Assembly (NCBI GenBank): GCA_903892355.1
Contig: CAITIE010000092.1
Span: 1 to 56,798, forward strand
Source of the DNA: an uncultured Pirellula sp.
GTDB lineage: Bacteria > Planctomycetota > Planctomycetia > Pirellulales > Pirellulaceae
DNA length: 56,798 nt
Direction of reading: 5' to 3'
Part shown: positions 1 to 56,798 of the stretch, in pieces
Position numbering within the stretch: position 1 is the stretch's first letter
How the letters are laid out: every line of letters begins with the position of its first letter
Translations under genes and position numbers: made by a program
Notes under the pieces: generated by a model
What the model saw: only the letters and a program-made list of their open reading frames with translations
What the model was told of the DNA's origin: nothing
Databases searched by the model: none

Positions 1-6
1 ATCATA

Positions 7-90
7 AACGCAGCGCGGGAACAGCTGAGGACAGCTGTTCTACGGTTGTCCAATGTAGAGCAGTTGTCCTCAACTGCTCTCGCCCTGCGT
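7..90. repeat. 84-bp REPIN-like palindromic repeat, copy 1
   Basis: This 84-bp unit recurs at 184-267 with one mismatch. It holds two perfect hairpins. The first, 19-40, has a 9-bp stem GAACAGCTG/CAGCTGTTC and loop AGGA. The second, 58-79, has stem GAGCAGTTG/CAACTGCTC and loop TCCT. The unit ends (ACGCAG at 8-13, CTGCGT at 85-90) and the inner TCTAC/GTAGA are also complementary, so the whole element is an imperfect palindrome of two related halves. That is the architecture of a REP doublet (REPIN). No RAYT transposase gene is visible in the window. Confidence 0.8.
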
Positions 91-183
91 CACCATCAGA
101 AAACAGTTGCGAGCTATTGCGCCGTCCCAATAAGTCGCCGACTCGTAGCCGTTCGGTAAGATTGGAACGTTACGAAAATGATG

Positions 184-267
184 AACGCAGCGCGGGAACA
201 GCTGAGGACAGCTGTTCTACGGTTATCCAATGTAGAGCAGTTGTCCTCAACTGCTCTCGCCCTGCGT
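184..267. repeat. 84-bp REPIN-like palindromic repeat, copy 2
   Basis: Direct copy of 7-90, displaced by 177 bp and in the same orientation. One base differs in the central spacer (A instead of G at 225). Both 9-bp hairpins are intact, at 196-217 and 235-256. The 93 bp between copies is unique sequence. Copy 2 ends 30 bp from the 3' end of the convergent larE-like gene, so it could also act as a terminator or mRNA-stabilising structure for that gene. Confidence 0.8.
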
Positions 268-296
268 TAACCTCAGGAAGCCGCTGGAAGCTAAAC

Positions 297-1157
297 CTAC
301 GATCCAGCTGGCAGGACTCGATTCATCGATCCACTCGATCGTCCACCGAGATCCAACGTCACGTACTTGAACCCCAGCGATTCTGCGTGAGCAACGATGC
401 GACTGCGAGTCTCGTCGGCGAGTACGCGACCTAAATCCTGAGCATGGATCTCGATACGGAGCAAACCGTCCGCATGCAACCTCGCTCGTACATCTTGAAA
501 GCCTTCGCTCGCTAACCACAACTCCATCGATTCGATGCTGCGAAGTCGTCCCAAGGTGACCACTTGGCCGTACGCGATGCGACTGGATAAACATGGACTC
601 GCTGGCTTGCCAGCGACAGCCAATCCCCAATGATGCGCCAGGCGACGGACTTCCCCTTTGCCCATCCCAAGCTCGGCCAATGGAGCCAGCACGCCCCATT
701 CGGCTGCAGCTCTCAACCCAGGGCGATAGTCCCCTAAATCATCGTGATTCGTGCCGGACACCATGCACTGATAGTTTTCTGCATCGGCCCAAGCTCGAAT
801 CGTCGAGTACAACGTCGACTTGCAATGAAAACATCGATCGGGATTGTTGCTGACGTAGGCTGAGTTCTGCAACTCCGTGGTCTCCACAACAACATGTCGG
901 ATCCCGATGTCCCGGGCTATTTGTTCTGCGGATTGGCGGTCTGATACAGGAACCGCAGGAGAATGACTCGTCCACGCCACAGCGTTTTCCCCAAGTGCTC
1001 GAAACGCTGCTGCTGCAACCACAGCGCTGTCGACACCTCCTGAAAATGCAACGATCACCGAAGCTCGCTCTCGAATCCAATTCACCAGCAACTCTGCCGA
1101 CGTAGCAACATCGCGCGCATCCGCGCCGGAAATGGGTTCATCTGTGGTGTGACTCAT
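297..1157 (-). CDS. larE: LarE-type ATP-dependent sulfur transferase (PP-loop)
   Basis: LarE adenylates and thiolates the pyridinium dicarboxylate precursor of the nickel-pincer nucleotide cofactor of lactate racemase and its relatives; it is cytoplasmic. The 286-aa product has the PP-loop SGGVDS at residues 39-44, PDRCFHCK at 106-113, GDYRPGL near 143 and ASPCLSSR at 186-193. Cys189 aligns with the sulfur-donor cysteine of Lactobacillus LarE. The added Cys109 and Cys112 match the three-cysteine class reported to hold an iron-sulfur cluster. The C-terminus has the family-typical YVTLDLGG-R-SG-MN stretch. I start at the ATG at 1157, which leaves a normal length; an in-frame GTG at 1229 would add 24 unrelated residues. 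No larB or larC is in the window, so the target enzyme is unknown. Confidence 0.85.
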   Translation of the reverse strand: MSHTTDEPISGADARDVATSAELLVNWIRERASVIVAFSGGVDSAVVAAAAFRALGENAVAWTSHSPAVPVSDRQSAEQIARDIGIRHVVVETTELQNSAYVSNNPDRCFHCKSTLYSTIRAWADAENYQCMVSGTNHDDLGDYRPGLRAAAEWGVLAPLAELGMGKGEVRRLAHHWGLAVAGKPASPCLSSRIAYGQVVTLGRLRSIESMELWLASEGFQDVRARLHADGLLRIEIHAQDLGRVLADETRSRIVAHAESLGFKYVTLDLGGRSSGSMNRVLPAGS

Positions 1158-1297
1158 CGAAAACCTGATCTGCTGGATCCCCAAAGGGGCATGCTTTTTC
1201 GGCGAGAAAACCACAGCGGTTCCTCGCACGAAAATGCACCAGCAATTATAGCTCGATCCGAGAGTGTGCAGAGAGGTTCCGTCACAAGCAGCAACGA

Positions 1298-2239
1298 TTA
1301 CTTGGAAACAATCTCGCGGTAGTACGAAATCGTGCGTTTCAGTCCCTCTTCGAGTCGGACTTGTGGCTCATATCCAAGCAGTTTTCGAGCGAGCGTAATG
1401 TCTGCCAAACTCTCTCGAACATCCCCCAGCCGCGCCGGTAGAAAATCTGGTTCGATCGACTTGCCTAGCAACCCACCAAGTAGTTTCAGCAACTGCAACA
1501 ATGTCGTCTGTCCACCATCGGCAATGTTGAAAACTCGCCCACCGATGTTAGGTCGCTCACTGGCCAACAGATTCCCATGGACCACATTGGAGACGTACGT
1601 AAAGTCCCGCGATTGCAATCCATCCCCGTAGATCGATGGCTTTTCTCCGCTCAGAATTCGACTCACAAACAGTGGAATCACGGCGGAGTAAGGGCTATCC
1701 GGATCCTGCCTTGGCCCATAAACGTTGAAGTACCGCAACCCAACCGTCTCCATTCCGAAACTATGAAAGTATGCTTGGCAATAATACTCACCCGCGAGTT
1801 TCGCAACCGCGTACGGCGATAATGGTGACGGCAAGTCGGACTCCCGCTTCGACGATGTCGGTTGATCTCCGTACGCCGCGCTGCTGGCGGCATACACAAA
1901 CCGCTTTACTTTGGCTTGCATGCTATGATGCAGCATGCTCAATGTTCCTGTGACGCACGCATGATTCGTATCGAGTGGTTTCTCGAGCGACATTTGGACG
2001 GAAGCTAATGCGGCTTGATGGAACACTCGCTCCACTCCAGAGACAGCTTCTTTCACTGCGATCGCATCGTTGATGTCACCTTCGATCAATTCAATTCGAT
2101 CCAGAACCTCGTCCAGATTCTCGCGCTTGCCCGTGGAAAGGTTATCCAAAACCCTAACCTTGTGGCCAGCGTCCAAGAGTCCTCGGACAATATGCGAGCC
2201 AATAAAGCCACATCCACCTGTCACCAAGCATCGAGCCAT
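1298..2239 (-). CDS. NAD-dependent sugar-nucleotide epimerase/dehydratase (extended SDR)
   Basis: A 313-aa extended short-chain dehydrogenase, probably a UDP-hexose or UDP-N-acetylhexosamine 4-epimerase. The Rossmann motif GxxGxxG is at residues 8-14. The acidic LDNLSTG at 31-37 marks NAD preference. The catalytic Ser lies in AASSAAYGD near 118-126, with Tyr143 and Lys147 in SPYAVAKLAG. The sugar-binding half has RYFNVYGPRQDP. Length matches GalE/WbpP-type enzymes. A good ribosome-binding sequence (GGTAGGAAA) directly precedes the ATG. It lies downstream, on the same strand, of a CpsD-like protein and an ExeA-like ATPase, which suggests cell-surface polysaccharide synthesis. Substrate specificity cannot be read from sequence alone. 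Confidence 0.88.
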   Translation of the reverse strand: MARCLVTGGCGFIGSHIVRGLLDAGHKVRVLDNLSTGKRENLDEVLDRIELIEGDINDAIAVKEAVSGVERVFHQAALASVQMSLEKPLDTNHACVTGTLSMLHHSMQAKVKRFVYAASSAAYGDQPTSSKRESDLPSPLSPYAVAKLAGEYYCQAYFHSFGMETVGLRYFNVYGPRQDPDSPYSAVIPLFVSRILSGEKPSIYGDGLQSRDFTYVSNVVHGNLLASERPNIGGRVFNIADGGQTTLLQLLKLLGGLLGKSIEPDFLPARLGDVRESLADITLARKLLGYEPQVRLEEGLKRTISYYREIVSK

Positions 2240-2444
2240 TTTCCTACCACCTAATCAAGTACGGTGAATGCAAAGCCAGCCACGAATCAACCACTCATGG
2301 AACACGAGAGTGGTATATCAAGCTATCCTCGACAGACGCAACGCCGTTTCCCACCGAATAGCCAGCATTCAGGCGGAATTCACTCCCGATTCGACCGTCG
2401 CGATACGAGGCTTGCAGCGAGTGTGACTCAGAAGGATTCGTCCC

Positions 2445-3029
2445 TTAAGACTGGCGATCGAGAACCCATGCACCTAGAAAACAGATCCCATTCTGCTGGT
2501 GCTTTGACAAGGTTCGAGCCATCCGTTGCATTCCGAATTTAGTCCCGTGGGAGGGGGGGATGAGGACCACGACCCCATCACATAACCGACCCAGTCGCTC
2601 CAGACGAAACGAATCCAAACCGTCCAAATCAAGAATGGTTATTCCGTGTTGCCGGCGAAGGACCGGCAAAGCGGAAAGCTCTTTCAAGGATTGCTTGTAT
2701 TCCGGTGAGCCCGCAGGGTACTCTTGGTCGATTCGCTCCCAACTCCATCGCGTCACGGAAGTCTCATCCGTCGAGCAGTCATCCGCTGGACTTCCATGAG
2801 TCCCATCGATGAATGCCGTCGTTCGCCCGGTTCGCTCTGCGATTCGGCCCGCCAACTCGTAGGCGAGACGGGATTGTACGCTCGCAGGAAGACCATCCAA
2901 ACAAACCACCCCCATCAGAAAGTTGGGAATTCTTCGTATTGAACGACACAGTCCATCCAATGGAACTCGCATGAACTCGAACGACTTCGAGTCCAACTCA
3001 CCACCGTACAATATCACTGGGCTCGTCAT
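2445..3029 (-). CDS. CpsD/MinD-like protein with a degenerate P-loop
   Basis: This 194-aa protein resembles the P-loop ATPase domain of bacterial tyrosine kinases and co-polymerase partners (CpsD/Wzc C-terminal domain). The N-terminal 'SKSFEFMRVPLDGLCRSIRRI' zone resembles the region preceding the ATPase in CpsD. The expected Walker A is replaced by GLPASVQSR at about residues 46-54, with no GK[ST] signature. A Walker-B-like strand, ITILDLDGLD, follows near 135, then VVVLIPPSHG. No tyrosine-rich C-terminal tail is seen. It lies 57 bp downstream of the ExeA-like ATPase gene on the same strand, so the two probably act together. Catalytic activity is doubtful; a regulatory or scaffolding pseudo-ATPase is my inference. 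No ribosome-binding sequence is obvious. Confidence 0.6.
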   Translation of the reverse strand: MTSPVILYGGELDSKSFEFMRVPLDGLCRSIRRIPNFLMGVVCLDGLPASVQSRLAYELAGRIAERTGRTTAFIDGTHGSPADDCSTDETSVTRWSWERIDQEYPAGSPEYKQSLKELSALPVLRRQHGITILDLDGLDSFRLERLGRLCDGVVVLIPPSHGTKFGMQRMARTLSKHQQNGICFLGAWVLDRQS

Positions 3030-3086
3030 CGATCAAGCAATCCCGGCTAACGGAGTAAGACCCACGTAAAGCTACCAAAACACGTA

Positions 3087-5105
3087 TTAGGATTGCCTCA
3101 GCTTGGCGAAAAGCTGAGCATAGGGATGCAGTTTGACCCGAGTCCCAGCGGATACGCTCGGACGCGTTACCGTCGCGGTACCTCCCTCGGTATCCTCCTC
3201 CACCACAATCACATCGCGATCATCTCCACTTTCAACGATCGCATGCTGCGCTGTCGGACCACCCGCGAAACCTAACTCTGTCCGATCGGCTCGACGTGTC
3301 GTTGCAACGCTATCGAATCCTTCGGCCTGCGAATCCTCTAGAACCAGTTCCGTCGAATCGCTAAGCGTGCAAATGCGTCCAGCGAACGATTGATCGGGAT
3401 CGATCGTGATCGCGCTCATGTTCATGTTCGAGACCAAGTCTCGCATCTCTTCTTCGATCTGCTGCTCGATCTCTTCGAAACTTTGCTCGGACAGGTTCGA
3501 CACATACTCACTGGACGGACTCGACTCGGGCCCCAGTTCAGGAATCACTGGGTTGACGCCAGGATCCAACTCCCGATGCCACTCGAGGAAATTCTCCGCG
3601 TCCGGGTATGCCATCGATGCATGCGGCCGATGGATCGAAGCAAATTGATTTGCATCGTGGTTCAGGTTCCCATACGCCATCCCGGAATAGCTTTGGTAGC
3701 TTTTCGACGACTGCACTGGAATCGTGAACTCTTCATCGAAATCCTCGTTGTAAGCCGTAAGCTGTTCGTCGGCTCGAACCTGCGGTTCCACGCGCCCAAC
3801 CTCAGGGTTACCAATCGGCGGTAATGGCTTGCCCAACGGCGCAGTATCGCTAACACGGCTGGTCTCACCAGGAAGCGAGTCGATCGACTCCATGTCGCGA
3901 ATGCTATTTTCTAGGGCCGCTGCTGGCGGGAGCGTTACGGGTCGTGGTGGAGTCACAGAATTTCGAACGTACGACTCTTCTGCCGTGAAATCTTCATCCT
4001 CGAGCGAACCGAATTCGACGATTGAAGACGAGTCATTCGATACTACAGACCGATTGTTTTGCAGTCCGCCGGAAACTAAGGTGCCTTGGATATTCGCCGT
4101 CGCGGTTGGCTGCTGTGCGGTCGACCGCACAGCATCGACGCTGGGCAAGGTCTGCTCGAACGCCAACGGAGTCGACGCGTTATGAGACAATGTATTTCCA
4201 TAGGGAACGACGGTGATGGTCCCAACTTCATACGCGCTCGACGGAGCTGACAAATTGCGATCCGCCGGAACTGTCGGTTCACTCCATGGATTCGGTAGCT
4301 GCTGCAAAATGCACCATGCTTGGCTGATCAACGCGGCCGAAATCGGCTTGATCCGTTCCGCTGCCCCTTGCAGGAACGCTTGGTCGGCCAATTGGTCGAT
4401 GAGTCGTGGTATACCGTCAGAACCGCGGTAAAGCGCATCGACCGCATCGCGAGTCATGGCACTTTGAATGTTCACCCCGCACAGCTCCACCTTGTGCTGG
4501 ATATAGCGAGCAGTCTCGTCCATCCCCAACGGTGTCAAGTAACATCGCCCTGCCAACCTTTGATTCAGCGACTCCATCTGCGGATGGGAAAGGATATCTT
4601 CGAGTTTCATGGTTCCGCACAGGACCAATCGGACCCGCGGTACACCATTTCGAACGATGTTGGTCAACAATCGCAGTTCGTCGAGCAACTTAGGCACCAG
4701 CGTCTGCGCCTCGTCCACGACCAGCACCAACGCCTCGGATTGCGATTCGGTGAAGGACTGCAATCGATTCATGAGCGTCAGGCGCAGCTCCCCTTCGGAC
4801 TTCTCTCGATAGGGCAAGCGCAGTTCATAGAGCAAGCTTTGCAGCAGTGCGCGCCGTGTGCAGATCTGCGAACTGGCCAGCATCACCACTTCGAAGCTCT
4901 TCCGGAAACTATCTGCGATCCGCAAGCAGCACATGGTCTTGCCCAAACCGGTACCGCCGATAATCGCTACCGGACCTTCTCCCCGGTGAATGCACCGGGA
5001 GGCCGTTTGATACGCTTGTTCGATGCTGGTCGCAGGAAAGTAACGGTCCAACGTCGGGACGGTTAGGAATGGTCGTTTGTCAAAACCGAAGAAAGTCTCG
5101 TACAT
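3087..5105 (-). CDS. ExeA/GspA-like AAA ATPase with long acidic tail
   Basis: Residues 1-270 form an ExeA-type AAA+ ATPase: an N-terminal MYETFFGFDKRPF typical of the family, Walker A GGTGLGKT at 50-57, Walker B LVLVVDEAQ at 127-135, an arginine region (LNQRLAGRCYL) and a C-terminal lid with GIPRLIDQLADQA. Such ATPases remodel peptidoglycan or drive assembly of secretion and exopolysaccharide systems, including XrtA/PEP-CTERM loci. The remaining 400 residues are low in hydrophobics, rich in Ser, Asp and Glu, and look disordered. There is no transmembrane segment or peptidoglycan-binding domain of the usual ExeA C-terminus. It begins the minus-strand run that continues into the CpsD-like gene and epimerase. 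Total length, 672 aa, is longer than typical. Confidence 0.82.
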   Translation of the reverse strand: MYETFFGFDKRPFLTVPTLDRYFPATSIEQAYQTASRCIHRGEGPVAIIGGTGLGKTMCCLRIADSFRKSFEVVMLASSQICTRRALLQSLLYELRLPYREKSEGELRLTLMNRLQSFTESQSEALVLVVDEAQTLVPKLLDELRLLTNIVRNGVPRVRLVLCGTMKLEDILSHPQMESLNQRLAGRCYLTPLGMDETARYIQHKVELCGVNIQSAMTRDAVDALYRGSDGIPRLIDQLADQAFLQGAAERIKPISAALISQAWCILQQLPNPWSEPTVPADRNLSAPSSAYEVGTITVVPYGNTLSHNASTPLAFEQTLPSVDAVRSTAQQPTATANIQGTLVSGGLQNNRSVVSNDSSSIVEFGSLEDEDFTAEESYVRNSVTPPRPVTLPPAAALENSIRDMESIDSLPGETSRVSDTAPLGKPLPPIGNPEVGRVEPQVRADEQLTAYNEDFDEEFTIPVQSSKSYQSYSGMAYGNLNHDANQFASIHRPHASMAYPDAENFLEWHRELDPGVNPVIPELGPESSPSSEYVSNLSEQSFEEIEQQIEEEMRDLVSNMNMSAITIDPDQSFAGRICTLSDSTELVLEDSQAEGFDSVATTRRADRTELGFAGGPTAQHAIVESGDDRDVIVVEEDTEGGTATVTRPSVSAGTRVKLHPYAQLFAKLRQS

Positions 5106-5435
5106 TCGCGCAGTTCCACATTATTAATGCTAGCAACACAGAGCCGCCCAGCCACTCTGATCCTTCATCGTGGGATCGGCAGTCGCTAACCCGCAACATG
5201 AACCTATTCGCTTTATTCGGCAGAGTTTAACGCCATCGCGGTACGAGATCGTCGCAAGAAAAAAAGCACGGTACGAATCCGAACCACGCGTGTTAGCAAG
5301 TGGCAACTGGACGCTCGAGCCCGAAATCCCCCGATGCTAGTCATGATCGAAGCCATGAATCGCTCACTTCGGTAAGCCCCCGCCACCCGGCGCTGACGCT
5401 GAGGGCTCCGATGGGATTCGCTTTGCGAATCTATG
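5106..5435. other. Intergenic region without a convincing gene
   Basis: About 330 bp between the ExeA-like gene and the repeat at the rarD 3' end. A 78-codon minus-strand reading frame spans 5213-5449, but it has no ribosome-binding sequence, is compositionally odd (many Arg and Ser) and has no recognisable domain, so I do not call it. The stretch at 5370-5425 (GCCACCCGGCGCTGACGCTGAGGGCTCC region) is GC-rich and partly palindromic, like intergenic repeats common in planctomycetes; that similarity is from memory. It must also carry the promoter of the ExeA-like gene. Confidence 0.4.
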
Positions 5436-5479
5436 CACACTACCGTCACACTTCCGTCACACTACCGTCACACTTCCGA
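5436..5479. repeat. 11-bp tandem repeat, four units
   Basis: Four head-to-tail units of CACACTNCCGT: CACACTACCGT, CACACTTCCGT, CACACTACCGT and CACACTTCCGA. The A/T alternation gives a 22-bp higher-order period. The last unit overlaps the stop codon and final residues of the rarD-like gene (stop at 5468-5470), so array length changes could alter the C-terminus of that protein. Confidence 0.75.
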
Positions 5480-6346
5480 CTTGGAAGTTATCCGTTTTTC
5501 GCGTTGCCACTGGTAGAACGCGACGCCACTAAAAATCGCTAAGGCTAACCAAACACAGCAGAAGCCCGCGACACGGTATCGGTCCAAGGGCTCCCGATCG
5601 AACCACGCCCCAAGTGCAAACTGCAAGGTTGGACCGACGTATTGAAGCATCCCCATCAAGACCAACGGCACGTGCTTGGAGGACGATGCGAACAGCAGCA
5701 ACGGCAACGTCGTGATAGGGCCACCCAAAGCCAACAAGCCCAACGTCGAACCCGAGTACCGATTCGGTTGTTGCCAGAACAGATACCCCAAGTAGACCAC
5801 AGCGATCGGGGCCAAGATCGCCGTCTCCATACCCAGTCCCGAAACTGCGGGTAGCTTCGTCTGTTTCTTCACAACCCCATAGAACGCAAATGATATCGCC
5901 AGAGCGATGGAAACCCATAGTCGCTCGCTGGTCATCGCGCTCAAAAACAATCCGGAACCCGCAATGGCGACCGCCAACCACTGCAATCGGCCAAGGCGTT
6001 CGTGGAACAGGACAACACCTAGGACGACGCTTACCAGAGGATTGATGAAATACCCCAAGCTGCTATCGACGACGGCTTGGTTCAAGACCGCCCAAATGAA
6101 GACGAGCCAGTTGATGCTGATCAGCACCGCCGCGAGCGCAGCCAATGCGACACGGCGAGGGTTTTTCAGCGTCTCTCGGATGTCGTTCCATTGCCCCAGC
6201 CACGTGACGCAGATGCAAAGGGTCAATAAGGACCACAGGATCCGATGGCAGATGATCTCCAAAGGATCCACATGCTTTAAAAATTTCCAGTAAAGAGGAA
6301 AAATGCCCCACAGGACGAACGCCGATAGGGCTTGGAAAATGTACAA
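5468..6346 (-). CDS. rarD: RarD-type EamA-family permease
   Basis: A 292-aa polytopic inner-membrane protein of the EamA/DMT superfamily, RarD subfamily. The opening ALSAFVLWGIFPLYWKFLKHVDPLEIICHR is characteristic of RarD: the W-G-x-x-P-x-Y-x-K pattern followed by the HR-x-x-WS motif. Around ten hydrophobic segments follow, including GYFINPLVSVVLGVVLFHERL. The natural substrate of RarD proteins is not established; the chloramphenicol-sensitivity name is historical. The start codon is TTG at 6344-6346, preceded by GGAG about 7 bases upstream. The start lies only 14 bp after the stop of the S46 peptidase gene, so the two are almost surely co-transcribed. The C-terminus overlaps an 11-bp tandem repeat. 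Confidence 0.88.
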   Translation of the reverse strand: MYIFQALSAFVLWGIFPLYWKFLKHVDPLEIICHRILWSLLTLCICVTWLGQWNDIRETLKNPRRVALAALAAVLISINWLVFIWAVLNQAVVDSSLGYFINPLVSVVLGVVLFHERLGRLQWLAVAIAGSGLFLSAMTSERLWVSIALAISFAFYGVVKKQTKLPAVSGLGMETAILAPIAVVYLGYLFWQQPNRYSGSTLGLLALGGPITTLPLLLFASSSKHVPLVLMGMLQYVGPTLQFALGAWFDREPLDRYRVAGFCCVWLALAIFSGVAFYQWQREKRITSKSEV

Positions 6347-6360
6347 GCAATACTCCGATC

Positions 6361-8448
6361 CTAGTGTCCCATTTGATCGGCCAAATGTCCTGCGCCGTAA
6401 ATGGTACGAAGCGACTCGAGCACACCCGCGATGTGGACCGCGACGGCTCGTGAGGCTTTGTCTGTGTAATAGAAATCCCCGGTCAAGCTTTCGATGTTAC
6501 CATCGAAAATGATTCCCACCATTGCCCCGTCGCGGGACACCACAGGCGATCCAGAGTTTCCGCCGATAATGTCTGCAGTGCAAACAAAATTGAAAGGCGT
6601 GTCAGACTTGATCTTATCTTTGGCCGCATGCCAGCTTGCGGGTAGCACCCAAGCATCCTTGCTTTGATGGGATTTTTCATGATCGAAGGCGCCACCCAGT
6701 TTGGTGTGTGCGGGGATCGATTTTCCGTTGCTCTCGTAGCCGGCGACAGCCCCGTAGGACAGTCGCAATGTGAAGGTGGCGTCTGGATAAACGCTATCAC
6801 CGCCGACCGCAAACTTTGCTTCCGTGATCTTCGCGTAGGCTTGACGTTCCTGTTCGTCGAGGGACTCGGTCGCCTCGCGGACCTTGCGGTATTCCGATTC
6901 CATGCTTCGCACGAGTGTCACCAGCGGATCTTGGGAGTCTTGGATCCCCTCGAGCCCAGACTTCGCCAGCGCCTTGCGTCCTTCGGCGGTCATGAGCTTG
7001 GTCCCTGCGATGATTTCCGTGGCTCGATCGCGAGGGTTCTTGCCAGCAAGTGCCGCTTTGACCAATGGGTCATTGCCACCTCGATCATCGATCAACCGCG
7101 ACAATTCGTCCGCCAATTGCACCCGTTCCAAATCATCGTAAACAGGTACATCCGAGAAGAGTTCTTGTTCGAGCGACTGCCGTGCACTGTCTCGAAACTC
7201 TCGCAGTCGCTCAGCGCTGGGCTTCTTGTCTTCACTCGTCATCAAGACGATTTTCTCGGCGAAACCATAGAGCTGTGTTCGCAGCGATGCGGATTTGGTA
7301 ATCCACTCCTTGCGCTTGGCTTGGACGTCCTTGACGGTTGCCCAAGCACCGGCCAGCGGAGCAAGTTTAGGGTTCGCTTCGAGCACCGACAGCATTTTCG
7401 CTTCATCCCGTTTCTTGGACTCGACAAAGCTGGGGTCCTGAATACCCGCCAACATCCCAGTGTAGGCTTTACGCGAGTTTTGCACTCCGAAAAGATCATC
7501 GCGGCCACGTCGCAATTGCTCGGGCCCAGCGAGTCCATACTGCTGCAGCATGATCTCCTTGCGACGCAACAAATTCATCGTTCGAGGAAGACCAGAGTCC
7601 CGTTGGTACTCCACGGCATCGGAAGTGAGGATCCGCCGAGTGCGACCTGGGTTGCCAGAAACAAAGACGAGATCCTGTTCTTTCGCACCATTGGGATCCA
7701 TCTTTAAATAATTTTGGATCTTGGCCGGTTTGCCATCTTCGTAGACACGGAACAACGTCACATCGAGGCAGTAGCGAGGATACTCGAAATTGTCTGCGTC
7801 ACCACCGAAGAATGCCGATTGAGCTTCGGGTGCCCACACCAATCGAACATCGGTGTACTTTTTGTATCGGTAAAGATGGTATCGACCACCACCGTACAGC
7901 GTCACTACGTCGCTGCGCAAACCGGTCTTGTCAAGCGACTCTTTCTCGATCTGCGCCATCGTCGCTTGGCGAGCTTTAAACGCTTCAGGAGGTGTCATGC
8001 TATCCTTGACCGCCTCATTCACGCGGGAGGTGACATCCTCGATACTGATCAGTTGGTTCAATTCCAAATCGGTAGCAGGAATCTCTTCCTCGAGTGTCTT
8101 TGCGAGGAAACCATTTTCGTTGTAGTTCTTCTCGGCCGTCGACAACTTGAACAAGGTATCAGAAGCGACGTGGTGGTTGGTCAGTACCAAGCCATTCGAA
8201 GAAACGAACGAAGCCGATCCCCCTGAATTGAAGCGTACGCTAGATAGCATCAGCCGATCGAGCCACTCTTGCGTCGGCTCGAATTTGTATTTGGAAGCCA
8301 TTTGCTGCTTAGGGACTGCGTTGAACAACCACATACCTTCGTCGGCCAAAGATGAACTGGGGCGATGGAGTTCCGCCCCGACAAGACCCGCTAACGTCGC
8401 GGCGAGGAATGTAAGTTTCTTCCATCGATTCATGCGTTTGGATTTCAT
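6361..8448 (-). CDS. S46 family dipeptidyl-peptidase (DPP7-like)
   Basis: A 695-aa exported serine peptidase that removes dipeptides from peptide N-termini. Residues 1-36 form a signal peptide ending near SSSLADEG. The S46 triad is visible: His in VLTNHHVAS (92/93), Asp in GGDADNFEYPR (about 218) and Ser in GGNSGSPV (about 632). Just after the Ser the sequence has IIFDGN. From memory, Gly at this position marks DPP7-type enzymes preferring hydrophobic P1 residues, whereas DPP11 enzymes have Arg for acidic P1. Length fits the family (about 700 aa). A strong GAGGGG ribosome-binding sequence precedes the ATG. It is co-transcribed with the rarD-like permease, suggesting extracellular peptide use followed by transport, which is inference. 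Confidence 0.93.
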   Translation of the reverse strand: MKSKRMNRWKKLTFLAATLAGLVGAELHRPSSSLADEGMWLFNAVPKQQMASKYKFEPTQEWLDRLMLSSVRFNSGGSASFVSSNGLVLTNHHVASDTLFKLSTAEKNYNENGFLAKTLEEEIPATDLELNQLISIEDVTSRVNEAVKDSMTPPEAFKARQATMAQIEKESLDKTGLRSDVVTLYGGGRYHLYRYKKYTDVRLVWAPEAQSAFFGGDADNFEYPRYCLDVTLFRVYEDGKPAKIQNYLKMDPNGAKEQDLVFVSGNPGRTRRILTSDAVEYQRDSGLPRTMNLLRRKEIMLQQYGLAGPEQLRRGRDDLFGVQNSRKAYTGMLAGIQDPSFVESKKRDEAKMLSVLEANPKLAPLAGAWATVKDVQAKRKEWITKSASLRTQLYGFAEKIVLMTSEDKKPSAERLREFRDSARQSLEQELFSDVPVYDDLERVQLADELSRLIDDRGGNDPLVKAALAGKNPRDRATEIIAGTKLMTAEGRKALAKSGLEGIQDSQDPLVTLVRSMESEYRKVREATESLDEQERQAYAKITEAKFAVGGDSVYPDATFTLRLSYGAVAGYESNGKSIPAHTKLGGAFDHEKSHQSKDAWVLPASWHAAKDKIKSDTPFNFVCTADIIGGNSGSPVVSRDGAMVGIIFDGNIESLTGDFYYTDKASRAVAVHIAGVLESLRTIYGAGHLADQMGH

Positions 8449-8803
8449 CGCGATCCCCTCCCAAATGGTGCCGTAAAATTATGCAAAATAGAGTTCTATA
8501 AACTGTCACTTTCCAGAGTGCTGAAGCCCCATACTGTAGCCGGAAACCAGAAATCCGTCACCGGATCCCAAGCAACCGAACTGGCTCAAAGCAACTGAAA
8601 GGGGCGAAGTGGAAAATCCTGGTAGCCTCCAGCGAATCCCCTTTTTGGGGTTATTTGACGTCCTAGTATCGCTCCTGGCCAAATTCGCTGAGAATCGTAT
8701 CCTAGGGAGCGACCGTATATCGGCTCAGAACAATATCAGCTCAGAACGCGACTGCCCGAAGTCTCCTGCCCGACGCTACTTTACCCCTCGAGATTCCATC
8801 CCC
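8449..8803. promoter_or_regulatory. Divergent intergenic region
   Basis: About 355 bp separate the start of the S46 peptidase gene (minus) from the preferred start of the inositol-phosphatase-like gene (plus), so promoters for both should lie here. An open frame in phase with the downstream gene runs from a GTG at 8609, but its 65 residues lack family similarity and the domain begins after the ATG at 8804. I see no clear operator, repeat or small gene. Confidence 0.4.
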
Positions 8804-9661
8804 ATGGTTTTAGCACCCCTCACCGTACCGGCTCATGGTTCCGCGTTGTCCGCAGAGGTCAAAATCGCATTGGAAGCTGCCGTTGCTGGGGCCAACGTGA
8901 TTCGAGATTGGGTCGGCAAACCCCTCGCTATGGAAGAAAAGGGGGTCGGTGATTTAGTATCGGAGGTCGATAAACGGGCCGAAGCATCCGTGCTGCGAGT
9001 GCTGGAATCCTCCCCCATCCGAGCTTCGGTACTCTCCGAAGAATCGGAGCCGAGCGTAGTCGAGGGCTCATCCCATTGCTGGATTATCGATCCACTCGAT
9101 GGCACCAGCGCATTCCTTTTCCGCGTTGGCGATCCGTTCCCGTCGGTGTTGGTCGCGCTCGAACAGGACGATCATCCGCTGGTCGGTGTGGTGCTGTTTC
9201 CACTTACCGGCGAGTGTTTCTACTCGCACCGCGGTATGGGTGCTTACAAAGACGGAGTGCGCCTTCATGCTCCCAATCCACGGCGGCTCCAAGATGTTTG
9301 GATCGATATGAATCAGTACGGCAATGCGCGGTACGAGACGGGGATGTTTGCTTACCTTAGGAATAAACTACGAACGCGGGAAGGGGCAAAGCTGGTAACC
9401 TCGCTCCCGCCCCACTCTGGGGTCGCCATGCGACTGCTCGACGGGACCACAGGACTTTCCGCCGTCGTGCATGACAACAATTCAGACAACGTGAAACAAG
9501 CGCCTTGGGATATTGCAGCCCCACGGGCGATCCTCACCGAAGCCGGCGGTTGCTTTGTATCTCTTCGAACCGGTCGCGATATCCAAACCCGCGATTGCGA
9601 ACCGATGGTGGTTACCGGCGACCGCGCCCTCGCCCAAGAAATCATCGACCTGGTCCAGTAA
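8804..9661 (+). CDS. Inositol monophosphatase family phosphatase
   Basis: A 285-aa Mg2+-dependent, Li+-sensitive-type phosphatase of the IMPase/CysQ/FBPase fold. The metal ligands are visible: Glu in LSEESEP (79/80), the signature WIIDPLDGTSAF (residues 93-104), and the C-terminal PWDIAAPRAILTEAGG near 234-249 (motif WDxAA). The substrate could be inositol phosphate, 3'-phosphoadenosine 5'-phosphate or another sugar phosphate; the family motif does not decide. I start at the ATG at 8804 because the fold begins right after it; an upstream GTG at 8609 would add 65 residues with no family match. It stands alone, divergent from the S46 peptidase operon. Confidence 0.88.
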   Translation: MVLAPLTVPAHGSALSAEVKIALEAAVAGANVIRDWVGKPLAMEEKGVGDLVSEVDKRAEASVLRVLESSPIRASVLSEESEPSVVEGSSHCWIIDPLDGTSAFLFRVGDPFPSVLVALEQDDHPLVGVVLFPLTGECFYSHRGMGAYKDGVRLHAPNPRRLQDVWIDMNQYGNARYETGMFAYLRNKLRTREGAKLVTSLPPHSGVAMRLLDGTTGLSAVVHDNNSDNVKQAPWDIAAPRAILTEAGGCFVSLRTGRDIQTRDCEPMVVTGDRALAQEIIDLVQ

Positions 9662-9816
9662 CCATTCGTTTTCATCACGATCCGTGCTTGCAGGTCTGAT
9701 TGCGTGATTCCATAGCGTCGAACGGTTGCTCCAGAAAACTACAAAAGACCTGCGATTTCTGTTACGATTTCTCATTCACACCCGCGCAATTACAAAATGA
9801 ATCCAAGGAGTACGCC

Positions 9817-10164
9817 ATGGCGAGAGATACTTTATTCCTTCTGAAGGAAGACTTCGTTGACGGAGTAGGAGCACCCTACTATTGCCCCGACTGCGCCCAA
9901 ATCACTGGGGTCCTTTCTTACTTTCCCAAACTGCGTCACCACGTTGATATCCGTTATGTCGACTTTGCCCGGCCTCGCCACGAAATCGTTGCGATACTCT
10001 CGGAACAACATCAAGGTTGCCCGGTCCTGATCCTGGACCAAACCCCTCCCATGGATGCTCTGGCGTATATCTCTGGACAAGCCAACGGCAAGAGTTTCAT
10101 CGCAGGAGCCAAAGCGATCGGGAACTATTGGTCCTACAAGTACGGCGTTTCGCGTCCGCACTAG
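9817..10164 (+). CDS. DUF3088 family protein, thioredoxin-like CPDC motif
   Basis: A 115-aa cytoplasmic protein matching DUF3088 in length and pattern. The N-terminal strand DTLFLLKEDF is followed by YYCPDCAQITG (Cys23 and Cys26), then HVDIRYVDFARPRHEIV and CPVLILD. This is the order of a small thioredoxin/glutaredoxin-like fold with a CxxC near the N-terminus, though the function of the family is not established. The start is well supported: AAGGAG at 9805-9810 lies 6 bases before the ATG at 9817. An in-frame extension upstream to 9700 exists but does not look coding. A small conserved-looking 66-aa gene follows after 175 bp. Confidence 0.85.
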   Translation: MARDTLFLLKEDFVDGVGAPYYCPDCAQITGVLSYFPKLRHHVDIRYVDFARPRHEIVAILSEQHQGCPVLILDQTPPMDALAYISGQANGKSFIAGAKAIGNYWSYKYGVSRPH

Positions 10165-10339
10165 CCACGCTCCATCAACATGAATTTCCCGCAATCTTAA
10201 TTCAAGCGATATTTGGGTGGCAACCGCGTCTCAGGAGCCATCAACCCGATACGGAATTTAGTATGCTGCTCTTCTGGCAAACCGCTCCGAAGCGCGCAGA
10301 ATCACCGTCCCAATCCTTTATATCGAGAAGCGTCCAACC

Positions 10340-10540
10340 ATGTCTAAAACGTATCTCAAGTTACAGCAGAGCGAAGGTTTCGTCATCGAAGCAGCAGCTC
10401 AGATCTACTCCGCATACATTATTTCGGGTCAGCTCACTCAGGAAAAAAAAGAGGTACTGATGAAAGAAGCCATTCGCGATGCGTTGCGAATCGCCCTCAC
10501 CGTCGATGAAACCATCATCGCAGAAAACGAGCCAGGCTAA
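10340..10540 (+). CDS. Small 66-aa hypothetical protein
   Basis: The predicted 66-residue product is mostly amphipathic helix: it begins MSKTYLKLQQSEGFVIEAAAQ and continues with two further helices (LTQEKKEVLMKEAIRDALRIA). No transmembrane segment, cysteine or known domain is visible. Codon usage looks like that of its neighbours, and GAGAAG lies about 11 bases before the ATG, supporting a real gene. Another frame overlaps upstream (10017-10460) but looks like a shadow. Function unknown. A stem-loop at 10561-10598 follows the stop codon by 20 bp. Confidence 0.65.
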   Translation: MSKTYLKLQQSEGFVIEAAAQIYSAYIISGQLTQEKKEVLMKEAIRDALRIALTVDETIIAENEPG

Positions 10541-10895
10541 GTGACTATCTGTGGAGACCGGTATCCGTGCGGGCTTGCATGAGGTAGCCGGCGGATACAC
10601 TCGGAAAAGTCCTTTCGGTACTCAAAGCAATCCATTGAGTAAATTGCGATGAGGTATTCTCCAAAAGCCGATTTACCACCGATAACACGAATGGCGCCGA
10701 TTCTGGTCGGAGCAACATCGAGCCCTCTTTATCCGTGCCATCTGTGTTATCCGTGGTTCAGTCCGTATCCATCATTAGGACCAATCGACGATATCCGTCG
10801 AGAACAATCGCCGAGTAGATTGGGAGCGGTCCTATTCAGGATCGACGAAGCGATGGATCCTGGAAGTTAGTCATCAAACGTAGGACTGCACTCTG
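10541..10895. other. Intergenic region with a hairpin and a planctomycete-type repeat fragment
   Basis: 355 bp between the 66-aa gene (plus) and the convergent lipoprotein gene (minus). It begins with the stem-loop at 10561-10598. The segment 10730-10757 (TATCCGTGCCATCTGTGTTATCCGTGG region) resembles a dispersed sequence I associate with planctomycete intergenic regions; only one copy is present here, so that is recollection, not evidence in this window. I see no gene. Confidence 0.35.
10561..10598 (+). terminator. Stem-loop after the 66-aa gene
   Basis: GTATCCG at 10561-10567 pairs with CGGATAC at 10592-10598. Inside it GGCT and AGCC form a second stem. No run of T follows, so it would be an atypical terminator or an mRNA 3' protecting structure. 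Confidence 0.45.
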
Positions 10896-11483
10896 TTAAG
10901 GTTTTTTCGGGGAGCCCTCTGTTCCCTCTGGAATTTGATCGTGACCGTGATCGGTGGTACTTTTGAGGATTGGATCGGCTCCCTGGACGACCAGTCGGAG
11001 TTTATTCTCTCCCTTCGAAGAAACCGTGAACCCTAACTCCGAGGTGGAATAGGAACTATGCTTGCGATGCACGACCCCCATAATGCTCGGTCGGTAATTA
11101 GGAATCTCTTCGGTAGGGATAAACTGGACAATGACACAACGATGGTCCCCAGCTACGGCACCATCACCGTTGGTGTAGGTCGTCAATTCAAAAGTTCCAT
11201 CGGTTGCGATGTTGCCGCGAGCCTGCACGGAATGCGTTACCGATTTGGTCTCGATCGTTCCGACCTTAACCGGACTTCCGTCGGCAAAGACCACTTCGCC
11301 TCGCACCGGGTAGGTTTTTAATCGCCCACTGTTGCAACCGACGCTCATCAGCAGCACGATCGCGCAGAATAGCTCGATCAACAACGTACGATGGGAAGGG
11401 AAAGATAAACGTAGGACCGGCTTCAACAGAGTACTTTTCATTCCGACCTTCATCTCAATTCTAGCCGCACTGCAGGCCAGCAT
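10896..11483 (-). CDS. Exported lipoprotein with carboxypeptidase-regulatory-like domain
   Basis: A 195-aa putative lipoprotein. A hydrophobic stretch (LIELFCAIVLL) ends in a lipobox-like MSVGC with the lipidated cysteine at residue 50, followed by YPVRGEVVFADGSPVKVGTIE. That V-x-G-x-V-x-x-x-G-x-P-x-x-x-G pattern is typical of planctomycete lipoproteins with a transthyretin/carboxypeptidase-regulatory-like beta fold. The stop of the upstream DUF1559 gene and the ATG at 11483 overlap as TAATG, which favours coupled translation. Internal ATGs (residues 11 and 15) would give a more normal leader length and are also possible. Its pairing with a DUF1559 gene is common in this phylum and suggests a joint surface role, function unknown. 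Confidence 0.75.
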   Translation of the reverse strand: MLACSAARIEMKVGMKSTLLKPVLRLSFPSHRTLLIELFCAIVLLMSVGCNSGRLKTYPVRGEVVFADGSPVKVGTIETKSVTHSVQARGNIATDGTFELTTYTNGDGAVAGDHRCVIVQFIPTEEIPNYRPSIMGVVHRKHSSYSTSELGFTVSSKGENKLRLVVQGADPILKSTTDHGHDQIPEGTEGSPKKP

Positions 11484-12484
11484 TACTCTTGATCCGCGAT
11501 CGGCTGACCATCACCTCGATTGCACAAACGTCCCAACGTGTCGGTATCGATGTTCGCGTTGATCGCGCGAACGCTGCCGTCGGCGACCGCAAAGTGGCAA
11601 TACCCACCGTGCCAGCTACCCCATCGCACCAAATCGTTTCCTTCTCCGCGAAGATCGGTTGCTATCGGAACCGTGGGCCCGCCGATCCTAGCCATGTTGT
11701 AAAGGTTGTCTCCGTTGAAGATAAAAGCATCTTGTGGTGACTGCCCGAGCTTGCCAATCGGAACGTGCATTTCTCCGACGAGCATCGTGTTGCTCAATCC
11801 ATCGAGAACGTGACGCTGCGAAATACGATCCTGCCAACCCACCGGAACACCGTTCATGCAGTTGGCACGACTGGAAATAATGATCCCTGTCCCATTCCCA
11901 CCGTAATTGAAGTCCGTAGGCAGTCCTGAGGACCCAGGAGACAAATCTCCGTGGTTCGCGCCGTAATCTCCAACCGCACCAGATGCGGTACCGCCACCGC
12001 CGATGGGATACTTGCAACCGCACGGTAACGTGATCCATATCGTTCCTCCGTTCACGAGATTGCCTTGGCCTTTGGCATCACCTGCCGATCGCCGCGACGG
12101 ACAGCAATACATGGGCAACGTCCGAGTCCTCACGTCCTCTGGATGATTCGCATACGAGATCGAATAATCCCACAACTGCTCCATATTCTTCGCTTCGGCG
12201 TAGGGCATGATCCGAACCAGCCACGTCGTTTCAGAGCCACCACACGACAGCGACGGAGGGTCACCGGGCCGCGGTTGATACCGTGCTGGTGGGTAACAAC
12301 CGTTCGCATTCACGAACATGTCCACAGCCAAGGAGATCTGGTGCAAATTGTTCTTGCAACTCATCGACCGAGCTGACTCGCGGGCGGCCTGAACAGCCGG
12401 CAACAGCAAACCAACCATTACCCCGATGATCGCGATCACGACCAAAAGTTCTACCAGTGTGAAGGCAGCGCGACGACGCATCAT
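11483..12484 (-). CDS. DUF1559 protein with prepilin-type N-terminus
   Basis: A 333-aa pseudopilin-like exported protein. The N-terminus [20 protein letters not shown] is a class III signal with the prepilin peptidase site before Phe and the conserved Glu5; the hydrophobic helix continues to [15 protein letters not shown]. The long C-terminal part is the DUF1559 (SBP_bac_10) domain, with [16 protein letters not shown] near the end, the H-x-G-G/DGSV signature of the family. DUF1559 proteins occur in very many copies in planctomycetes; a role as major pilins or surface fibres is proposed, not proven. GGGAG at 12490-12494 precedes the ATG. It overlaps the downstream lipoprotein gene by one base (TAATG). 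Confidence 0.92.
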
Positions 12485-12758
12485 TCTATCTCCCGAAAGG
12501 AAACCCCTAGAGTTCGACGTTCAGCATCCCAAAAACCGACAGAAAAACCAACAGATTTCTAACTATATTATTATGCCCATCTGGCTAGGGGCACGCAAAT
12601 GCAATCTTTTTGCTATCGCTTACTCGAAAGAATTGAATTGACCAAACCAACCGGAAAAACCATACTTAAAAGATGGAAAAGCCGTGAACTACCCCTTCGG
12701 TATTGCGTAATCGTGCGGTAGACCGCCCTTTCGAGTCCATCTTTGTGCAGGCTAAAAC

Positions 12759-13283
12759 GTGTCATCCGTGAATCCAAAATGGTTTCGAGGAGTCGTCCTA
12801 GCGACGTATTTCCTCGTTTCTATGTTCGGATTGCAGGTGCACAGGATTTCCGGATGCCCTTCTTTGGAATGTGGTTCTCAGCTTGGGCATCCATCGGTTT
12901 GTACCCATTCGGACCATACCGCGGCTAACACCCACGAGCGCAAGGGGGTCCATTCGCACGACGGGCATCGGCACCATTGCGGCAGTGGCCGGGACGAATC
13001 GCCAGATGCGAAGCCGTTGAGCGATCATCAAATTAGCCACCCACAAAGCGGCATAGCTCGAAACTCCGAAAATCGAAGTGGATGGCGCGGCGACCATTCA
13101 GGTCATTGTTCCGTCTGCGAACAACTTTGGTCTCTAAGTCAGTACGGATTCGCTGTATGCGAAGCGGTAACCGCTCCCGCCTACGATGCCGTTTCGTGCT
13201 CCTCTGAGTTCGCGCTGGCCCTCCCCGCCTCGTACCGAATTGAGCCCTCATCGCGAGGCCCCCCTTTCGATCTCTCTGCGTAA
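12759..13283 (+). CDS. His/Cys-rich putative exported protein
   Basis: The 174-aa product has a hydrophobic N-terminal helix (GVVLATYFLVSMFGLQ) consistent with a signal anchor. A His-rich central part (residues 45-95) and GDHSGHCSVCEQLW at 111-124 give a HxxxHCxxC cluster with Cys117 and Cys120. Short His-rich proteins with a C-x-x-C near the C-terminus resemble DUF2946-type proteins found near metal or copper genes. I cannot confirm the family. The gene stands alone upstream of the DUF58 gene. The start is the ATG at 12759; there is no strong ribosome-binding sequence. Metal binding is inference from composition. Confidence 0.6.
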   Translation: MSSVNPKWFRGVVLATYFLVSMFGLQVHRISGCPSLECGSQLGHPSVCTHSDHTAANTHERKGVHSHDGHRHHCGSGRDESPDAKPLSDHQISHPQSGIARNSENRSGWRGDHSGHCSVCEQLWSLSQYGFAVCEAVTAPAYDAVSCSSEFALALPASYRIEPSSRGPPFDLSA

Positions 13284-13419
13284 TTCTCGCATCTCGAGCC
13301 TGCAAGATCGATGCGTGTCTAATGCGCCCGCCATGTCGCTGAAGCTTCACGGTATCTCTTAACCGTTCGCTTGTCGCTTGATGCCTGTTCACATCCTGAG
13401 ATCGCGGTTCGATGCTGTC

Positions 13420-14706
13420 ATGTCCCTGATAAAAACCAACTGGTTCCCCCGTGCGCTTCATCATGATTTCTGCCCGTGGGCGAACGCTTACGTGTATTGG
13501 CTCAAACGCCCCATAGGCTGGGTTATTCTGGCGTTTGCATCGTCGTTGCTGTTGGGAATTTACGTGTCCCCCCAAGCATTCACGGCGAGTGGTGCCATTG
13601 CAGCCGTTGGCATTATTGGTTCGCTATGGCCATGGCTCTCTACGCTCGGCCTCAAAGGCCAATTGGCTTGGTCCCCATCGCGATGCGAGCAATTTGACAC
13701 CATCGAAACCACGTTGACGGTGACCAACCGATGGCCGTGGCCAGTGTGGGGTATGGTGCTCGAGTCCGATGAAGGGATCTCAGGTTCCTCCAATTCGCGA
13801 AACGTTCGCATCAGCTTGAGCCGAATCCCAGGTTTGAGCAAAAGCCAGTTTCGTTGGAATTGCTCACCTGCGTATCGCGGTATCTACCCCAAAACGACAC
13901 CAAGGCTGTCGACTGCTTTTCCTTTTGGGATTTGGTCCTGCAACCAACCACTCAAGGTCACAGAACCTTTAGTGGTATGGCCGCGCATGACCAAACTCGT
14001 CGATGTCCCTTCCAACACAGGTAACCAAGTACTCGGGATCGGGGGAACTACCGACCGAGCCGGAGATGATGGAGAATGGATCGGCGTACGAGCGTACCGT
14101 CCCGGTGATTCGCTGCGACAAGTCCATTGGGCCCAAACCGCACGACGCGATAACCTAGTAGTCTTCGAACGGCAATCGCGAAGCCAGCAAACGGTTCGTA
14201 TTCAACTCGACTCGGCAGCGTTCGCAGAGGATGCTCCCTCCGTCAACGATGCGATGGTGCGGACCTTTGCTTCGGTCGCCAACCATTTTCTTTCCCACGC
14301 TTGGAACACCATGGTCGCGATCGATGCACCATGGGCATCGTTGCATCCTTCCAAGCGTACCACATGGCTTGATCACTTAGCAGGATGGGAACCAACGCAA
14401 CTTCCTGAGCCGCCTCTATCGTCGGCGAGCCCAACGCAAAAATCAAATACGCTCAGCATCCTCGTCACATCCGCTAAGCGTTGGGATCAGCAGCATCACC
14501 AATCTATCTACCGAACTTCTCCATCAACCTATGTGCTATTGGTTGACGACACCCATGCTGTTGACTCCGCTCGAAGTGACTGGTCCTGCAAACCATCCAA
14601 CACGTGGTCAATTCCGACGGGTGAAACGTTTGAGGATTCGCTACGAACCGTTTGGCGTGAAATTTGCCAAACCAGCCTTGCGCAAGGGGTTTCGTGCGCA
14701 TCATGA
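13420..14706 (+). CDS. DUF58 domain protein
   Basis: A membrane-anchored protein of the DUF58 (YeaD2-like) family. After FCPWANAYVYWLKRPIGW, two transmembrane helices follow (VILAFASSLLLGIYV and a second near AVGIIGSLWPW). The DUF58 core is clear: GEWIGVRAYRPGDSLRQVHW followed by TARRDNLVVFERQ, the family signature R-x-Y-x-x-G-D-x-x-R-x-I/V-x-W. Such proteins act with MoxR AAA ATPases and transglutaminase-like membrane proteins. The next gene starts within the stop codon (ATGA, 14703-14706), so translation is coupled. The start is uncertain: ATG at 13381 or 13420; I prefer 13420 because family members begin a few residues before the FCPWAN motif. Confidence 0.87.
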   Translation: MSLIKTNWFPRALHHDFCPWANAYVYWLKRPIGWVILAFASSLLLGIYVSPQAFTASGAIAAVGIIGSLWPWLSTLGLKGQLAWSPSRCEQFDTIETTLTVTNRWPWPVWGMVLESDEGISGSSNSRNVRISLSRIPGLSKSQFRWNCSPAYRGIYPKTTPRLSTAFPFGIWSCNQPLKVTEPLVVWPRMTKLVDVPSNTGNQVLGIGGTTDRAGDDGEWIGVRAYRPGDSLRQVHWAQTARRDNLVVFERQSRSQQTVRIQLDSAAFAEDAPSVNDAMVRTFASVANHFLSHAWNTMVAIDAPWASLHPSKRTTWLDHLAGWEPTQLPEPPLSSASPTQKSNTLSILVTSAKRWDQQHHQSIYRTSPSTYVLLVDDTHAVDSARSDWSCKPSNTWSIPTGETFEDSLRTVWREICQTSLAQGVSCAS

Positions 14707-17186
14707 CCATTCCCAACGCGAGTAAAAACTGGACTGTTTTCTTGCTGGCGAGTCTTGCCTCGCTGAGCATTCTTTCCCTCCGTCTTTCAGGATCCTCCGA
14801 TCGCATCTGGTTATCTTGCGAATTTGCGTTTATCTGGTTTGTGGCCTTTTTCGTCCGATGGGTGTCTTCTCATCAATCGAAGACGAATCGCCCAAAGGAG
14901 GCCGCCGTACAGAAAGTACCGGCAGCCTCGCTCGGAACGCCGGGGTGGCTTTTGTTCCTGGGGACTATTGCCATCCTTTCACCATGGCTTTCCAGTATCG
15001 CTCAAGTCCGATTGCTAGGCAGTAGCGGCGAAGCCAACGAATTGATATGGCTTGCCATGCTTCAGTACGCAGCCCTATGGGGAGCTGCGGTTGCCGAGCG
15101 GGATCGGAGCGAATGGATTTCATTCCTCATGAGTTGTTTCCTGGTCATCTTCGGGCTCGCCACCTCAGACCGACCCAACATGATCCAACTTGTGATCCCT
15201 TTTGCTGCGGTCGCATGCTGGTGGTTGATGGCAAAGTATTGGGTTTCGATCGAACAAGGGTTCGTCGCTTCGGAGAGCGTCCCACTTATCCGAATGCGGG
15301 CTCTGGTCCTCGGCTCAATCGCACTGATTGCCGGAATCACGCTGGCCATCATGACCAAACAATCGATCCGCAATTCTGCCCTCGATGGCTTCATGCCAAC
15401 ATCAGGTGGCCAAAAGCGAGGTGAGTCTTGGTCGAGACAAGGCGTTGGGGATGGCGACATGTTGGTCGCAGCCAAAGATGAAGCCTACACGTTCGGTCCT
15501 GTCGATAGCGATCTCTTTCTCGATTCCGAAGTCCCCTCGATGTATGACATGGTCAGTGAAATGTATGGGGAACCAACACCGCGGCAGCGCCAGTACGCCC
15601 GCGCAATTTCGCTTGAAAATCAAGCTCAGGAACTGGAAGAGGAAGGGACCGAATCCAAAAAGAACAGCCGCGAGTTCTCAGTACTTCGACAACCCAATCA
15701 GAAAACACAAAACCACCGACCGACCGGTTCTGATTCGCGAGCCGTGTTGTACCTCGTCGGCCGCACCCCCCAATGGCTGAGGCTCGAAAGCTACGATCGT
15801 TTTTCGGATAACACTTGGTCCCATTCAGAGAATATCGATCTCTCGCGCCGGCATGGCGAACCCACTCTGGAAAGTATCGCCGGCAAGCCGTGGATGCGAC
15901 TCCAATCATTCGCTCGCGACTTGGTATTCCCTGTGCATGAGCGGATCGCGACGAAAGTCATCCAATTCAAATCTCCCCGTTTGTTGACCCCTTCCCTAAT
16001 CACGTTCACCCATATCGATCGCATCGATCAACCCGATTTTTTCAGCTGGACGCGAGATGGTCAATTGATGATGCCCAACCGGGAGCATGTTCCCCAACTC
16101 ACCGTTGTTCACCAGCTACTTCAGATCCCGCAACTCCATCCATTACGAGACACGAACAACCCGTTAAGCAACATCTCGCACTTGTCCCGCGCACACACTT
16201 CCGACGACTGGATCCAACGATACACCCATGTCGATTCCACCTCGCCACGGATACGTTCGACCTTAGACGATTGGTTCCGCGCCACAAAACAGGAGTCGGG
16301 GCAACCGACCACGGATTGGCAACGGATTGAGACAATCGTTCGCAACCTGCGAACGTTCCAGCATGATAACCACTCTGTTCCACCGGCCGATTGCACCGAT
16401 ACGATCCCGTATGTCCTCGAGAAGAAATGCGCCCCGGATTATCTGATCGCCTCGACCGCAGTCATGCTGATCCGGAAACTTGGGATTCCATGCCGACTCT
16501 GCACTGGCTTCTTCGCATCTCCCGCCCGTTACGATGCACGAGCAGGCCAAACCGAGGTAATTCCTGAAGACCTTCATACCTGGGCGGAAGTGTACATCCA
16601 CGGGATCTGGATCCCCATCGAACCCACAGGAAGCTACCCGCAACCTCGCGAACATCGATCCTGGCAGCAGTGGGCTATCCAAACTGCTTGGCTCATTCGT
16701 GACACCATCCGAACGCACCCAATCGCATGCTCACTTTTTGCCTGTGGATTGGGGTTAGCTTTCTACTTCCGTCGGTCGATTGTTTTCGGAGCCACGTGCC
16801 TCATCCTCGTTTTGATCCCACTCCTCTCCGAGAGTACGAAACTTCGAATGACTCTTCGATTGCTCCGATGGCGAGAATGGTTATGGAGTCAACATCGCGC
16901 CCCCCGAACAACGCTGCAAGATTGGCTCTCGGGCAAGCTAAAAAGCCTTACTCGCACCACAAACCTAGACACCGCGACCTTTATTCGCTCTGCACAGCGA
17001 ATGGCCTACGGCCCCAAAAAGAACACATTGCTGTGGACGGACCATGAGACCCAATCGATCCGAAGCGTTTATCGCTCTCTGCTTTGCTCGGGTATCTTCG
17101 GCTGTCGGCGCCTTCGCCCCACCCAGTCCTCGCAGACGGTCGTGACAACGCCGCAAGGCAAGGATTCGAATTTCGTCTTCGAGTGA
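14703..17186 (+). CDS. TgpA-like membrane transglutaminase
   Basis: An 827-aa inner-membrane protein of the TgpA/DUF3488 type. About six N-terminal transmembrane helices are followed by a large periplasmic loop with a transglutaminase core, then C-terminal membrane helices (residues 670-720). The core shows the candidate catalytic Cys in EKKCAPDYLIAS (about 575) and LGIPCRLCTGFFA, His in LHTWAEVYI (about 622), and IPIEPTGSY (about 639), where most relatives have Asp-Pro-Thr. Glu may replace Asp there. It starts with ATGA overlapping the DUF58 stop, and 67 bp later the MoxR gene begins. The substrate is unknown; the trio is generally linked to envelope protein processing or crosslinking. Confidence 0.88.
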   Translation: MTIPNASKNWTVFLLASLASLSILSLRLSGSSDRIWLSCEFAFIWFVAFFVRWVSSHQSKTNRPKEAAVQKVPAASLGTPGWLLFLGTIAILSPWLSSIAQVRLLGSSGEANELIWLAMLQYAALWGAAVAERDRSEWISFLMSCFLVIFGLATSDRPNMIQLVIPFAAVACWWLMAKYWVSIEQGFVASESVPLIRMRALVLGSIALIAGITLAIMTKQSIRNSALDGFMPTSGGQKRGESWSRQGVGDGDMLVAAKDEAYTFGPVDSDLFLDSEVPSMYDMVSEMYGEPTPRQRQYARAISLENQAQELEEEGTESKKNSREFSVLRQPNQKTQNHRPTGSDSRAVLYLVGRTPQWLRLESYDRFSDNTWSHSENIDLSRRHGEPTLESIAGKPWMRLQSFARDLVFPVHERIATKVIQFKSPRLLTPSLITFTHIDRIDQPDFFSWTRDGQLMMPNREHVPQLTVVHQLLQIPQLHPLRDTNNPLSNISHLSRAHTSDDWIQRYTHVDSTSPRIRSTLDDWFRATKQESGQPTTDWQRIETIVRNLRTFQHDNHSVPPADCTDTIPYVLEKKCAPDYLIASTAVMLIRKLGIPCRLCTGFFASPARYDARAGQTEVIPEDLHTWAEVYIHGIWIPIEPTGSYPQPREHRSWQQWAIQTAWLIRDTIRTHPIACSLFACGLGLAFYFRRSIVFGATCLILVLIPLLSESTKLRMTLRLLRWREWLWSQHRAPRTTLQDWLSGKLKSLTRTTNLDTATFIRSAQRMAYGPKKNTLLWTDHETQSIRSVYRSLLCSGIFGCRRLRPTQSSQTVVTTPQGKDSNFVFE

Positions 17187-17253
17187 TCGACGACTCACAC
17201 CTCTCCCAAGAACTTGCTCCTTAACCTACCCTTCGGCTTCTGAGACATCCACT

Positions 17254-18240
17254 GTGCCAACCAACAACAATCTCCTCGAGACGACACCACCCTCTGAGAA
17301 GACTCCAGCAATTTTGTCATCGACTCAGATCCAGACCTATCTGTCGGGACTCCGCAAGGAACTCAACCGCGTCTTGCTCGGAAAAGCGGATGTCGTGGAG
17401 CACCTCCTCGCATGCGTACTGGCGCGCGGCCATGTGCTGTTCGATGATCTTCCAGGATTAGGAAAAACGACGCTTGCGAAAGCCCTCGCCAATGCGGTTG
17501 GCGGTCGGTTCATGAGAGTCCAGTGCACGCCCGACCTTCTACCGAGCGATGTCACCGGATTCAACATCCTCAACCAAAAAACCCGAGACTTCGAATTTCG
17601 ATTCGGACCAGTCTTTGCAGATATCTTGCTCGCGGACGAAATCAACCGGGCGACGCCGCGAACTCAAAGCGCATTGTTCGAAGCCATGGCTGAACGGCAA
17701 GTCACGATCGATGGGGAGGCCCGCAAACTCAGCGAAACATTCCTAGTCCTGGCAACTCAGAATCCTGTTGAAAGCGTCGGCGCCTATCCGCTCCCTGAAG
17801 CCCAACTCGATCGCTTCGCGATGAAACTCAAGATCGGATACCCCGATCGCAAAAGTGAGCTCGAACTACTCTCACGCAGCGCCTTCACCACCAAGGAAAC
17901 CGAAGCAAACGAAGTCTTGCCCAATGGCACCCTGCTCCAATTGCAGCAATCGGTTGCAAACGTCGCGGTTGAACAACCCGTCCGCGAGTATCTCGTCGAC
18001 CTCGCTGAGTCCACTCGCAATAACCGTTCGTTCAGTCTCGGACTTAGCCCCAGAGGATTGCTCCAATGGCAACGCGTCGCCCAAGCCCATGCGATGCTTG
18101 CTGGGCGGGATTTTGTCATGCCCGAAGATGTTCAATCCGTGGCTACGCCCGTACTATCCGTTCGGCTCGCCGGCATCTCTGCCGGAGTCGACAAAGCCAT
18201 CGACGCCGTTCTCAACTCCGTCCCTGTTCCAATGCTGTAA
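17254..18240 (+). CDS. MoxR-family AAA ATPase
   Basis: A 328-aa cytoplasmic AAA+ ATPase of the MoxR type. Walker A is PGLGKTT at 67-73, Walker B ILLADEINRA at 124-133, then the sensor and MoxR-type region LATQNPVESVGAYPLPEAQLDRF. The C-terminal lid contains SPRGLLQWQRVAQAHAMLAGRDFVMPEDVQ. MoxR proteins act as chaperone-like assembly factors for neighbouring exported or metal-containing proteins, here with the DUF58 and transglutaminase genes upstream. Family length is normal. It starts at GTG 17254; I see no strong ribosome-binding sequence. The gene order DUF58, transglutaminase, MoxR differs from the more familiar MoxR-first order. Confidence 0.93.
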   Translation: MPTNNNLLETTPPSEKTPAILSSTQIQTYLSGLRKELNRVLLGKADVVEHLLACVLARGHVLFDDLPGLGKTTLAKALANAVGGRFMRVQCTPDLLPSDVTGFNILNQKTRDFEFRFGPVFADILLADEINRATPRTQSALFEAMAERQVTIDGEARKLSETFLVLATQNPVESVGAYPLPEAQLDRFAMKLKIGYPDRKSELELLSRSAFTTKETEANEVLPNGTLLQLQQSVANVAVEQPVREYLVDLAESTRNNRSFSLGLSPRGLLQWQRVAQAHAMLAGRDFVMPEDVQSVATPVLSVRLAGISAGVDKAIDAVLNSVPVPML

Positions 18241-18255
18241 CAAAGTGGTTACCTC

Positions 18256-18837
18256 ATGCTTTCGCAATACCTACACACCCATGCAACGTCTACCAAACCA
18301 CGTCTTCGTGACAAGCAGCACACCATAGCCCATAAGGCAATCGCCCCTCGATGCGACGGGGCGATCCTACAGATTGCATGTGTAGTAATGGCTGTGGCGA
18401 TCGGATGCTCGAAATTAGAGAATCCCTCGGGCGACCTAAAGAAACCAGTCCAAGAATCCGAGCATGAACATTTCCCTCCCCATTGGCCCGGCAGCCTATT
18501 CCACGCTTCCTCGCGACTCGATGCGATGATTGCAGATCCGGACGTTGCATCCTCCAATCCGCTCGTGTCTAGCAGTAAAGAATTTGCCGACCTGATTCAG
18601 TGGCTACCCTTCTTGGCAGCGGATAGCGATTTAGGACGAGAGCCCTTTGCTCGCATCGATGGGTGGTCGACCCAATTCGCAGATCGCCTGAAACTCGATG
18701 CCCAAAACAAGAAACCACTTCGAGAAATCGTCGCTGAAAATGGTATTGAGTCCATGGTCCGCGAATTGAGCAAAATCTGCTCCGAGGAAACGAAGCGACT
18801 CCAAGCGTTGCAACACGAATACGACTCACCGCAATAG
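18256..18837 (+). CDS. Putative lipoprotein preceding a permease gene
   Basis: A 193-aa protein. Residues 36-51 (AILQIACVVMAVAIGC) are a hydrophobic stretch with a lipobox ending at Cys51, preceded by an unusually long basic region. The mature part is mixed helix, with FADLIQWLPFLAADSDLGREPF and IDGWSTQFADRLKLD. I recognise no domain. It sits 15 bp after the MoxR gene and 30 bp before a UPF0718 permease on the same strand, and the permease C-terminal part is of similar soluble character, so the pair may work together. Function unknown; partner role is inference. Confidence 0.7.
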   Translation: MLSQYLHTHATSTKPRLRDKQHTIAHKAIAPRCDGAILQIACVVMAVAIGCSKLENPSGDLKKPVQESEHEHFPPHWPGSLFHASSRLDAMIADPDVASSNPLVSSSKEFADLIQWLPFLAADSDLGREPFARIDGWSTQFADRLKLDAQNKKPLREIVAENGIESMVRELSKICSEETKRLQALQHEYDSPQ

Positions 18838-18867
18838 TAATTCATTCATGATTGGATCGATGCCGCG

Positions 18868-20412
18868 ATGGATATTTATCTATTGATCTGGGGTGCTCTG
18901 CTGCGCATGGCCCAAGCCTTGGTTGCCGCTAGTCCAACGATACTGGTCGGCTGGTTGATCGCGGCTGTCTTCGAACGGATCCTAGGGCGCGAAGGTACCT
19001 ACCAACTGTTTGGAGGGAATTCGTGGCGACAGTTGCCACAAGCGTGGTTGCTGGGGATGCTTCTGCCGGTCTGCTCGCTGGGCGTAATTCCAGTCATGGT
19101 CCAAATGCGGAAAAGTGGTATCTCCGGAGGTACCATCCTCGCGTTTGGATTAACCGCGCCGCTGTTCAATCCAATTTCCGTGCTCTACGGGCTAACGCTC
19201 TCGGATCCCTGGGCGATTTTCGTCTTTTGTATTTGTTCCTTAACGCTAATCACCATCATGGGAATCCTTTGGGATCGACTTTTTCCTAACAGCTCCTTGC
19301 CAGCAGAAACCATCCAGAAAACGCCTTACGGGATCCGACGAGTCGCGGCCGTCGCTTTGTCGATTTGCCATCAAGCCACGAGCGTTTCATCGATTTATAT
19401 TGGGATCGCTATCCTCGGTGTTGGGATCCTAAGCATGGCGCTTCCAGCCGGTACGCTGCAACGCGCGGCGGGCAAAGATGATCTCATCGCACCACTCACC
19501 ATGGCTGCCGTCTCGACGTTGGCGTATGTCACTCCGATGACTGCGATCGTTCAAGTGGCATCGATGTTCCAACACGGGAATTCGATCGCGGCATCTTTTA
19601 CGCTATTGACGCTCGGCACCGGTGTTAACCTCGGCATGATCTTGTGGATGGCACAGCACTACCGCTGGAAGCCAACCCTCGTTTGGCTAGGCTGCTTAAT
19701 CGCCACCGTCCTCGTGATGAGCTATGGGATCGACCGCCCTCTAAGTCCGAAAGGAGTCGAACCTGCAGATCATACGCATGCCTTCGATGGCTATTGCAAT
19801 CCATTCGTCAATCAAGACGCAAACCTACCTACTACAGCTTGGCGGATTCTTCGTGAGAACACGAATGCGGCAGAAATTGTTGCGGCGGGTACGATTCTAT
19901 GCATCCTCGCTTTCGGCCTGCTATTCCGAGCCGTAGATCCCCAGCAAAAGTGGATGCAATCCCTCTGCAACGCTCCACCTGAAAGTACTGCGACAGGATC
20001 GAGTCATTCATTGCCCGATATCGTCCTACCAAACTCGGTCATCGCCGGCATCAGTTTTATAGGCTTGGTAATCGCCAGCGTCGGAGCATGCTTTTTGTAC
20101 TATCCGCCCGTCTCCGAGATACGTAAGGAGATGAACTCCATCGAGGCGGAGTTGATCGGCAGCTACAACCGACAGGAGTGGGAAAAACTAGAATACTGGA
20201 TTCCGATCCAGGAGGATTGGGCCCATAAACTCGTTGTCAGCGCTTACTTGCGAGGGCGACCTCTCGACCGATACACCCAAATGAAACTCCAGGTTTACAA
20301 AAACAAACTCGAACTCCTAGAGCATGCTACTGAAGATCGCGATGTCGAAGAAGCCAAAGAGTTTGGAAAACAAGCAGCACTGGCATTTCGACGCTTGAAA
20401 GACGCGATGTGA
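18868..20412 (+). CDS. UPF0718 (YraQ/ArsP-like) permease with C-terminal soluble domain
   Basis: A 514-aa inner-membrane protein of the UPF0718/DUF318 family, which includes ArsP, an organoarsenical efflux permease, and uncharacterised metal transporters. The first half carries the hallmark LPVCSLGVIPVMVQMRKSG and GLTAPLFNPIS; the second half repeats it as AAVSTLAYVTPMTAIVQVASM. The usual second cysteine of PVCSCG is Leu here. Roughly eight to ten transmembrane helices are followed by a charged 100-residue C-terminus (residues 420-514) that is rich in helices. It follows a lipoprotein gene by 30 bp. The substrate is unknown; metal or metalloid export is inference from family. Confidence 0.85.
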   Translation: MDIYLLIWGALLRMAQALVAASPTILVGWLIAAVFERILGREGTYQLFGGNSWRQLPQAWLLGMLLPVCSLGVIPVMVQMRKSGISGGTILAFGLTAPLFNPISVLYGLTLSDPWAIFVFCICSLTLITIMGILWDRLFPNSSLPAETIQKTPYGIRRVAAVALSICHQATSVSSIYIGIAILGVGILSMALPAGTLQRAAGKDDLIAPLTMAAVSTLAYVTPMTAIVQVASMFQHGNSIAASFTLLTLGTGVNLGMILWMAQHYRWKPTLVWLGCLIATVLVMSYGIDRPLSPKGVEPADHTHAFDGYCNPFVNQDANLPTTAWRILRENTNAAEIVAAGTILCILAFGLLFRAVDPQQKWMQSLCNAPPESTATGSSHSLPDIVLPNSVIAGISFIGLVIASVGACFLYYPPVSEIRKEMNSIEAELIGSYNRQEWEKLEYWIPIQEDWAHKLVVSAYLRGRPLDRYTQMKLQVYKNKLELLEHATEDRDVEEAKEFGKQAALAFRRLKDAM

Positions 20413-20462
20413 ACCGCAAAACCGTGCGATCCAAAAGATCGGAGAAGCAGCAGTTCACGGAC

Positions 20463-21356
20463 CTACCAATCACCGGTCACAAACTCTCCATCCTCACGGT
20501 TGCAGAGATTATGAAAAACCTTGGGATCCAGGCCGTACGATAGGAAACGCATCGAACCATCACCGAAAACAAAGTTTCCGCCAGCGACGTGGAAACTCGA
20601 GAAACCGCCTACTAACAAACTCCCAGTCTCTGATGCGCGAGGAGCAATGTGATTGCGTTTCGGGGGAAGCATGAATCCTCCCCCATTTCTCAACGTCGCT
20701 CGCGTCCCTGAGGCCCAGCCCAAATCAGGATATTCCGAAACCTTTTCCCCAAAGAAGATCGTATTTGAGGAACCATCCGTGATATCGCTGAATTTGATGC
20801 GACTGTTTCGAAAAAAGACGCCATTATTGTCGCTGTCGATCGGCACCTCGCTATCGTGATAACAGGCCGCATAGGATGATGCAGCGGCAGCATCCGAATC
20901 CAATCCCTCGCTGCCGTAGGGTTGACTCGGGCACAAAAATGTCGAAACCCTCGCCGTTCGCGCCTTGGCGCTACCAGGAGCGTAAACGCCTTGAGCAAGA
21001 TCGAATTGCCGGTACAACGCCGACTGCTCTAAGTAAGGCAATACCTGAACCATCCAGCTGATATGTTTTCCGATCGGCTCATCTCGGATTGGTCCGGTTT
21101 CATTGATGGTACCACTCGGTAGATGCTCGGCTGAAAACTCATAGTGATGGGTAGCGAGCCCCAACTGCACCATGTTGTTCGCACACCCCATGCGACGCGC
21201 CGCCTCGCGAGCCGACTGCACCGCCGGTAACAGCAACCCGACCAAAACCCCAATGATAGCGATGACCACCAACAGCTCCACCAACGTGAACCCTTGGCTT
21301 TTCATCTTCGGATTCTTCGACAAATTCCAATCTCGATTTCGTATTCTGATTTTCAT
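20463..21356 (-). CDS. DUF1559 protein ending the pseudopilin operon
   Basis: A 297-aa protein with prepilin-type leader. The site is in [20 protein letters not shown], 18 residues into the frame, followed by [19 protein letters not shown]. The DUF1559 core ends with FVFGDGSMRFLSYGLD. I start at 21356 because GGGGAG precedes that ATG by about 10 bases; the internal ATG at 21305 would give a shorter leader. It is the last of seven co-directional, tightly spaced genes running from 26112, starting 18 bp after the pseudopilin-like gene stop. This ties a DUF1559 protein to GspF-like components. Confidence 0.92.
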   Translation of the reverse strand: MKIRIRNRDWNLSKNPKMKSQGFTLVELLVVIAIIGVLVGLLLPAVQSAREAARRMGCANNMVQLGLATHHYEFSAEHLPSGTINETGPIRDEPIGKHISWMVQVLPYLEQSALYRQFDLAQGVYAPGSAKARTARVSTFLCPSQPYGSEGLDSDAAAASSYAACYHDSEVPIDSDNNGVFFRNSRIKFSDITDGSSNTIFFGEKVSEYPDLGWASGTRATLRNGGGFMLPPKRNHIAPRASETGSLLVGGFSSFHVAGGNFVFGDGSMRFLSYGLDPKVFHNLCNREDGEFVTGDW

Positions 21357-21374
21357 CGGATTATCACTCCCCGT

Positions 21375-21905
21375 TTAAAGTTGTTTCGCTGAATACTTCG
21401 TTGTTCGCGTTCGCTGCATCGAAATCGGTACTCGCGACCTACCCGAAATTTGCGAGCGAACTTCAATCACCTTCGACCATTCATCTCCATCTTTCGTTTC
21501 AGTGCTTGCTGAAATCGCGGGCTCTGAAACTTGGATGGAAACCCGCATCGTTTTCCCTGAATCACCCAAAGGCATTTCCAGCCAATCCTCTCCTGTGTAC
21601 CCGCTATCCATAGAGAGTTTCTGCGTGGCCCGCATCAACCCTGCATCGCAAAGCAATTCGAGTTGCATTAGATCGCGCTCGGTTTTGCACGATTGACGGG
21701 CCCTCAACGTGACGCTTACCGCGACTGCGGCCAGCATAGAAAAAATCGCAAACGCTGCGATTGCCGCGATCAATATCGCACCGCGTCGATTCGACGATTT
21801 TCGATGCGCTTTTCGATGCGATTTCCTAGGCGCTACGTCGATGCATCTCGCACGCGTGCAAGACGCATCCGCGACACGTTTCCTCGCCAACCTAAATCGG
21901 CTCAT
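21375..21905 (-). CDS. Pseudopilin-like (PilX/GspK-like) membrane protein
   Basis: A 176-aa protein with a very basic N-terminus (40 residues rich in Arg and Lys), then SSNRRGAILIAAIAAFAIFSMLAAV, a single hydrophobic helix following Gly-Ala as in PilX/GspK N-termini. The remaining 100 residues are soluble, with IQVSEPAISASTETKDG. The ATG overlaps the previous stop as ATGA (21902-21905). The usual TLVE pattern is absent, so processing by prepilin peptidase is uncertain. In context it looks like a minor pseudopilin of a type II secretion or type IV pilus-like machine. Confidence in the gene is high, in the exact family moderate. Confidence 0.75.
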   Translation of the reverse strand: MSRFRLARKRVADASCTRARCIDVAPRKSHRKAHRKSSNRRGAILIAAIAAFAIFSMLAAVAVSVTLRARQSCKTERDLMQLELLCDAGLMRATQKLSMDSGYTGEDWLEMPLGDSGKTMRVSIQVSEPAISASTETKDGDEWSKVIEVRSQISGRSRVPISMQRTRTTKYSAKQL

Positions 21906-22456
21906 CGACTTGCCTCCCCAACACGATTGCTACCACCAACCACACTTTCGACCTTCAGTCGAACAGGGATCCAATCGCCATCGATCGCGTCGTGCACTTG
22001 GAGCTTGTCCAATACGATCACCCTGCCTCGTTTAGGTTTTTCCAATTCCTCAAAACGTGCGATGTAACCATCACCGAGGGGAAATAGTTCCTTTTGGTTC
22101 ATCGCCACTCCCTGGTACGATCGCACCGAAGATTCGCGAGTTACCGCAGCCCCCACCCATCGATACGTGACTTTATCCCCTAGCGAATCGACCCAATGAA
22201 CCTCAGTTTCCGACACAATTTCCAACTGCTCGGATCGATGTGCGTCGGAACGCCAGACGCTGGCAAGTCGTCCCAAGGTGGCTTGCAACTCCGCACGCCC
22301 TTGGGTCCTCTTCGATAAAAAGAAGGACTGGTGAATCATTCCAACGGCCAGGAATAACAGTGCGCTCCCAGAAATGATCACTCCCATCATGTCAATGAGC
22401 ATACTACCTCTGCGCCGAACCGCCGCTCCACGCTTGATGCATCGCAATACGTTCAT
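21902..22456 (-). CDS. Minor pseudopilin-like protein (GspJ-like position)
   Basis: A 184-aa protein. An N-terminal basic patch (KRGAAVRRRGS) precedes MLIDMMGVIISGSALLFLAVGMIHQSF, a single hydrophobic helix with an acidic Asp where prepilins have Glu5. The soluble C-terminal part has LQATLGRLASVWRSDAHRS and an ISETEVHW-like beta region. Start at 22456, overlapping the previous gene's stop (ATGA, 22453-22456); a longer frame from 22588 would overlap that gene by 136 bp. Position and size suggest GspJ/minor pseudopilin; the sequence alone is weakly diagnostic. Confidence 0.75.
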   Translation of the reverse strand: MNVLRCIKRGAAVRRRGSMLIDMMGVIISGSALLFLAVGMIHQSFFLSKRTQGRAELQATLGRLASVWRSDAHRSEQLEIVSETEVHWVDSLGDKVTYRWVGAAVTRESSVRSYQGVAMNQKELFPLGDGYIARFEELEKPKRGRVIVLDKLQVHDAIDGDWIPVRLKVESVVGGSNRVGEASR

Positions 22457-22908
22457 CGGCTCACCTCCTGAGCGTCCAGCCAACCGACCAACTCTACGGG
22501 AGGAAGAGTAGGTGTCTTTGGCCAAACAATTTGCAATCGAAGTCTTCGGCCGAATCGATCTGCGATTTCTTCCGCTGAAATTTGGCAATCGCTCAACGTC
22601 CGCGACACCTCCGAAGAAATTTGAAGTTCACGCAATGCCGCTGCGCGATCCTCCGGAGCCAGCCTCTGAAGGACCTCCAATTGGTTCGCAAGCTCATGCA
22701 ACGCGATCTGGTAATTCTTCGAGTCTTTCGCGATCCGCGTCAGGCGAAACCCGATCGTGGATAGAATCCCGACTAATGTGATCAGCAAAATCGCCGCGAC
22801 CAAAAGCTCTAACTGCATCAGTCCGTCACGTCGAGTCGGCGAAGGACCAATCACCCGCGGTCGGGTCCTCATCGTGCGATTCGATTTCGATTGGCTGAAA
22901 CACAACAT
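22453..22908 (-). CDS. Minor pseudopilin-like protein (GspI-like position)
   Basis: A 151-aa protein. After RRDGLMQLELLVAAILLITLVGILSTIGF, a prepilin-like helix with Glu five residues after the presumed cleavage site in G-LMQLE, follows a charged helix (LHELANQLEVLQRLAPEDRAAAL) and a beta-rich end. The leader is about 29 residues if the ATG at 22908 is used; an ATG at 22872 is possible. It follows the third GspF-like gene by 23 bp and overlaps the next gene by ATGA. Role as a minor pseudopilin is inference from order and N-terminus. Confidence 0.77.
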   Translation of the reverse strand: MLCFSQSKSNRTMRTRPRVIGPSPTRRDGLMQLELLVAAILLITLVGILSTIGFRLTRIAKDSKNYQIALHELANQLEVLQRLAPEDRAAALRELQISSEVSRTLSDCQISAEEIADRFGRRLRLQIVWPKTPTLPPVELVGWLDAQEVSR

Positions 22909-22931
22909 GATTTGATGGATTCTTTTCTGGC

Positions 22932-24035
22932 TTAACTCAGGTGGACTACCAATCTATACACCGATCCCAGGATCGCGTATGCGACCCACAGGACGATAGC
23001 TCCTACCAGCAATACCATGATTGGATTGGCAATCGAGCTCCAAAGATTGCATTGATGGCGGTATTGACGCTCATGCTCGTCCGCGATTCGCCGAAGCACC
23101 CAGCCTTGGGAGACAGGATCGCCGCTGACGTGGATCGCGTGGCTTTCTTCCGGAGTCAGCAATCCTGCCAGGGCGAGACTCGACCAAGGCTCAGCACCAT
23201 GCTCGATCTCATTCCTAGCCAGCAAAAGTGCACTTCGAGTTTTTGCCTGATAGTGATACTTGGCCAAAGTCGACAACGCGGCCGTAACAGGTCGGCCACT
23301 TGCAACGGGTACCGAGAGGATCCTCAGCAATTTCGAAATCGCATTTTGATCCTTACTCACTCGCCAACCGCTCGCGAGATTACGAATCCACTGCCGTAAG
23401 CGAAACGACCAGCCAAAAGCAATCGATAGCAATACTGAAAACAGAAATAGCCAAGCGATCGGACCTAAATATTTGAGGTTCTCACTCATCCTTTGCAAAA
23501 GATATGGCGCATAACCTTCGACCTTTGAAAGAAACCTGATGACCGGGTTGGTGATGGTGCTCAACAACAATAACAAGATGATCACCACCGAACCAACTAC
23601 GATCCAATAAAATCGGAATCCAGCCCAGTCGAACCGCTGCTCCATAGCCTCGGCATATCGACTTCGCCGATACAGGGCATGCATCGGATTCAATGTTCCA
23701 CTTTGGTCAGCCAGACGAAGCGAGACAACCATGTCGTCCGACAATACATTCGGTGTTTGCTCGATAGCATCTATCAGAGGCACACCCTCCCGAAGTCTCC
23801 TTGCCAAACTCTGCACACAACGGCAGTAGGTGCCACGTTGCTCAATTGCGAACGCATCGATGTACGTTGCGGGGTCGAGGGACTCTCGATGGATAACGTC
23901 CAAAAGCGATAACAAGCCGTGCTGCGAGGTCTCAAGATCCTCAGGGAGAAACCACCTCGAAAGCCTCCAACGCGAGGGGCGAACTCGGTTTCCATCGCGA
24001 GCAAATATTGGCCTTAAAAATATGCTGGTTTTCAT
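22932..24035 (-). CDS. GspF-like inner-membrane platform protein, third of three
   Basis: A 367-aa protein of the T2SS/T4P F family. The first cytoplasmic domain (SLLDVIHRESLDPATYIDAF to RLREGVPLIDAIEQTP) and the second (LLRILSVPVASGRPVTAALSTLAKYH to RIADEHERQYRHQ) show the repeated F-domain pattern, each followed by hydrophobic helices: VGSVVIILLLLLS and IANPIMVLLVGAIVLWVAYAIL. GAGGG after the upstream stop supports the ATG at 24035. It is separated by 10 bp from the preceding F-like gene. Among the three F-like proteins this has the best preserved second domain. Function is pilus or pseudopilus assembly; its ATPase is not in the window. Confidence 0.85.
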   Translation of the reverse strand: MKTSIFLRPIFARDGNRVRPSRWRLSRWFLPEDLETSQHGLLSLLDVIHRESLDPATYIDAFAIEQRGTYCRCVQSLARRLREGVPLIDAIEQTPNVLSDDMVVSLRLADQSGTLNPMHALYRRSRYAEAMEQRFDWAGFRFYWIVVGSVVIILLLLLSTITNPVIRFLSKVEGYAPYLLQRMSENLKYLGPIAWLFLFSVLLSIAFGWSFRLRQWIRNLASGWRVSKDQNAISKLLRILSVPVASGRPVTAALSTLAKYHYQAKTRSALLLARNEIEHGAEPWSSLALAGLLTPEESHAIHVSGDPVSQGWVLRRIADEHERQYRHQCNLWSSIANPIMVLLVGAIVLWVAYAILGSVYRLVVHLS

Positions 24036-24045
24036 GGTAAGGCCC

Positions 24046-25095
24046 TCAATGACTGAGCGCACTAATGAGTGAAATCAATGGCACAAACAATGCGATCACC
24101 ATAAAGCCGATCAGCAAACCGATCAGCATGATGACTACAGGACCGAGAAAGCCATAACCCCTGCTCTTGCGATTCCGCAATCGATCTGTGTAGATTTCCG
24201 CCATTCTTCTCAAGACGGCTATGTTTGGGGTCCCCTCCAGAGCTTGCTGCACGGTGGCTGGAAAGGCCACGGCAGCCTCTCGACCTGCAACCCCTTCCTT
24301 CGATTCCAGCAATTGACGGGCTAACTGATTGGATTGTCTCTGGTAATAGACACTTTGGCTTGCAACACCCGCAATTTCCACAGCTTTCGGAAGAGGCGCA
24401 CCGATGCTCAATAGCTCCGCCAATGTTGAAATCCAACGGACCATGGAACTCAGATTTCTGTGACTTCCCGCCATCAAAAAACCAATCGAGGGAATCACCT
24501 GCAGCCGGTGAAGCAAACCGGATAACCCGATCCAGGCAGAGACGATCGCGGAGATCACGATGACAAATGCAACAACGAAAGCGATGGGTTGGATTCGTGC
24601 GAATCGGCCTATCTGAATCAATGCCATCGTTGGCCTCGGCAGCATTAACCCAAACTCGAGAAACATCTTCTCATACACGGGAACAATCGTTCCGAGCATC
24701 CAACCGAGCAACAACAGAGCCAACACCATCAGAATCAATGGGTAGCTCAACTCGCGAGGAATCTTCCAGCGGTTACCGACGGTATCGGTCAGCAATCGGC
24801 GGATGGAATCGTTGCTGGGCGATGGTTTTTCGTGATCCTCACGGGACCGCAACGATTGAGACTCTAAAAGTATCGGCAACATCGCAGCTAACTTGGAGTC
24901 GGCGACCCATACCTCTGCAGGCACTTTGGCTTGCAGCGCCTCGAGCAACCTCGTCACCGAAGCATTTGCTCGCACATGCGGAAATTCCGCACGTGCGGCA
25001 GTCAGCAATCCCTGCAAACTTCCACTCTGCTCGATCGCTTGGCCAATCCGAGCCATGTAGCTTTCGCTTTCGGAAGTTGCATGATGATTTTCCAT
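24046..25095 (-). CDS. GspF-like inner-membrane protein, second of three
   Basis: A 349-aa protein with the F-family layout: a degraded N-terminal helical part, transmembrane LSYPLILMVLALLLLGWMLGTIVPVYEKMF, the typical post-helix LGLMLPRPT region, then STLAELLSIGAPLPKAVEIAG and RRMAEIYTDRLRNRKSRG, and the closing GPVVIMLIGLLIGFMVIALFVPLISL. The P-V-Y-E-x-F motif after the first membrane helix is typical of GspF. The start at 25095 lies 15 bp after the previous gene's stop. It probably forms a platform with its two paralogues. Confidence 0.87.
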   Translation of the reverse strand: MENHHATSESESYMARIGQAIEQSGSLQGLLTAARAEFPHVRANASVTRLLEALQAKVPAEVWVADSKLAAMLPILLESQSLRSREDHEKPSPSNDSIRRLLTDTVGNRWKIPRELSYPLILMVLALLLLGWMLGTIVPVYEKMFLEFGLMLPRPTMALIQIGRFARIQPIAFVVAFVIVISAIVSAWIGLSGLLHRLQVIPSIGFLMAGSHRNLSSMVRWISTLAELLSIGAPLPKAVEIAGVASQSVYYQRQSNQLARQLLESKEGVAGREAAVAFPATVQQALEGTPNIAVLRRMAEIYTDRLRNRKSRGYGFLGPVVIMLIGLLIGFMVIALFVPLISLISALSH

Positions 25096-25110
25096 CGCCT
25101 GCCCCCTTCC

Positions 25111-26112
25111 CTATTTGCACAGAGCCGTCAAAAGCTCTACCAATGGCCAAAACAACATGAGTCCGCTGGCTAACACAATGAACCCGCCGAACGACTGATA
25201 GACGAGCAGTGGCAACCAAGCTATCCCGCGTTTCTCCATCCATGCCAACTGGGAATGCTGGATGTCCGAAACCAACAGCAAGGATGCTGCGACAGCTTTT
25301 GGATCCTCGGAGGATCGCAATGCCCAATCCATCATTTCTCCTCGGCTGGTCTCCTTGCGATTTGCATCCTCTCCACTCTCGAGCAATTGCCCCTGCATCC
25401 AGCGGAAGGTATCAGGCGCCATTCCACTTCGATTTTGAAGCCATGCGAATGCGTCGCGAGCTGCTGCCGCGCGGCATGCATGCGTTGCCACTGACGTACT
25501 TTTCGGAAACCACCGCATCGAGGAATGGGCTGAGATCCAACGCCAGAGAAAGATTGAAATCAAGCTAATGCCGATCGCCATCAACGTGACGATCAACAGA
25601 TTCGACTCCACCCTCTCGAGCACTCGAAAGCCAGCCCCCGGCTCCAAACCCGCCACGTCGTAAAACCCCCGTAGTTTGGGGGTTAAATTGGCAACCATCG
25701 CGATAAAACCGAGCGAAGCAAAAACCCATAGGAACCAAAGGCCCCCAAACGTCGACACGAATCGATCGCGAGCCAACCGCCTCCACCGACCGACACCAAC
25801 CACTGGCTCCGCGGCAACCATCGATCGCCCCAATACAACCCAATCCGTCAGCGCCTGACGGTACGGAGCATTGAGCTCGGGCTCGCTCGTCAGTATCTCT
25901 GCCATCGATTCGCCTCGACCAACTCGCAATGCGATCCGACCGTTCAGCCGTTCGATCACTCCGGGAAGGTCACCTGGATCCCCGGTCAGAAGGAGAGGTA
26001 TTCCCGCTTTGGAAATCGCGAGCAAGCGTTCATTGAAAGCCAGAACATCGGCAAGCTGGATTTCGACTGGATACGTTTCGCCCATCATTGGCCACTTCAA
26101 GAAATACGGCAC
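25111..26112 (-). CDS. Divergent GspF-like membrane protein, first of three
   Basis: A 333-aa protein with the architecture of an F-family platform protein but weak motifs. It opens with VLAFNERLLAISKAGIPLLLTGDPGD, similar to the start of an F domain. Two hydrophobic helices follow around FGGLWFLWVFASLGFIAMVANLTPKL, and one more pair near the end, LLVYQSFGGFIVLASGLMLFWPLVELL. The internal helical part has KETSRGEMMDWALRSSEDP. GTG at 26112 or ATG at 26088 could be the start; I list the longer form. It begins the seven-gene operon, 216 bp downstream of the ECF sigma/membrane protein pair. Confidence 0.7.
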   Translation of the reverse strand: MPYFLKWPMMGETYPVEIQLADVLAFNERLLAISKAGIPLLLTGDPGDLPGVIERLNGRIALRVGRGESMAEILTSEPELNAPYRQALTDWVVLGRSMVAAEPVVGVGRWRRLARDRFVSTFGGLWFLWVFASLGFIAMVANLTPKLRGFYDVAGLEPGAGFRVLERVESNLLIVTLMAIGISLISIFLWRWISAHSSMRWFPKSTSVATHACRAAAARDAFAWLQNRSGMAPDTFRWMQGQLLESGEDANRKETSRGEMMDWALRSSEDPKAVAASLLLVSDIQHSQLAWMEKRGIAWLPLLVYQSFGGFIVLASGLMLFWPLVELLTALCK

Positions 26113-26328
26113 CTTCCAGCCACATCCGCACAGTCCACCCGGATTGCGTTCCAGGATTCAGCGTTAGAACCAATGAAACGATGCGCGACCGTCCTCGATT
26201 TATCTACTCAAGAGACATTATTTTCAGGGGTATCGGCCAGAACCAAGAACCAAGAATGTACGATCTCAAAAAGCCTAAAGACCACCTACTCGCATCTGTC
26301 TCTAGCAATTGGCAACTAGCTACTCTTC

Positions 26329-26763
26329 CTACGGATCGACTTTTGGCCAACGCGATGCCAACGATAACCGCCATTCGCGGTACGCATCGATGAGCGAATC
26401 ATCATGCCGAAGATTCTTTTCCGCTGCCAATCGTTCGGCCCGAGCCACGATCTCCTCGGAGGATCCTCGCTGGAAGCTACCCCCCCACCACGACTCCAAG
26501 GACTTGACCGTGATTGCCATTAAAAACAAGCAACCTGCGATCGCGATGGTTGCGTTATAGAGTTTGCGATCAGAGCGCCAGTCATCGGCGATCTCACGGG
26601 CTTTGCACAACACTTTCGAGCGAAGCGGATCGGACGGACGCACGTAGTCACGAGCCACTTTCAACTGGGCTTCCAGGTGGCGAACGTCCGAGTCGGTCAA
26701 TTCCGATCCAGGCACCAAAACACCATCCCAAATGTTGTCCGATTCGAAGCTTGCGTCACTCAT
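26329..26763 (-). CDS. Single-span membrane protein, probable anti-sigma partner
   Basis: A 144-aa protein. Residues 1-65 are soluble and helical (LTDSDVRHLEAQLKVARDYV), then a transmembrane helix NATIAIAGCLFLMAITVKSL and a short outer part with RAERLAAEKNLRHDD. The ATG (26761-26763) precedes the stop of the sigma factor gene, giving an 8-bp overlap, so expression is coupled. This size and order suit an anti-sigma factor, but no HxxxCxxC zinc motif is present. Alternatively it belongs to the pilus-like operon 217 bp downstream. Function inferred from neighbours. Confidence 0.65.
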   Translation of the reverse strand: MSDASFESDNIWDGVLVPGSELTDSDVRHLEAQLKVARDYVRPSDPLRSKVLCKAREIADDWRSDRKLYNATIAIAGCLFLMAITVKSLESWWGGSFQRGSSEEIVARAERLAAEKNLRHDDSLIDAYREWRLSLASRWPKVDP

Positions 26764-27340
26764 GCTTCACCTCGACCGTCTCTCCCTCGACCGACTCTCC
26801 CTCGAGCAAATAGGACAACTTCACCAGAGCATACCGATACCGACTCGCTGCGGTCGCGGGCGGAATCCCTAGAACATCGGCGATTTGAGCAAACGTCAAC
26901 TCCTCCCATACCTTGAGCACCACAACTTCCGACTGTTCGGTGGGGAGTTGCCTCAATGCTGTCCAAACAGCTCGTATCGAATCCTCTTGCTCCAAGTGAT
27001 CGACTCGGTTCCACGGCAGCAAATCGACGAGGCCTTGCGCGAACGACCAACGCCGCTTGCGTCTCAGAACGACCAACGATTCATTGCGCACCATTTGCAA
27101 CAAATAAGGCCAGGGAGACCGAGACTCGGCCAATTTGGAAGCGTTCGAAACGACCTTGAGAAGGGCCGAAGAAACGGCATCCTCAGCGTCGTGCTGGTTT
27201 CGGGTGATAGTCGCCGCAAATCGAACCAACCTCACCGCCGTCAGGTCGTACAATCCGCCGATCGCAACCGCACCACTTTCAGTGATACGAACCGCGCACG
27301 CACGGACATTTTCGGAGTAGGATTCAGAGTCGATCGCCAT
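26756..27340 (-). CDS. ECF-type RNA polymerase sigma factor
   Basis: A 194-aa sigma-70 family protein with regions 2 and 4. Region 2 holds ITRNQHDAEDAVSSALLKVV, matching the A-E-D-x-x-Q/S pattern of region 2.2. The following stretch has SPWPYLLQMVRNESLVVLRRKRR. Region 4 has LRQLPTEQSEVVVLKVWEELTFAQIADVLGIPPATAASRYRYALVKL, a canonical helix-turn-helix. The gene overlaps the membrane protein gene by 8 bp. It probably controls a stress or surface regulon; the pilus-like operon directly downstream is an obvious candidate target, by inference. The promoter it recognises cannot be read here. Confidence 0.93.
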   Translation of the reverse strand: MAIDSESYSENVRACAVRITESGAVAIGGLYDLTAVRLVRFAATITRNQHDAEDAVSSALLKVVSNASKLAESRSPWPYLLQMVRNESLVVLRRKRRWSFAQGLVDLLPWNRVDHLEQEDSIRAVWTALRQLPTEQSEVVVLKVWEELTFAQIADVLGIPPATAASRYRYALVKLSYLLEGESVEGETVEVKHE

Positions 27341-27383
27341 GCAGTTACCGATGCGCCGAACAGAATTATTTATTCACCGAGCC

Positions 27384-27408
27384 TCAAAAAAATCCGAAAC
27401 TTTTTTGA
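27384..27408. terminator. A/T stem-loop between surface-protein and sigma genes
   Basis: TCAAAAAA at 27384-27391 pairs with TTTTTTGA at 27401-27408 around a 9-base loop. It lies upstream of the sigma factor gene and just past its promoter side. The stem is only A/T-rich, so it is a weak candidate; it could equally be a promoter-region palindrome for the sigma gene. Confidence 0.3.
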
Positions 27409-27476
27409 AGCGCCGAAAAACCCCATGGATCATGGTAATCCGAGAAGGCAAAACTAGGGCATGTATGCTACTTCCA

Positions 27477-30400
27477 TTAAACCACGGTAAAGGTTGCGAT
27501 TTCGCTCTTGAGGCTGTTACCAGCCCCGTCGATGGCCTCGATTTGGATCTGGTAGGCCCCCGAAGTCACCGGTAGGGTTTCGAGCGTTCCCGCCAAATTG
27601 CTCCGAACCTTCGTTAGTGCCCCACCAGCAGGTCCCAGCCATACGTTGTAGCTAGCACCCATCGCGGAACTCGACCAACCGAGCCGAACCTTGCCTTGAT
27701 CGACCACCAACGACTGGAATGAAAAGGCTTTCAGATGAGCGGTCAAATTCAAGTACCGTTTATCCGAAGCGATCGAATAGGATTGATTCGTCTTCGTCAT
27801 CAACGAAATCATTTGTGGTCCATCGGGAATAGTTCCGAACAACTGGGCGATCGCAGCGTCGTTGATACTGAACGTTCCATCGCTGGACACGTACTGCGAT
27901 GCGTCTTTTTTATCGCCTCCGTTGAGTGTCGCATACAAACTGCGGCTGCTGGTCAGGATTTTGCCAGTGATACCTCGATCCGAGGTGATGGCTGACAAGC
28001 CTCCTGACTCCGCCATCACGAGATCCGCGAATTGCTCGCTGCGAGAGCCGGGGGGTGTGTTCAAGTAATTGATGACTACCAAGACATCGAGGGGCGACAA
28101 AGTCCCATCGCGGTCGACGTCGTAATCGAGCAAATAAGGTACCACGCCGCCCGAACCACTGTTCAGTCGGTTGATCACCACCAACGGATCGAGTGGCGAA
28201 ATGGTGTTATCGCGATCGGTATCGAAGGCCGACAGCCAATTCTCATCGACACTGGTCTCCGGGGATACATTGACGACAAAGGCAGACTTGGCGATCACCA
28301 CCGAGTTGCTTTTCGAGGTGACCATCATGGTATACGCCCCGGCGGTCGGATAACTGACGTTGCCCAGCGTGAACGAGACGCCACCTGTCACGGTGCGGTC
28401 GACTACTCCGTCTCCTTGGATATCGATCGAGTACTCGACAGATTGAGGTACCGGAGCCGGCAACCCGGTGATGTTGAGTTGATAGTTCCCCGATTGCCCA
28501 ACTCGTAGGAGTCCTGGCCCGGTGATCGTCAACGTTCCGATCGGCAACGGGTTCAAATTGATCAAGTCTCCAGACGAGTAGTTCATTCCCGTCGTACCGG
28601 TCCCAATCGCAGTCGTCTTGGCTCCATTGACAGCGATTTCGTAGACGCCGTCCACCAAACCGCTCGGCCCGACATAGGTCCCAGTGAACTCTAAATCCAC
28701 CACCGTTTTGTTGGCAACGAGGGACTTCGTCAACGTGTATGCAACTGTTGCGTTCCCAATATCCTTCTTGCGTACCGTGATGGCATCTGGCGCGATGGTC
28801 CCGAGTTCCATATCCCAAGTCAATCGCGCCTTGGAGATTGGGGAGACCAGCGGGCTGCCTTGTGTATCGGTCAACGCGACAACCTCGGGCCGATTGCCGA
28901 CGTTAATAATCAACGTGCGTTCCACGGGAACGGATCCAGCGATGGTTGGGTCACTTGCCCGAACGATCACCGTATACGATGGCTTGACCTCGTAATTCAA
29001 CAACGCTCCCGATTTGAGATTCAATTGATTCCCAATCACCTCAAACCATTCTGCATCAGCTCCGGCCAGGGAAATAACATTCGTTCCGATCGCATCATCG
29101 ATGATTGTGATGTTCGCAACCCTCTGCCCCGCAGAAACATCGTTGGTTTCTTGAATGAAGGTAGTGGTATTGCTCAACCGAACCTCGGTAGGGGCTTCGT
29201 TCACATCCCCGATCGAGAGCGAGAAGGTTTGCGACGCATCTGGGAAACCACTGAACGCTGCGTCGTCCACTTGGACAACCACTCGGTAGGAACTCTTCGT
29301 TTCAAAATCCAATGGTGTCGTTGAGCGGAAGCGAAGCTCAGTGCCGACGATACTGAAATTCGCCGAGTCGAGCGAATTGGCGAGCGACAGCACGTTATTA
29401 CCCAGCGCATCATCGGTGACTTGAATGTTCGCAACCCTCACCGCAGTGCTAACCGCTGTCGACTCAGGCAGTGGGCTTACTATATTGTTGAACTGAAGTC
29501 CCGTTGGCTTTTCGTTGACGTCGGTGATCTGAAGATTGAAGGTCACACTGACATCGGGCGTTGCTCCGAGCGTCGGGTCATCGGCCGAAACAACCACGGT
29601 GAACGTTGACTTGGTCTCGAAATCGAGCGGTATCGAACTTCGAAATCGCAGTTGTTGGTTCACGATCGAGAATGAACTGGCATCCGGTCCGGACAGGGAA
29701 AGCGTATTGTTTCCCAGACCATCGTCGACCACGATGATCGTCGCGACGGTTACCGGGCTGACCATACTGGTATTCTCCGGTACATTCACGACGTTCGAAA
29801 AAGTCACATTCGAGGGGGCTTCATTGACATCGTTGATGTTCACAGTAATCGTACGGGTCATCGACAACGACGGAGTCGCTCGATCGGTAACAGTGACCGG
29901 AACTAGGATTGTCGATTTGGATTCGAAATCGAGCCCGGAACTATTGTTTACCGTCAATGTTCCATTGAGGGCATCGATGGCAAATACCCCAACCGGATTG
30001 GTGAATCCCAACGAGTAACGAAACTCACCGTTGATCCCTTGATCTTCATCCGATGCGACGATGTTACCGAGTACTGTTCCTTTCGGACTATTCTCATCGA
30101 TTGAGAAAGTAGCTCCTTGTACGACGGGTGCTTCATTCACATCGGCTGGAACAAACGTGATGGTCTTGACGACCTTACCTGCGATCGGCAACGAATCAGC
30201 CACCTCGACGTCTACCAACAGGGGCGACTGGGTTTCGTAATCCCACTTGGAGGTATTGTTGAACCGTATCTCTCCGGTAAGTCCATCGATACTGAACGGC
30301 CCGGATGGACTCACGAATCGATACGTAAGAGTCTGGCCAGGATCGGAGTCCGAAGCTGCGACAACCCCAACCACGGCGTTCGTTGCGGGATTTTCGGAGA

Positions 30401-32117
30401 TCAACAACTGGGAAGTTTGAATCTCCGGCAGTACGTTCTGACGGTATCCGAAGAGCGGATCGCTGCGATGCTCAGATTTCGAGACTGTGAGCGGGTACGC
30501 AGAATTGTTGCTGTCGAGAGGGATCTTGTCCCCCGGGTAGCCGCTAACGAGCAGTTTATAATCCCCAGCATGCAATCCCTCCAGCCTCAGGTTCCCTCGT
30601 GCGTCAGTGGTTTCCTGATACTCCGGATAGGTATAACGAAGCTTATCAAAGGGGCCGAACGGACTCGTGTTTTGGATATTGTCGTTCGTATAGATAATCG
30701 CGTACTTGATGTCCGCTTGCGGCCGGACGACGCTCAGCACTTCTCGATCCGTACCGGTTAACGGAGCGGTTTCCTTGACGACGAGAAGGTTATTGTCGCG
30801 ATCATATAACTCCATGCGACCAACCGATGCCTTGATTTTCTCAGCCGCAATGGCTTCGATCGAAATCGCATCCGCCTCGCGATAGAACATGACTTTCAAC
30901 CGGCTACCACTATCGAACCAAGGAATACCTTCACTGGTCAAAACTCGAATCTTGTTAAAGTCAGGGTCAAAAGTCTCCTTGGTTCGAACAGCAAAACCGA
31001 TGTTCTTGCCATTAGCATCCGCGACCGTCAATGTTGCGTTGGGAAAGACATTTGCCAGCTCCGCGCCTATTACTTGTTCCGCTGCGTTGACTTGTACGAC
31101 CTTACTATCTCGGACACCATTGGCATTCATGTCTGCAAAAACGGTCACGCCCGGCAATGGAGCTTCATTGGCTGTGAGTTGTCCATCCCCGTTACTATCG
31201 ACGCCAGCAAATCCAAAGTAACCACCCCCGAAATTGTACGTACCGATATGGTTGACCGATCGGCCCGAGTAGACCAACGGACGAGGATCACCAAACGTTC
31301 CATAAGAGAATCGGTACTTAGAGTTCGGTGTGACCTTATCCTCAACCGTATTGCCACACACCCAATCTTCGAGTCCATAACCAGTCGAGCTACCAATGCG
31401 TGCAACGTAACCGCAACGCTCCTGAACCGTGTACAACGTACCAGGTGCATAATTGTGATTCGTGGTCAATTCCGAGTAAGTGATTCGACCGTACGACCAA
31501 CCGGGCGTTGGTGTGTAGCCCAACATGGCCACCGCATCGTGGATGGTCCATGATGCTGCAGGCCCATCCAAGACTCCATTATCGTCAACATCGATGTCCG
31601 TACCGACAGACGGTTTCACGGCGGTTTGAATCAGCAAGAAACTCAGCGAAGAACTCACGTGCGCCAAGCGATCGGAGATAGTCGAGGCATCGGTCCAACG
31701 ATTATTCGGAAGTCCGGAAAACGCGACACCCGTGCCCACCAACTTCGTCGATTGCGGATCAACTTGGTAGGTATTGCCTGCTTCCAGGATGGTTAGAAAC
31801 CCATTACTTCCGAAGGTCAAATTCGAAACATCGATCAAGCTATGGATGTAACCTGGTCCACCTGGGTACGCTCCCCAACTCTCGATGGTCGCAAAATACG
31901 TCCCATTCGGAATCAACGCATTCGGTTCGCCTCGCAACTCGATGTACTGGTCGATATCGTTATTGCCGAAGAGCGGCGAGTATTGAACCTCGCTGATGTA
32001 CGATGCGAGAACCCTTCGTTCCTCAAGTAATTCAACCCCCAAACGCCTTCTCGCTTGAAGGCGTCTGTTCCGACGAAGTTTATTCAATACGTCGCCGATG
32101 CGTTTGTGCAAATTCAT
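27477..32117 (-). CDS. Giant cadherin-repeat surface protein with dockerin
   Basis: A 1546-aa exported protein. After an amphipathic basic start it carries LLEERRVLA at residues 30-38, a motif found near the N-terminus of many planctomycete exported giant proteins. Residues 40-270 resemble a lamin-tail-like or discoidin-type beta domain. Next an SdrD/prealbumin-type region (about 330-570) precedes at least five cadherin-like repeats of the form S-E-N-x-x-x-x-x-V-x-x-V/I (about 580-1100), a PKD-like segment, a two-EF-hand type I dockerin (DTDRDNTISPLDPLVVINRL and DVDRDGTLSPLDVLVVINYL, about 1295-1357) and a C-terminal Ig-like domain. An in-frame ATG at 32135 is also possible. Calcium-dependent adhesion at the cell surface is likely. 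Confidence 0.9.
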   Translation of the reverse strand: MNLHKRIGDVLNKLRRNRRLQARRRLGVELLEERRVLASYISEVQYSPLFGNNDIDQYIELRGEPNALIPNGTYFATIESWGAYPGGPGYIHSLIDVSNLTFGSNGFLTILEAGNTYQVDPQSTKLVGTGVAFSGLPNNRWTDASTISDRLAHVSSSLSFLLIQTAVKPSVGTDIDVDDNGVLDGPAASWTIHDAVAMLGYTPTPGWSYGRITYSELTTNHNYAPGTLYTVQERCGYVARIGSSTGYGLEDWVCGNTVEDKVTPNSKYRFSYGTFGDPRPLVYSGRSVNHIGTYNFGGGYFGFAGVDSNGDGQLTANEAPLPGVTVFADMNANGVRDSKVVQVNAAEQVIGAELANVFPNATLTVADANGKNIGFAVRTKETFDPDFNKIRVLTSEGIPWFDSGSRLKVMFYREADAISIEAIAAEKIKASVGRMELYDRDNNLLVVKETAPLTGTDREVLSVVRPQADIKYAIIYTNDNIQNTSPFGPFDKLRYTYPEYQETTDARGNLRLEGLHAGDYKLLVSGYPGDKIPLDSNNSAYPLTVSKSEHRSDPLFGYRQNVLPEIQTSQLLISENPATNAVVGVVAASDSDPGQTLTYRFVSPSGPFSIDGLTGEIRFNNTSKWDYETQSPLLVDVEVADSLPIAGKVVKTITFVPADVNEAPVVQGATFSIDENSPKGTVLGNIVASDEDQGINGEFRYSLGFTNPVGVFAIDALNGTLTVNNSSGLDFESKSTILVPVTVTDRATPSLSMTRTITVNINDVNEAPSNVTFSNVVNVPENTSMVSPVTVATIIVVDDGLGNNTLSLSGPDASSFSIVNQQLRFRSSIPLDFETKSTFTVVVSADDPTLGATPDVSVTFNLQITDVNEKPTGLQFNNIVSPLPESTAVSTAVRVANIQVTDDALGNNVLSLANSLDSANFSIVGTELRFRSTTPLDFETKSSYRVVVQVDDAAFSGFPDASQTFSLSIGDVNEAPTEVRLSNTTTFIQETNDVSAGQRVANITIIDDAIGTNVISLAGADAEWFEVIGNQLNLKSGALLNYEVKPSYTVIVRASDPTIAGSVPVERTLIINVGNRPEVVALTDTQGSPLVSPISKARLTWDMELGTIAPDAITVRKKDIGNATVAYTLTKSLVANKTVVDLEFTGTYVGPSGLVDGVYEIAVNGAKTTAIGTGTTGMNYSSGDLINLNPLPIGTLTITGPGLLRVGQSGNYQLNITGLPAPVPQSVEYSIDIQGDGVVDRTVTGGVSFTLGNVSYPTAGAYTMMVTSKSNSVVIAKSAFVVNVSPETSVDENWLSAFDTDRDNTISPLDPLVVINRLNSGSGGVVPYLLDYDVDRDGTLSPLDVLVVINYLNTPPGSRSEQFADLVMAESGGLSAITSDRGITGKILTSSRSLYATLNGGDKKDASQYVSSDGTFSINDAAIAQLFGTIPDGPQMISLMTKTNQSYSIASDKRYLNLTAHLKAFSFQSLVVDQGKVRLGWSSSAMGASYNVWLGPAGGALTKVRSNLAGTLETLPVTSGAYQIQIEAIDGAGNSLKSEIATFTVV

Positions 32118-32323
32118 GGTTGGGCCACTAGTCACTTAACCGTCTTGTTATCTCACTGAAGACCAATCCTCAAAGTCTAATCCGATCCCTTCTATCGAAC
32201 AACCAAACCGAAAATGCCAAATCTAGAAACCACACAGCCAGAAGGGGGGATTGCTCGTATCGCAGCACATCGCGATGGAGGAGTATCAGGTTCAGCGTCT
32301 TCGCGTGAACCCCTGCCCCGGTC

Positions 32324-34132
32324 TTACTTTGCCCCGCGGTCGACGATAAACGACAACTCGGCCTCATCCAACTTGATCTCTCGGATCGCCTTCAATAGCC
32401 CCGCGCGATCCAGGTTCTTGCTGTTGGCCGGCAACATGCCTGAAAGCGCGAACACCGACATGTGGTACTGCTTCATCCCAGGCCCCTTCGAACACATCGG
32501 GTCATACTCGGCCCGTTTTTTATCGTTCAAGCCGACGGTACCAACCCCTTTGCTGTTCTTCTCCAAACCCTTCTTATCGACAGGAATGTTGTACAGAACC
32601 CAATACGATTTTTCTTGATCCGGAGCCGTGTGCCAGATGCTCAGCGCAATCGATTTCGTCCCCTCAGGGACGTGGCTCCACTCGATCGGCGGGGATGCCT
32701 TGGCACCCTCGCATGTGTACTCAATTGGCAGCATTCCTTTCTTATCGAGCGCAGAACACTGAATCGCAAACCCAGTCTTACCAACCTTGGGTGGATTCAA
32801 AGATACCGCACCATTACGAACAGGCGGCCGTTGCCCGTCTCGCCCCTGACCCTCGCGCCCCCGCCCTTTATTTCGAGAATACGATTCGGTCTTGGTAGCC
32901 CCGTTGGGCTCCACAAACACAAATTCCATGTCACCGCTATCCGTCCAACGGTAAGTCACGGAGCCAAGTCGACCATTCACGTCGTAAACTAGCTTGTAAC
33001 GCCCCTTTTCCAACTCCTCAAACTTGGTGATTTTTGCCCCCCGCATCGGCGGCAGCGATGGTCGCACCGGTTCCGCCCTCGGCTGCGGATCGACTTGCCC
33101 TTCTTTCTCGACAACTTCACCATGAAAGCCCCCGTTGAGATACGGATACTTTTGGGTCGAGTGGTAATGGTATGCACCCTTGGCATCGGAATGCCCATTG
33201 AAGGCATCGAGATTTTTTACAGGCGAACCATCGGGCTCTGTGAAGCCATAGATCGGATACCCATCGAGCGCGTAGGCGATCGGTGCATCGACGCCAACGA
33301 TGGGTTGCAAATGGACGGGTGGCAAATGGTAATGGTAATCGTCTGCCCGGCCACAATGACCGCCGAACTCATCAAGCTCCCCGACCAGATACGCATCGTC
33401 ACCGCGATTGTTCAGCGGATTAAAAATAGGGATACCATTCGCGGCGATCGCGATCGCTCCTCGGAGAAACCGATTCTTGGTCGACATCGGTGACTTGGCA
33501 ACCTTGGGCACCAACGGTATCCGCCAAGCGTTCCCGCCGAAGTAGGACTGCGGCAATGGGACTTGCTGCTGCCACGATGTAATGCCCACCATCATGGAAT
33601 GATCGGGGATCCCGTCCGACTCAACATAAAAAAATCGGTCATCCCAACGTGTCTTAATCTCGTTCCGTTTGACGAACGGCTCAAACGCGCTGAGCATCTG
33701 AGCAGGTGGTTCCGGCGCTGTCGCTACCTCCACCATGGCCGTTGACGCCACGAGTGCCGGTGCCCCGCCAGCCGCCATAATTAGCTGCGCAGCTCGGATC
33801 TTCGCCAACTTTTGCAACACCCAACGATCATCGTCAGTAGCCAATTCACTCCTTGGGATTTCCACCAACGAATCATCCGACTTTCGTACTTGGACGATAC
33901 GATCATCGGCGCGAACAAAGCTCCCTTGAATCTCCTCACCGCCGACGAGTCGCCAGACATGCTCTTGTGCGTGCGTATGGCCACTGATGACATGTCGGCT
34001 CGCATCATGCCCACCGTGCGCATGCGCCGGCATCTGCATTGAACATAGGCTTAGAAGCAAACCGTCGACAGGAATCCCAACGAACGCTGCGATCGCACTC
34101 GCAAACCCAACAGAAGTTCGACCGAGCATCAT
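32324..34132 (-). CDS. SHD1-YHYH-PEBP fusion protein, exported
   Basis: A 602-aa protein with an N-terminal signal sequence ending near AHAHGG (about residue 40). A His-rich leader is followed by an SLA1-homology-type domain (VWRLVGGEEIQGSFVRADDRIVQVRK, about 60-110). A YHYH domain has DDYHYHLPP near 263 and GAYHYHSTQKYP near 320, with ALDGYPIYGF between. The C-terminal PEBP/Raf-kinase-inhibitor-like domain, about 450-600, has FAIQCSALDKKGMLPIEYTCEG and YHMSVFALSG. YHYH domains are thought to bind ligand or metal; the three together are unusual. Its ATG overlaps the stop of the sulfatase gene (34129-34132), so both are co-expressed. Confidence 0.85.
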   Translation of the reverse strand: MMLGRTSVGFASAIAAFVGIPVDGLLLSLCSMQMPAHAHGGHDASRHVISGHTHAQEHVWRLVGGEEIQGSFVRADDRIVQVRKSDDSLVEIPRSELATDDDRWVLQKLAKIRAAQLIMAAGGAPALVASTAMVEVATAPEPPAQMLSAFEPFVKRNEIKTRWDDRFFYVESDGIPDHSMMVGITSWQQQVPLPQSYFGGNAWRIPLVPKVAKSPMSTKNRFLRGAIAIAANGIPIFNPLNNRGDDAYLVGELDEFGGHCGRADDYHYHLPPVHLQPIVGVDAPIAYALDGYPIYGFTEPDGSPVKNLDAFNGHSDAKGAYHYHSTQKYPYLNGGFHGEVVEKEGQVDPQPRAEPVRPSLPPMRGAKITKFEELEKGRYKLVYDVNGRLGSVTYRWTDSGDMEFVFVEPNGATKTESYSRNKGRGREGQGRDGQRPPVRNGAVSLNPPKVGKTGFAIQCSALDKKGMLPIEYTCEGAKASPPIEWSHVPEGTKSIALSIWHTAPDQEKSYWVLYNIPVDKKGLEKNSKGVGTVGLNDKKRAEYDPMCSKGPGMKQYHMSVFALSGMLPANSKNLDRAGLLKAIREIKLDEAELSFIVDRGAK

Positions 34133-35574
34133 TCACCACCTTTGTTTTTCTTTGGATTATTTCCTTTGTTCTGACGTTGCTTTCGCTCATCAGGTTGCAA
34201 TGGTTTGGTCGGATCGTAGTCTCGGTTCAGTGTCGGCATCTGTGCATCGACGGCAACCAAGTACGCATCCAGTTTTTCTCGCATCGATCGCACTCGTTTC
34301 GGCTCACGATCTGCAAGATCCTTGCGTTCGGAGATATCACTGGACAGATCGAACAGACGGACTGAGTCGTCTTCATAGAAATGAATAAGCTTCCATCCAT
34401 CAAGCACAACGACTGAGTGAGGCGTGTTCCCGCTTTGGTAATGGGGAAAATGAAAAAACAATTCATCCCGACTTCGCTCGACGCGACCGTTCCCTTCCTG
34501 CTTGAGCAAGGTTGCAAGGCTACCACCTTCGAGTTGCTTCGGAAGTTTCTCCGAAGGAATCCCGGCCCAATCACAAAACGTCGGAAACCAGTCATAGCCT
34601 ACGACGGGTTGATTGCACCACGAGTCCGCCTTAACTCCTGGTCCCCGGACAATGAGCGGAATACGGATGCCCCCTTCCCACAGAGAACCTTTGCCTCCAT
34701 TGAGGCCGCCTCGTTTCCCTCCCGCACCATTATCCGACATGTAGATAACATACGTATTCTCTGCCAATCCCAAGCGATCGATGGCTTCCATCAATTTACC
34801 AACGCCTGTATCCAAGTCCTCGGTGATCGCGGCGATCGACGTGATCTTGGAGTCACCACCCGCATTTTTACTCTCATACTTTGCCAGGGTTGCTTTATTG
34901 GCGTTCTCGGAGGCATGCAAGGCATTCCAGGACAATTGGATAAAGAATGGCCTGTCTTGTTCTCGGGCTCGCCGCATGAATTTCTCAGAGCGATCTACCA
35001 TACCGAAGATATCGACTGGGTTTGGATCGGTGAACTGGAACGCATTTTCGTTCCCTGTGTCTCCATCATGTTCATCGTAACCGTGCTTGCCCGGTCCACC
35101 ACCGCTGATATGCCACTTACCGTAATGTGCTGTAGCGTATCCAGCTTGTCGAAGCAGTTCGCCGATAGTCACTTCCTCGGAGGCAATATTCTTAATCAAT
35201 CGTGGTTCGACCAGCTTACGCCCCGTTTCCGATGGAGCTGCTTTGGTCCAGTGAAGCTTGGCAGGACTCTTTCCCAACTGCAATGCAATACGCGTAGGCG
35301 AGCAGACGGGGGCAGGAGCGTAGGCCCACGAAAAACGCATACCTTGCTTCGCTAGGACCTCGAGATTCGGAGTATGAAACATCTCGCCTCTTGAACCTTC
35401 GACCTTTGGATGCATGGGAACCGATAGCCCCGCCCAACCTTGGTCATCGGACAGCATGAAAATAATATTGGGTCTTCGGTCCTCCCCAACTGCTGCCGCT
35501 CCGCAAAAAAAGCATGCGATGATCGAGAGGGTAAATCCCCCGAAATACCAAAGGCCCGAAGACACTCGTTTCAT
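34129..35574 (-). CDS. Formylglycine-dependent arylsulfatase
   Basis: A 481-aa exported sulfatase, arylsulfatase A family, hydrolysing sulfate esters of polysaccharides or other substrates. The signal peptide (residues 1-30) is followed by RRPNIIFMLSDDQGWAGL with the metal-binding Asp pair, and by the FGly site CSPTR at 91-95 (Cys91). YSDNGAGGKRGGL carries further metal ligands; ATAHYGKWHISGG is the second family signature. The C-terminus is a Lys/Asn-rich tail ending KNKGGE. Cys-type FGly formation would need a maturase (FGE or anSME), which is not in the window. It lies 84 bp downstream of the anti-sigma-like gene and overlaps the YHYH gene by ATGA. Confidence 0.94.
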   Translation of the reverse strand: MKRVSSGLWYFGGFTLSIIACFFCGAAAVGEDRRPNIIFMLSDDQGWAGLSVPMHPKVEGSRGEMFHTPNLEVLAKQGMRFSWAYAPAPVCSPTRIALQLGKSPAKLHWTKAAPSETGRKLVEPRLIKNIASEEVTIGELLRQAGYATAHYGKWHISGGGPGKHGYDEHDGDTGNENAFQFTDPNPVDIFGMVDRSEKFMRRAREQDRPFFIQLSWNALHASENANKATLAKYESKNAGGDSKITSIAAITEDLDTGVGKLMEAIDRLGLAENTYVIYMSDNGAGGKRGGLNGGKGSLWEGGIRIPLIVRGPGVKADSWCNQPVVGYDWFPTFCDWAGIPSEKLPKQLEGGSLATLLKQEGNGRVERSRDELFFHFPHYQSGNTPHSVVVLDGWKLIHFYEDDSVRLFDLSSDISERKDLADREPKRVRSMREKLDAYLVAVDAQMPTLNRDYDPTKPLQPDERKQRQNKGNNPKKNKGGE

Positions 35575-35658
35575 GGTTTCTTTCCTCCGGGTATTGCCTA
35601 GTTGCTGTTTTCTTATCTCATGTATCTGTTCGCACGACTCTTCACGCGTTCACACAAT

Positions 35659-36738
35659 TCACTCTCGCTCTACCAAACGATCGGCCTCATGGTGGAACTG
35701 GTGCGAGAAAAACTCTGGAGCGAGTAGTTCGCTATCAACCAACTCCATTTCCAGAAGTGGAATATGATCGGGGCCATAAGGCATGTCGTAGAACCGCAAG
35801 TATTCGATATCACCGGTATCCGCTCGATAATCGATTTCGAAACGAAACGGACCTCGCGATTGTTTCGACCGCTTGACTGCGACCAACTTCATGGTTGTTT
35901 CCGAGGCCGGCTCCACGCTCAAGTGATACGCGTCGAGGAGGATGGAGGTACCCTCGTCGATATTCCACAGCGGAACCGCATGTTCATGCCCAGGCAGGTC
36001 ACGATAAAATCGGGTCTGATCGTCGCTCACTCGCACCGGTGATCCGGGACGTATCGCCCAGCTACTTACTCTGTCACTACCGGTAATAAACCACTCCATG
36101 TTTTCCATCTGCCGCATCAAAACAAACTGCCGACCTCCTCTTACGAAGAGCTTCGCTCCATCAAGTGATGGCTTTGGAGGACGCGTATTCTCGGCTTGCA
36201 CCGGATATCTTCCTTTCCGTCGCGATGTTCCTTGCGAGGCCACGCGGATAGAAAACTCTCTATCTGGCGCACTTGCTGTCCTCTGGGAAATGCGTTGCAA
36301 TTCTTTAGCCACTGCGATTGCAGCGCCTCGGGATGGCAGAAACCAAAAGAGCATTACCAACACAGATGCAGCCAAGGCAGCCACCGTCGACCAACGACGA
36401 AATCGCGATCCCGTATCCCAACGATCCTCTGCTATCTGGCCATTGGTAGTCGCTTGACCACGAGCTAACTGGCTATCTGCGGCATGTAATTCCGACTCCC
36501 CCCAACCGAACACAGCATCGATCGGTATTGATGACTCAGCCGCAGCCATCGCAAAATGTTCTTGTAACAGCGCATCCAACATGCACGCTCGCACCAAGCG
36601 ATCGGCAAACCCAGGTTCCGCAACCAATCGTGCGCCCCCGTGCCGTAAGTCTTCTTGACTCAATCCGCCGTCGAGATAACGATCGATCCATGGTTCTATT
36701 GGTTCCGAAATCGGCCCGCTGGACTCTGAAGTGCTCAT
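35659..36738 (-). CDS. Anti-sigma-like single-span membrane protein
   Basis: A 359-aa protein coupled to the sigma factor. Its ATG (36736-36738) overlaps the sigma stop (ATGA). The N-terminal soluble part (IDRYLDGGLSQEDLRHGG) resembles planctomycete anti-sigma/FecR-type N-termini with a D-x-G-L/Y-x-x-x pattern, a transmembrane helix WSTVAALAASVLVMLFWFLP is near 175, and an outer domain of 170 residues has EFSIRVASQG, FVLMRQMENMEWF and LEMELVD. A longer frame to 36885 overlaps the sigma gene and lacks support. It likely sequesters the sigma factor until an envelope signal releases it. No zinc-binding anti-sigma motif is visible. Confidence 0.8.
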   Translation of the reverse strand: MSTSESSGPISEPIEPWIDRYLDGGLSQEDLRHGGARLVAEPGFADRLVRACMLDALLQEHFAMAAAESSIPIDAVFGWGESELHAADSQLARGQATTNGQIAEDRWDTGSRFRRWSTVAALAASVLVMLFWFLPSRGAAIAVAKELQRISQRTASAPDREFSIRVASQGTSRRKGRYPVQAENTRPPKPSLDGAKLFVRGGRQFVLMRQMENMEWFITGSDRVSSWAIRPGSPVRVSDDQTRFYRDLPGHEHAVPLWNIDEGTSILLDAYHLSVEPASETTMKLVAVKRSKQSRGPFRFEIDYRADTGDIEYLRFYDMPYGPDHIPLLEMELVDSELLAPEFFSHQFHHEADRLVERE

Positions 36739-37277
36739 GAGCCGCCTCCATGCAGTTGCCGATACTCGGCCGACTTCAACCGCCAATCCACACACATGGC
36801 CAGCTTGGCCCGAACCCTGGATAACGCTTGATAAACGGCATCGCAAGAAAGCGAGAGTTGCTTCGAGATGTCCTCGCAGCTCCATCCTTTCTCATAACGC
36901 ATCTCGAGCAATTCCCTCGAGCGCAATGGCAAACGGCCGACACATTCCGCAAGCGCGTCGCGACGACCGTCGGTGTCGCAAACCTCCCTATCAAAAGCCC
37001 TGCAAATCGCTTCGATCGCATCCGGCTCGAGCACGGCCGGAAATCGCCTCTGCTCTCGCAGCTCCCGCAAGACCTTATTCACTGCAATACCGCGAGCCCA
37101 AGCTCCAAACGGGCGGCTCGGATCGTATTCGGCAAATCGCTTCCACAAGATAATGGCGACCTCTTGGAACACGTCGTCCCTCGCCTGCCGGTTGCGGATC
37201 ACAGACCCGATAAAGGCTTTGACCTCGGTCTGATGCCTTAGCAATAGTTCTAGAAATTGGTCGTTCGCCGGATCCAT
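36735..37277 (-). CDS. Sigma-70 family factor, Rhodopirellula/Verrucomicrobium type
   Basis: A 180-aa RNA polymerase sigma factor of the ECF-like class expanded in planctomycetes and verrucomicrobia. Region 2 shows FIGSVIRNRQARDDVFQEVAIILWKRFAEYDPSRPFGAWARGIA, matching the R-D-D-V-x-Q-E motif and the W-x-R/G-x-A end. Region 4 is LPLRSRELLEMRYEKGWSCEDISKQLSLSCDAVYQALSRVRAKL. It is the first gene of a run with the anti-sigma-like, sulfatase and YHYH genes on the same strand; the sigma-to-anti-sigma overlap implies feedback control. Confidence 0.93.
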   Translation of the reverse strand: MDPANDQFLELLLRHQTEVKAFIGSVIRNRQARDDVFQEVAIILWKRFAEYDPSRPFGAWARGIAVNKVLRELREQRRFPAVLEPDAIEAICRAFDREVCDTDGRRDALAECVGRLPLRSRELLEMRYEKGWSCEDISKQLSLSCDAVYQALSRVRAKLAMCVDWRLKSAEYRQLHGGGS

Positions 37278-37500
37278 AAAACTCAGTTCCTCAGCAACTC
37301 TTTCCGCTTCGGACTGGATTTCTGACGCCCTTTTTCTGAATTTCTGCTTTCGTGACTTTCCTGAAACCGAAGCTCCAGGAAGGAACCGGAAGAAAAAGAA
37401 GGGTCAGGAGCCGGTTTTCCGTACAGGAAACTTTAGGACCGCGCGGCGACGCTTCCATGGAGAGCACCGGGAGCTATCGGCAAAACGAATCTTCGATCCA

Positions 37501-39546
37501 TTACAACTGAAACGCGTCTTCCTCGGCTTGCTCTGCATAGAGAGGCATATAGCGGTAGTAGACCTCGAGCATCATCGTGGACATGCACGTGCAGTAAAGT
37601 CGTCCACCCGCCTGGGCACTTATCCCGTCTTCGACATACCAACTGCCCGCTCCATGCCCCGTTTGGACTTGGGTCGAGACGATCTGATCCCGCATCTTGT
37701 TGTTCCAAGCATCCCACTCAGCTCCACCGTACTGCTTCATGACTTGCGTGGCGTAGTAGTTGTAGTAGTTGTCGGTTGGACTGGGCCCATCGGCTGCAAA
37801 CTTCTCCGCCGCAGCCTTGATTGTAGGTTCTTGTTTGTTCCAGCCAGAGTACATACGGCACAGCACGCCACATGCCGTCATCGCGGGGCGATAATCGGTC
37901 GGACTCTTCATCTTCGAGTCCAGGCTATAGTGGTACCCAAAGCCTCCGGGAACTTGCATGGTATCCAAGAACACATTCGCCTTGCGAACGACATCCAAGT
38001 CGAAGTTCAGGCCAGCCATCGCGCCGCTCTTGATGGCCATCATTTGCCAACCTACCACCGACAAATCTCCAGGTAGACCACCGATCGGGAAGGGCGAATA
38101 GTGCCACCCACCGGTCGCCGGGTTCTGTGCGTAAGCCAAGTAATTGATGCTCAACTGGGCTGCTTCTAATAGACGTTCATCTCGCGTCATTCCATACGCT
38201 TCGCACATTGCGATCGATGCAATCCCGTGAGCGTACATGTCGTCGAGCCCTTTACTGTGCCCGTCGCCAACCCACCACGCGCCGTATGGACCTTGGACAC
38301 GCATGCTATTGATCAAGAAACTGAGCCCCTTGAAGACGGTCTCTTTATACTCTCCTTCCATGTGCGTTTGGCCCGCGCCGAGGAAGCACATGAGGGCCAT
38401 TCCCGTCGCCGCATTCATGCTCGCAACCCGCTCTCCCGGCCGATCGCACTTGCCTCCACAAATCAATCCATGGGTCATCGTCCAAGCACCCGTTTCCGGA
38501 TTTTGGTGCTCGGCCAGCCATTTGAGGGCCATCGAAACAGCCCGCTCCGTTTCCGAGGTTCCACCAAATTTCTTCAGCAATTCGCGCTTGGTTTCTTTCG
38601 ATCGACTGCTGAGTGCGGCTCGCATCGCCGCGTTGCTCTGCGCTGCGATCCCCGACGAAGGAGCTAGGGATTGGCTAGCGCTGGGCATAGCAACAGCGGG
38701 AGCCGCCGCAATGATGTTGCTCAGGTCCACAGCTACTTTGGTATCGACCATCGTAGGCTCAACTGTCGGAGCGCTGGCCGCCATATCCTCGGTTGGATCG
38801 GTTTGTATTTCCGCGGTCGCATTATCGATTGCGAACTCTTCGAGCGAGTTGTCTTCGTCCCCCGCCGGCTCGCCTACCGTCAGCATCAGCTTGAGCTCTT
38901 TTTGAATCGGCTCGATATTCCAAGCTGCCAACGCGAGGATCGCTGCCACGTGAACCACAGTGCTGATCAACCAACTCGGAGCCGCACTCCAAAATCCACG
39001 ATTCCGATGCTTGTGCTGTCCTTCGTTCTCATCACGCTCATCACCAAGCTCATGGTTCGGCGAAACACCCGAAGTCACTATCGTGGTCGGATCCTCTGAA
39101 CTGGATGCAATCACCGTGCTCGCAGACGTCAAACTCGACGTCCGATCTTGCTTCCCGAGACCCGGACTCGCCCCCCCCCTTGCCGCACCATCTAGTACAA
39201 CTCCACCCTTGGTGTCCATAACCGTCTTCGTATCGTTGACTATCGTCGTGGTCCCGCTCTTACTCTTCGATACCGATGGTGTGATACCCTTGGCTGGACT
39301 GTTCTTCGCAGCCGCACTTGCAGACGGTGTCCCCTGAGTTGGAGCTCCGCTCCTCGGAGTACCACTCGTTGATGTAGCACTGGTAGGTTTTGTTTTTTTC
39401 GCCGCGGAGTTCGTGGCTTGTGGGTTCGCCTCCGAAAGACTCGAGTTCGGCAACGACGACCCATTGGATTCAGGCGTCCGTTCGGGTGCCTGGAACTCTG
39501 GTAAACCTAGGTCCAAATTATTGAGATCGTCGCCTGGGTTTGACAT
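37501..39546 (-). CDS. Membrane-anchored squalene-cyclase-like repeat protein
   Basis: A 681-aa protein. Residues 1-170 are low-complexity (Ser, Thr, Pro, Ala), then basic HKHRNRGFW and a transmembrane helix APSWLISTVVHVAAILALAAW near 190-215. An acidic linker and a long helical domain (about 330-640) follow, with repeats of the prenyltransferase/squalene-hopene-cyclase alpha-toroid: ALKWLAEHQNPETGAW, GLSFLINSMRVQGPYGAW, LSINYLAYAQNPATGGWHYS and FVLGYH-like helices. QNPETGAW and PATGGW are the QW-type repeats. The DxDD or HxxDCxx catalytic motif of squalene cyclases is not seen, so it is probably a binding scaffold. Length 681 is usual for this planctomycete family. ATG at 39546 is preferred over 39564. 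Confidence 0.85.
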   Translation of the reverse strand: MSNPGDDLNNLDLGLPEFQAPERTPESNGSSLPNSSLSEANPQATNSAAKKTKPTSATSTSGTPRSGAPTQGTPSASAAAKNSPAKGITPSVSKSKSGTTTIVNDTKTVMDTKGGVVLDGAARGGASPGLGKQDRTSSLTSASTVIASSSEDPTTIVTSGVSPNHELGDERDENEGQHKHRNRGFWSAAPSWLISTVVHVAAILALAAWNIEPIQKELKLMLTVGEPAGDEDNSLEEFAIDNATAEIQTDPTEDMAASAPTVEPTMVDTKVAVDLSNIIAAAPAVAMPSASQSLAPSSGIAAQSNAAMRAALSSRSKETKRELLKKFGGTSETERAVSMALKWLAEHQNPETGAWTMTHGLICGGKCDRPGERVASMNAATGMALMCFLGAGQTHMEGEYKETVFKGLSFLINSMRVQGPYGAWWVGDGHSKGLDDMYAHGIASIAMCEAYGMTRDERLLEAAQLSINYLAYAQNPATGGWHYSPFPIGGLPGDLSVVGWQMMAIKSGAMAGLNFDLDVVRKANVFLDTMQVPGGFGYHYSLDSKMKSPTDYRPAMTACGVLCRMYSGWNKQEPTIKAAAEKFAADGPSPTDNYYNYYATQVMKQYGGAEWDAWNNKMRDQIVSTQVQTGHGAGSWYVEDGISAQAGGRLYCTCMSTMMLEVYYRYMPLYAEQAEEDAFQL

Positions 39547-39837
39547 GAAAAAACCTCGATCCAAAAAACAGCCGCATCAGAAACCACGCTCTGGTTTTAG
39601 TCGCGCAGTGCTTGATGGATAATCACCTATCGGAAAAGAAAGTTTGCGGCGGTATTTTTTCCGTTTGGAACCCTCAAACAGCCGACCACCTCACCTTATC
39701 ATGGTAACGATTCGTTACATTCAGGTGTACTCAGGAACTCGCAAAATCCCCCCTTCCTGTCGCTTATCTTTCCGTTCCTCCCGCAATCTCCAGCCCCTTG
39801 AAATCCCTACCCCTTGAAACGAGGAGCAATTCCCACC

Positions 39838-40542
39838 ATGCAGTCCCCGCTCCCCTCAACGAATGCAGGTTTCGCGATCCTTGCCCTGCTCGCCTTGTGC
39901 ATTTCCTGCTCGACGAAATCAAACCCATCAGGAATGGAGCACGAGACGATGGAAATTGCGGAAGCCAACCCGGCGTTGGCCAGGACAAGCGGGCTTGGTT
40001 TGCCATCAATTGCCACGCCCCCATCCCCAGTCTCGATCGATCCCTCGGATGCGTCGAAAACCGAGGTATTCCAAGTGAAAATCGTTGGGCTTTCCAACAC
40101 TCAAGGCAATTGCTTGATCGCGGTTTATGCCTCCCCCCGCGGATTCCATAATCCCAACGTCGCCATTGCCAAAGAAACCATCCAGCTTTCAAAGAACTCC
40201 AACGACTCGGGACAGCCAATAAACGATGAACTCGTTTGGTCCTTCACCCTACCTCCAGAGGTTGAGGCGTCTCAGGCAAGCAATCCTACCAGTGCACGTA
40301 GCTCAGCAAGCGACGAAAACACAACGGATGCTATCCCCGAGATTCGCTTGGCGATCACCGCCTTTCACGATGCAAATGAAAATGGGGAACTCGACAAAAG
40401 CGCGATCGGTATTCCTACGGAAAAGTATGGGTTCTCGAAAAACCCCGCTCCTGGCTTCGGCCCACCCTCCTTCGACCAGACCGCCGTCCCGCTGTCACAA
40501 TTGCAATCCCATGGCTCTCCGGTCGAGATCAAGTTGCGGTAA
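39838..40542 (+). CDS. DUF2141-type lipoprotein
   Basis: A 234-aa exported protein. The leader ends at the lipobox ALCISC (lipidated Cys24), followed by a Pro/Ser-rich linker. The DUF2141 part has VKIVGLSNTQGNCLIAVYASPRGFHN and RLAITAFHDANENGELDKSAIGIPTEKYGFS, then FDQTAVPL: the D-x-N-x-N-G-x-x-D motif and the I-P-x-E-x-Y-G-F-S motif are typical. DUF2141 proteins have a beta-sandwich and bind Ca2+ or carbohydrate by proposal only. A GAGGAG ribosome-binding site at 39821-39826 supports ATG 39838. It precedes the OleC-like gene. Confidence 0.85.
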   Translation: MQSPLPSTNAGFAILALLALCISCSTKSNPSGMEHETMEIAEANPALARTSGLGLPSIATPPSPVSIDPSDASKTEVFQVKIVGLSNTQGNCLIAVYASPRGFHNPNVAIAKETIQLSKNSNDSGQPINDELVWSFTLPPEVEASQASNPTSARSSASDENTTDAIPEIRLAITAFHDANENGELDKSAIGIPTEKYGFSKNPAPGFGPPSFDQTAVPLSQLQSHGSPVEIKLR

Positions 40543-40645
40543 GTTGGCTTCGGTTCTATGTTTTCTAGGTTGTGAGAAGTCCCGAACCCTGGACTCCCCC
40601 CCCGCATCCCAAAACTTTTTTTGCCAGAAGAATCTCAGCCCTGTC

Positions 40646-42433
40646 ATGACCATTTCTATTGGCGACGGTTCTCACGGCAGCAACGATTCTCACCGCAACG
40701 AATCTCACCGCAACGAACGGTTTAGCCCCATACCAAAGCGTTCGGATACGAACCCATGCAATGTCGGACTTCGGTTGACTGAGCAAGCCTTCCAAAGGCC
40801 GGACCAACTAGCGATCGCAACCCCCACCGGCTCGCATCGTCGCGGCACATCCCGTCGATACCACACGATTTCGATGGAAGATCTCGACCATCGCTCCACC
40901 TCGTTGGCTGCGGGTTTCCAAGCGATGGGCATGGGGCCTGGAAAGAAGATCGCACTGTTAGTGCGATTCGGCGAAGACTTTATCACGCTGGTATTCGCCT
41001 TGCTCAAGTGCGGAGTCACGTTGATCTTGATCGATCCTGGCATGGGGCGCAAGAACATTTTGAATTGCCTCCAAGCGACCTCGCCTGATGGGTTCGTTGC
41101 GATTCCGATCGCACAAGCAATCGTCAAGGCCTACGGTTCACGGTTTCCCCATGCAAAACTGAACGTGACTGTTGGACGGCGCTTCGGACTATTGCCCCAC
41201 CCGACTCTCGCGCAACTAGAGAACTCAAACCGCGAGTCATTTGTTCCCCCTCCAACCTCGATGATGGATCCGGCAGCCATTATCTTCACGACGGGAAGCA
41301 CCGGACCACCCAAAGGTGTCCTTTACACCCACCAAACGTTCAATTCCCAAATCGATATGATCGCCAGCCACTACGCTATCGAGCCAGGGGGACTCGACCT
41401 GAGTGGCTTCCCGCTCTTTGGACTATTCAATGCAGTGATGGGGACAGGGACCATCTTGCCAGATATGGATCCAACTCGGCCCGCCGATGTCGATCCAGTT
41501 CGACTGCTCAACGCAATCGATCAATGGGGTGTGAACCAATCGTTTGGATCCCCAGCACTTTGGACCAAGGTCGGTTTGTACTGTAAGAAAACAGGCAGAC
41601 GAGCCAACTCGCTGCGCCGGGTGCTCTCGGCGGGCGCACCGGTTCCACCGAGGGTCCTGGAACAAATCCGCGCTGCCATGCATCCCGAGGGGATGATGTT
41701 CACCCCGTACGGCGCAACCGAAGCGCTCCCTATCGCCTCGATCGAATCGCGCATGGTGCTCGAAGAGACAGCACCGTTAACACGCATTGGCAAGGGAACT
41801 TGCGTCGGAAATCGCTTTGCCGGGATCCGTTGGCGCGTGATCGAAATCACCGATGGACCACTGACGCATATCGATCAGACCCGCGAAGTCCCTCCGGGTA
41901 CCATCGGTGAATTGATGGTCCAAGGTCCCGTGGTGACACAATCGTACGTCACCCGCACCGACCAAAACGCGATGCACAAGGTTCGCGACGATTCCTTGAC
42001 ACCCCCCGGGTCGGACACGCCGGTCTATTGGCATCGCATGGGCGATGTCGGCTACCTGGATTCGCACGATCGCTTCTGGTTTTGCGGACGCAAAGGACAT
42101 CGGGTCATCACACCGAGTGGCACGCTGTTCACCGAACAGGTCGAAGCGATCATCAATACGCATCCTTGGGTATACCGTTCGGCGTTGGTCCCTCGCGGAA
42201 CCGCACCCGACCAGAAGCCGGTGGTGATCGTCGAGCCGTGGCGAGACCGTCGACGACTCGTTGCCGACAACGGTTTGACGCTCCAGACAGAATGGGAGCG
42301 ATTAATCCAGACCCATATGCCCGATCATCCTATCGACGCATTTGTGGTGCATCCAGGCAAACTGCCGACCGACATTCGGCACAACTCAAAGATCTTCCGA
42401 GAACAACTCACGCAATGGCTTGATAAGCGTTGA
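40646..42433 (+). CDS. OleC-like fatty acid ligase (AMP-binding, ANL superfamily)
   Basis: A 595-aa protein of the ANL superfamily resembling OleC, the beta-lactone synthetase that converts beta-hydroxy acids to beta-lactones in long-chain olefin synthesis, and the fatty-acid CoA ligases of the same clade. The phosphate-binding loop FTTGSTGPPKGVLYTHQTF is intact, the adenine-binding TPYGATEALP is near residue 350, and GTIGELMVQGPVVTQSYV and HRMGDVGYLDSHDRFWFCGRKGHRV follow. FNSQIDMI and WFCGRKGHRV are typical of OleC-like proteins. ATG 40646 gives 140 fewer residues than the open frame. No oleA, oleB or oleD is adjacent, so the role is uncertain. The N-terminus carries a 15-bp tandem repeat. 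Confidence 0.82.
   Translation: MTISIGDGSHGSNDSHRNESHRNERFSPIPKRSDTNPCNVGLRLTEQAFQRPDQLAIATPTGSHRRGTSRRYHTISMEDLDHRSTSLAAGFQAMGMGPGKKIALLVRFGEDFITLVFALLKCGVTLILIDPGMGRKNILNCLQATSPDGFVAIPIAQAIVKAYGSRFPHAKLNVTVGRRFGLLPHPTLAQLENSNRESFVPPPTSMMDPAAIIFTTGSTGPPKGVLYTHQTFNSQIDMIASHYAIEPGGLDLSGFPLFGLFNAVMGTGTILPDMDPTRPADVDPVRLLNAIDQWGVNQSFGSPALWTKVGLYCKKTGRRANSLRRVLSAGAPVPPRVLEQIRAAMHPEGMMFTPYGATEALPIASIESRMVLEETAPLTRIGKGTCVGNRFAGIRWRVIEITDGPLTHIDQTREVPPGTIGELMVQGPVVTQSYVTRTDQNAMHKVRDDSLTPPGSDTPVYWHRMGDVGYLDSHDRFWFCGRKGHRVITPSGTLFTEQVEAIINTHPWVYRSALVPRGTAPDQKPVVIVEPWRDRRRLVADNGLTLQTEWERLIQTHMPDHPIDAFVVHPGKLPTDIRHNSKIFREQLTQWLDKR
40688..40717 (+). repeat. 15-bp tandem duplication in the OleC-like gene
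   Basis: TCTCACCGCAACGAA occurs twice head to tail (40688-40702 and 40703-40717), with a degenerate third copy upstream. It encodes the repeated SHRNE near residues 15-24 of the OleC-like protein, in the poorly conserved N-terminal extension. Confidence 0.7.
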
Positions 42434-42733
42434 GACCAGGGGCCTCATCAAGCCGATGCAAGCCACCTTCAGCATCCACGCTCAGTATCAATACGTGGTC
42501 GACCTGAAAAAAGCACCTGAAAAAAGCCTCTGAACCTGGCATCATGGCAATTGAGCCAAGTACTAGCAACCGACGAAGCCTTTTAAGATGATACACTTCG
42601 GTGAATCAGAAATCCCCATCAGGCCATCCATGAGGCTAACCATGAGGGCAAATAGTCCTTCTCCCAAACAACGTCTTGTCAATTGCCAAACAATATCTTG
42701 TCAAAATCTTGTCAATTGAAGGAAGGAATCATC
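42434..42733. other. Intergenic region with short direct repeats
   Basis: 300 bp between the OleC-like gene and the Gly-rich protein. Near the end a repeat of about 19 bp occurs twice, 42664-42682 and 42686-42704 (CCAAACAA-[CT]-TCTTGTCAA pattern), and the sub-unit CTTGTCAATTG occurs at 42675-42685 and 42708-42718. The repeats abut the ribosome-binding site of the next gene, so they may be an operator or a slippage product. No gene is visible in the rest. Confidence 0.55.
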
Positions 42734-43987
42734 ATGCGGATCTCAACGGCAGTCGTACTAACCGCATTGGCGTGGGTATACATTCACTACTCAGAGAATG
42801 AGCATGCGATCGGCTCTCCAACAATCGATTATTCCTCGAATACCAACGACGCAGACAGCCCGACCGATCCCAACGGGACAGCTGCGGAGAGTAACGCTGG
42901 AGAAATTGCACCTGGTGAAGAACAAGACGCTATCGTTCCCACCCGAATGAAAGGGACTACCACGGTCTCGGGATTCAAGATCCAACTCGAAGGTGTTGGT
43001 AGTCTTGGCGATATCAGCGAGAGCGTCACACGATTCCGTCCCAAGCTCGACAGCCAAAATGCTTCTACATCATCCGTCAACAACTTCTCCTTCAATCAGT
43101 TTCCGAATGGCCAAGCCATCGACAACAGCAACGGGACCGGAGGTGCCGCTGGCGGATTCGGGAATGCAAGTGCCGGAGGGGGCGGGCAAGCGTTCGCGGG
43201 TGGTGGTGGTGCTACCGCTGGCGGTACATTCATCAAACCAACCTTTGGCATCGCTTTAAAAGTCACCCAAGAAGGCACGAACGCGAAGAAGGACAAAAAC
43301 ACGACTGGAAAGAAACGATTCGCGGAGCTTGGCTCGGCTGTCAAAATCGTGGAACTGGATGGTTCCGTCGAGGAGACGAAAGACACGGGCCCCATCACCA
43401 CCGCTTGGCCTCAGTTTGACCGACGCTTTCCAGGCACCTCGGGGTTATACGTCTACCGTAGAAAAGGGGTAGATGTGCCGCTCAAGGAGATTCACGGTGA
43501 ATTGAAGATCAGCACAGGACGCCGGCTTGAAGCTGTATTTCAAGGTGCACGTCCACAAAAGAAGAAAGTGGACGGAGAAGAGTTCGCAATCAAGTCCATC
43601 GAGGAAGGCAAGGATGGACTGACTGTTGTCGCGTCTTTTCCTCCTACTACGGCCTTGAAGAAGGCTCGCGATATGCAGGAGAAAATGCAAGCGATGATGT
43701 CTTCGAATCGAGCATGTGAATTGGAGATCGAAGATTCCGACGGAAAGATTTACATACCCTCAGGTGCATTTTCAGCAGGAGGTGCCGGAGGTAGTATTCA
43801 AGGCTTTAGCTTCAATGGCAACACGCAAACACGCTCTTCGCAAACCCCTGCTCAAGATCAGTTGACCATCTCTTTTCGATTCCAACCGATTCAGGCGTAT
43901 TCGATAAAAAGCTTAAGAGCCCGCTTGGTCGAACCAGAAGGAGAGCCAGAAGTGGTCCCCTTCACGATTGAGGTTCAATCGGAGTGA
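42734..43987 (+). CDS. Gly-rich exported hypothetical protein
   Basis: A 417-aa protein. Residues 3-18 are a signal or anchor helix (ISTAVVLTALAWVYIH). A 50-residue Gly/Asn-rich part (about 130-180; GGAAGGFGNASAGGGGQ and AGGGGATAGG) separates an N-terminal beta-rich part from the C-terminal one. The start at 42734 is clear: AAGGAAGGA at 42719-42727 lies 6 bases upstream. The protein contains FRFQPIQAYSIKSLRARLVEPEG near its end. I recognise no domain. A surface or structural function is only suggested by composition. Confidence 0.7.
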   Translation: MRISTAVVLTALAWVYIHYSENEHAIGSPTIDYSSNTNDADSPTDPNGTAAESNAGEIAPGEEQDAIVPTRMKGTTTVSGFKIQLEGVGSLGDISESVTRFRPKLDSQNASTSSVNNFSFNQFPNGQAIDNSNGTGGAAGGFGNASAGGGGQAFAGGGGATAGGTFIKPTFGIALKVTQEGTNAKKDKNTTGKKRFAELGSAVKIVELDGSVEETKDTGPITTAWPQFDRRFPGTSGLYVYRRKGVDVPLKEIHGELKISTGRRLEAVFQGARPQKKKVDGEEFAIKSIEEGKDGLTVVASFPPTTALKKARDMQEKMQAMMSSNRACELEIEDSDGKIYIPSGAFSAGGAGGSIQGFSFNGNTQTRSSQTPAQDQLTISFRFQPIQAYSIKSLRARLVEPEGEPEVVPFTIEVQSE

Positions 43988-44028
43988 TTCCTGAACAGTC
44001 AATACTTATTCGCCGACTTCCAGGCTCC

Positions 44029-44092
44029 TTAAACCCAAGCGTCTATCGCTAACACTTGCAAAACTTCCGTACCGGAAGTTGTGTGGGTTTAA
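44029..44092 (+). terminator. Nested inverted repeat between two genes
   Basis: Outer arms TTAAACCCA (44029-44037) and TGGGTTTAA (44084-44092) enclose a second perfect hairpin, AACTTCCG at 44062-44069 and CGGAAGTT at 44073-44080 with loop TAC. It lies 42 bp after the Gly-rich gene and 130 bp before the GDSL gene. It could be a terminator, although no T-run follows, or a structured 5' element. Confidence 0.5.
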
Positions 44093-44222
44093 CGATTGGG
44101 TTGCGGTGAAGCGAACGGTACTCGGAGAGTGCCTGCTACGGTGGATTGGCTTGAGGCGATGCGAAAATATTTCTCGAGCCGGTGACTTGCGTGCGGTCCG
44201 CAGATGGTTCAAAGTATTCGGA

Positions 44223-45527
44223 ATGAAATACTACATCCTTGCAGCACGCGTCGCTATTGCTTTTGTGACCCTCTTTTCCTCGATCGAGTTTGCTCCAGTG
44301 TCATGGGGCCAACGGGCAGATGGCTCGCGCACTCTCCCCGAGTCCGATGAAGGCCTTCCGGGGACTGGACCGATACGACGCTACGAATGGTTCCGAAATC
44401 TCTGGAATGAAAAACGCAAGGTTTGGGCGACGAAAACGCAATCGGATCAAAACGCAGTCGTCTTCCTAGGGGATTCGATCACGCAAGGCTGGGGCGATGA
44501 CATGGGGAACAGTTTCCCCGGGATCAAAGTCGCCAATCGCGGCATCAGCGGCGACACCACCCGTGGCATGCTTGTGCGACTCAATGACGATGTACTCGCC
44601 CTGAATCCGAAGGGCATTGTCATGCTGATGGGGACCAACGACCTGGAGGAAGGTGCTGATGCTCCGACCGTCGCAGGTAACATCAAACTCATTCTCGCCG
44701 CGATCCAAAAGCACAATCCGAAAACACCAGTCACTCTTTGCCGTGTCTTCCCTGCGTCTGCTTCGAAACGAAGACCCGCGGATAAGATCCAAGCGATCAA
44801 TACCGCGATCGCAGAGGTCGCCAAAGGCTTCCCACAAGTCACCATGGTCGATACCTGGACTCTGTTCGCCAACGACCAAGGTGACGCGAAAGAAGTGGAG
44901 TTCCCGGATCTGCTGCATCCGAACCAAGCCGGATACGTCAAATGGGCTGCCGCAATTCGACCTGTGTTGGCAACCCAAAGTCTCATCGAAACCGAACCAG
45001 ATCCATTCACCTTGGAACCAGGTTTCGTGTCGTTGACCAACGGCAAAGACCTAACCGGCTGGAGATTGGCACCCTCCAAATCAGCGCCCGCCGAAGAGAA
45101 CTTGGAGGGACGAACGGCAACCAGCGACGGTCGCTATGTTGCCATCAATGGCCGCATCGTTGTTACGACACCTCCCGAGGGTCGCAGAATCCAACAGCTC
45201 TATACCAAGCAAGAGTTCTCGGGGGACTTTGTCCTGAAGCTCGAGTTTCGCGCTACTCCGAACGCCGATAGTGGCGTCTTTATTCGAGAACCCCAACTTC
45301 AATGCCGCGACTATCCTCTCGCCGGTCCCTACAAAGACCTTAAAAAGTACAAACCTCAAGATTGGAATGAACTGGTGGTTACCGTCAAAGACAACGTTGC
45401 TGTTTGCACCTGCAACGGCGAAATCATCGAAGGTGCCTTCAAACTCCCCTCCACGGGTCCTGTCGGCTTGGAAGGCGACCATGGCCAGATGGAATATCGC
45501 CGCATCCGAATCTCGATGAGCAAATAG
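44223..45527 (+). CDS. GDSL esterase fused to DUF1080 domain, exported
   Basis: A 434-aa two-domain exported enzyme. A signal peptide covers residues 1-30 (VAIAFVTLFSS core). The SGNH hydrolase follows: Ser85 in VVFLGDSITQGWGD, LMGTNDL near 140 and DLLHPNQAGY near 228 (Asp-x-x-His). The C-terminal domain is DUF1080 (3-keto-disaccharide hydrolase/glucanase-like sandwich), from FVSLTNGKDLTGW to GPVGLEGDHGQMEYRRIRI. The pairing suggests removal of acetyl or other esters plus binding or hydrolysis of a carbohydrate. The open frame from 44079 adds 48 residues without a signal peptide; I take ATG 44223. Confidence 0.9.
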   Translation: MKYYILAARVAIAFVTLFSSIEFAPVSWGQRADGSRTLPESDEGLPGTGPIRRYEWFRNLWNEKRKVWATKTQSDQNAVVFLGDSITQGWGDDMGNSFPGIKVANRGISGDTTRGMLVRLNDDVLALNPKGIVMLMGTNDLEEGADAPTVAGNIKLILAAIQKHNPKTPVTLCRVFPASASKRRPADKIQAINTAIAEVAKGFPQVTMVDTWTLFANDQGDAKEVEFPDLLHPNQAGYVKWAAAIRPVLATQSLIETEPDPFTLEPGFVSLTNGKDLTGWRLAPSKSAPAEENLEGRTATSDGRYVAINGRIVVTTPPEGRRIQQLYTKQEFSGDFVLKLEFRATPNADSGVFIREPQLQCRDYPLAGPYKDLKKYKPQDWNELVVTVKDNVAVCTCNGEIIEGAFKLPSTGPVGLEGDHGQMEYRRIRISMSK

Positions 45528-46091
45528 TCGGCCTTCTCCACCAATGGTCGCTTGAATCGCTGGGAATTCCTTAGGAAGCCATCGGTACGAAAACGAGTAG
45601 TCGAGCACGACTAAATCGATATACTTATTCGTTTTTCCCCAGCGCATTTCCCACCACACCAAACGCTCGTTTTGGTGCTTGGCTTCCCAATCCGATGGAA
45701 TATTCCTCAGCTAACACGCCCGAAAAGAACCGAATCTGCCAAGGGGAACGGACGGACTCGCGCTCAGTCCGGAAACACCCGATAACAGCGGGCGAGTACG
45801 AGTACGAACAGCAGCCATCTGCCAGCCGAACCAGCCGTCCTTCGTACTCAGTCCGCAACGCGGACGGTACTCGTACTCGTACTCGTAATCGCTGCTCCAA
45901 ACTCGCCTCGATGATGTCAGGCGCTACTGTCACGATCCCAACAGGACTCGAAAGCCTGCGAGAACCCAAACAGCCGATAGCAGCCATCGAGTACGAGTCC
46001 CGCTCCGCTGAGTACGAAAAATACTTAGCGCCCGGTTTCTCATCACCACCCAACGACAACTTTTTAGTTTTTGATAGAGCCTAGCTATTCC
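45528..46091. repeat. Repeat-rich intergenic region with GAGTACG motifs
   Basis: 560 bp before guaA without a convincing gene. It contains CGAGTACGAGTACG at 45793-45806, its inverse GTACTCGTACTCG within 45867-45887, CGAGTACGAG at 45988-45997 and AGTACG at 46011, plus small hairpins such as GTCCG-CAACG-CGGAC in 45851-45865 and GGACT...AGTCC upstream. Overlapping frames on both strands (129 and 144 codons) have odd composition and no domain. I treat this as a mosaic of dispersed planctomycete-type intergenic repeats; copies elsewhere in the genome are expected but not visible here. Confidence 0.6.
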
Positions 46092-47681
46092 ATGAATTCC
46101 CCCACTCAACCTCGTCCTACAGCGGGCCGCGCTGAACAGCTTCATAGCGAACGCGTTTTGGTCCTCGATTTCGGATCGCAATTCGCGCAGCTCATCGCGC
46201 GACGGGTGCGGGACGAGAATGTTTATTGCGAAATCGTTCGGCACGACATTTCGGCCGAAACCATCGTCGCTCGCAAACCATCGGCCATCATCTTGTCCGG
46301 TGGCCCGTCAAGTGTTTACGAAGACGGAGCCCCACGTTGCGATCCCAAGCTGTTTACGCTCGGGATCCCGATTCTTGGGATTTGCTATGGAATGCAGCTC
46401 ACTGCTCATTGCCTCGGGGGGACCGTAAAACCGTGTCCCGCGAGAGAATTTGGACGCGCTCGGTTGCAGATCAGCAATTTGGAAAAACTCTTTGCGGGCT
46501 TTCCCACCGAAATTGATGTTTGGATGAGCCACGGCGACCAAGTCCACTTGGTTCCTGAGGGTTTTGAAGTCATCGCTGGAACTGCAACGTGCCCGATCGC
46601 CGCGGTCAAGCATCACGAGTTGCCGATCTATGGATTGCAGTTCCACCCCGAAGTCTCCCATACCGCGTTAGGGGGAACGCTCATCCATAACTTCCTGTAC
46701 AACATCGCAGGGTGCGAAGGGCGGTGGCATCTTTCGAATTTCGCCCAGCAAACGATTGAGCATTTCCGTCAAGTCATTGGGAACGATCGCGTCATTTGTG
46801 GTCTCTCGGGAGGGGTCGACTCCTCGGTCACTGCCGCCTTGCTCTATAAAGCGATCGGCCCCCAATTAACCTGCATTTTGATCGACAACGGATTGCTGCG
46901 AAAAGACGAACAGTCAGCGGTGATCGCCGAGTTCACGGATCACTTCAAGGCCGATCTTCGCGTCGTGGATGCGAGCGAGAGATTCCTTTCTTCGCTTGCA
47001 GGCGTGCGGGACCCTCAAGAAAAACGCCGCCGCATCGGTCGCGATTTTATCGAATGCTTCAAAGCCGAAGCCGTCAAAATCAATGGTGCGAAATACCTCG
47101 CCCAAGGAACCTTGTACCCCGATGTCATCGAAAGCGGAGCTGCACCGGATGGCCCAGCGGCAACCATCAAACTGCATCACAATGTCGGTGGCCTCCCGGA
47201 ACAACTCGGTTTTGATCTCGTGGAACCCCTGCGCGATCTATTCAAGGACGAAGTGCGTCGCCTGGGGATCGAATTGGGATTGCCCGAGCATTTAGTGTGG
47301 CGACATCCTTTCCCTGGCCCAGGACTTGCGGTTCGATGCCTCGGTGAAGTCACCAAAGCCAAACTTGATGTCTTGCGCGAAGCCGATGAAATCGTCATCA
47401 ATGAAATCAAAAATGCCGATCTTTACCGCTCGACTTCGCAAGCCTTCGTCGTATTAATGGAATCGCAGAGCGTAGGGGTGATGGGAGATGCTCGAACGTA
47501 TGAAAACGCGGTCGCCGTCCGATGCGTCAATACCGACGATTTCATGACCGCCGACTGGAGTCGCCTGCCGTACGATCTCCTCGCTCGAATTTCAACCCGA
47601 ATCATCAACGAGGTCCGCGGGGTCAATCGAGTGTGTTACGACATAAGCTCAAAACCACCCGCCACCATCGAATGGGAATAA
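46092..47681 (+). CDS. guaA: GMP synthase (glutamine-hydrolysing)
   Basis: A 529-aa bifunctional enzyme converting XMP, ATP and glutamine to GMP in purine synthesis. The class I glutamine amidotransferase domain has the nucleophile Cys98 in [10 protein letters not shown], with His185 and Glu187 in [10 protein letters not shown]. The PP-loop ATP pyrophosphatase is SGGVDSS at 239-245. The C-terminal dimerisation and XMP-binding part has [17 protein letters not shown] and ends [13 protein letters not shown], the near-universal terminus. ATG 46092 gives the family length; the open frame from 46071 adds 7 residues. It is preceded by a repeat-rich spacer and may be monocistronic. Confidence 0.98.
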
Positions 47682-47722
47682 ATCGAATGGGAGTAAATCG
47701 TCCGCCATCTCAAGTCCTTTTC

Positions 47723-47841
47723 CATTCTCCATTCTCCATTTTCCATTTTGCCTTACACCTTAAGCCTTACACCTTACACCTTACACCTTACACCTTACCC
47801 CTTACACCTTAAGCCTTCAGCCTAAAGCCTTAAGCTTCACA
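47723..47841 (+). repeat. Heptameric tandem repeat, 17 units
   Basis: Seventeen consecutive 7-bp units run in register, starting CATTCTC, CATTCTC, CATTTTC, CATTTTG and continuing as CCTTACA (seven exact copies), CCTTAAG, CCTTACC, CCTTCAG and similar variants, ending CTTCACA. It fills most of the 205-bp spacer between guaA and ettA and stops 45 bp before the ettA start. Heptameric arrays like this are length-variable by slippage in other bacteria. Confidence 0.9.
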
Positions 47842-47886
47842 CCTCGAATCTAACTCCTTCTCGCTCACACAACCGGAAATCGTGCG

Positions 47887-49560
47887 ATGAATCGCCAGTA
47901 TATTTATCAAATTGAAAATCTCACCAAACGGCACGGACAGAAGGAAGTCCTCAAGGACATTTGGCTGTCGTTCTATCCCGGAGCAAAGATTGGCGTGCTC
48001 GGTTCCAACGGCGCCGGAAAAAGCACCTTGCTCCGCATCATGGCCGGGACCGACAAAACGTTCGATGGGGTCGCTCGGTTATCCAACGGATTCACCGCAG
48101 GCTACTTGCCCCAGGAGCCCCAGCTCAATCCGGATAAAAACGTTCAAGAGAACGTTGAGGAAGCGGTCGCGGCGAAACGTAAGATCATCGATCGATTCAA
48201 CGAAATCTCATCGCTGCTCGGTGAGGTTACCGACGATAAAGAGATGCAGAAGCTATGCGATGAAATGGCAAAGCTTCAAGACCTCATCGATGCCCAGAAC
48301 CTGTGGGAACTCGATCGCCAAGTCGAAATGTCGATGGGTGTGATGAACTTGCCGCCCGGAGATGCCGCGGTCACGAACCTTTCCGGGGGTGAACGGCGGC
48401 GGGTCGCGCTTTGCAAACTACTGCTCGAACAACCCGATCTGTTGTTGCTCGACGAACCTACCAACCACTTGGATGCAGAAGCAATCAATTGGCTGGAACA
48501 GCATCTGGCTCAGTACACCGGAACCGTGGTCGCGGTGACCCACGATCGTTATTTCCTCGATAACGTTGCGCAGTGGATTTTGGAACTCGACCGAGGGGCA
48601 GGGTATCCCTTCGAAGGAAATTACACGAGCTGGCTCGAGCAAAAACAAAAACGATTAAAGATCGAACAAAAGGCGGCTGCCGCTCGGCAAAAAACTCTCG
48701 ACAAGGAACTGGAATGGATTCGCATGTCACCGAGAGCTCGGCAGGCGAAGAACAAGGCTCGTATCAGCGCTTACGAACAATTGGCTGCCCAGCAGTTCGA
48801 GGAAAAGCCAGATGAGCTCGAGATCCAGATCCCACCTGGGAAACACCTCGGCGAAGTGGTCGTCGATGCAAAAAATATCCAGAAGTCCTTCGGGGACAAA
48901 ACACTCATCGACGACTTGACGTTCCGATTGCCAGCAGGTGGTATCGTGGGTGTCATCGGCCCGAACGGAGCTGGTAAAACAACTTTGTTCCGCATGATGA
49001 TCGGAAGCGACAAACCCGATTCGGGAACGATCCGCGTCGGAGACACCGTCGAATTGGGTTACGTCGATCAATCGCGCGATTCGCTCACCGCTACCAATAC
49101 TGTTTACCAAGAAATCTCGGGCGGGCACGACTGGCTGGAAATGGGAGGCAAACGTTTGAACTCGCGAGCCTACGTCTCCAAGTTCAATTTCAAGGGAACC
49201 GATCAGGAAAAGAAAGTCGGCGATCTGTCCGGTGGTGAACGGAACCGAGTCCATTTGGCGAAATTGCTCCGTCGAGGTTGCAACGTGCTGCTCCTCGACG
49301 AACCTACCAACGACCTCGACGTCGATACCCTGCGGGCACTCGAAGAAGCGATCCTCAATTTCGTCGGCTGCGTAGTGGTAATTACTCACGACCGTTGGTT
49401 CCTTGACCGAATCGCAACCCATATCCTGGCGTTTGAAGGAAACGGGTATGTCCACTGGTGCGAAGGAAACTTCGACACCTACGAACAGCAACGACGCGAG
49501 CGACAAGGGATCTCGGGCGATGAACCCCAGCGATTCCGGTACAAGAAGTTGACCAACTAA
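47887..49560 (+). CDS. ettA: Energy-dependent translational throttle EttA (ABC-F)
   Basis: A 557-aa cytoplasmic ABC-F ATPase that binds the ribosomal E site and gates the first peptide bond according to the ATP/ADP ratio. Two ABC cassettes: Walker [10 protein letters not shown] at 39-47, signature [11 protein letters not shown] and Walker [13 protein letters not shown] in the first; [21 protein letters not shown] and [11 protein letters not shown] in the second. Between them lies the P-site tRNA-interaction linker with [21 protein letters not shown]. The C-terminus [12 protein letters not shown] matches EttA closely. The length matches E. coli EttA (555 aa). Confidence 0.96.
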
Positions 49561-49575
49561 AGGGGCAGTCCCCTT
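49560..49575 (+). terminator. Short hairpin after ettA
   Basis: AAGGGG at 49560-49565 pairs with CCCCTT at 49570-49575 around CAGT, overlapping the end of the ettA stop codon. No T-run follows. It is a weak terminator candidate. Confidence 0.35.
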
Positions 49576-49590
49576 GAGGAGATGGCTCAA

Positions 49591-49623
49591 CCTGATTCCG
49601 AGGACGACCCTGATTCCGAGGAC
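49591..49623. repeat. 15-bp direct repeat downstream of ettA
   Basis: CCTGATTCCGAGGAC occurs at 49591-49605 and again at 49609-49623, an 18-bp period. The spacer to the DUF533 gene holds nothing else I can identify. Confidence 0.7.
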
Positions 49624-49752
49624 CACTAGCCAGTAAACAGCCCCTGTGTTTTCTGACTTTCCAGTGCACGATTACTTTGCCTTCCTGTCACAGCATTTGT
49701 TAAACTACCACTCTCGTTTTTTCCTCACCAATTTTCTTGCAGAGTCCCGAAC

Positions 49753-50526
49753 ATGAATCCATTCGACATCTTGACCGAAATCCTGAACTCCGGAGCAGCA
49801 GCACAACAACAGCAACAACGCGGCGGCTCGCGCGGCGGTGGCTCGGGAGCTGATATTCTGAAAGATATTCTCGGCGGCGGCCCTGCGCAGCGGGGTGGTT
49901 CTTCCGGGGGTGGTGTTCAGTTCCCTGGCGTGCTCCGCGAAGGCCGCGGTGGATCGGGTGCCAAGATTCCATCCGAAACCGAACTGGAGGACATGCTGGG
50001 TGTCGGCCGCTCCGCTCCATCACAACAACAGCGAGCACCTCAACCTCAGGCTCCTACCAAGACTGCACCAACACAACCTGCACCCACCAGCCAACGCGGT
50101 GGAACTTCACAAAGCGATATCTTTGGTCAACAACCTCAGCGTCAAGCTCCCGCGCAAGTTGAATTGAGTGCAAGCGAGCAAGAACAAATGGTGACATTGA
50201 TCCGCGCCATGATCTATGCCGGTAAAGCCGATGGTCGAATCGATGCCAGCGAACAGCAAGCCATCGTGGATCGCATCGGTAATACCAACCCGGAAACCAT
50301 CCAGTTCCTCCGAAAAGAATTCGCCAGCGCGACCAGCGTTCGCGATTTCGCTTGGTCCGTTCCTCTTGGGATGGAAGCTGCCGTCTATGCCGCCTCCCTG
50401 TCGACGATCGAAATCGATACCCAAGCCGAAATCGATTACTTGAAAGAATTGGCCCAAGGATTACGGTTGCAACCGAAAGTCTGTAATCAAATCCATCAAC
50501 AATACGGCATCAAACCTATCTTTTAG
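49753..50526 (+). CDS. DUF533 (YebE/TerB-fold) protein
   Basis: A 257-aa protein. Residues 1-20 (MNPFDILTEILNSGAAAQQQ) are followed by a Gly/Gln-rich low-complexity linker to about 140. The C-terminal 115 residues form a helical TerB-like domain: ASEQEQMVTLIRAMIYAGKADGRIDASEQQAIVDRI, then LGMEAAVYAASLSTIEIDTQAEIDYLKELAQGLRL. The A-x-x-D-G-x-x-x-x-x-E pattern is the DUF533/TerB signature. Function of the family is unknown; TerB domains bind metal ions in tellurite-resistance proteins. It is monocistronic, downstream of ettA. Confidence 0.87.
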   Translation: MNPFDILTEILNSGAAAQQQQQRGGSRGGGSGADILKDILGGGPAQRGGSSGGGVQFPGVLREGRGGSGAKIPSETELEDMLGVGRSAPSQQQRAPQPQAPTKTAPTQPAPTSQRGGTSQSDIFGQQPQRQAPAQVELSASEQEQMVTLIRAMIYAGKADGRIDASEQQAIVDRIGNTNPETIQFLRKEFASATSVRDFAWSVPLGMEAAVYAASLSTIEIDTQAEIDYLKELAQGLRLQPKVCNQIHQQYGIKPIF

Positions 50527-50646
50527 AGACGGTCGATCGCCAGGAATCGCATTCACTCCAACCGAGTCATTCTTGATTTTGTCGATCGAACGCTCTAGTT
50601 GCGTCGATCGATGTCCCCCCACCGCATCTACAGGATTTGTCCCACC

Positions 50647-51660
50647 ATGAAATTCCTCTCGACCTGTTTCGCTATCGCTCTCGTCACCACTTCCTGCTCC
50701 ATCGCGTTAGCTCAAGAAAAACCCAAGACTAATCCGGTTCGTATGGGGACCGGCATCATGACCTTCGATACGGTTCCTGGCTGGGGGTTACGCCCAGATG
50801 GTCAGTCGGCGATCGGTCCAACCCATGGCTCCGTCGTTATCGACAAAGCTGGCAATATCTACACCAGCGCCGATCAAGGAGTCTATGTCTTCTCGCCCGA
50901 GGGCAAAGTCATCCATAGTTACCTGGGCGGTGATTACACCCGACTCCACGACATGGAAATCCGAGCAGAAGGGGACAAAGAGTTTATCTACGGCGCTCGG
51001 AATGCGAACGCAGAAGGCATCAAATTCAATGCGGCGACGGGCGAAGTCGTCATGCGACTTAAGTATCCCGAAGAGTCGGGACTCAACCTCAAGCAATTCA
51101 ATCCGACCGCCATCACCGTTGCTGCAAACGGCGACATCTACCTATCGAACGGATACGCCAGCAACCATGTTTTCCGCTACGACAAAAACGGAAAGTACTT
51201 GAGCCACTTCGGAACCCAAGGGAACGGGCTCAAGGAGTTCAACACCGCGCACGGCATGACACTCGATACTCGCTACGAACCAGCTCGCTTGCTGATCTGC
51301 GACCGGAACCATCAACCCAAAGGCCGATTGGTCCACTATAGCCTCGATGGTGAATTTATCGACGAAGTCGTCACGGGTCTCGGCATGCCCACCTCGGTCG
51401 CTATCCAAGGTGATTTTGTCTCAGTTCCAGATTTGAACGGGCGCGTGGTTATTCTCGACAAGTCCAACACCATCATCGCGGTTCTTGGGCACAACCCAGA
51501 TCCAGCCAAAGGTGGGAACTACAACATCCCCCAAGACCAATGGGTCGAAGGGGCCTTCAGCGGTACCCATGGTTCCTACTGGGACAAAGAAGGAAACCTG
51601 TACGTCCAAGACTGGAACGTATCCGGTCGAATCATGAAGCTGGTTCGGGTCAAACCCTGA
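50647..51660 (+). CDS. Exported NHL/six-bladed beta-propeller protein
   Basis: A 337-aa exported protein with a signal peptide ending near ALAQEKP (about residue 23). It has repeated blades of the NHL type: GSVVIDKAGNIYTSADQGVYVFSPEGK, ITVAANGDIYLSNGYASNHVFRYDKNGKY and GMTLDTRYEPARLLICDRNHQPKGRLVHYSLDGEFI, ending GSYWDKEGNLYVQDWNVSGRI. Blades number about six. Peptidylglycine alpha-amidating lyase-like propellers are close relatives; no catalytic residues can be confirmed. A TTG upstream could extend the frame to 50599, but the ATG at 50647 gives the signal peptide. Confidence 0.85.
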   Translation: MKFLSTCFAIALVTTSCSIALAQEKPKTNPVRMGTGIMTFDTVPGWGLRPDGQSAIGPTHGSVVIDKAGNIYTSADQGVYVFSPEGKVIHSYLGGDYTRLHDMEIRAEGDKEFIYGARNANAEGIKFNAATGEVVMRLKYPEESGLNLKQFNPTAITVAANGDIYLSNGYASNHVFRYDKNGKYLSHFGTQGNGLKEFNTAHGMTLDTRYEPARLLICDRNHQPKGRLVHYSLDGEFIDEVVTGLGMPTSVAIQGDFVSVPDLNGRVVILDKSNTIIAVLGHNPDPAKGGNYNIPQDQWVEGAFSGTHGSYWDKEGNLYVQDWNVSGRIMKLVRVKP

Positions 51661-51697
51661 TCCGAGCCTAGCTCGCACTGACTATTGGCATTCCTAG

Positions 51698-51722
51698 GGA
51701 TCGCTCCCCATCGGAGCGATCC
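51698..51722. terminator. Bidirectional terminator-like hairpin
   Basis: Ten-base perfect stem GGATCGCTCC (51698-51707) and GGAGCGATCC (51713-51722) with a five-base loop CCATC, between two convergent genes (stop of the propeller gene at 51660, stop of the membrane gene at 51739). It can form on either strand and probably ends both transcripts. Confidence 0.65.
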
Positions 51723-51738
51723 AGCAACAATGGTCGAT

Positions 51739-52329
51739 CTACTGAGAGGCCGTTTCTATAGAATCACCCCGACTCGCCAGTAGCAACTCCTCTTCGTCGG
51801 CCACCCACTCCGCAAGCGACCGAGGCAAAGGGAACCGACTTGCCATCAATAGAAACAGGATCCCGGAGCCGACTAGCCACCAAGGGGAATACTGACTCGC
51901 AAGGAACGTGCAGAGAAAAATCGGGCCTTCGAGTAACGCCAAGCCCACGATACGAGTCACCATATTGCCTCCCATCAATGCTTTGGCTGGAGTATCTGCT
52001 ACTCTTTCGCCCGCGAGCACAGCTGAGTTCTTAATACTCAGATCGGGATTCGCCGGGTCGCTTATCCAGGTCACGTTCTGCTTGATACTCCCTAAGAGCA
52101 ATGAGGGAATTAAAAACGATCCGACCGCACAAACCACGGTGATCGCGATGGGTATCGCAAGGAACTCAGGAGACGCTTCCTCAAATACCTTTTTTTGTGA
52201 GTTCGATAAGACAACAAATACCGCGTATGCGGCAGCTCCACCCATCAATGCCAAATGAATGATCATCATGACCATCACTTGCGGCCTGATTTCGTCCTGA
52301 ACCCGCTCGATGTCTGCTTGTGTAACCAT
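51739..52329 (-). CDS. Hypothetical four-helix membrane protein
   Basis: A 196-aa inner-membrane protein. Four hydrophobic segments: VMVMMIIHLALMGGAAAYAVFVVL, LAIPIAITVVCAVGSFLIPSLLL, IVGLALLEGPIFLCTFLAS and WWLVGSGILFLLMASRF. The N-terminus has VTQADIERVQDEIR. A charged loop (IKQNVTWISDPANPDLS) separates the second and third helices. GAGAAAGG upstream supports ATG 52329 rather than 52359. I recognise no family; similar short membrane proteins occur in planctomycetes. It is convergent with the NHL gene. Confidence 0.75.
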   Translation of the reverse strand: MVTQADIERVQDEIRPQVMVMMIIHLALMGGAAAYAVFVVLSNSQKKVFEEASPEFLAIPIAITVVCAVGSFLIPSLLLGSIKQNVTWISDPANPDLSIKNSAVLAGERVADTPAKALMGGNMVTRIVGLALLEGPIFLCTFLASQYSPWWLVGSGILFLLMASRFPLPRSLAEWVADEEELLLASRGDSIETASQ

Positions 52330-52486
52330 CGCCAATAACCTTTCTCCGTTGCAACCCAATGCGCCATGGCTCGAGTGAGATTGTCTATAATCCCGGGGTC
52401 ACGAAAACCGGACGCTACACGTTGAGATAATTTTCCGACCGGACTCGCGGATCGAACCCGTTTCCATTCGTGATACCAGATAGCGT

Positions 52487-54052
52487 ATGAATTTTAATCG
52501 TTTTGCCCAAGCCTTTAGTCTACCTATGATGAATCGATCCTGTTTGGGTGGAAACCCTCGTATTTTTAGTACCGTTTGCGTGGCATGCATTCTGATCGCA
52601 TCTATCGAAGCATGCATGGGAGGAGAACCTGTGAGCACGGGAATTATTGCATCGCAAACGCCCGGGGTATTTGAACTGACCAAACGTACGATTCGTCAAA
52701 CTAGCGACAATACGCAGCCTCAAGGGGCTGTTCAGCGTCTTTCCGAAGAGGAGAGTTGGGATCCTAAAAGTACGGCTGTCATTGTGTGCGACGTATGGGA
52801 TTACCATCATTGTATCAACGCTGTACACCGCATCGATGAGATGCTCCCACGTATGGACGCTGTCATGAAAGAAGCCCGTGAGCGAGGATCGATCATCATC
52901 CATTCACCGAGCGACTGCATGGAAACATACGAGCAACACCCGGCGCGCCTCCGAGCTCAGGAGATTTCGAAACGACCGATGCCTGCGAAAATCGCATCGT
53001 GGAACAGCAAGATCCCAGCCGAAGCATTAGCCCACTATCCGATCGATCAATCCGATGGAGGCGAAGACGACGATCCGGTGGAGCACAAGGCTTGGTCGGC
53101 CAAGTTAACGGACCTCGGCAGAAATCCCGCGATGCCTTGGAAAGCTCAGTCACCTGGATTGACCATCGATCCCGACAAGGATTTCATCAGCGACCGGGGA
53201 ATGGAAGTCTGGGGGATCCTTCAAGACCACGAAATCCAACACGTCGTCATGATCGGTGTGCACACCAACATGTGCGTCCTGGGTAGGCCCTTTGGATTGA
53301 GGCAACTCCGTCAAAACGGGATCGATGTCGTCCTGGTCCGAGATTTGACCGATTGCATGTACAACCCCAAGCGATGGCCGTATGTCGATCATTTTACTGG
53401 CAACGATCTCATCATCGGCTATGTCGAACAGTTTGTATGCCCGACGATCACTAGCGATCAAATCGTCGGTGGAACACCGGTTCAATTCAAGCACGACATC
53501 CGAACGAAGAAAGACCTTTTGCCCACCGAGGTCGCCGCCCGACTCACTGCAGTTCCCGAATGGAAGCCAATCGAATTGTTGACAGACTCCTCTGGCAAAC
53601 CATTGCCTAAATCGGCATCGGGCAACTCATGGATCCGCTGCTCTCTGAGCATTTCAAACGCATCGCTCGATTCACCCGTAACTTTGGTTACCGATAAAGG
53701 CATCGAGACAGCGTGGCTCAACGGACATGCTTTGGAAAAATCACCGGCGACTCCCGGTACAACAACCGCTCTGCAAAGTCATTTTTCAATTCGCAAGGAA
53801 CAAACCTTTGGTAACGATGATGCCAACGTTTTGGTCCTGAAGTGCCGAGTCGATAAAGAGAAAACCAATCAAGAACAAACCAATGAGGCAAAAACTGCAT
53901 CCATGTCTGCCCCTGTGGTGATCACCGCCCAAGGAAAAACAACGTTAGCAGGTGGATGGCAATTGTTCGATGGAGCCGGAGAGGGAGCTACCGACATCCC
54001 ACTCCCAGCAAAGTTCGGCCTTCCGCCCGAGATTTTTTTCTACGCCAAGTGA
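52487..54052 (+). CDS. Exported isochorismatase-family hydrolase with C-terminal domain
   Basis: A 521-aa protein with an N-terminal hydrophobic segment (STVCVACILIASIEAC, residues 28-43), so probably exported. Residues 90-325 form a cysteine-hydrolase domain: Asp102 in VIVCDVWDYHH, Cys263 in VHTNMCVLGRPFG and VLVRDLTDCMYNP. Planctomycete relatives share this layout. Residues 330-521 are a beta-rich C-terminal region (FSIRKEQTFGNDDANVLVLKCRV) that I do not recognise and that is absent from classic isochorismatases. The substrate is unknown. An ATG at 52526 is possible. The neighbour on the opposite strand is the DenD-like gene, convergent. Confidence 0.82.
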   Translation: MNFNRFAQAFSLPMMNRSCLGGNPRIFSTVCVACILIASIEACMGGEPVSTGIIASQTPGVFELTKRTIRQTSDNTQPQGAVQRLSEEESWDPKSTAVIVCDVWDYHHCINAVHRIDEMLPRMDAVMKEARERGSIIIHSPSDCMETYEQHPARLRAQEISKRPMPAKIASWNSKIPAEALAHYPIDQSDGGEDDDPVEHKAWSAKLTDLGRNPAMPWKAQSPGLTIDPDKDFISDRGMEVWGILQDHEIQHVVMIGVHTNMCVLGRPFGLRQLRQNGIDVVLVRDLTDCMYNPKRWPYVDHFTGNDLIIGYVEQFVCPTITSDQIVGGTPVQFKHDIRTKKDLLPTEVAARLTAVPEWKPIELLTDSSGKPLPKSASGNSWIRCSLSISNASLDSPVTLVTDKGIETAWLNGHALEKSPATPGTTTALQSHFSIRKEQTFGNDDANVLVLKCRVDKEKTNQEQTNEAKTASMSAPVVITAQGKTTLAGGWQLFDGAGEGATDIPLPAKFGLPPEIFFYAK

Positions 54053-54146
54053 GGGGCCCGCGGGAACCGAAGTTCAGATCGGGTATCGCCATGGTCATGA
54101 ATGCTTCGAAGCCGCAACACGCGACTGGCTCGAAGTTTTTGCTCAG

Positions 54147-55172
54147 CTAGGAAGTCTTAGCTCCAAAATCGTTCCAGTAGTTACCAACGATTTCGGAGAG
54201 GGTTGGTGCCGGGGGTAAACCATGGGCCAACCCGCGTGAACCATCAACTTCCACAGGCCAGTTTTTCACAATCCCTCGGATACGAGCATCGGGTCGCTCC
54301 TCGATGGGACCCAAGGAACGAAGATTTCGCTCGATGGCAAAATCTTTTAAAGCCTTTTCTGCAAGACGAGGGGTAATCGAACGAGCCGGTAGACCGATTG
54401 CTCGATCGCCTCCAAGGGAAACTGCTGGTAACTCATGAATCGCAATCAACGAATCGATCACGGTTCTGTAGCCTGTCATCGGATGTCGCTGATCCCAGTC
54501 GACGGGCAGGTAGCACGGTTCTCCGTTGAGTGGCTCCCGAAACATACCACTCGCCCAACTCGAAGCCGCTGTGTTCGGTTTTCCAGGTCGAATAATCACG
54601 GTGGGTAAACGGGCAGAACGGCCGTCGAAAAAGCCTTTTCTCGAATAATCATTGATCAGCAATTCGCAGATCACCTTGGTCATTCCGTAGGTTGTTTCCG
54701 GGGTGAGTTTGGTACGATCGTCGCAAGGCGGTTGCATGGATTCCCCCCCGAAACACGCGATGCTGCTGGCAAAAACCAATCGAGGCAAACCAGGGATCGC
54801 TCGGACAGCTTCGAAAATATTGCGTCCGCCGTCGAGGTTAACTCGCAATGCATCGTCGAATCGCTCTTCGCATTCTCCACTCACCATAGAAGCGAGATGA
54901 AAAACGGAAGTGTGAGGATCCGTACCTATTGCCTCCTGAACCGAATTTCGGTCATCGATGCTTCCCTCGATGCAAATGACTTTCGGTTTGCCACCATCTG
55001 CTGTACTGTTGCGAAATAGATCTGGAACGCCGTTGAGACGAGCGTCGAACAAGACTATTTCATCGATTGGCTCGATCACCCCTTGAGGGTTCGTTAATTG
55101 AGGCCGTTGGAGCAACATTTTGCAGAGTTGCACCCCCAGAAAACCGCCTCCTCCGGTAATAATAACTTTCAT
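54147..55172 (-). CDS. D-erythronate dehydrogenase-like NAD-dependent SDR
   Basis: A 341-aa extended SDR with the Rossmann motif TGGGGFLG at the N-terminus (residues 6-13) and an FDARLNG acidic strand. The catalytic YGMTKVICE has Tyr-x-x-x-Lys, and substrate-binding RLPTVIIRPGKPN and PLNGEPCYLPV follow. The pattern and length fit DenD-type D-erythronate dehydrogenases, which oxidise D-erythronate to 2-oxo-tetronate; the assignment is by recognition, not by search. I start at 55172 because ACGAGAAT precedes the ATG. It diverges from a hydroxyisobutyrate-dehydrogenase-like gene 110 bp away, so the shared spacer may carry both promoters. Confidence 0.8.
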   Translation of the reverse strand: MKVIITGGGGFLGVQLCKMLLQRPQLTNPQGVIEPIDEIVLFDARLNGVPDLFRNSTADGGKPKVICIEGSIDDRNSVQEAIGTDPHTSVFHLASMVSGECEERFDDALRVNLDGGRNIFEAVRAIPGLPRLVFASSIACFGGESMQPPCDDRTKLTPETTYGMTKVICELLINDYSRKGFFDGRSARLPTVIIRPGKPNTAASSWASGMFREPLNGEPCYLPVDWDQRHPMTGYRTVIDSLIAIHELPAVSLGGDRAIGLPARSITPRLAEKALKDFAIERNLRSLGPIEERPDARIRGIVKNWPVEVDGSRGLAHGLPPAPTLSEIVGNYWNDFGAKTS

Positions 55173-55282
55173 ATTCTCGTTTTCGTACTGCACGAACTAA
55201 CAAAATGCCGACTCGTCACAGAACGGACTCTCCATTCCGGGCTCGGCCTAAACCAATTCAGATACTCAGAAAAATCGAATCG

Positions 55283-56155
55283 ATGAGCAACAGTTTAGCA
55301 GGAACCAAGATCGGCTTCGTCGGCCTGGGAAATATGGGCAAGCCAATGGCCAAACATTTGCATGAGGCAGGAGCCAACGTCATGGTTTGGAATCGTAGTT
55401 CCGAACCTGCCGAGTGGGCGATTGGGGAAGGGATGCAACGCGCCCAAAATCTTTCAGAACTCGCATCGTGGGTTTCCGATGGCATTGTCTGTATAAACCT
55501 GACCAACACCGAAGTTGTTCGCGAGGTAGTTTTCGGGGATCAGGGATTGATCCAACAATGGCATCCAACAGCATTGCTCATCGATTTCGGAACGACCAGC
55601 GTTGAAGCTACCCAAGAGTTTGGAAAACGAATTTCTTGGGTCGATGCCCCGGTATCGGGAGGGCAGGTGGGTGCAGAGGCGGGCACACTTTCGATCATGG
55701 CAGGAGGAAGCGACGAGAATTTTGCACGCGCACTACCGATTCTGAAAACAGTCGGCCAAAGGATCACCCACATGGGGCCGATGGGTTCGGGTCAAGTGAC
55801 TAAACTGGCAAATCAACTGATCGTTGCACAAACCATCGATGCAGTAGCACAAGCATTGCGATTGGCGGAACTTTCAGGCGTTGAAAGCAGTAGAGTCAGA
55901 GAAGCATTATTGGGTGGATTCGCCGAGAGCCGCATCTTGCAATTGCATGGCGAACGGATGACCAAACGTGATTTCCGAGCAGGCGGAAGAGCAGAATTGC
56001 AGCTCAAGGATGTTCGATTGATTTGCGATATGGCCAAAGCCGTTGGATTTCATTCACAGACGCTCAATAATTGCTTATCTCAATGGGAAGAATTGGTGGA
56101 GACTCGAGGTCTCGGGGACGTCGACCATTCGGGATTATTCCTGCTTTACGAGTAA
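55283..56155 (+). CDS. NAD(P)-dependent beta-hydroxyacid dehydrogenase
   Basis: A 290-aa enzyme of the 3-hydroxyisobutyrate dehydrogenase family. The dinucleotide motif GLGNMG is at 14-19. DAPVSGGQVGAEAGTLSIMAGG at 121-142 is the substrate-binding signature, and Lys174 in GSGQVTKLANQ is the catalytic lysine. Candidates are tartronate semialdehyde reductase, L-threonate dehydrogenase (LtnD) and 3-hydroxyisobutyrate dehydrogenase; with the DenD-like neighbour a four-carbon sugar-acid pathway fits best, by inference. ATG 55283 gives the standard length; the open frame from 55205 adds 26 residues. Confidence 0.88.
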   Translation: MSNSLAGTKIGFVGLGNMGKPMAKHLHEAGANVMVWNRSSEPAEWAIGEGMQRAQNLSELASWVSDGIVCINLTNTEVVREVVFGDQGLIQQWHPTALLIDFGTTSVEATQEFGKRISWVDAPVSGGQVGAEAGTLSIMAGGSDENFARALPILKTVGQRITHMGPMGSGQVTKLANQLIVAQTIDAVAQALRLAELSGVESSRVREALLGGFAESRILQLHGERMTKRDFRAGGRAELQLKDVRLICDMAKAVGFHSQTLNNCLSQWEELVETRGLGDVDHSGLFLLYE

Positions 56156-56185
56156 CCCCTTGCCAAAATGCCCCCAACTCCCAAC

Positions 56186-56578
56186 TCACGCAATCGAACT
56201 ACCTTGGCTTGAAGGATTATCCAAAGTCGAACCGAACGACTTCCGTGCGGCTGGCAACCAACGCTGCAAGATTTGCCCCAACCAAAACCCAAAAGCGCAA
56301 AAAGTCATTCCGAACACCATGGGTAAAGCCACGACGAAAAGCAGCATCCCAAAGAGTACCCTCCAGGTGAACTCACCGAATAGGGGAAAACCATCCACAC
56401 TGAAAGGTCGAATAAACACAAACAGCAGTAGAAGTGTAACGAGTCCGAACCCTGCACCCAACGATCCTCCAACGATGGCTCCTCTCCAAGCCGGTCCCGC
56501 GGGGGGCTTCGGATCGGCAACCAACCGGAACTCATCGGTCAACATTCGAGAACTTGGTTGATAGGGATTATGTTCCAT
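56186..56578 (-). CDS. Small hypothetical membrane protein
   Basis: A 130-aa protein with two hydrophobic helices after a soluble N-terminus: GAIVGGSLGAGFGLVTLLLLFVFI and VLFGMLLFVVALPMVFGMTFCAFGFWLG. The N-terminus MEHNPYQPSSRM is typical of small planctomycete membrane proteins that begin N-P-Y-x-P. A longer frame starts at 56692 but lacks support. No ribosome-binding sequence is clear. It is convergent with the beta-hydroxyacid dehydrogenase, 30 bp apart. Confidence 0.65.
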   Translation of the reverse strand: MEHNPYQPSSRMLTDEFRLVADPKPPAGPAWRGAIVGGSLGAGFGLVTLLLLFVFIRPFSVDGFPLFGEFTWRVLFGMLLFVVALPMVFGMTFCAFGFWLGQILQRWLPAARKSFGSTLDNPSSQGSSIA

Positions 56579-56739
56579 AAGGACACATCGGCGCGGATTA
56601 AGCCTATCCGCAGTGAAAACATTACTGGGATTTCGGACCGCCGTCAGAGGATTTTTGAGATAAGAGCAACTCTTGCTTGGCTTGATCTGCAATAGTTAGG
56701 ACTTGATCTGACATTCAGAATTGGATAGAGGATAAGCAC

Positions 56740-56798
56740 GGTTGTTTGCTAGCGACATGAAGTGAGCGCAGCGAACGGAGTGTTGCTAGCAAACAACC
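56740..56798. repeat. 14-bp inverted repeat around a 31-bp core at the window edge
   Basis: GGTTGTTTGCTAGC at 56740-56753 is the exact reverse complement of GCTAGCAAACAACC at 56785-56798. The 31-bp core contains GTGAGCGCAGCGAACGGAG. A single 14-bp arm can form a perfect stem, and the structure may continue past the window end. It may be a dispersed palindromic element or a terminator; no other copy is in the window. Confidence 0.65.

Follow-up and report, generated by a model that had tools for sequence, protein, structure and literature searches.

A conserved planctomycete operon with three GspF-type platform paralogs and a DUF1559 protein: a candidate type IV filament machine

INTRODUCTION

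The competence operon ComG encodes a short ATPase, a single platform gene and a row of pilin-like genes, with no secretin. One platform gene is likewise the rule at GspF/PilC loci, and the platform protein PulF has been modelled and crosslinked as a homotrimer with four residues at its pore (PMC10790770). In Tad systems the platform comprises more than one kind of F protein, CpaG and CpaH (TadB/TadC), a two-domain platform split into two one-domain proteins and modelled with C3 symmetry (PMC12019362). The P. limnophila genes Plim_0410-0401 combine GspE and GspF with planctomycete-specific pseudopilin-like genes (PMC10632474). Two planctomycetes carry 74 and 68 proteins of the large, unexplained DUF1559 family (PMC2754498, PMC10632474).

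Here we describe a locus in a 56,798-nucleotide contig of an uncultured Pirellula sp. (the window, by which we mean the whole stretch of DNA analysed). Its platform proteins share the fold of PulF, GspF and PilC by profile comparison, but where GspF/PilC loci have one platform gene, this operon has three paralogs, each family with its own channel-residue losses. As in Tad, the platform would combine different F proteins, although the three window proteins are full-length and match GspF over its length, unlike the one-domain Tad proteins. The likeness to ComG lies in the short ATPase (present in cassette relatives), the platform, the consecutive pilin-like genes and the lack of a secretin in the set, whereas ComG has ComGC where the cassette has a DUF1559 protein. 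Plim_0410-0401 shares the pseudopilin-like genes but has one F gene and, by position and gene order (L124, L125), is an E-PilT-E-F locus. We therefore rejected it as a copy of the cassette and claim no essentiality from it; P. limnophila's own cassette (L123) lies at 4.38 Mb, spanning about 4.381-4.390 Mb. A T2SS locus would carry GspE and the secretin GspD, and a Tad locus a TadA-type ATPase with two one-domain platform proteins. The window's contig gave no T2SSE or secretin match, as the sequence-only reading had claimed, and no match to the GspC, GspL or GspM families was found among the nine window proteins scanned.

RESULTS

The sequence-only reading described a run of seven co-directional genes on the minus strand, from 26112 to 20463, with three F genes, three pseudopilin genes and a DUF1559 gene, and we confirmed this arrangement. 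The genes are as tightly packed as had been claimed (10-23 bp apart or overlapping by ATGA), given ATG starts for F3 and P2. The spacings are 15 bp for F1-F2, 10 bp for F2-F3 with the F3 ATG at 24035 (the longer F3 ORF from the GTG at 24062 overlaps F2 by 17 bp), 23 bp for F3-P1 and 18 bp for P3-DUF1559; P2/P3 overlap by ATGA, as do P1/P2 if P2 begins at the ATG at 22456. The features are as follows:

26756..27340, minus strand: SIG, ECF sigma factor gene, first of the set (Sigma70_r4_2 9.3e-13, Sigma70_r2 3.9e-10)
26329..26763, minus strand: X, small protein with one predicted TM segment (TM 68-86)
26113..26328, minus strand: 216-bp gap, where casE sits in relatives L127 and L215
25111..26112, minus strand: F1, GspF/PilC-type platform protein, the most divergent of the three, 333 aa, GTG start
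24046..25095, minus strand: F2, GspF/PilC-type platform protein, 349 aa (T2SSF 4.9e-11)
22932..24062, minus strand: F3, GspF/PilC-type platform protein, 376 aa from GTG, alternative ATG 24035 (T2SSF 1.7e-20)
22453..22908, minus strand: P1, minor pseudopilin, prepilin leader and Glu5 (comparison with 49 homologs)
21902..22456, minus strand: P2, minor pseudopilin, ATG start, ORF open from TTG 22588
21375..21905, minus strand: P3, minor pseudopilin without Glu5 (GspK-like tip signature)
20463..21356, minus strand: DUF1559 pilin-like protein, prepilin leader, H-X9-DG motif (PF07596 3.4e-54, N_methyl 2.7e-8)

The earlier reading was silent on the ECF sigma factor gene and the one-TM gene that precede F1. 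X overlaps SIG by 8 bp; the window protein had no Pfam hit, and its family gave six weak matches (E 0.025 or worse), each in one of 12 members. The position of X suggests that it may be a membrane anti-sigma factor.

We searched for the cassette, suggested by the earlier reading to be planctomycete-specific, within Planctomycetota. The complete F1-F2-F3 trio was detected in 30/37 window-type loci and 22/28 others, and seven of the 13 loci missing an F gene are contig ends. SIG lies no more than 3.5 kb from the F genes in 27/37 window-type loci vs. 4/28 others. The genome G074 was rejected as a cassette-less control and reassigned to the window type, since a divergent SIG-X-F1-F2-F3-P1-P2-P3-DUF1559 set was found there. 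Identical gene order in dozens of loci exceeds what chance would give, and the reading frames are intact and in tight order across much of a class: the set is an old, conserved cassette. This conservation, together with family-wide channel-residue and Glu5 signatures (below), argues against the operon being a degenerating copy of a normal T2SS/T4P locus, an idea that would fit the missing ATPase and the poor conservation of F1 (16-23% identity between the window protein and the other 16 alignment rows) and that we regard as very unlikely.

The three F proteins had been read as genuine GspF paralogs, and all three proved to be so, by different routes. F2 and F3 match T2SSF above the Pfam cut-off; F1 had no Pfam match in a sequence-to-profile scan and was placed by profile-to-profile comparison. 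The F1 family profile matched canonical GspF (99.7%, 1.2e-26, hhalign) and the F2 family (3.3e-33, hhalign), aligning with these and with the F3 family across ~330 columns, and a search of PDB sequences with it matched PilC/GspF chains, including M. xanthus PilC (3jc8, 1e-33). A fold search with F1 returned nothing useful. Matches to NCBIfam models were all under their cut-offs, both for F2 against the PilC/GspF models (1.4e-18 to 1.5e-6) and for F3 against GspF (1.4e-14). Hydrophobic segments occur at three places in every window F protein, matching the GspF pattern. A 61-sequence tree separated F1 from all others and recovered F3 as a single clade, each with 100/100 support.

Tyr-Pro in TMS1 and Glu-Pro in TMS3 are present in 10/10 planctomycete single-F GspFs, and in none of the three window F proteins are the two found together. 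With rows longer than 700 aa and L141 left out of the counts, the TMS1 Pro is absent from 61/61 F3 proteins and the TMS3 Glu is found in 0/57 F1 proteins (one row gapped), while F2 has the TMS1 Tyr and the TMS1 Pro in 53/56 each and the TMS3 Glu in just 8/56. These distinct changes in each family at the four PulF channel residues suggest a heterotrimeric platform. Alternatively, F1, F2 and F3 could each assemble into a homotrimer of its own, serving extension, retraction or different sets of pilins, with the pseudopilins common to all. In favour of this, the PulF model shows canonical GspF/PilC as a homotrimer (PMC10790770), and all three window proteins keep the three hydrophobic places and align at full length with the other families. 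Against it, the three genes remain side by side in a constant order, the channel residues retained by planctomycete single-F proteins have been lost differently in F1 and F3, and an ATPase gene, casE, lies beside the F genes in 0/37 window-type loci, so that nothing points to three separate motors. We consider separate homotrimers unlikely.

The three pseudopilin genes also held up. Glu5 is present in 47/49 P1 homologs and in 49/55 P2 homologs, the 55 including a row (L138) on which the site caller failed; the window P2 has Asp at +5. P3 has Glu5 in 0/55, a count that includes three rows with a poor site call (L070, L137, L192), and a missing Glu5 is a mark of the tip pseudopilin GspK. P3 reached 12.4 bits (0.086) against a cut-off of 130 for the NCBIfam GspK model, and its match to ComGG (0.03) was weak and under the cut-off.

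The last gene places one DUF1559 protein firmly within an operon, and the prepilin leader noted previously is present. The protein scored 185.1 bits against PF07596 (cut-off 23.3) and 19.6 bits against TIGR04294 (cut-off 19). Cassette DUF1559 proteins have Glu5 in 57/62, counting failed site calls in L065, L077, L129, L134 and L185, some of which are not real DUF1559 ORFs; the analysis yielded 38 DUF1559 match rows. The predicted single-chain model has an N-terminal helix of 52 residues, and all 10 structures listed as matches are type IV pilins, matched weakly, so that the model is weakly pilin-like. The operon combines a platform protein with Glu5-bearing prepilin leaders, two features of the type IV filament superfamily, supporting the kind of machine that had been proposed.

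The lack of an ATPase is not a general trait of the cassette, as many relatives have a GspE-type ATPase upstream of F1 or alone elsewhere. This short gene, casE, was found in 34/34 other-type cassette genomes tested (26 + 8; among the matches listed), in five of which the cassette call was made from the F1 score alone. In 14/28 other-type loci it sits at most 2.5 kb from the F genes, with the order SIG-X-casE-F1-F2-F3 in L127 and L215, and it is often solitary elsewhere in the genome. The window's gap held no convincing casE remnant (best tblastn E 0.014). The N-terminus of CasE is ~110-155 residues shorter than that of canonical GspE, and the missing part is the one that binds GspL.

This shortening bears on whether the operon encodes a T2SS-like secretion machine with a short periplasmic pseudopilus and no surface fibre, the DUF1559 protein being cargo or piston. 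P1-P3 resemble an I/J/K set by order and by the lack of Glu5 in P3, and the window's genome has six secretin matches elsewhere. However, none is on the window's contig, the GspL-binding part of the ATPase is absent, and the DUF1559 leader and predicted model look pilin-like; such a machine seems quite improbable.

Loss of casE in every window-type genome was rejected, as a tree placed short solitary ATPases from G013, G087, G037, R. rubra, R. sallentina and Botrimarina in the casE clade; casE was not found in the other 13 of 19 window-type genomes. Adhaeretor mobilis and Lacipirellula limnantheis are among the species in which no casE was found. The six score 382-452 bits and ordinary GspE reaches 407, an overlap that makes score alone insufficient for calling absence. 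In a second tree (99 rows), 0/54 ordinary-looking ATPases from these 13 genomes fell in the casE clade (33 rows, FastTree support 0.905); contig-end fragments from G025 (C53, C5) and R. maiorica (C356) were not among the rows placed. In the first tree, the row labelled PilT_G000_L023 actually repeats the GspE next to it. The window's own genome yielded no casE-clade gene, and the missing ATPase is a lineage trait. A tie between casE loss and loss of the F1 Tyr-Pro fails within the window type: Lacipirellula keeps the Tyr-Pro and casE was not found there, and R. rubra has casE and has lost the Pro. Among the matches listed, casE is present in G361, which has no recognised cassette, and nothing exceeded 391 bits in five other such genomes (G018, G080, G232, G334, G373). 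Some of these five have short ATPases of another kind.

A normal single-F locus elsewhere in the genome had been named as a finding that would count against the original reading, and this was the case in part: single-F loci adjoin GspE-type ATPases on C125, C76, C75 (layout E-PilT-E-F) and C64. Given these loci, the three-F operon is an additional machine. Outside the casE clade, the genome contains five full-length GspE/PilB-type genes; judged by layout, Tad-like loci lie on C13 and C133. An orphan ATPase on C98 was rejected as a cassette-specific motor, since it has relatives in 14/14 genomes, with or without a recognised cassette.

DISCUSSION

We favour, with modest confidence, a dedicated type IV filament machine in which a heterotrimeric platform builds a DUF1559 fibre with its motor supplied in trans. 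F1, F2 and F3 would fill the three positions of one GspF/PilC-type trimer, 1:1:1. P1-P3 would prime the fibre, with P3 at its tip, and the DUF1559 protein would be its main or most abundant subunit. The motor may be a hexameric GspE-type ATPase. Most of the relatives tested would use their dedicated CasE, and the window's organism may borrow an ATPase encoded at another locus, such as the second GspE on C75. SIG and X probably turn the operon on in response to an envelope signal. It is very doubtful that the window's lineage uses an asymmetric three-protein platform with no assembly ATPase, even a borrowed one, and moves pilins by another energy source; the window F proteins also lack the acidic residue of the channel that has been proposed for ion-driven work, and other GspE-type ATPases are available in the genome.

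The dedicated filament machine bears on whether the type IV filament platform is a symmetric trimer turned by an ATPase. If it exists as proposed, three non-identical subunits would break the symmetry of the platform, and each position could be mutated alone. The cassette also links one protein of the DUF1559 family to a machine. The crateriform structures of P. limnophila bear pili-like fibres, to which the available text of PMC5394234 assigns no genes, and the cassette is a candidate for these fibres.

A seven-gene operon with three GspF/PilC-type proteins

Reading of the genes bore out the tight run that had been described from the sequence alone:

26112 to 20463, minus strand, seven co-directional genes spaced by 10-23 bp or overlapping by ATGA: three platform genes (F1, F2 and F3), three pseudopilin genes (P1, P2 and P3) and a DUF1559 gene
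27477-32135, minus strand, a 1552-aa ORF adjoining the sigma factor gene
11483-12484, minus strand, a second DUF1559 gene, not part of the operon (121 bits to PF07596)

An ECF sigma factor gene (SIG) and a small one-TM gene (X) lie 5' of the seven genes. F2 and F3 passed the Pfam cut-off for T2SSF; F1 had no match in the Pfam scan. A profile built from the window's F1 and 16 relatives matched the F2 family (99.9%, 3.3e-33), the F3 family (99.4%, 3.7e-21) and four canonical GspF proteins of the window's genome (99.7%, 1.2e-26), as well as M. xanthus PilC (1e-33) and a general secretion pathway protein F domain (8e-12) among PDB sequences. We therefore consider F1, F2 and F3 all to be GspF/PilC-type, in agreement with the three F-family platform proteins proposed in the sequence-only reading. 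P1, P2, P3 and the DUF1559 protein each carry a prepilin-type leader and a single N-terminal hydrophobic segment. We conclude that this conserved gene set encodes a type IV filament machine of unusual build that is probably functional, and in which the DUF1559 protein may be the main subunit of the filament.

Channel residues of the platform proteins

According to the available text of PMC10790770, the PulF platform is a homotrimer in which Tyr-Pro of TMS1 and Glu-Pro of TMS3 line the pore; the platform has been modelled atop a PulE hexamer, each cytoplasmic domain resting on one ATPase subunit. In joint alignments, all four channel residues were kept in the single-F GspFs of planctomycetes (10 of 10), the TMS1 Pro was found in none of 61 F3 proteins, and the TMS3 Glu was found in none of 57 F1 proteins, one of which was gapped at this position. 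F2 had the TMS1 Tyr and Pro in 53 of 56 proteins each and the TMS3 Glu in just 8 of 56. For F1, the TMS1 Tyr and Pro were present in 10 and 14, respectively, of 30 window-type loci (those like the window's) and in 26 and 27 of the 27 other cassette loci. The platform tree split F1 from all other proteins, united F3 in one clade and placed F2 next to canonical GspF. The simplest reading of these residue patterns is that F1, F2 and F3 may be specialised for separate positions within one heterotrimer. The Tad platform, as presented in the accessible part of PMC12019362, is a precedent for a two-protein platform, although there the proteins are halves of one; among the matches listed in a search of published open-access papers, none described a three-paralog platform.

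Conservation of the cassette

An F1 search of the window's family gave matches in 31 of 100 genomes, and the gene neighbourhood was inspected in 20 of these. An F1 profile search covered 292 genomes of the phylum. Among the matches listed, scores of at least 154 bits were reached by 23 of the 25 group f4 genomes of the window's class, by six of eight genomes of the window's family and by the one genome of group f5; a genome of group f2 (G243, 141 bits) was confirmed through its neighbourhood (L272). At least 31 of the 37 class genomes in the sample carry F1, a lower bound because divergent sets, such as that of genome G074, score far lower, and all three F genes were present in 19 of the 23 genomes, out of these 31, whose neighbourhood was inspected. 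Outside the class (255 genomes of the sample), the five best-scoring genomes and two others were inspected, and none of the seven had three F genes. Genome G236, outside the class, has the ATPase gene casE, two F genes and one pseudopilin gene (L141/L275), possibly a transitional state between a single F gene and three, and in G272, likewise outside, the locus is cut off after the first F gene.

A scan of named genomes yielded 28 loci, including those of Rhodopirellula maiorica, R. rubra, R. sallentina, Lacipirellula limnantheis, Botrimarina colliarenosi and Adhaeretor mobilis, none with casE near the F genes. When loci were tallied with known duplicates taken out, all three F genes were present in 30 of 37 window-type loci and 22 of 28 others. 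Seven of the 13 loci short of an F gene are cut by a contig end; at L066, the F1 missing in the tally was seen in the family F1 search.

The ATPase gene casE

In relatives, the gene 5' of F1 (casE) encodes a GspE-type ATPase of 386-464 aa with conserved ATPase motifs and a shorter N-terminus than canonical GspE; five of these upstream ATPases scored 285-318 bits against PF00437. The fullest order, SIG-X-casE-F1-F2-F3-P1-P2-P3-DUF1559, was found at loci L127 and L215. The locus had first been read as having no ATPase, which held for the window-type loci of the tally (casE within 2.5 kb in 0 of 37); of the 28 other loci, 14 have casE within this distance. A casE search of 40 genomes was bimodal among the matches listed, with best scores of at least 493 bits in 26 and at most 407 bits in 14. 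A second search, of 14 genomes, gave at least 481 bits in all eight of its cassette genomes and in G361, and no casE among the matches listed in the remaining five. The casE ortholog of G361 (L298) is in a genome without a recognised three-F cassette.

A tree of 62 ATPases united casE with short solitary ATPases in one clade (33 rows, support 100/98), the solitary ones coming from genomes G013, G087 and G037, R. rubra, R. sallentina and Botrimarina. Among 19 window-type genomes tested (13 plus six further named ones, with CA13 counted as G087), a casE-clade ATPase was present in trans in six and not found in 13. A second tree placed none of the 54 GspE-type proteins of these 13 in the casE clade, a few contig-end fragments being left unplaced. 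Missing contigs do not account for this result, since three single-contig genomes (G074, G072 and G006) are among the 13, as are L. limnantheis and A. mobilis with their chromosome records. In the window's lineage, the motor may be supplied from another locus. L249, L250 and L251 represent another family of short GspE-type ATPases, apart from casE in the trees.

Related machinery in the window's genome

The window's genome, 6.18 Mb in 158 contigs and 97% complete, gave 18 T2SSF, 12 T2SSE and six secretin match rows. On the window's contig, the only such rows are T2SSF matches, to F2 and F3, in agreement with the sequence-only reading, which saw no E-type ATPase or secretin there. That reading would have been refuted by gspE, gspD and gspG immediately linked in a normal locus elsewhere with a single F doing the work; single-F loci beside GspE-type ATPases do occur on contigs C125, C76, C75 and C64, so the cassette is an extra system and not the genome's sole one. 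Contig C153 carries a further motor-less F (L084, about 9344-11125), a GspF-type gene with a pseudopilin gene and no T2SSE match on the contig. Contig C98 has two orphan T2SSE-type ATPases side by side (L089, 9711-12518) and no T2SSF match; a relative of one of them was present in 14 of 14 genomes searched.

DUF1559 proteins and planctomycete filaments

Genome G338, which we take to be that of P. limnophila, carries the cassette at 4.38 Mb. The Plim_0410-0401 locus, as it appears in the available text of PMC10632474, fits an E-PilT-E-F locus in G338. The accessible portions of the literature describe DUF1559 as a large, planctomycete-specific family (PMC2754498, PMC10632474). One paper places this domain of unknown function within a new solute-binding family and reports higher expression of nine members under cold and salt shock (PMC2754498); the other reports 2 of 68 paralogs to be essential (PMC10632474). 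P. limnophila is reported to have 12 nm pili-like fibres on its crateriform structures, along with a 6 nm stalk (PMC5394234), and a type IV pilus-like apparatus is reported for other planctomycetes (PMC8303584); the available text of these two papers assigns no genes to the structures.

The 1552-aa ORF of the window has cadherin-like and dockerin-like repeats, as judged by eye, and an ORF of similar size occupies the corresponding place in genome G010 (L064).
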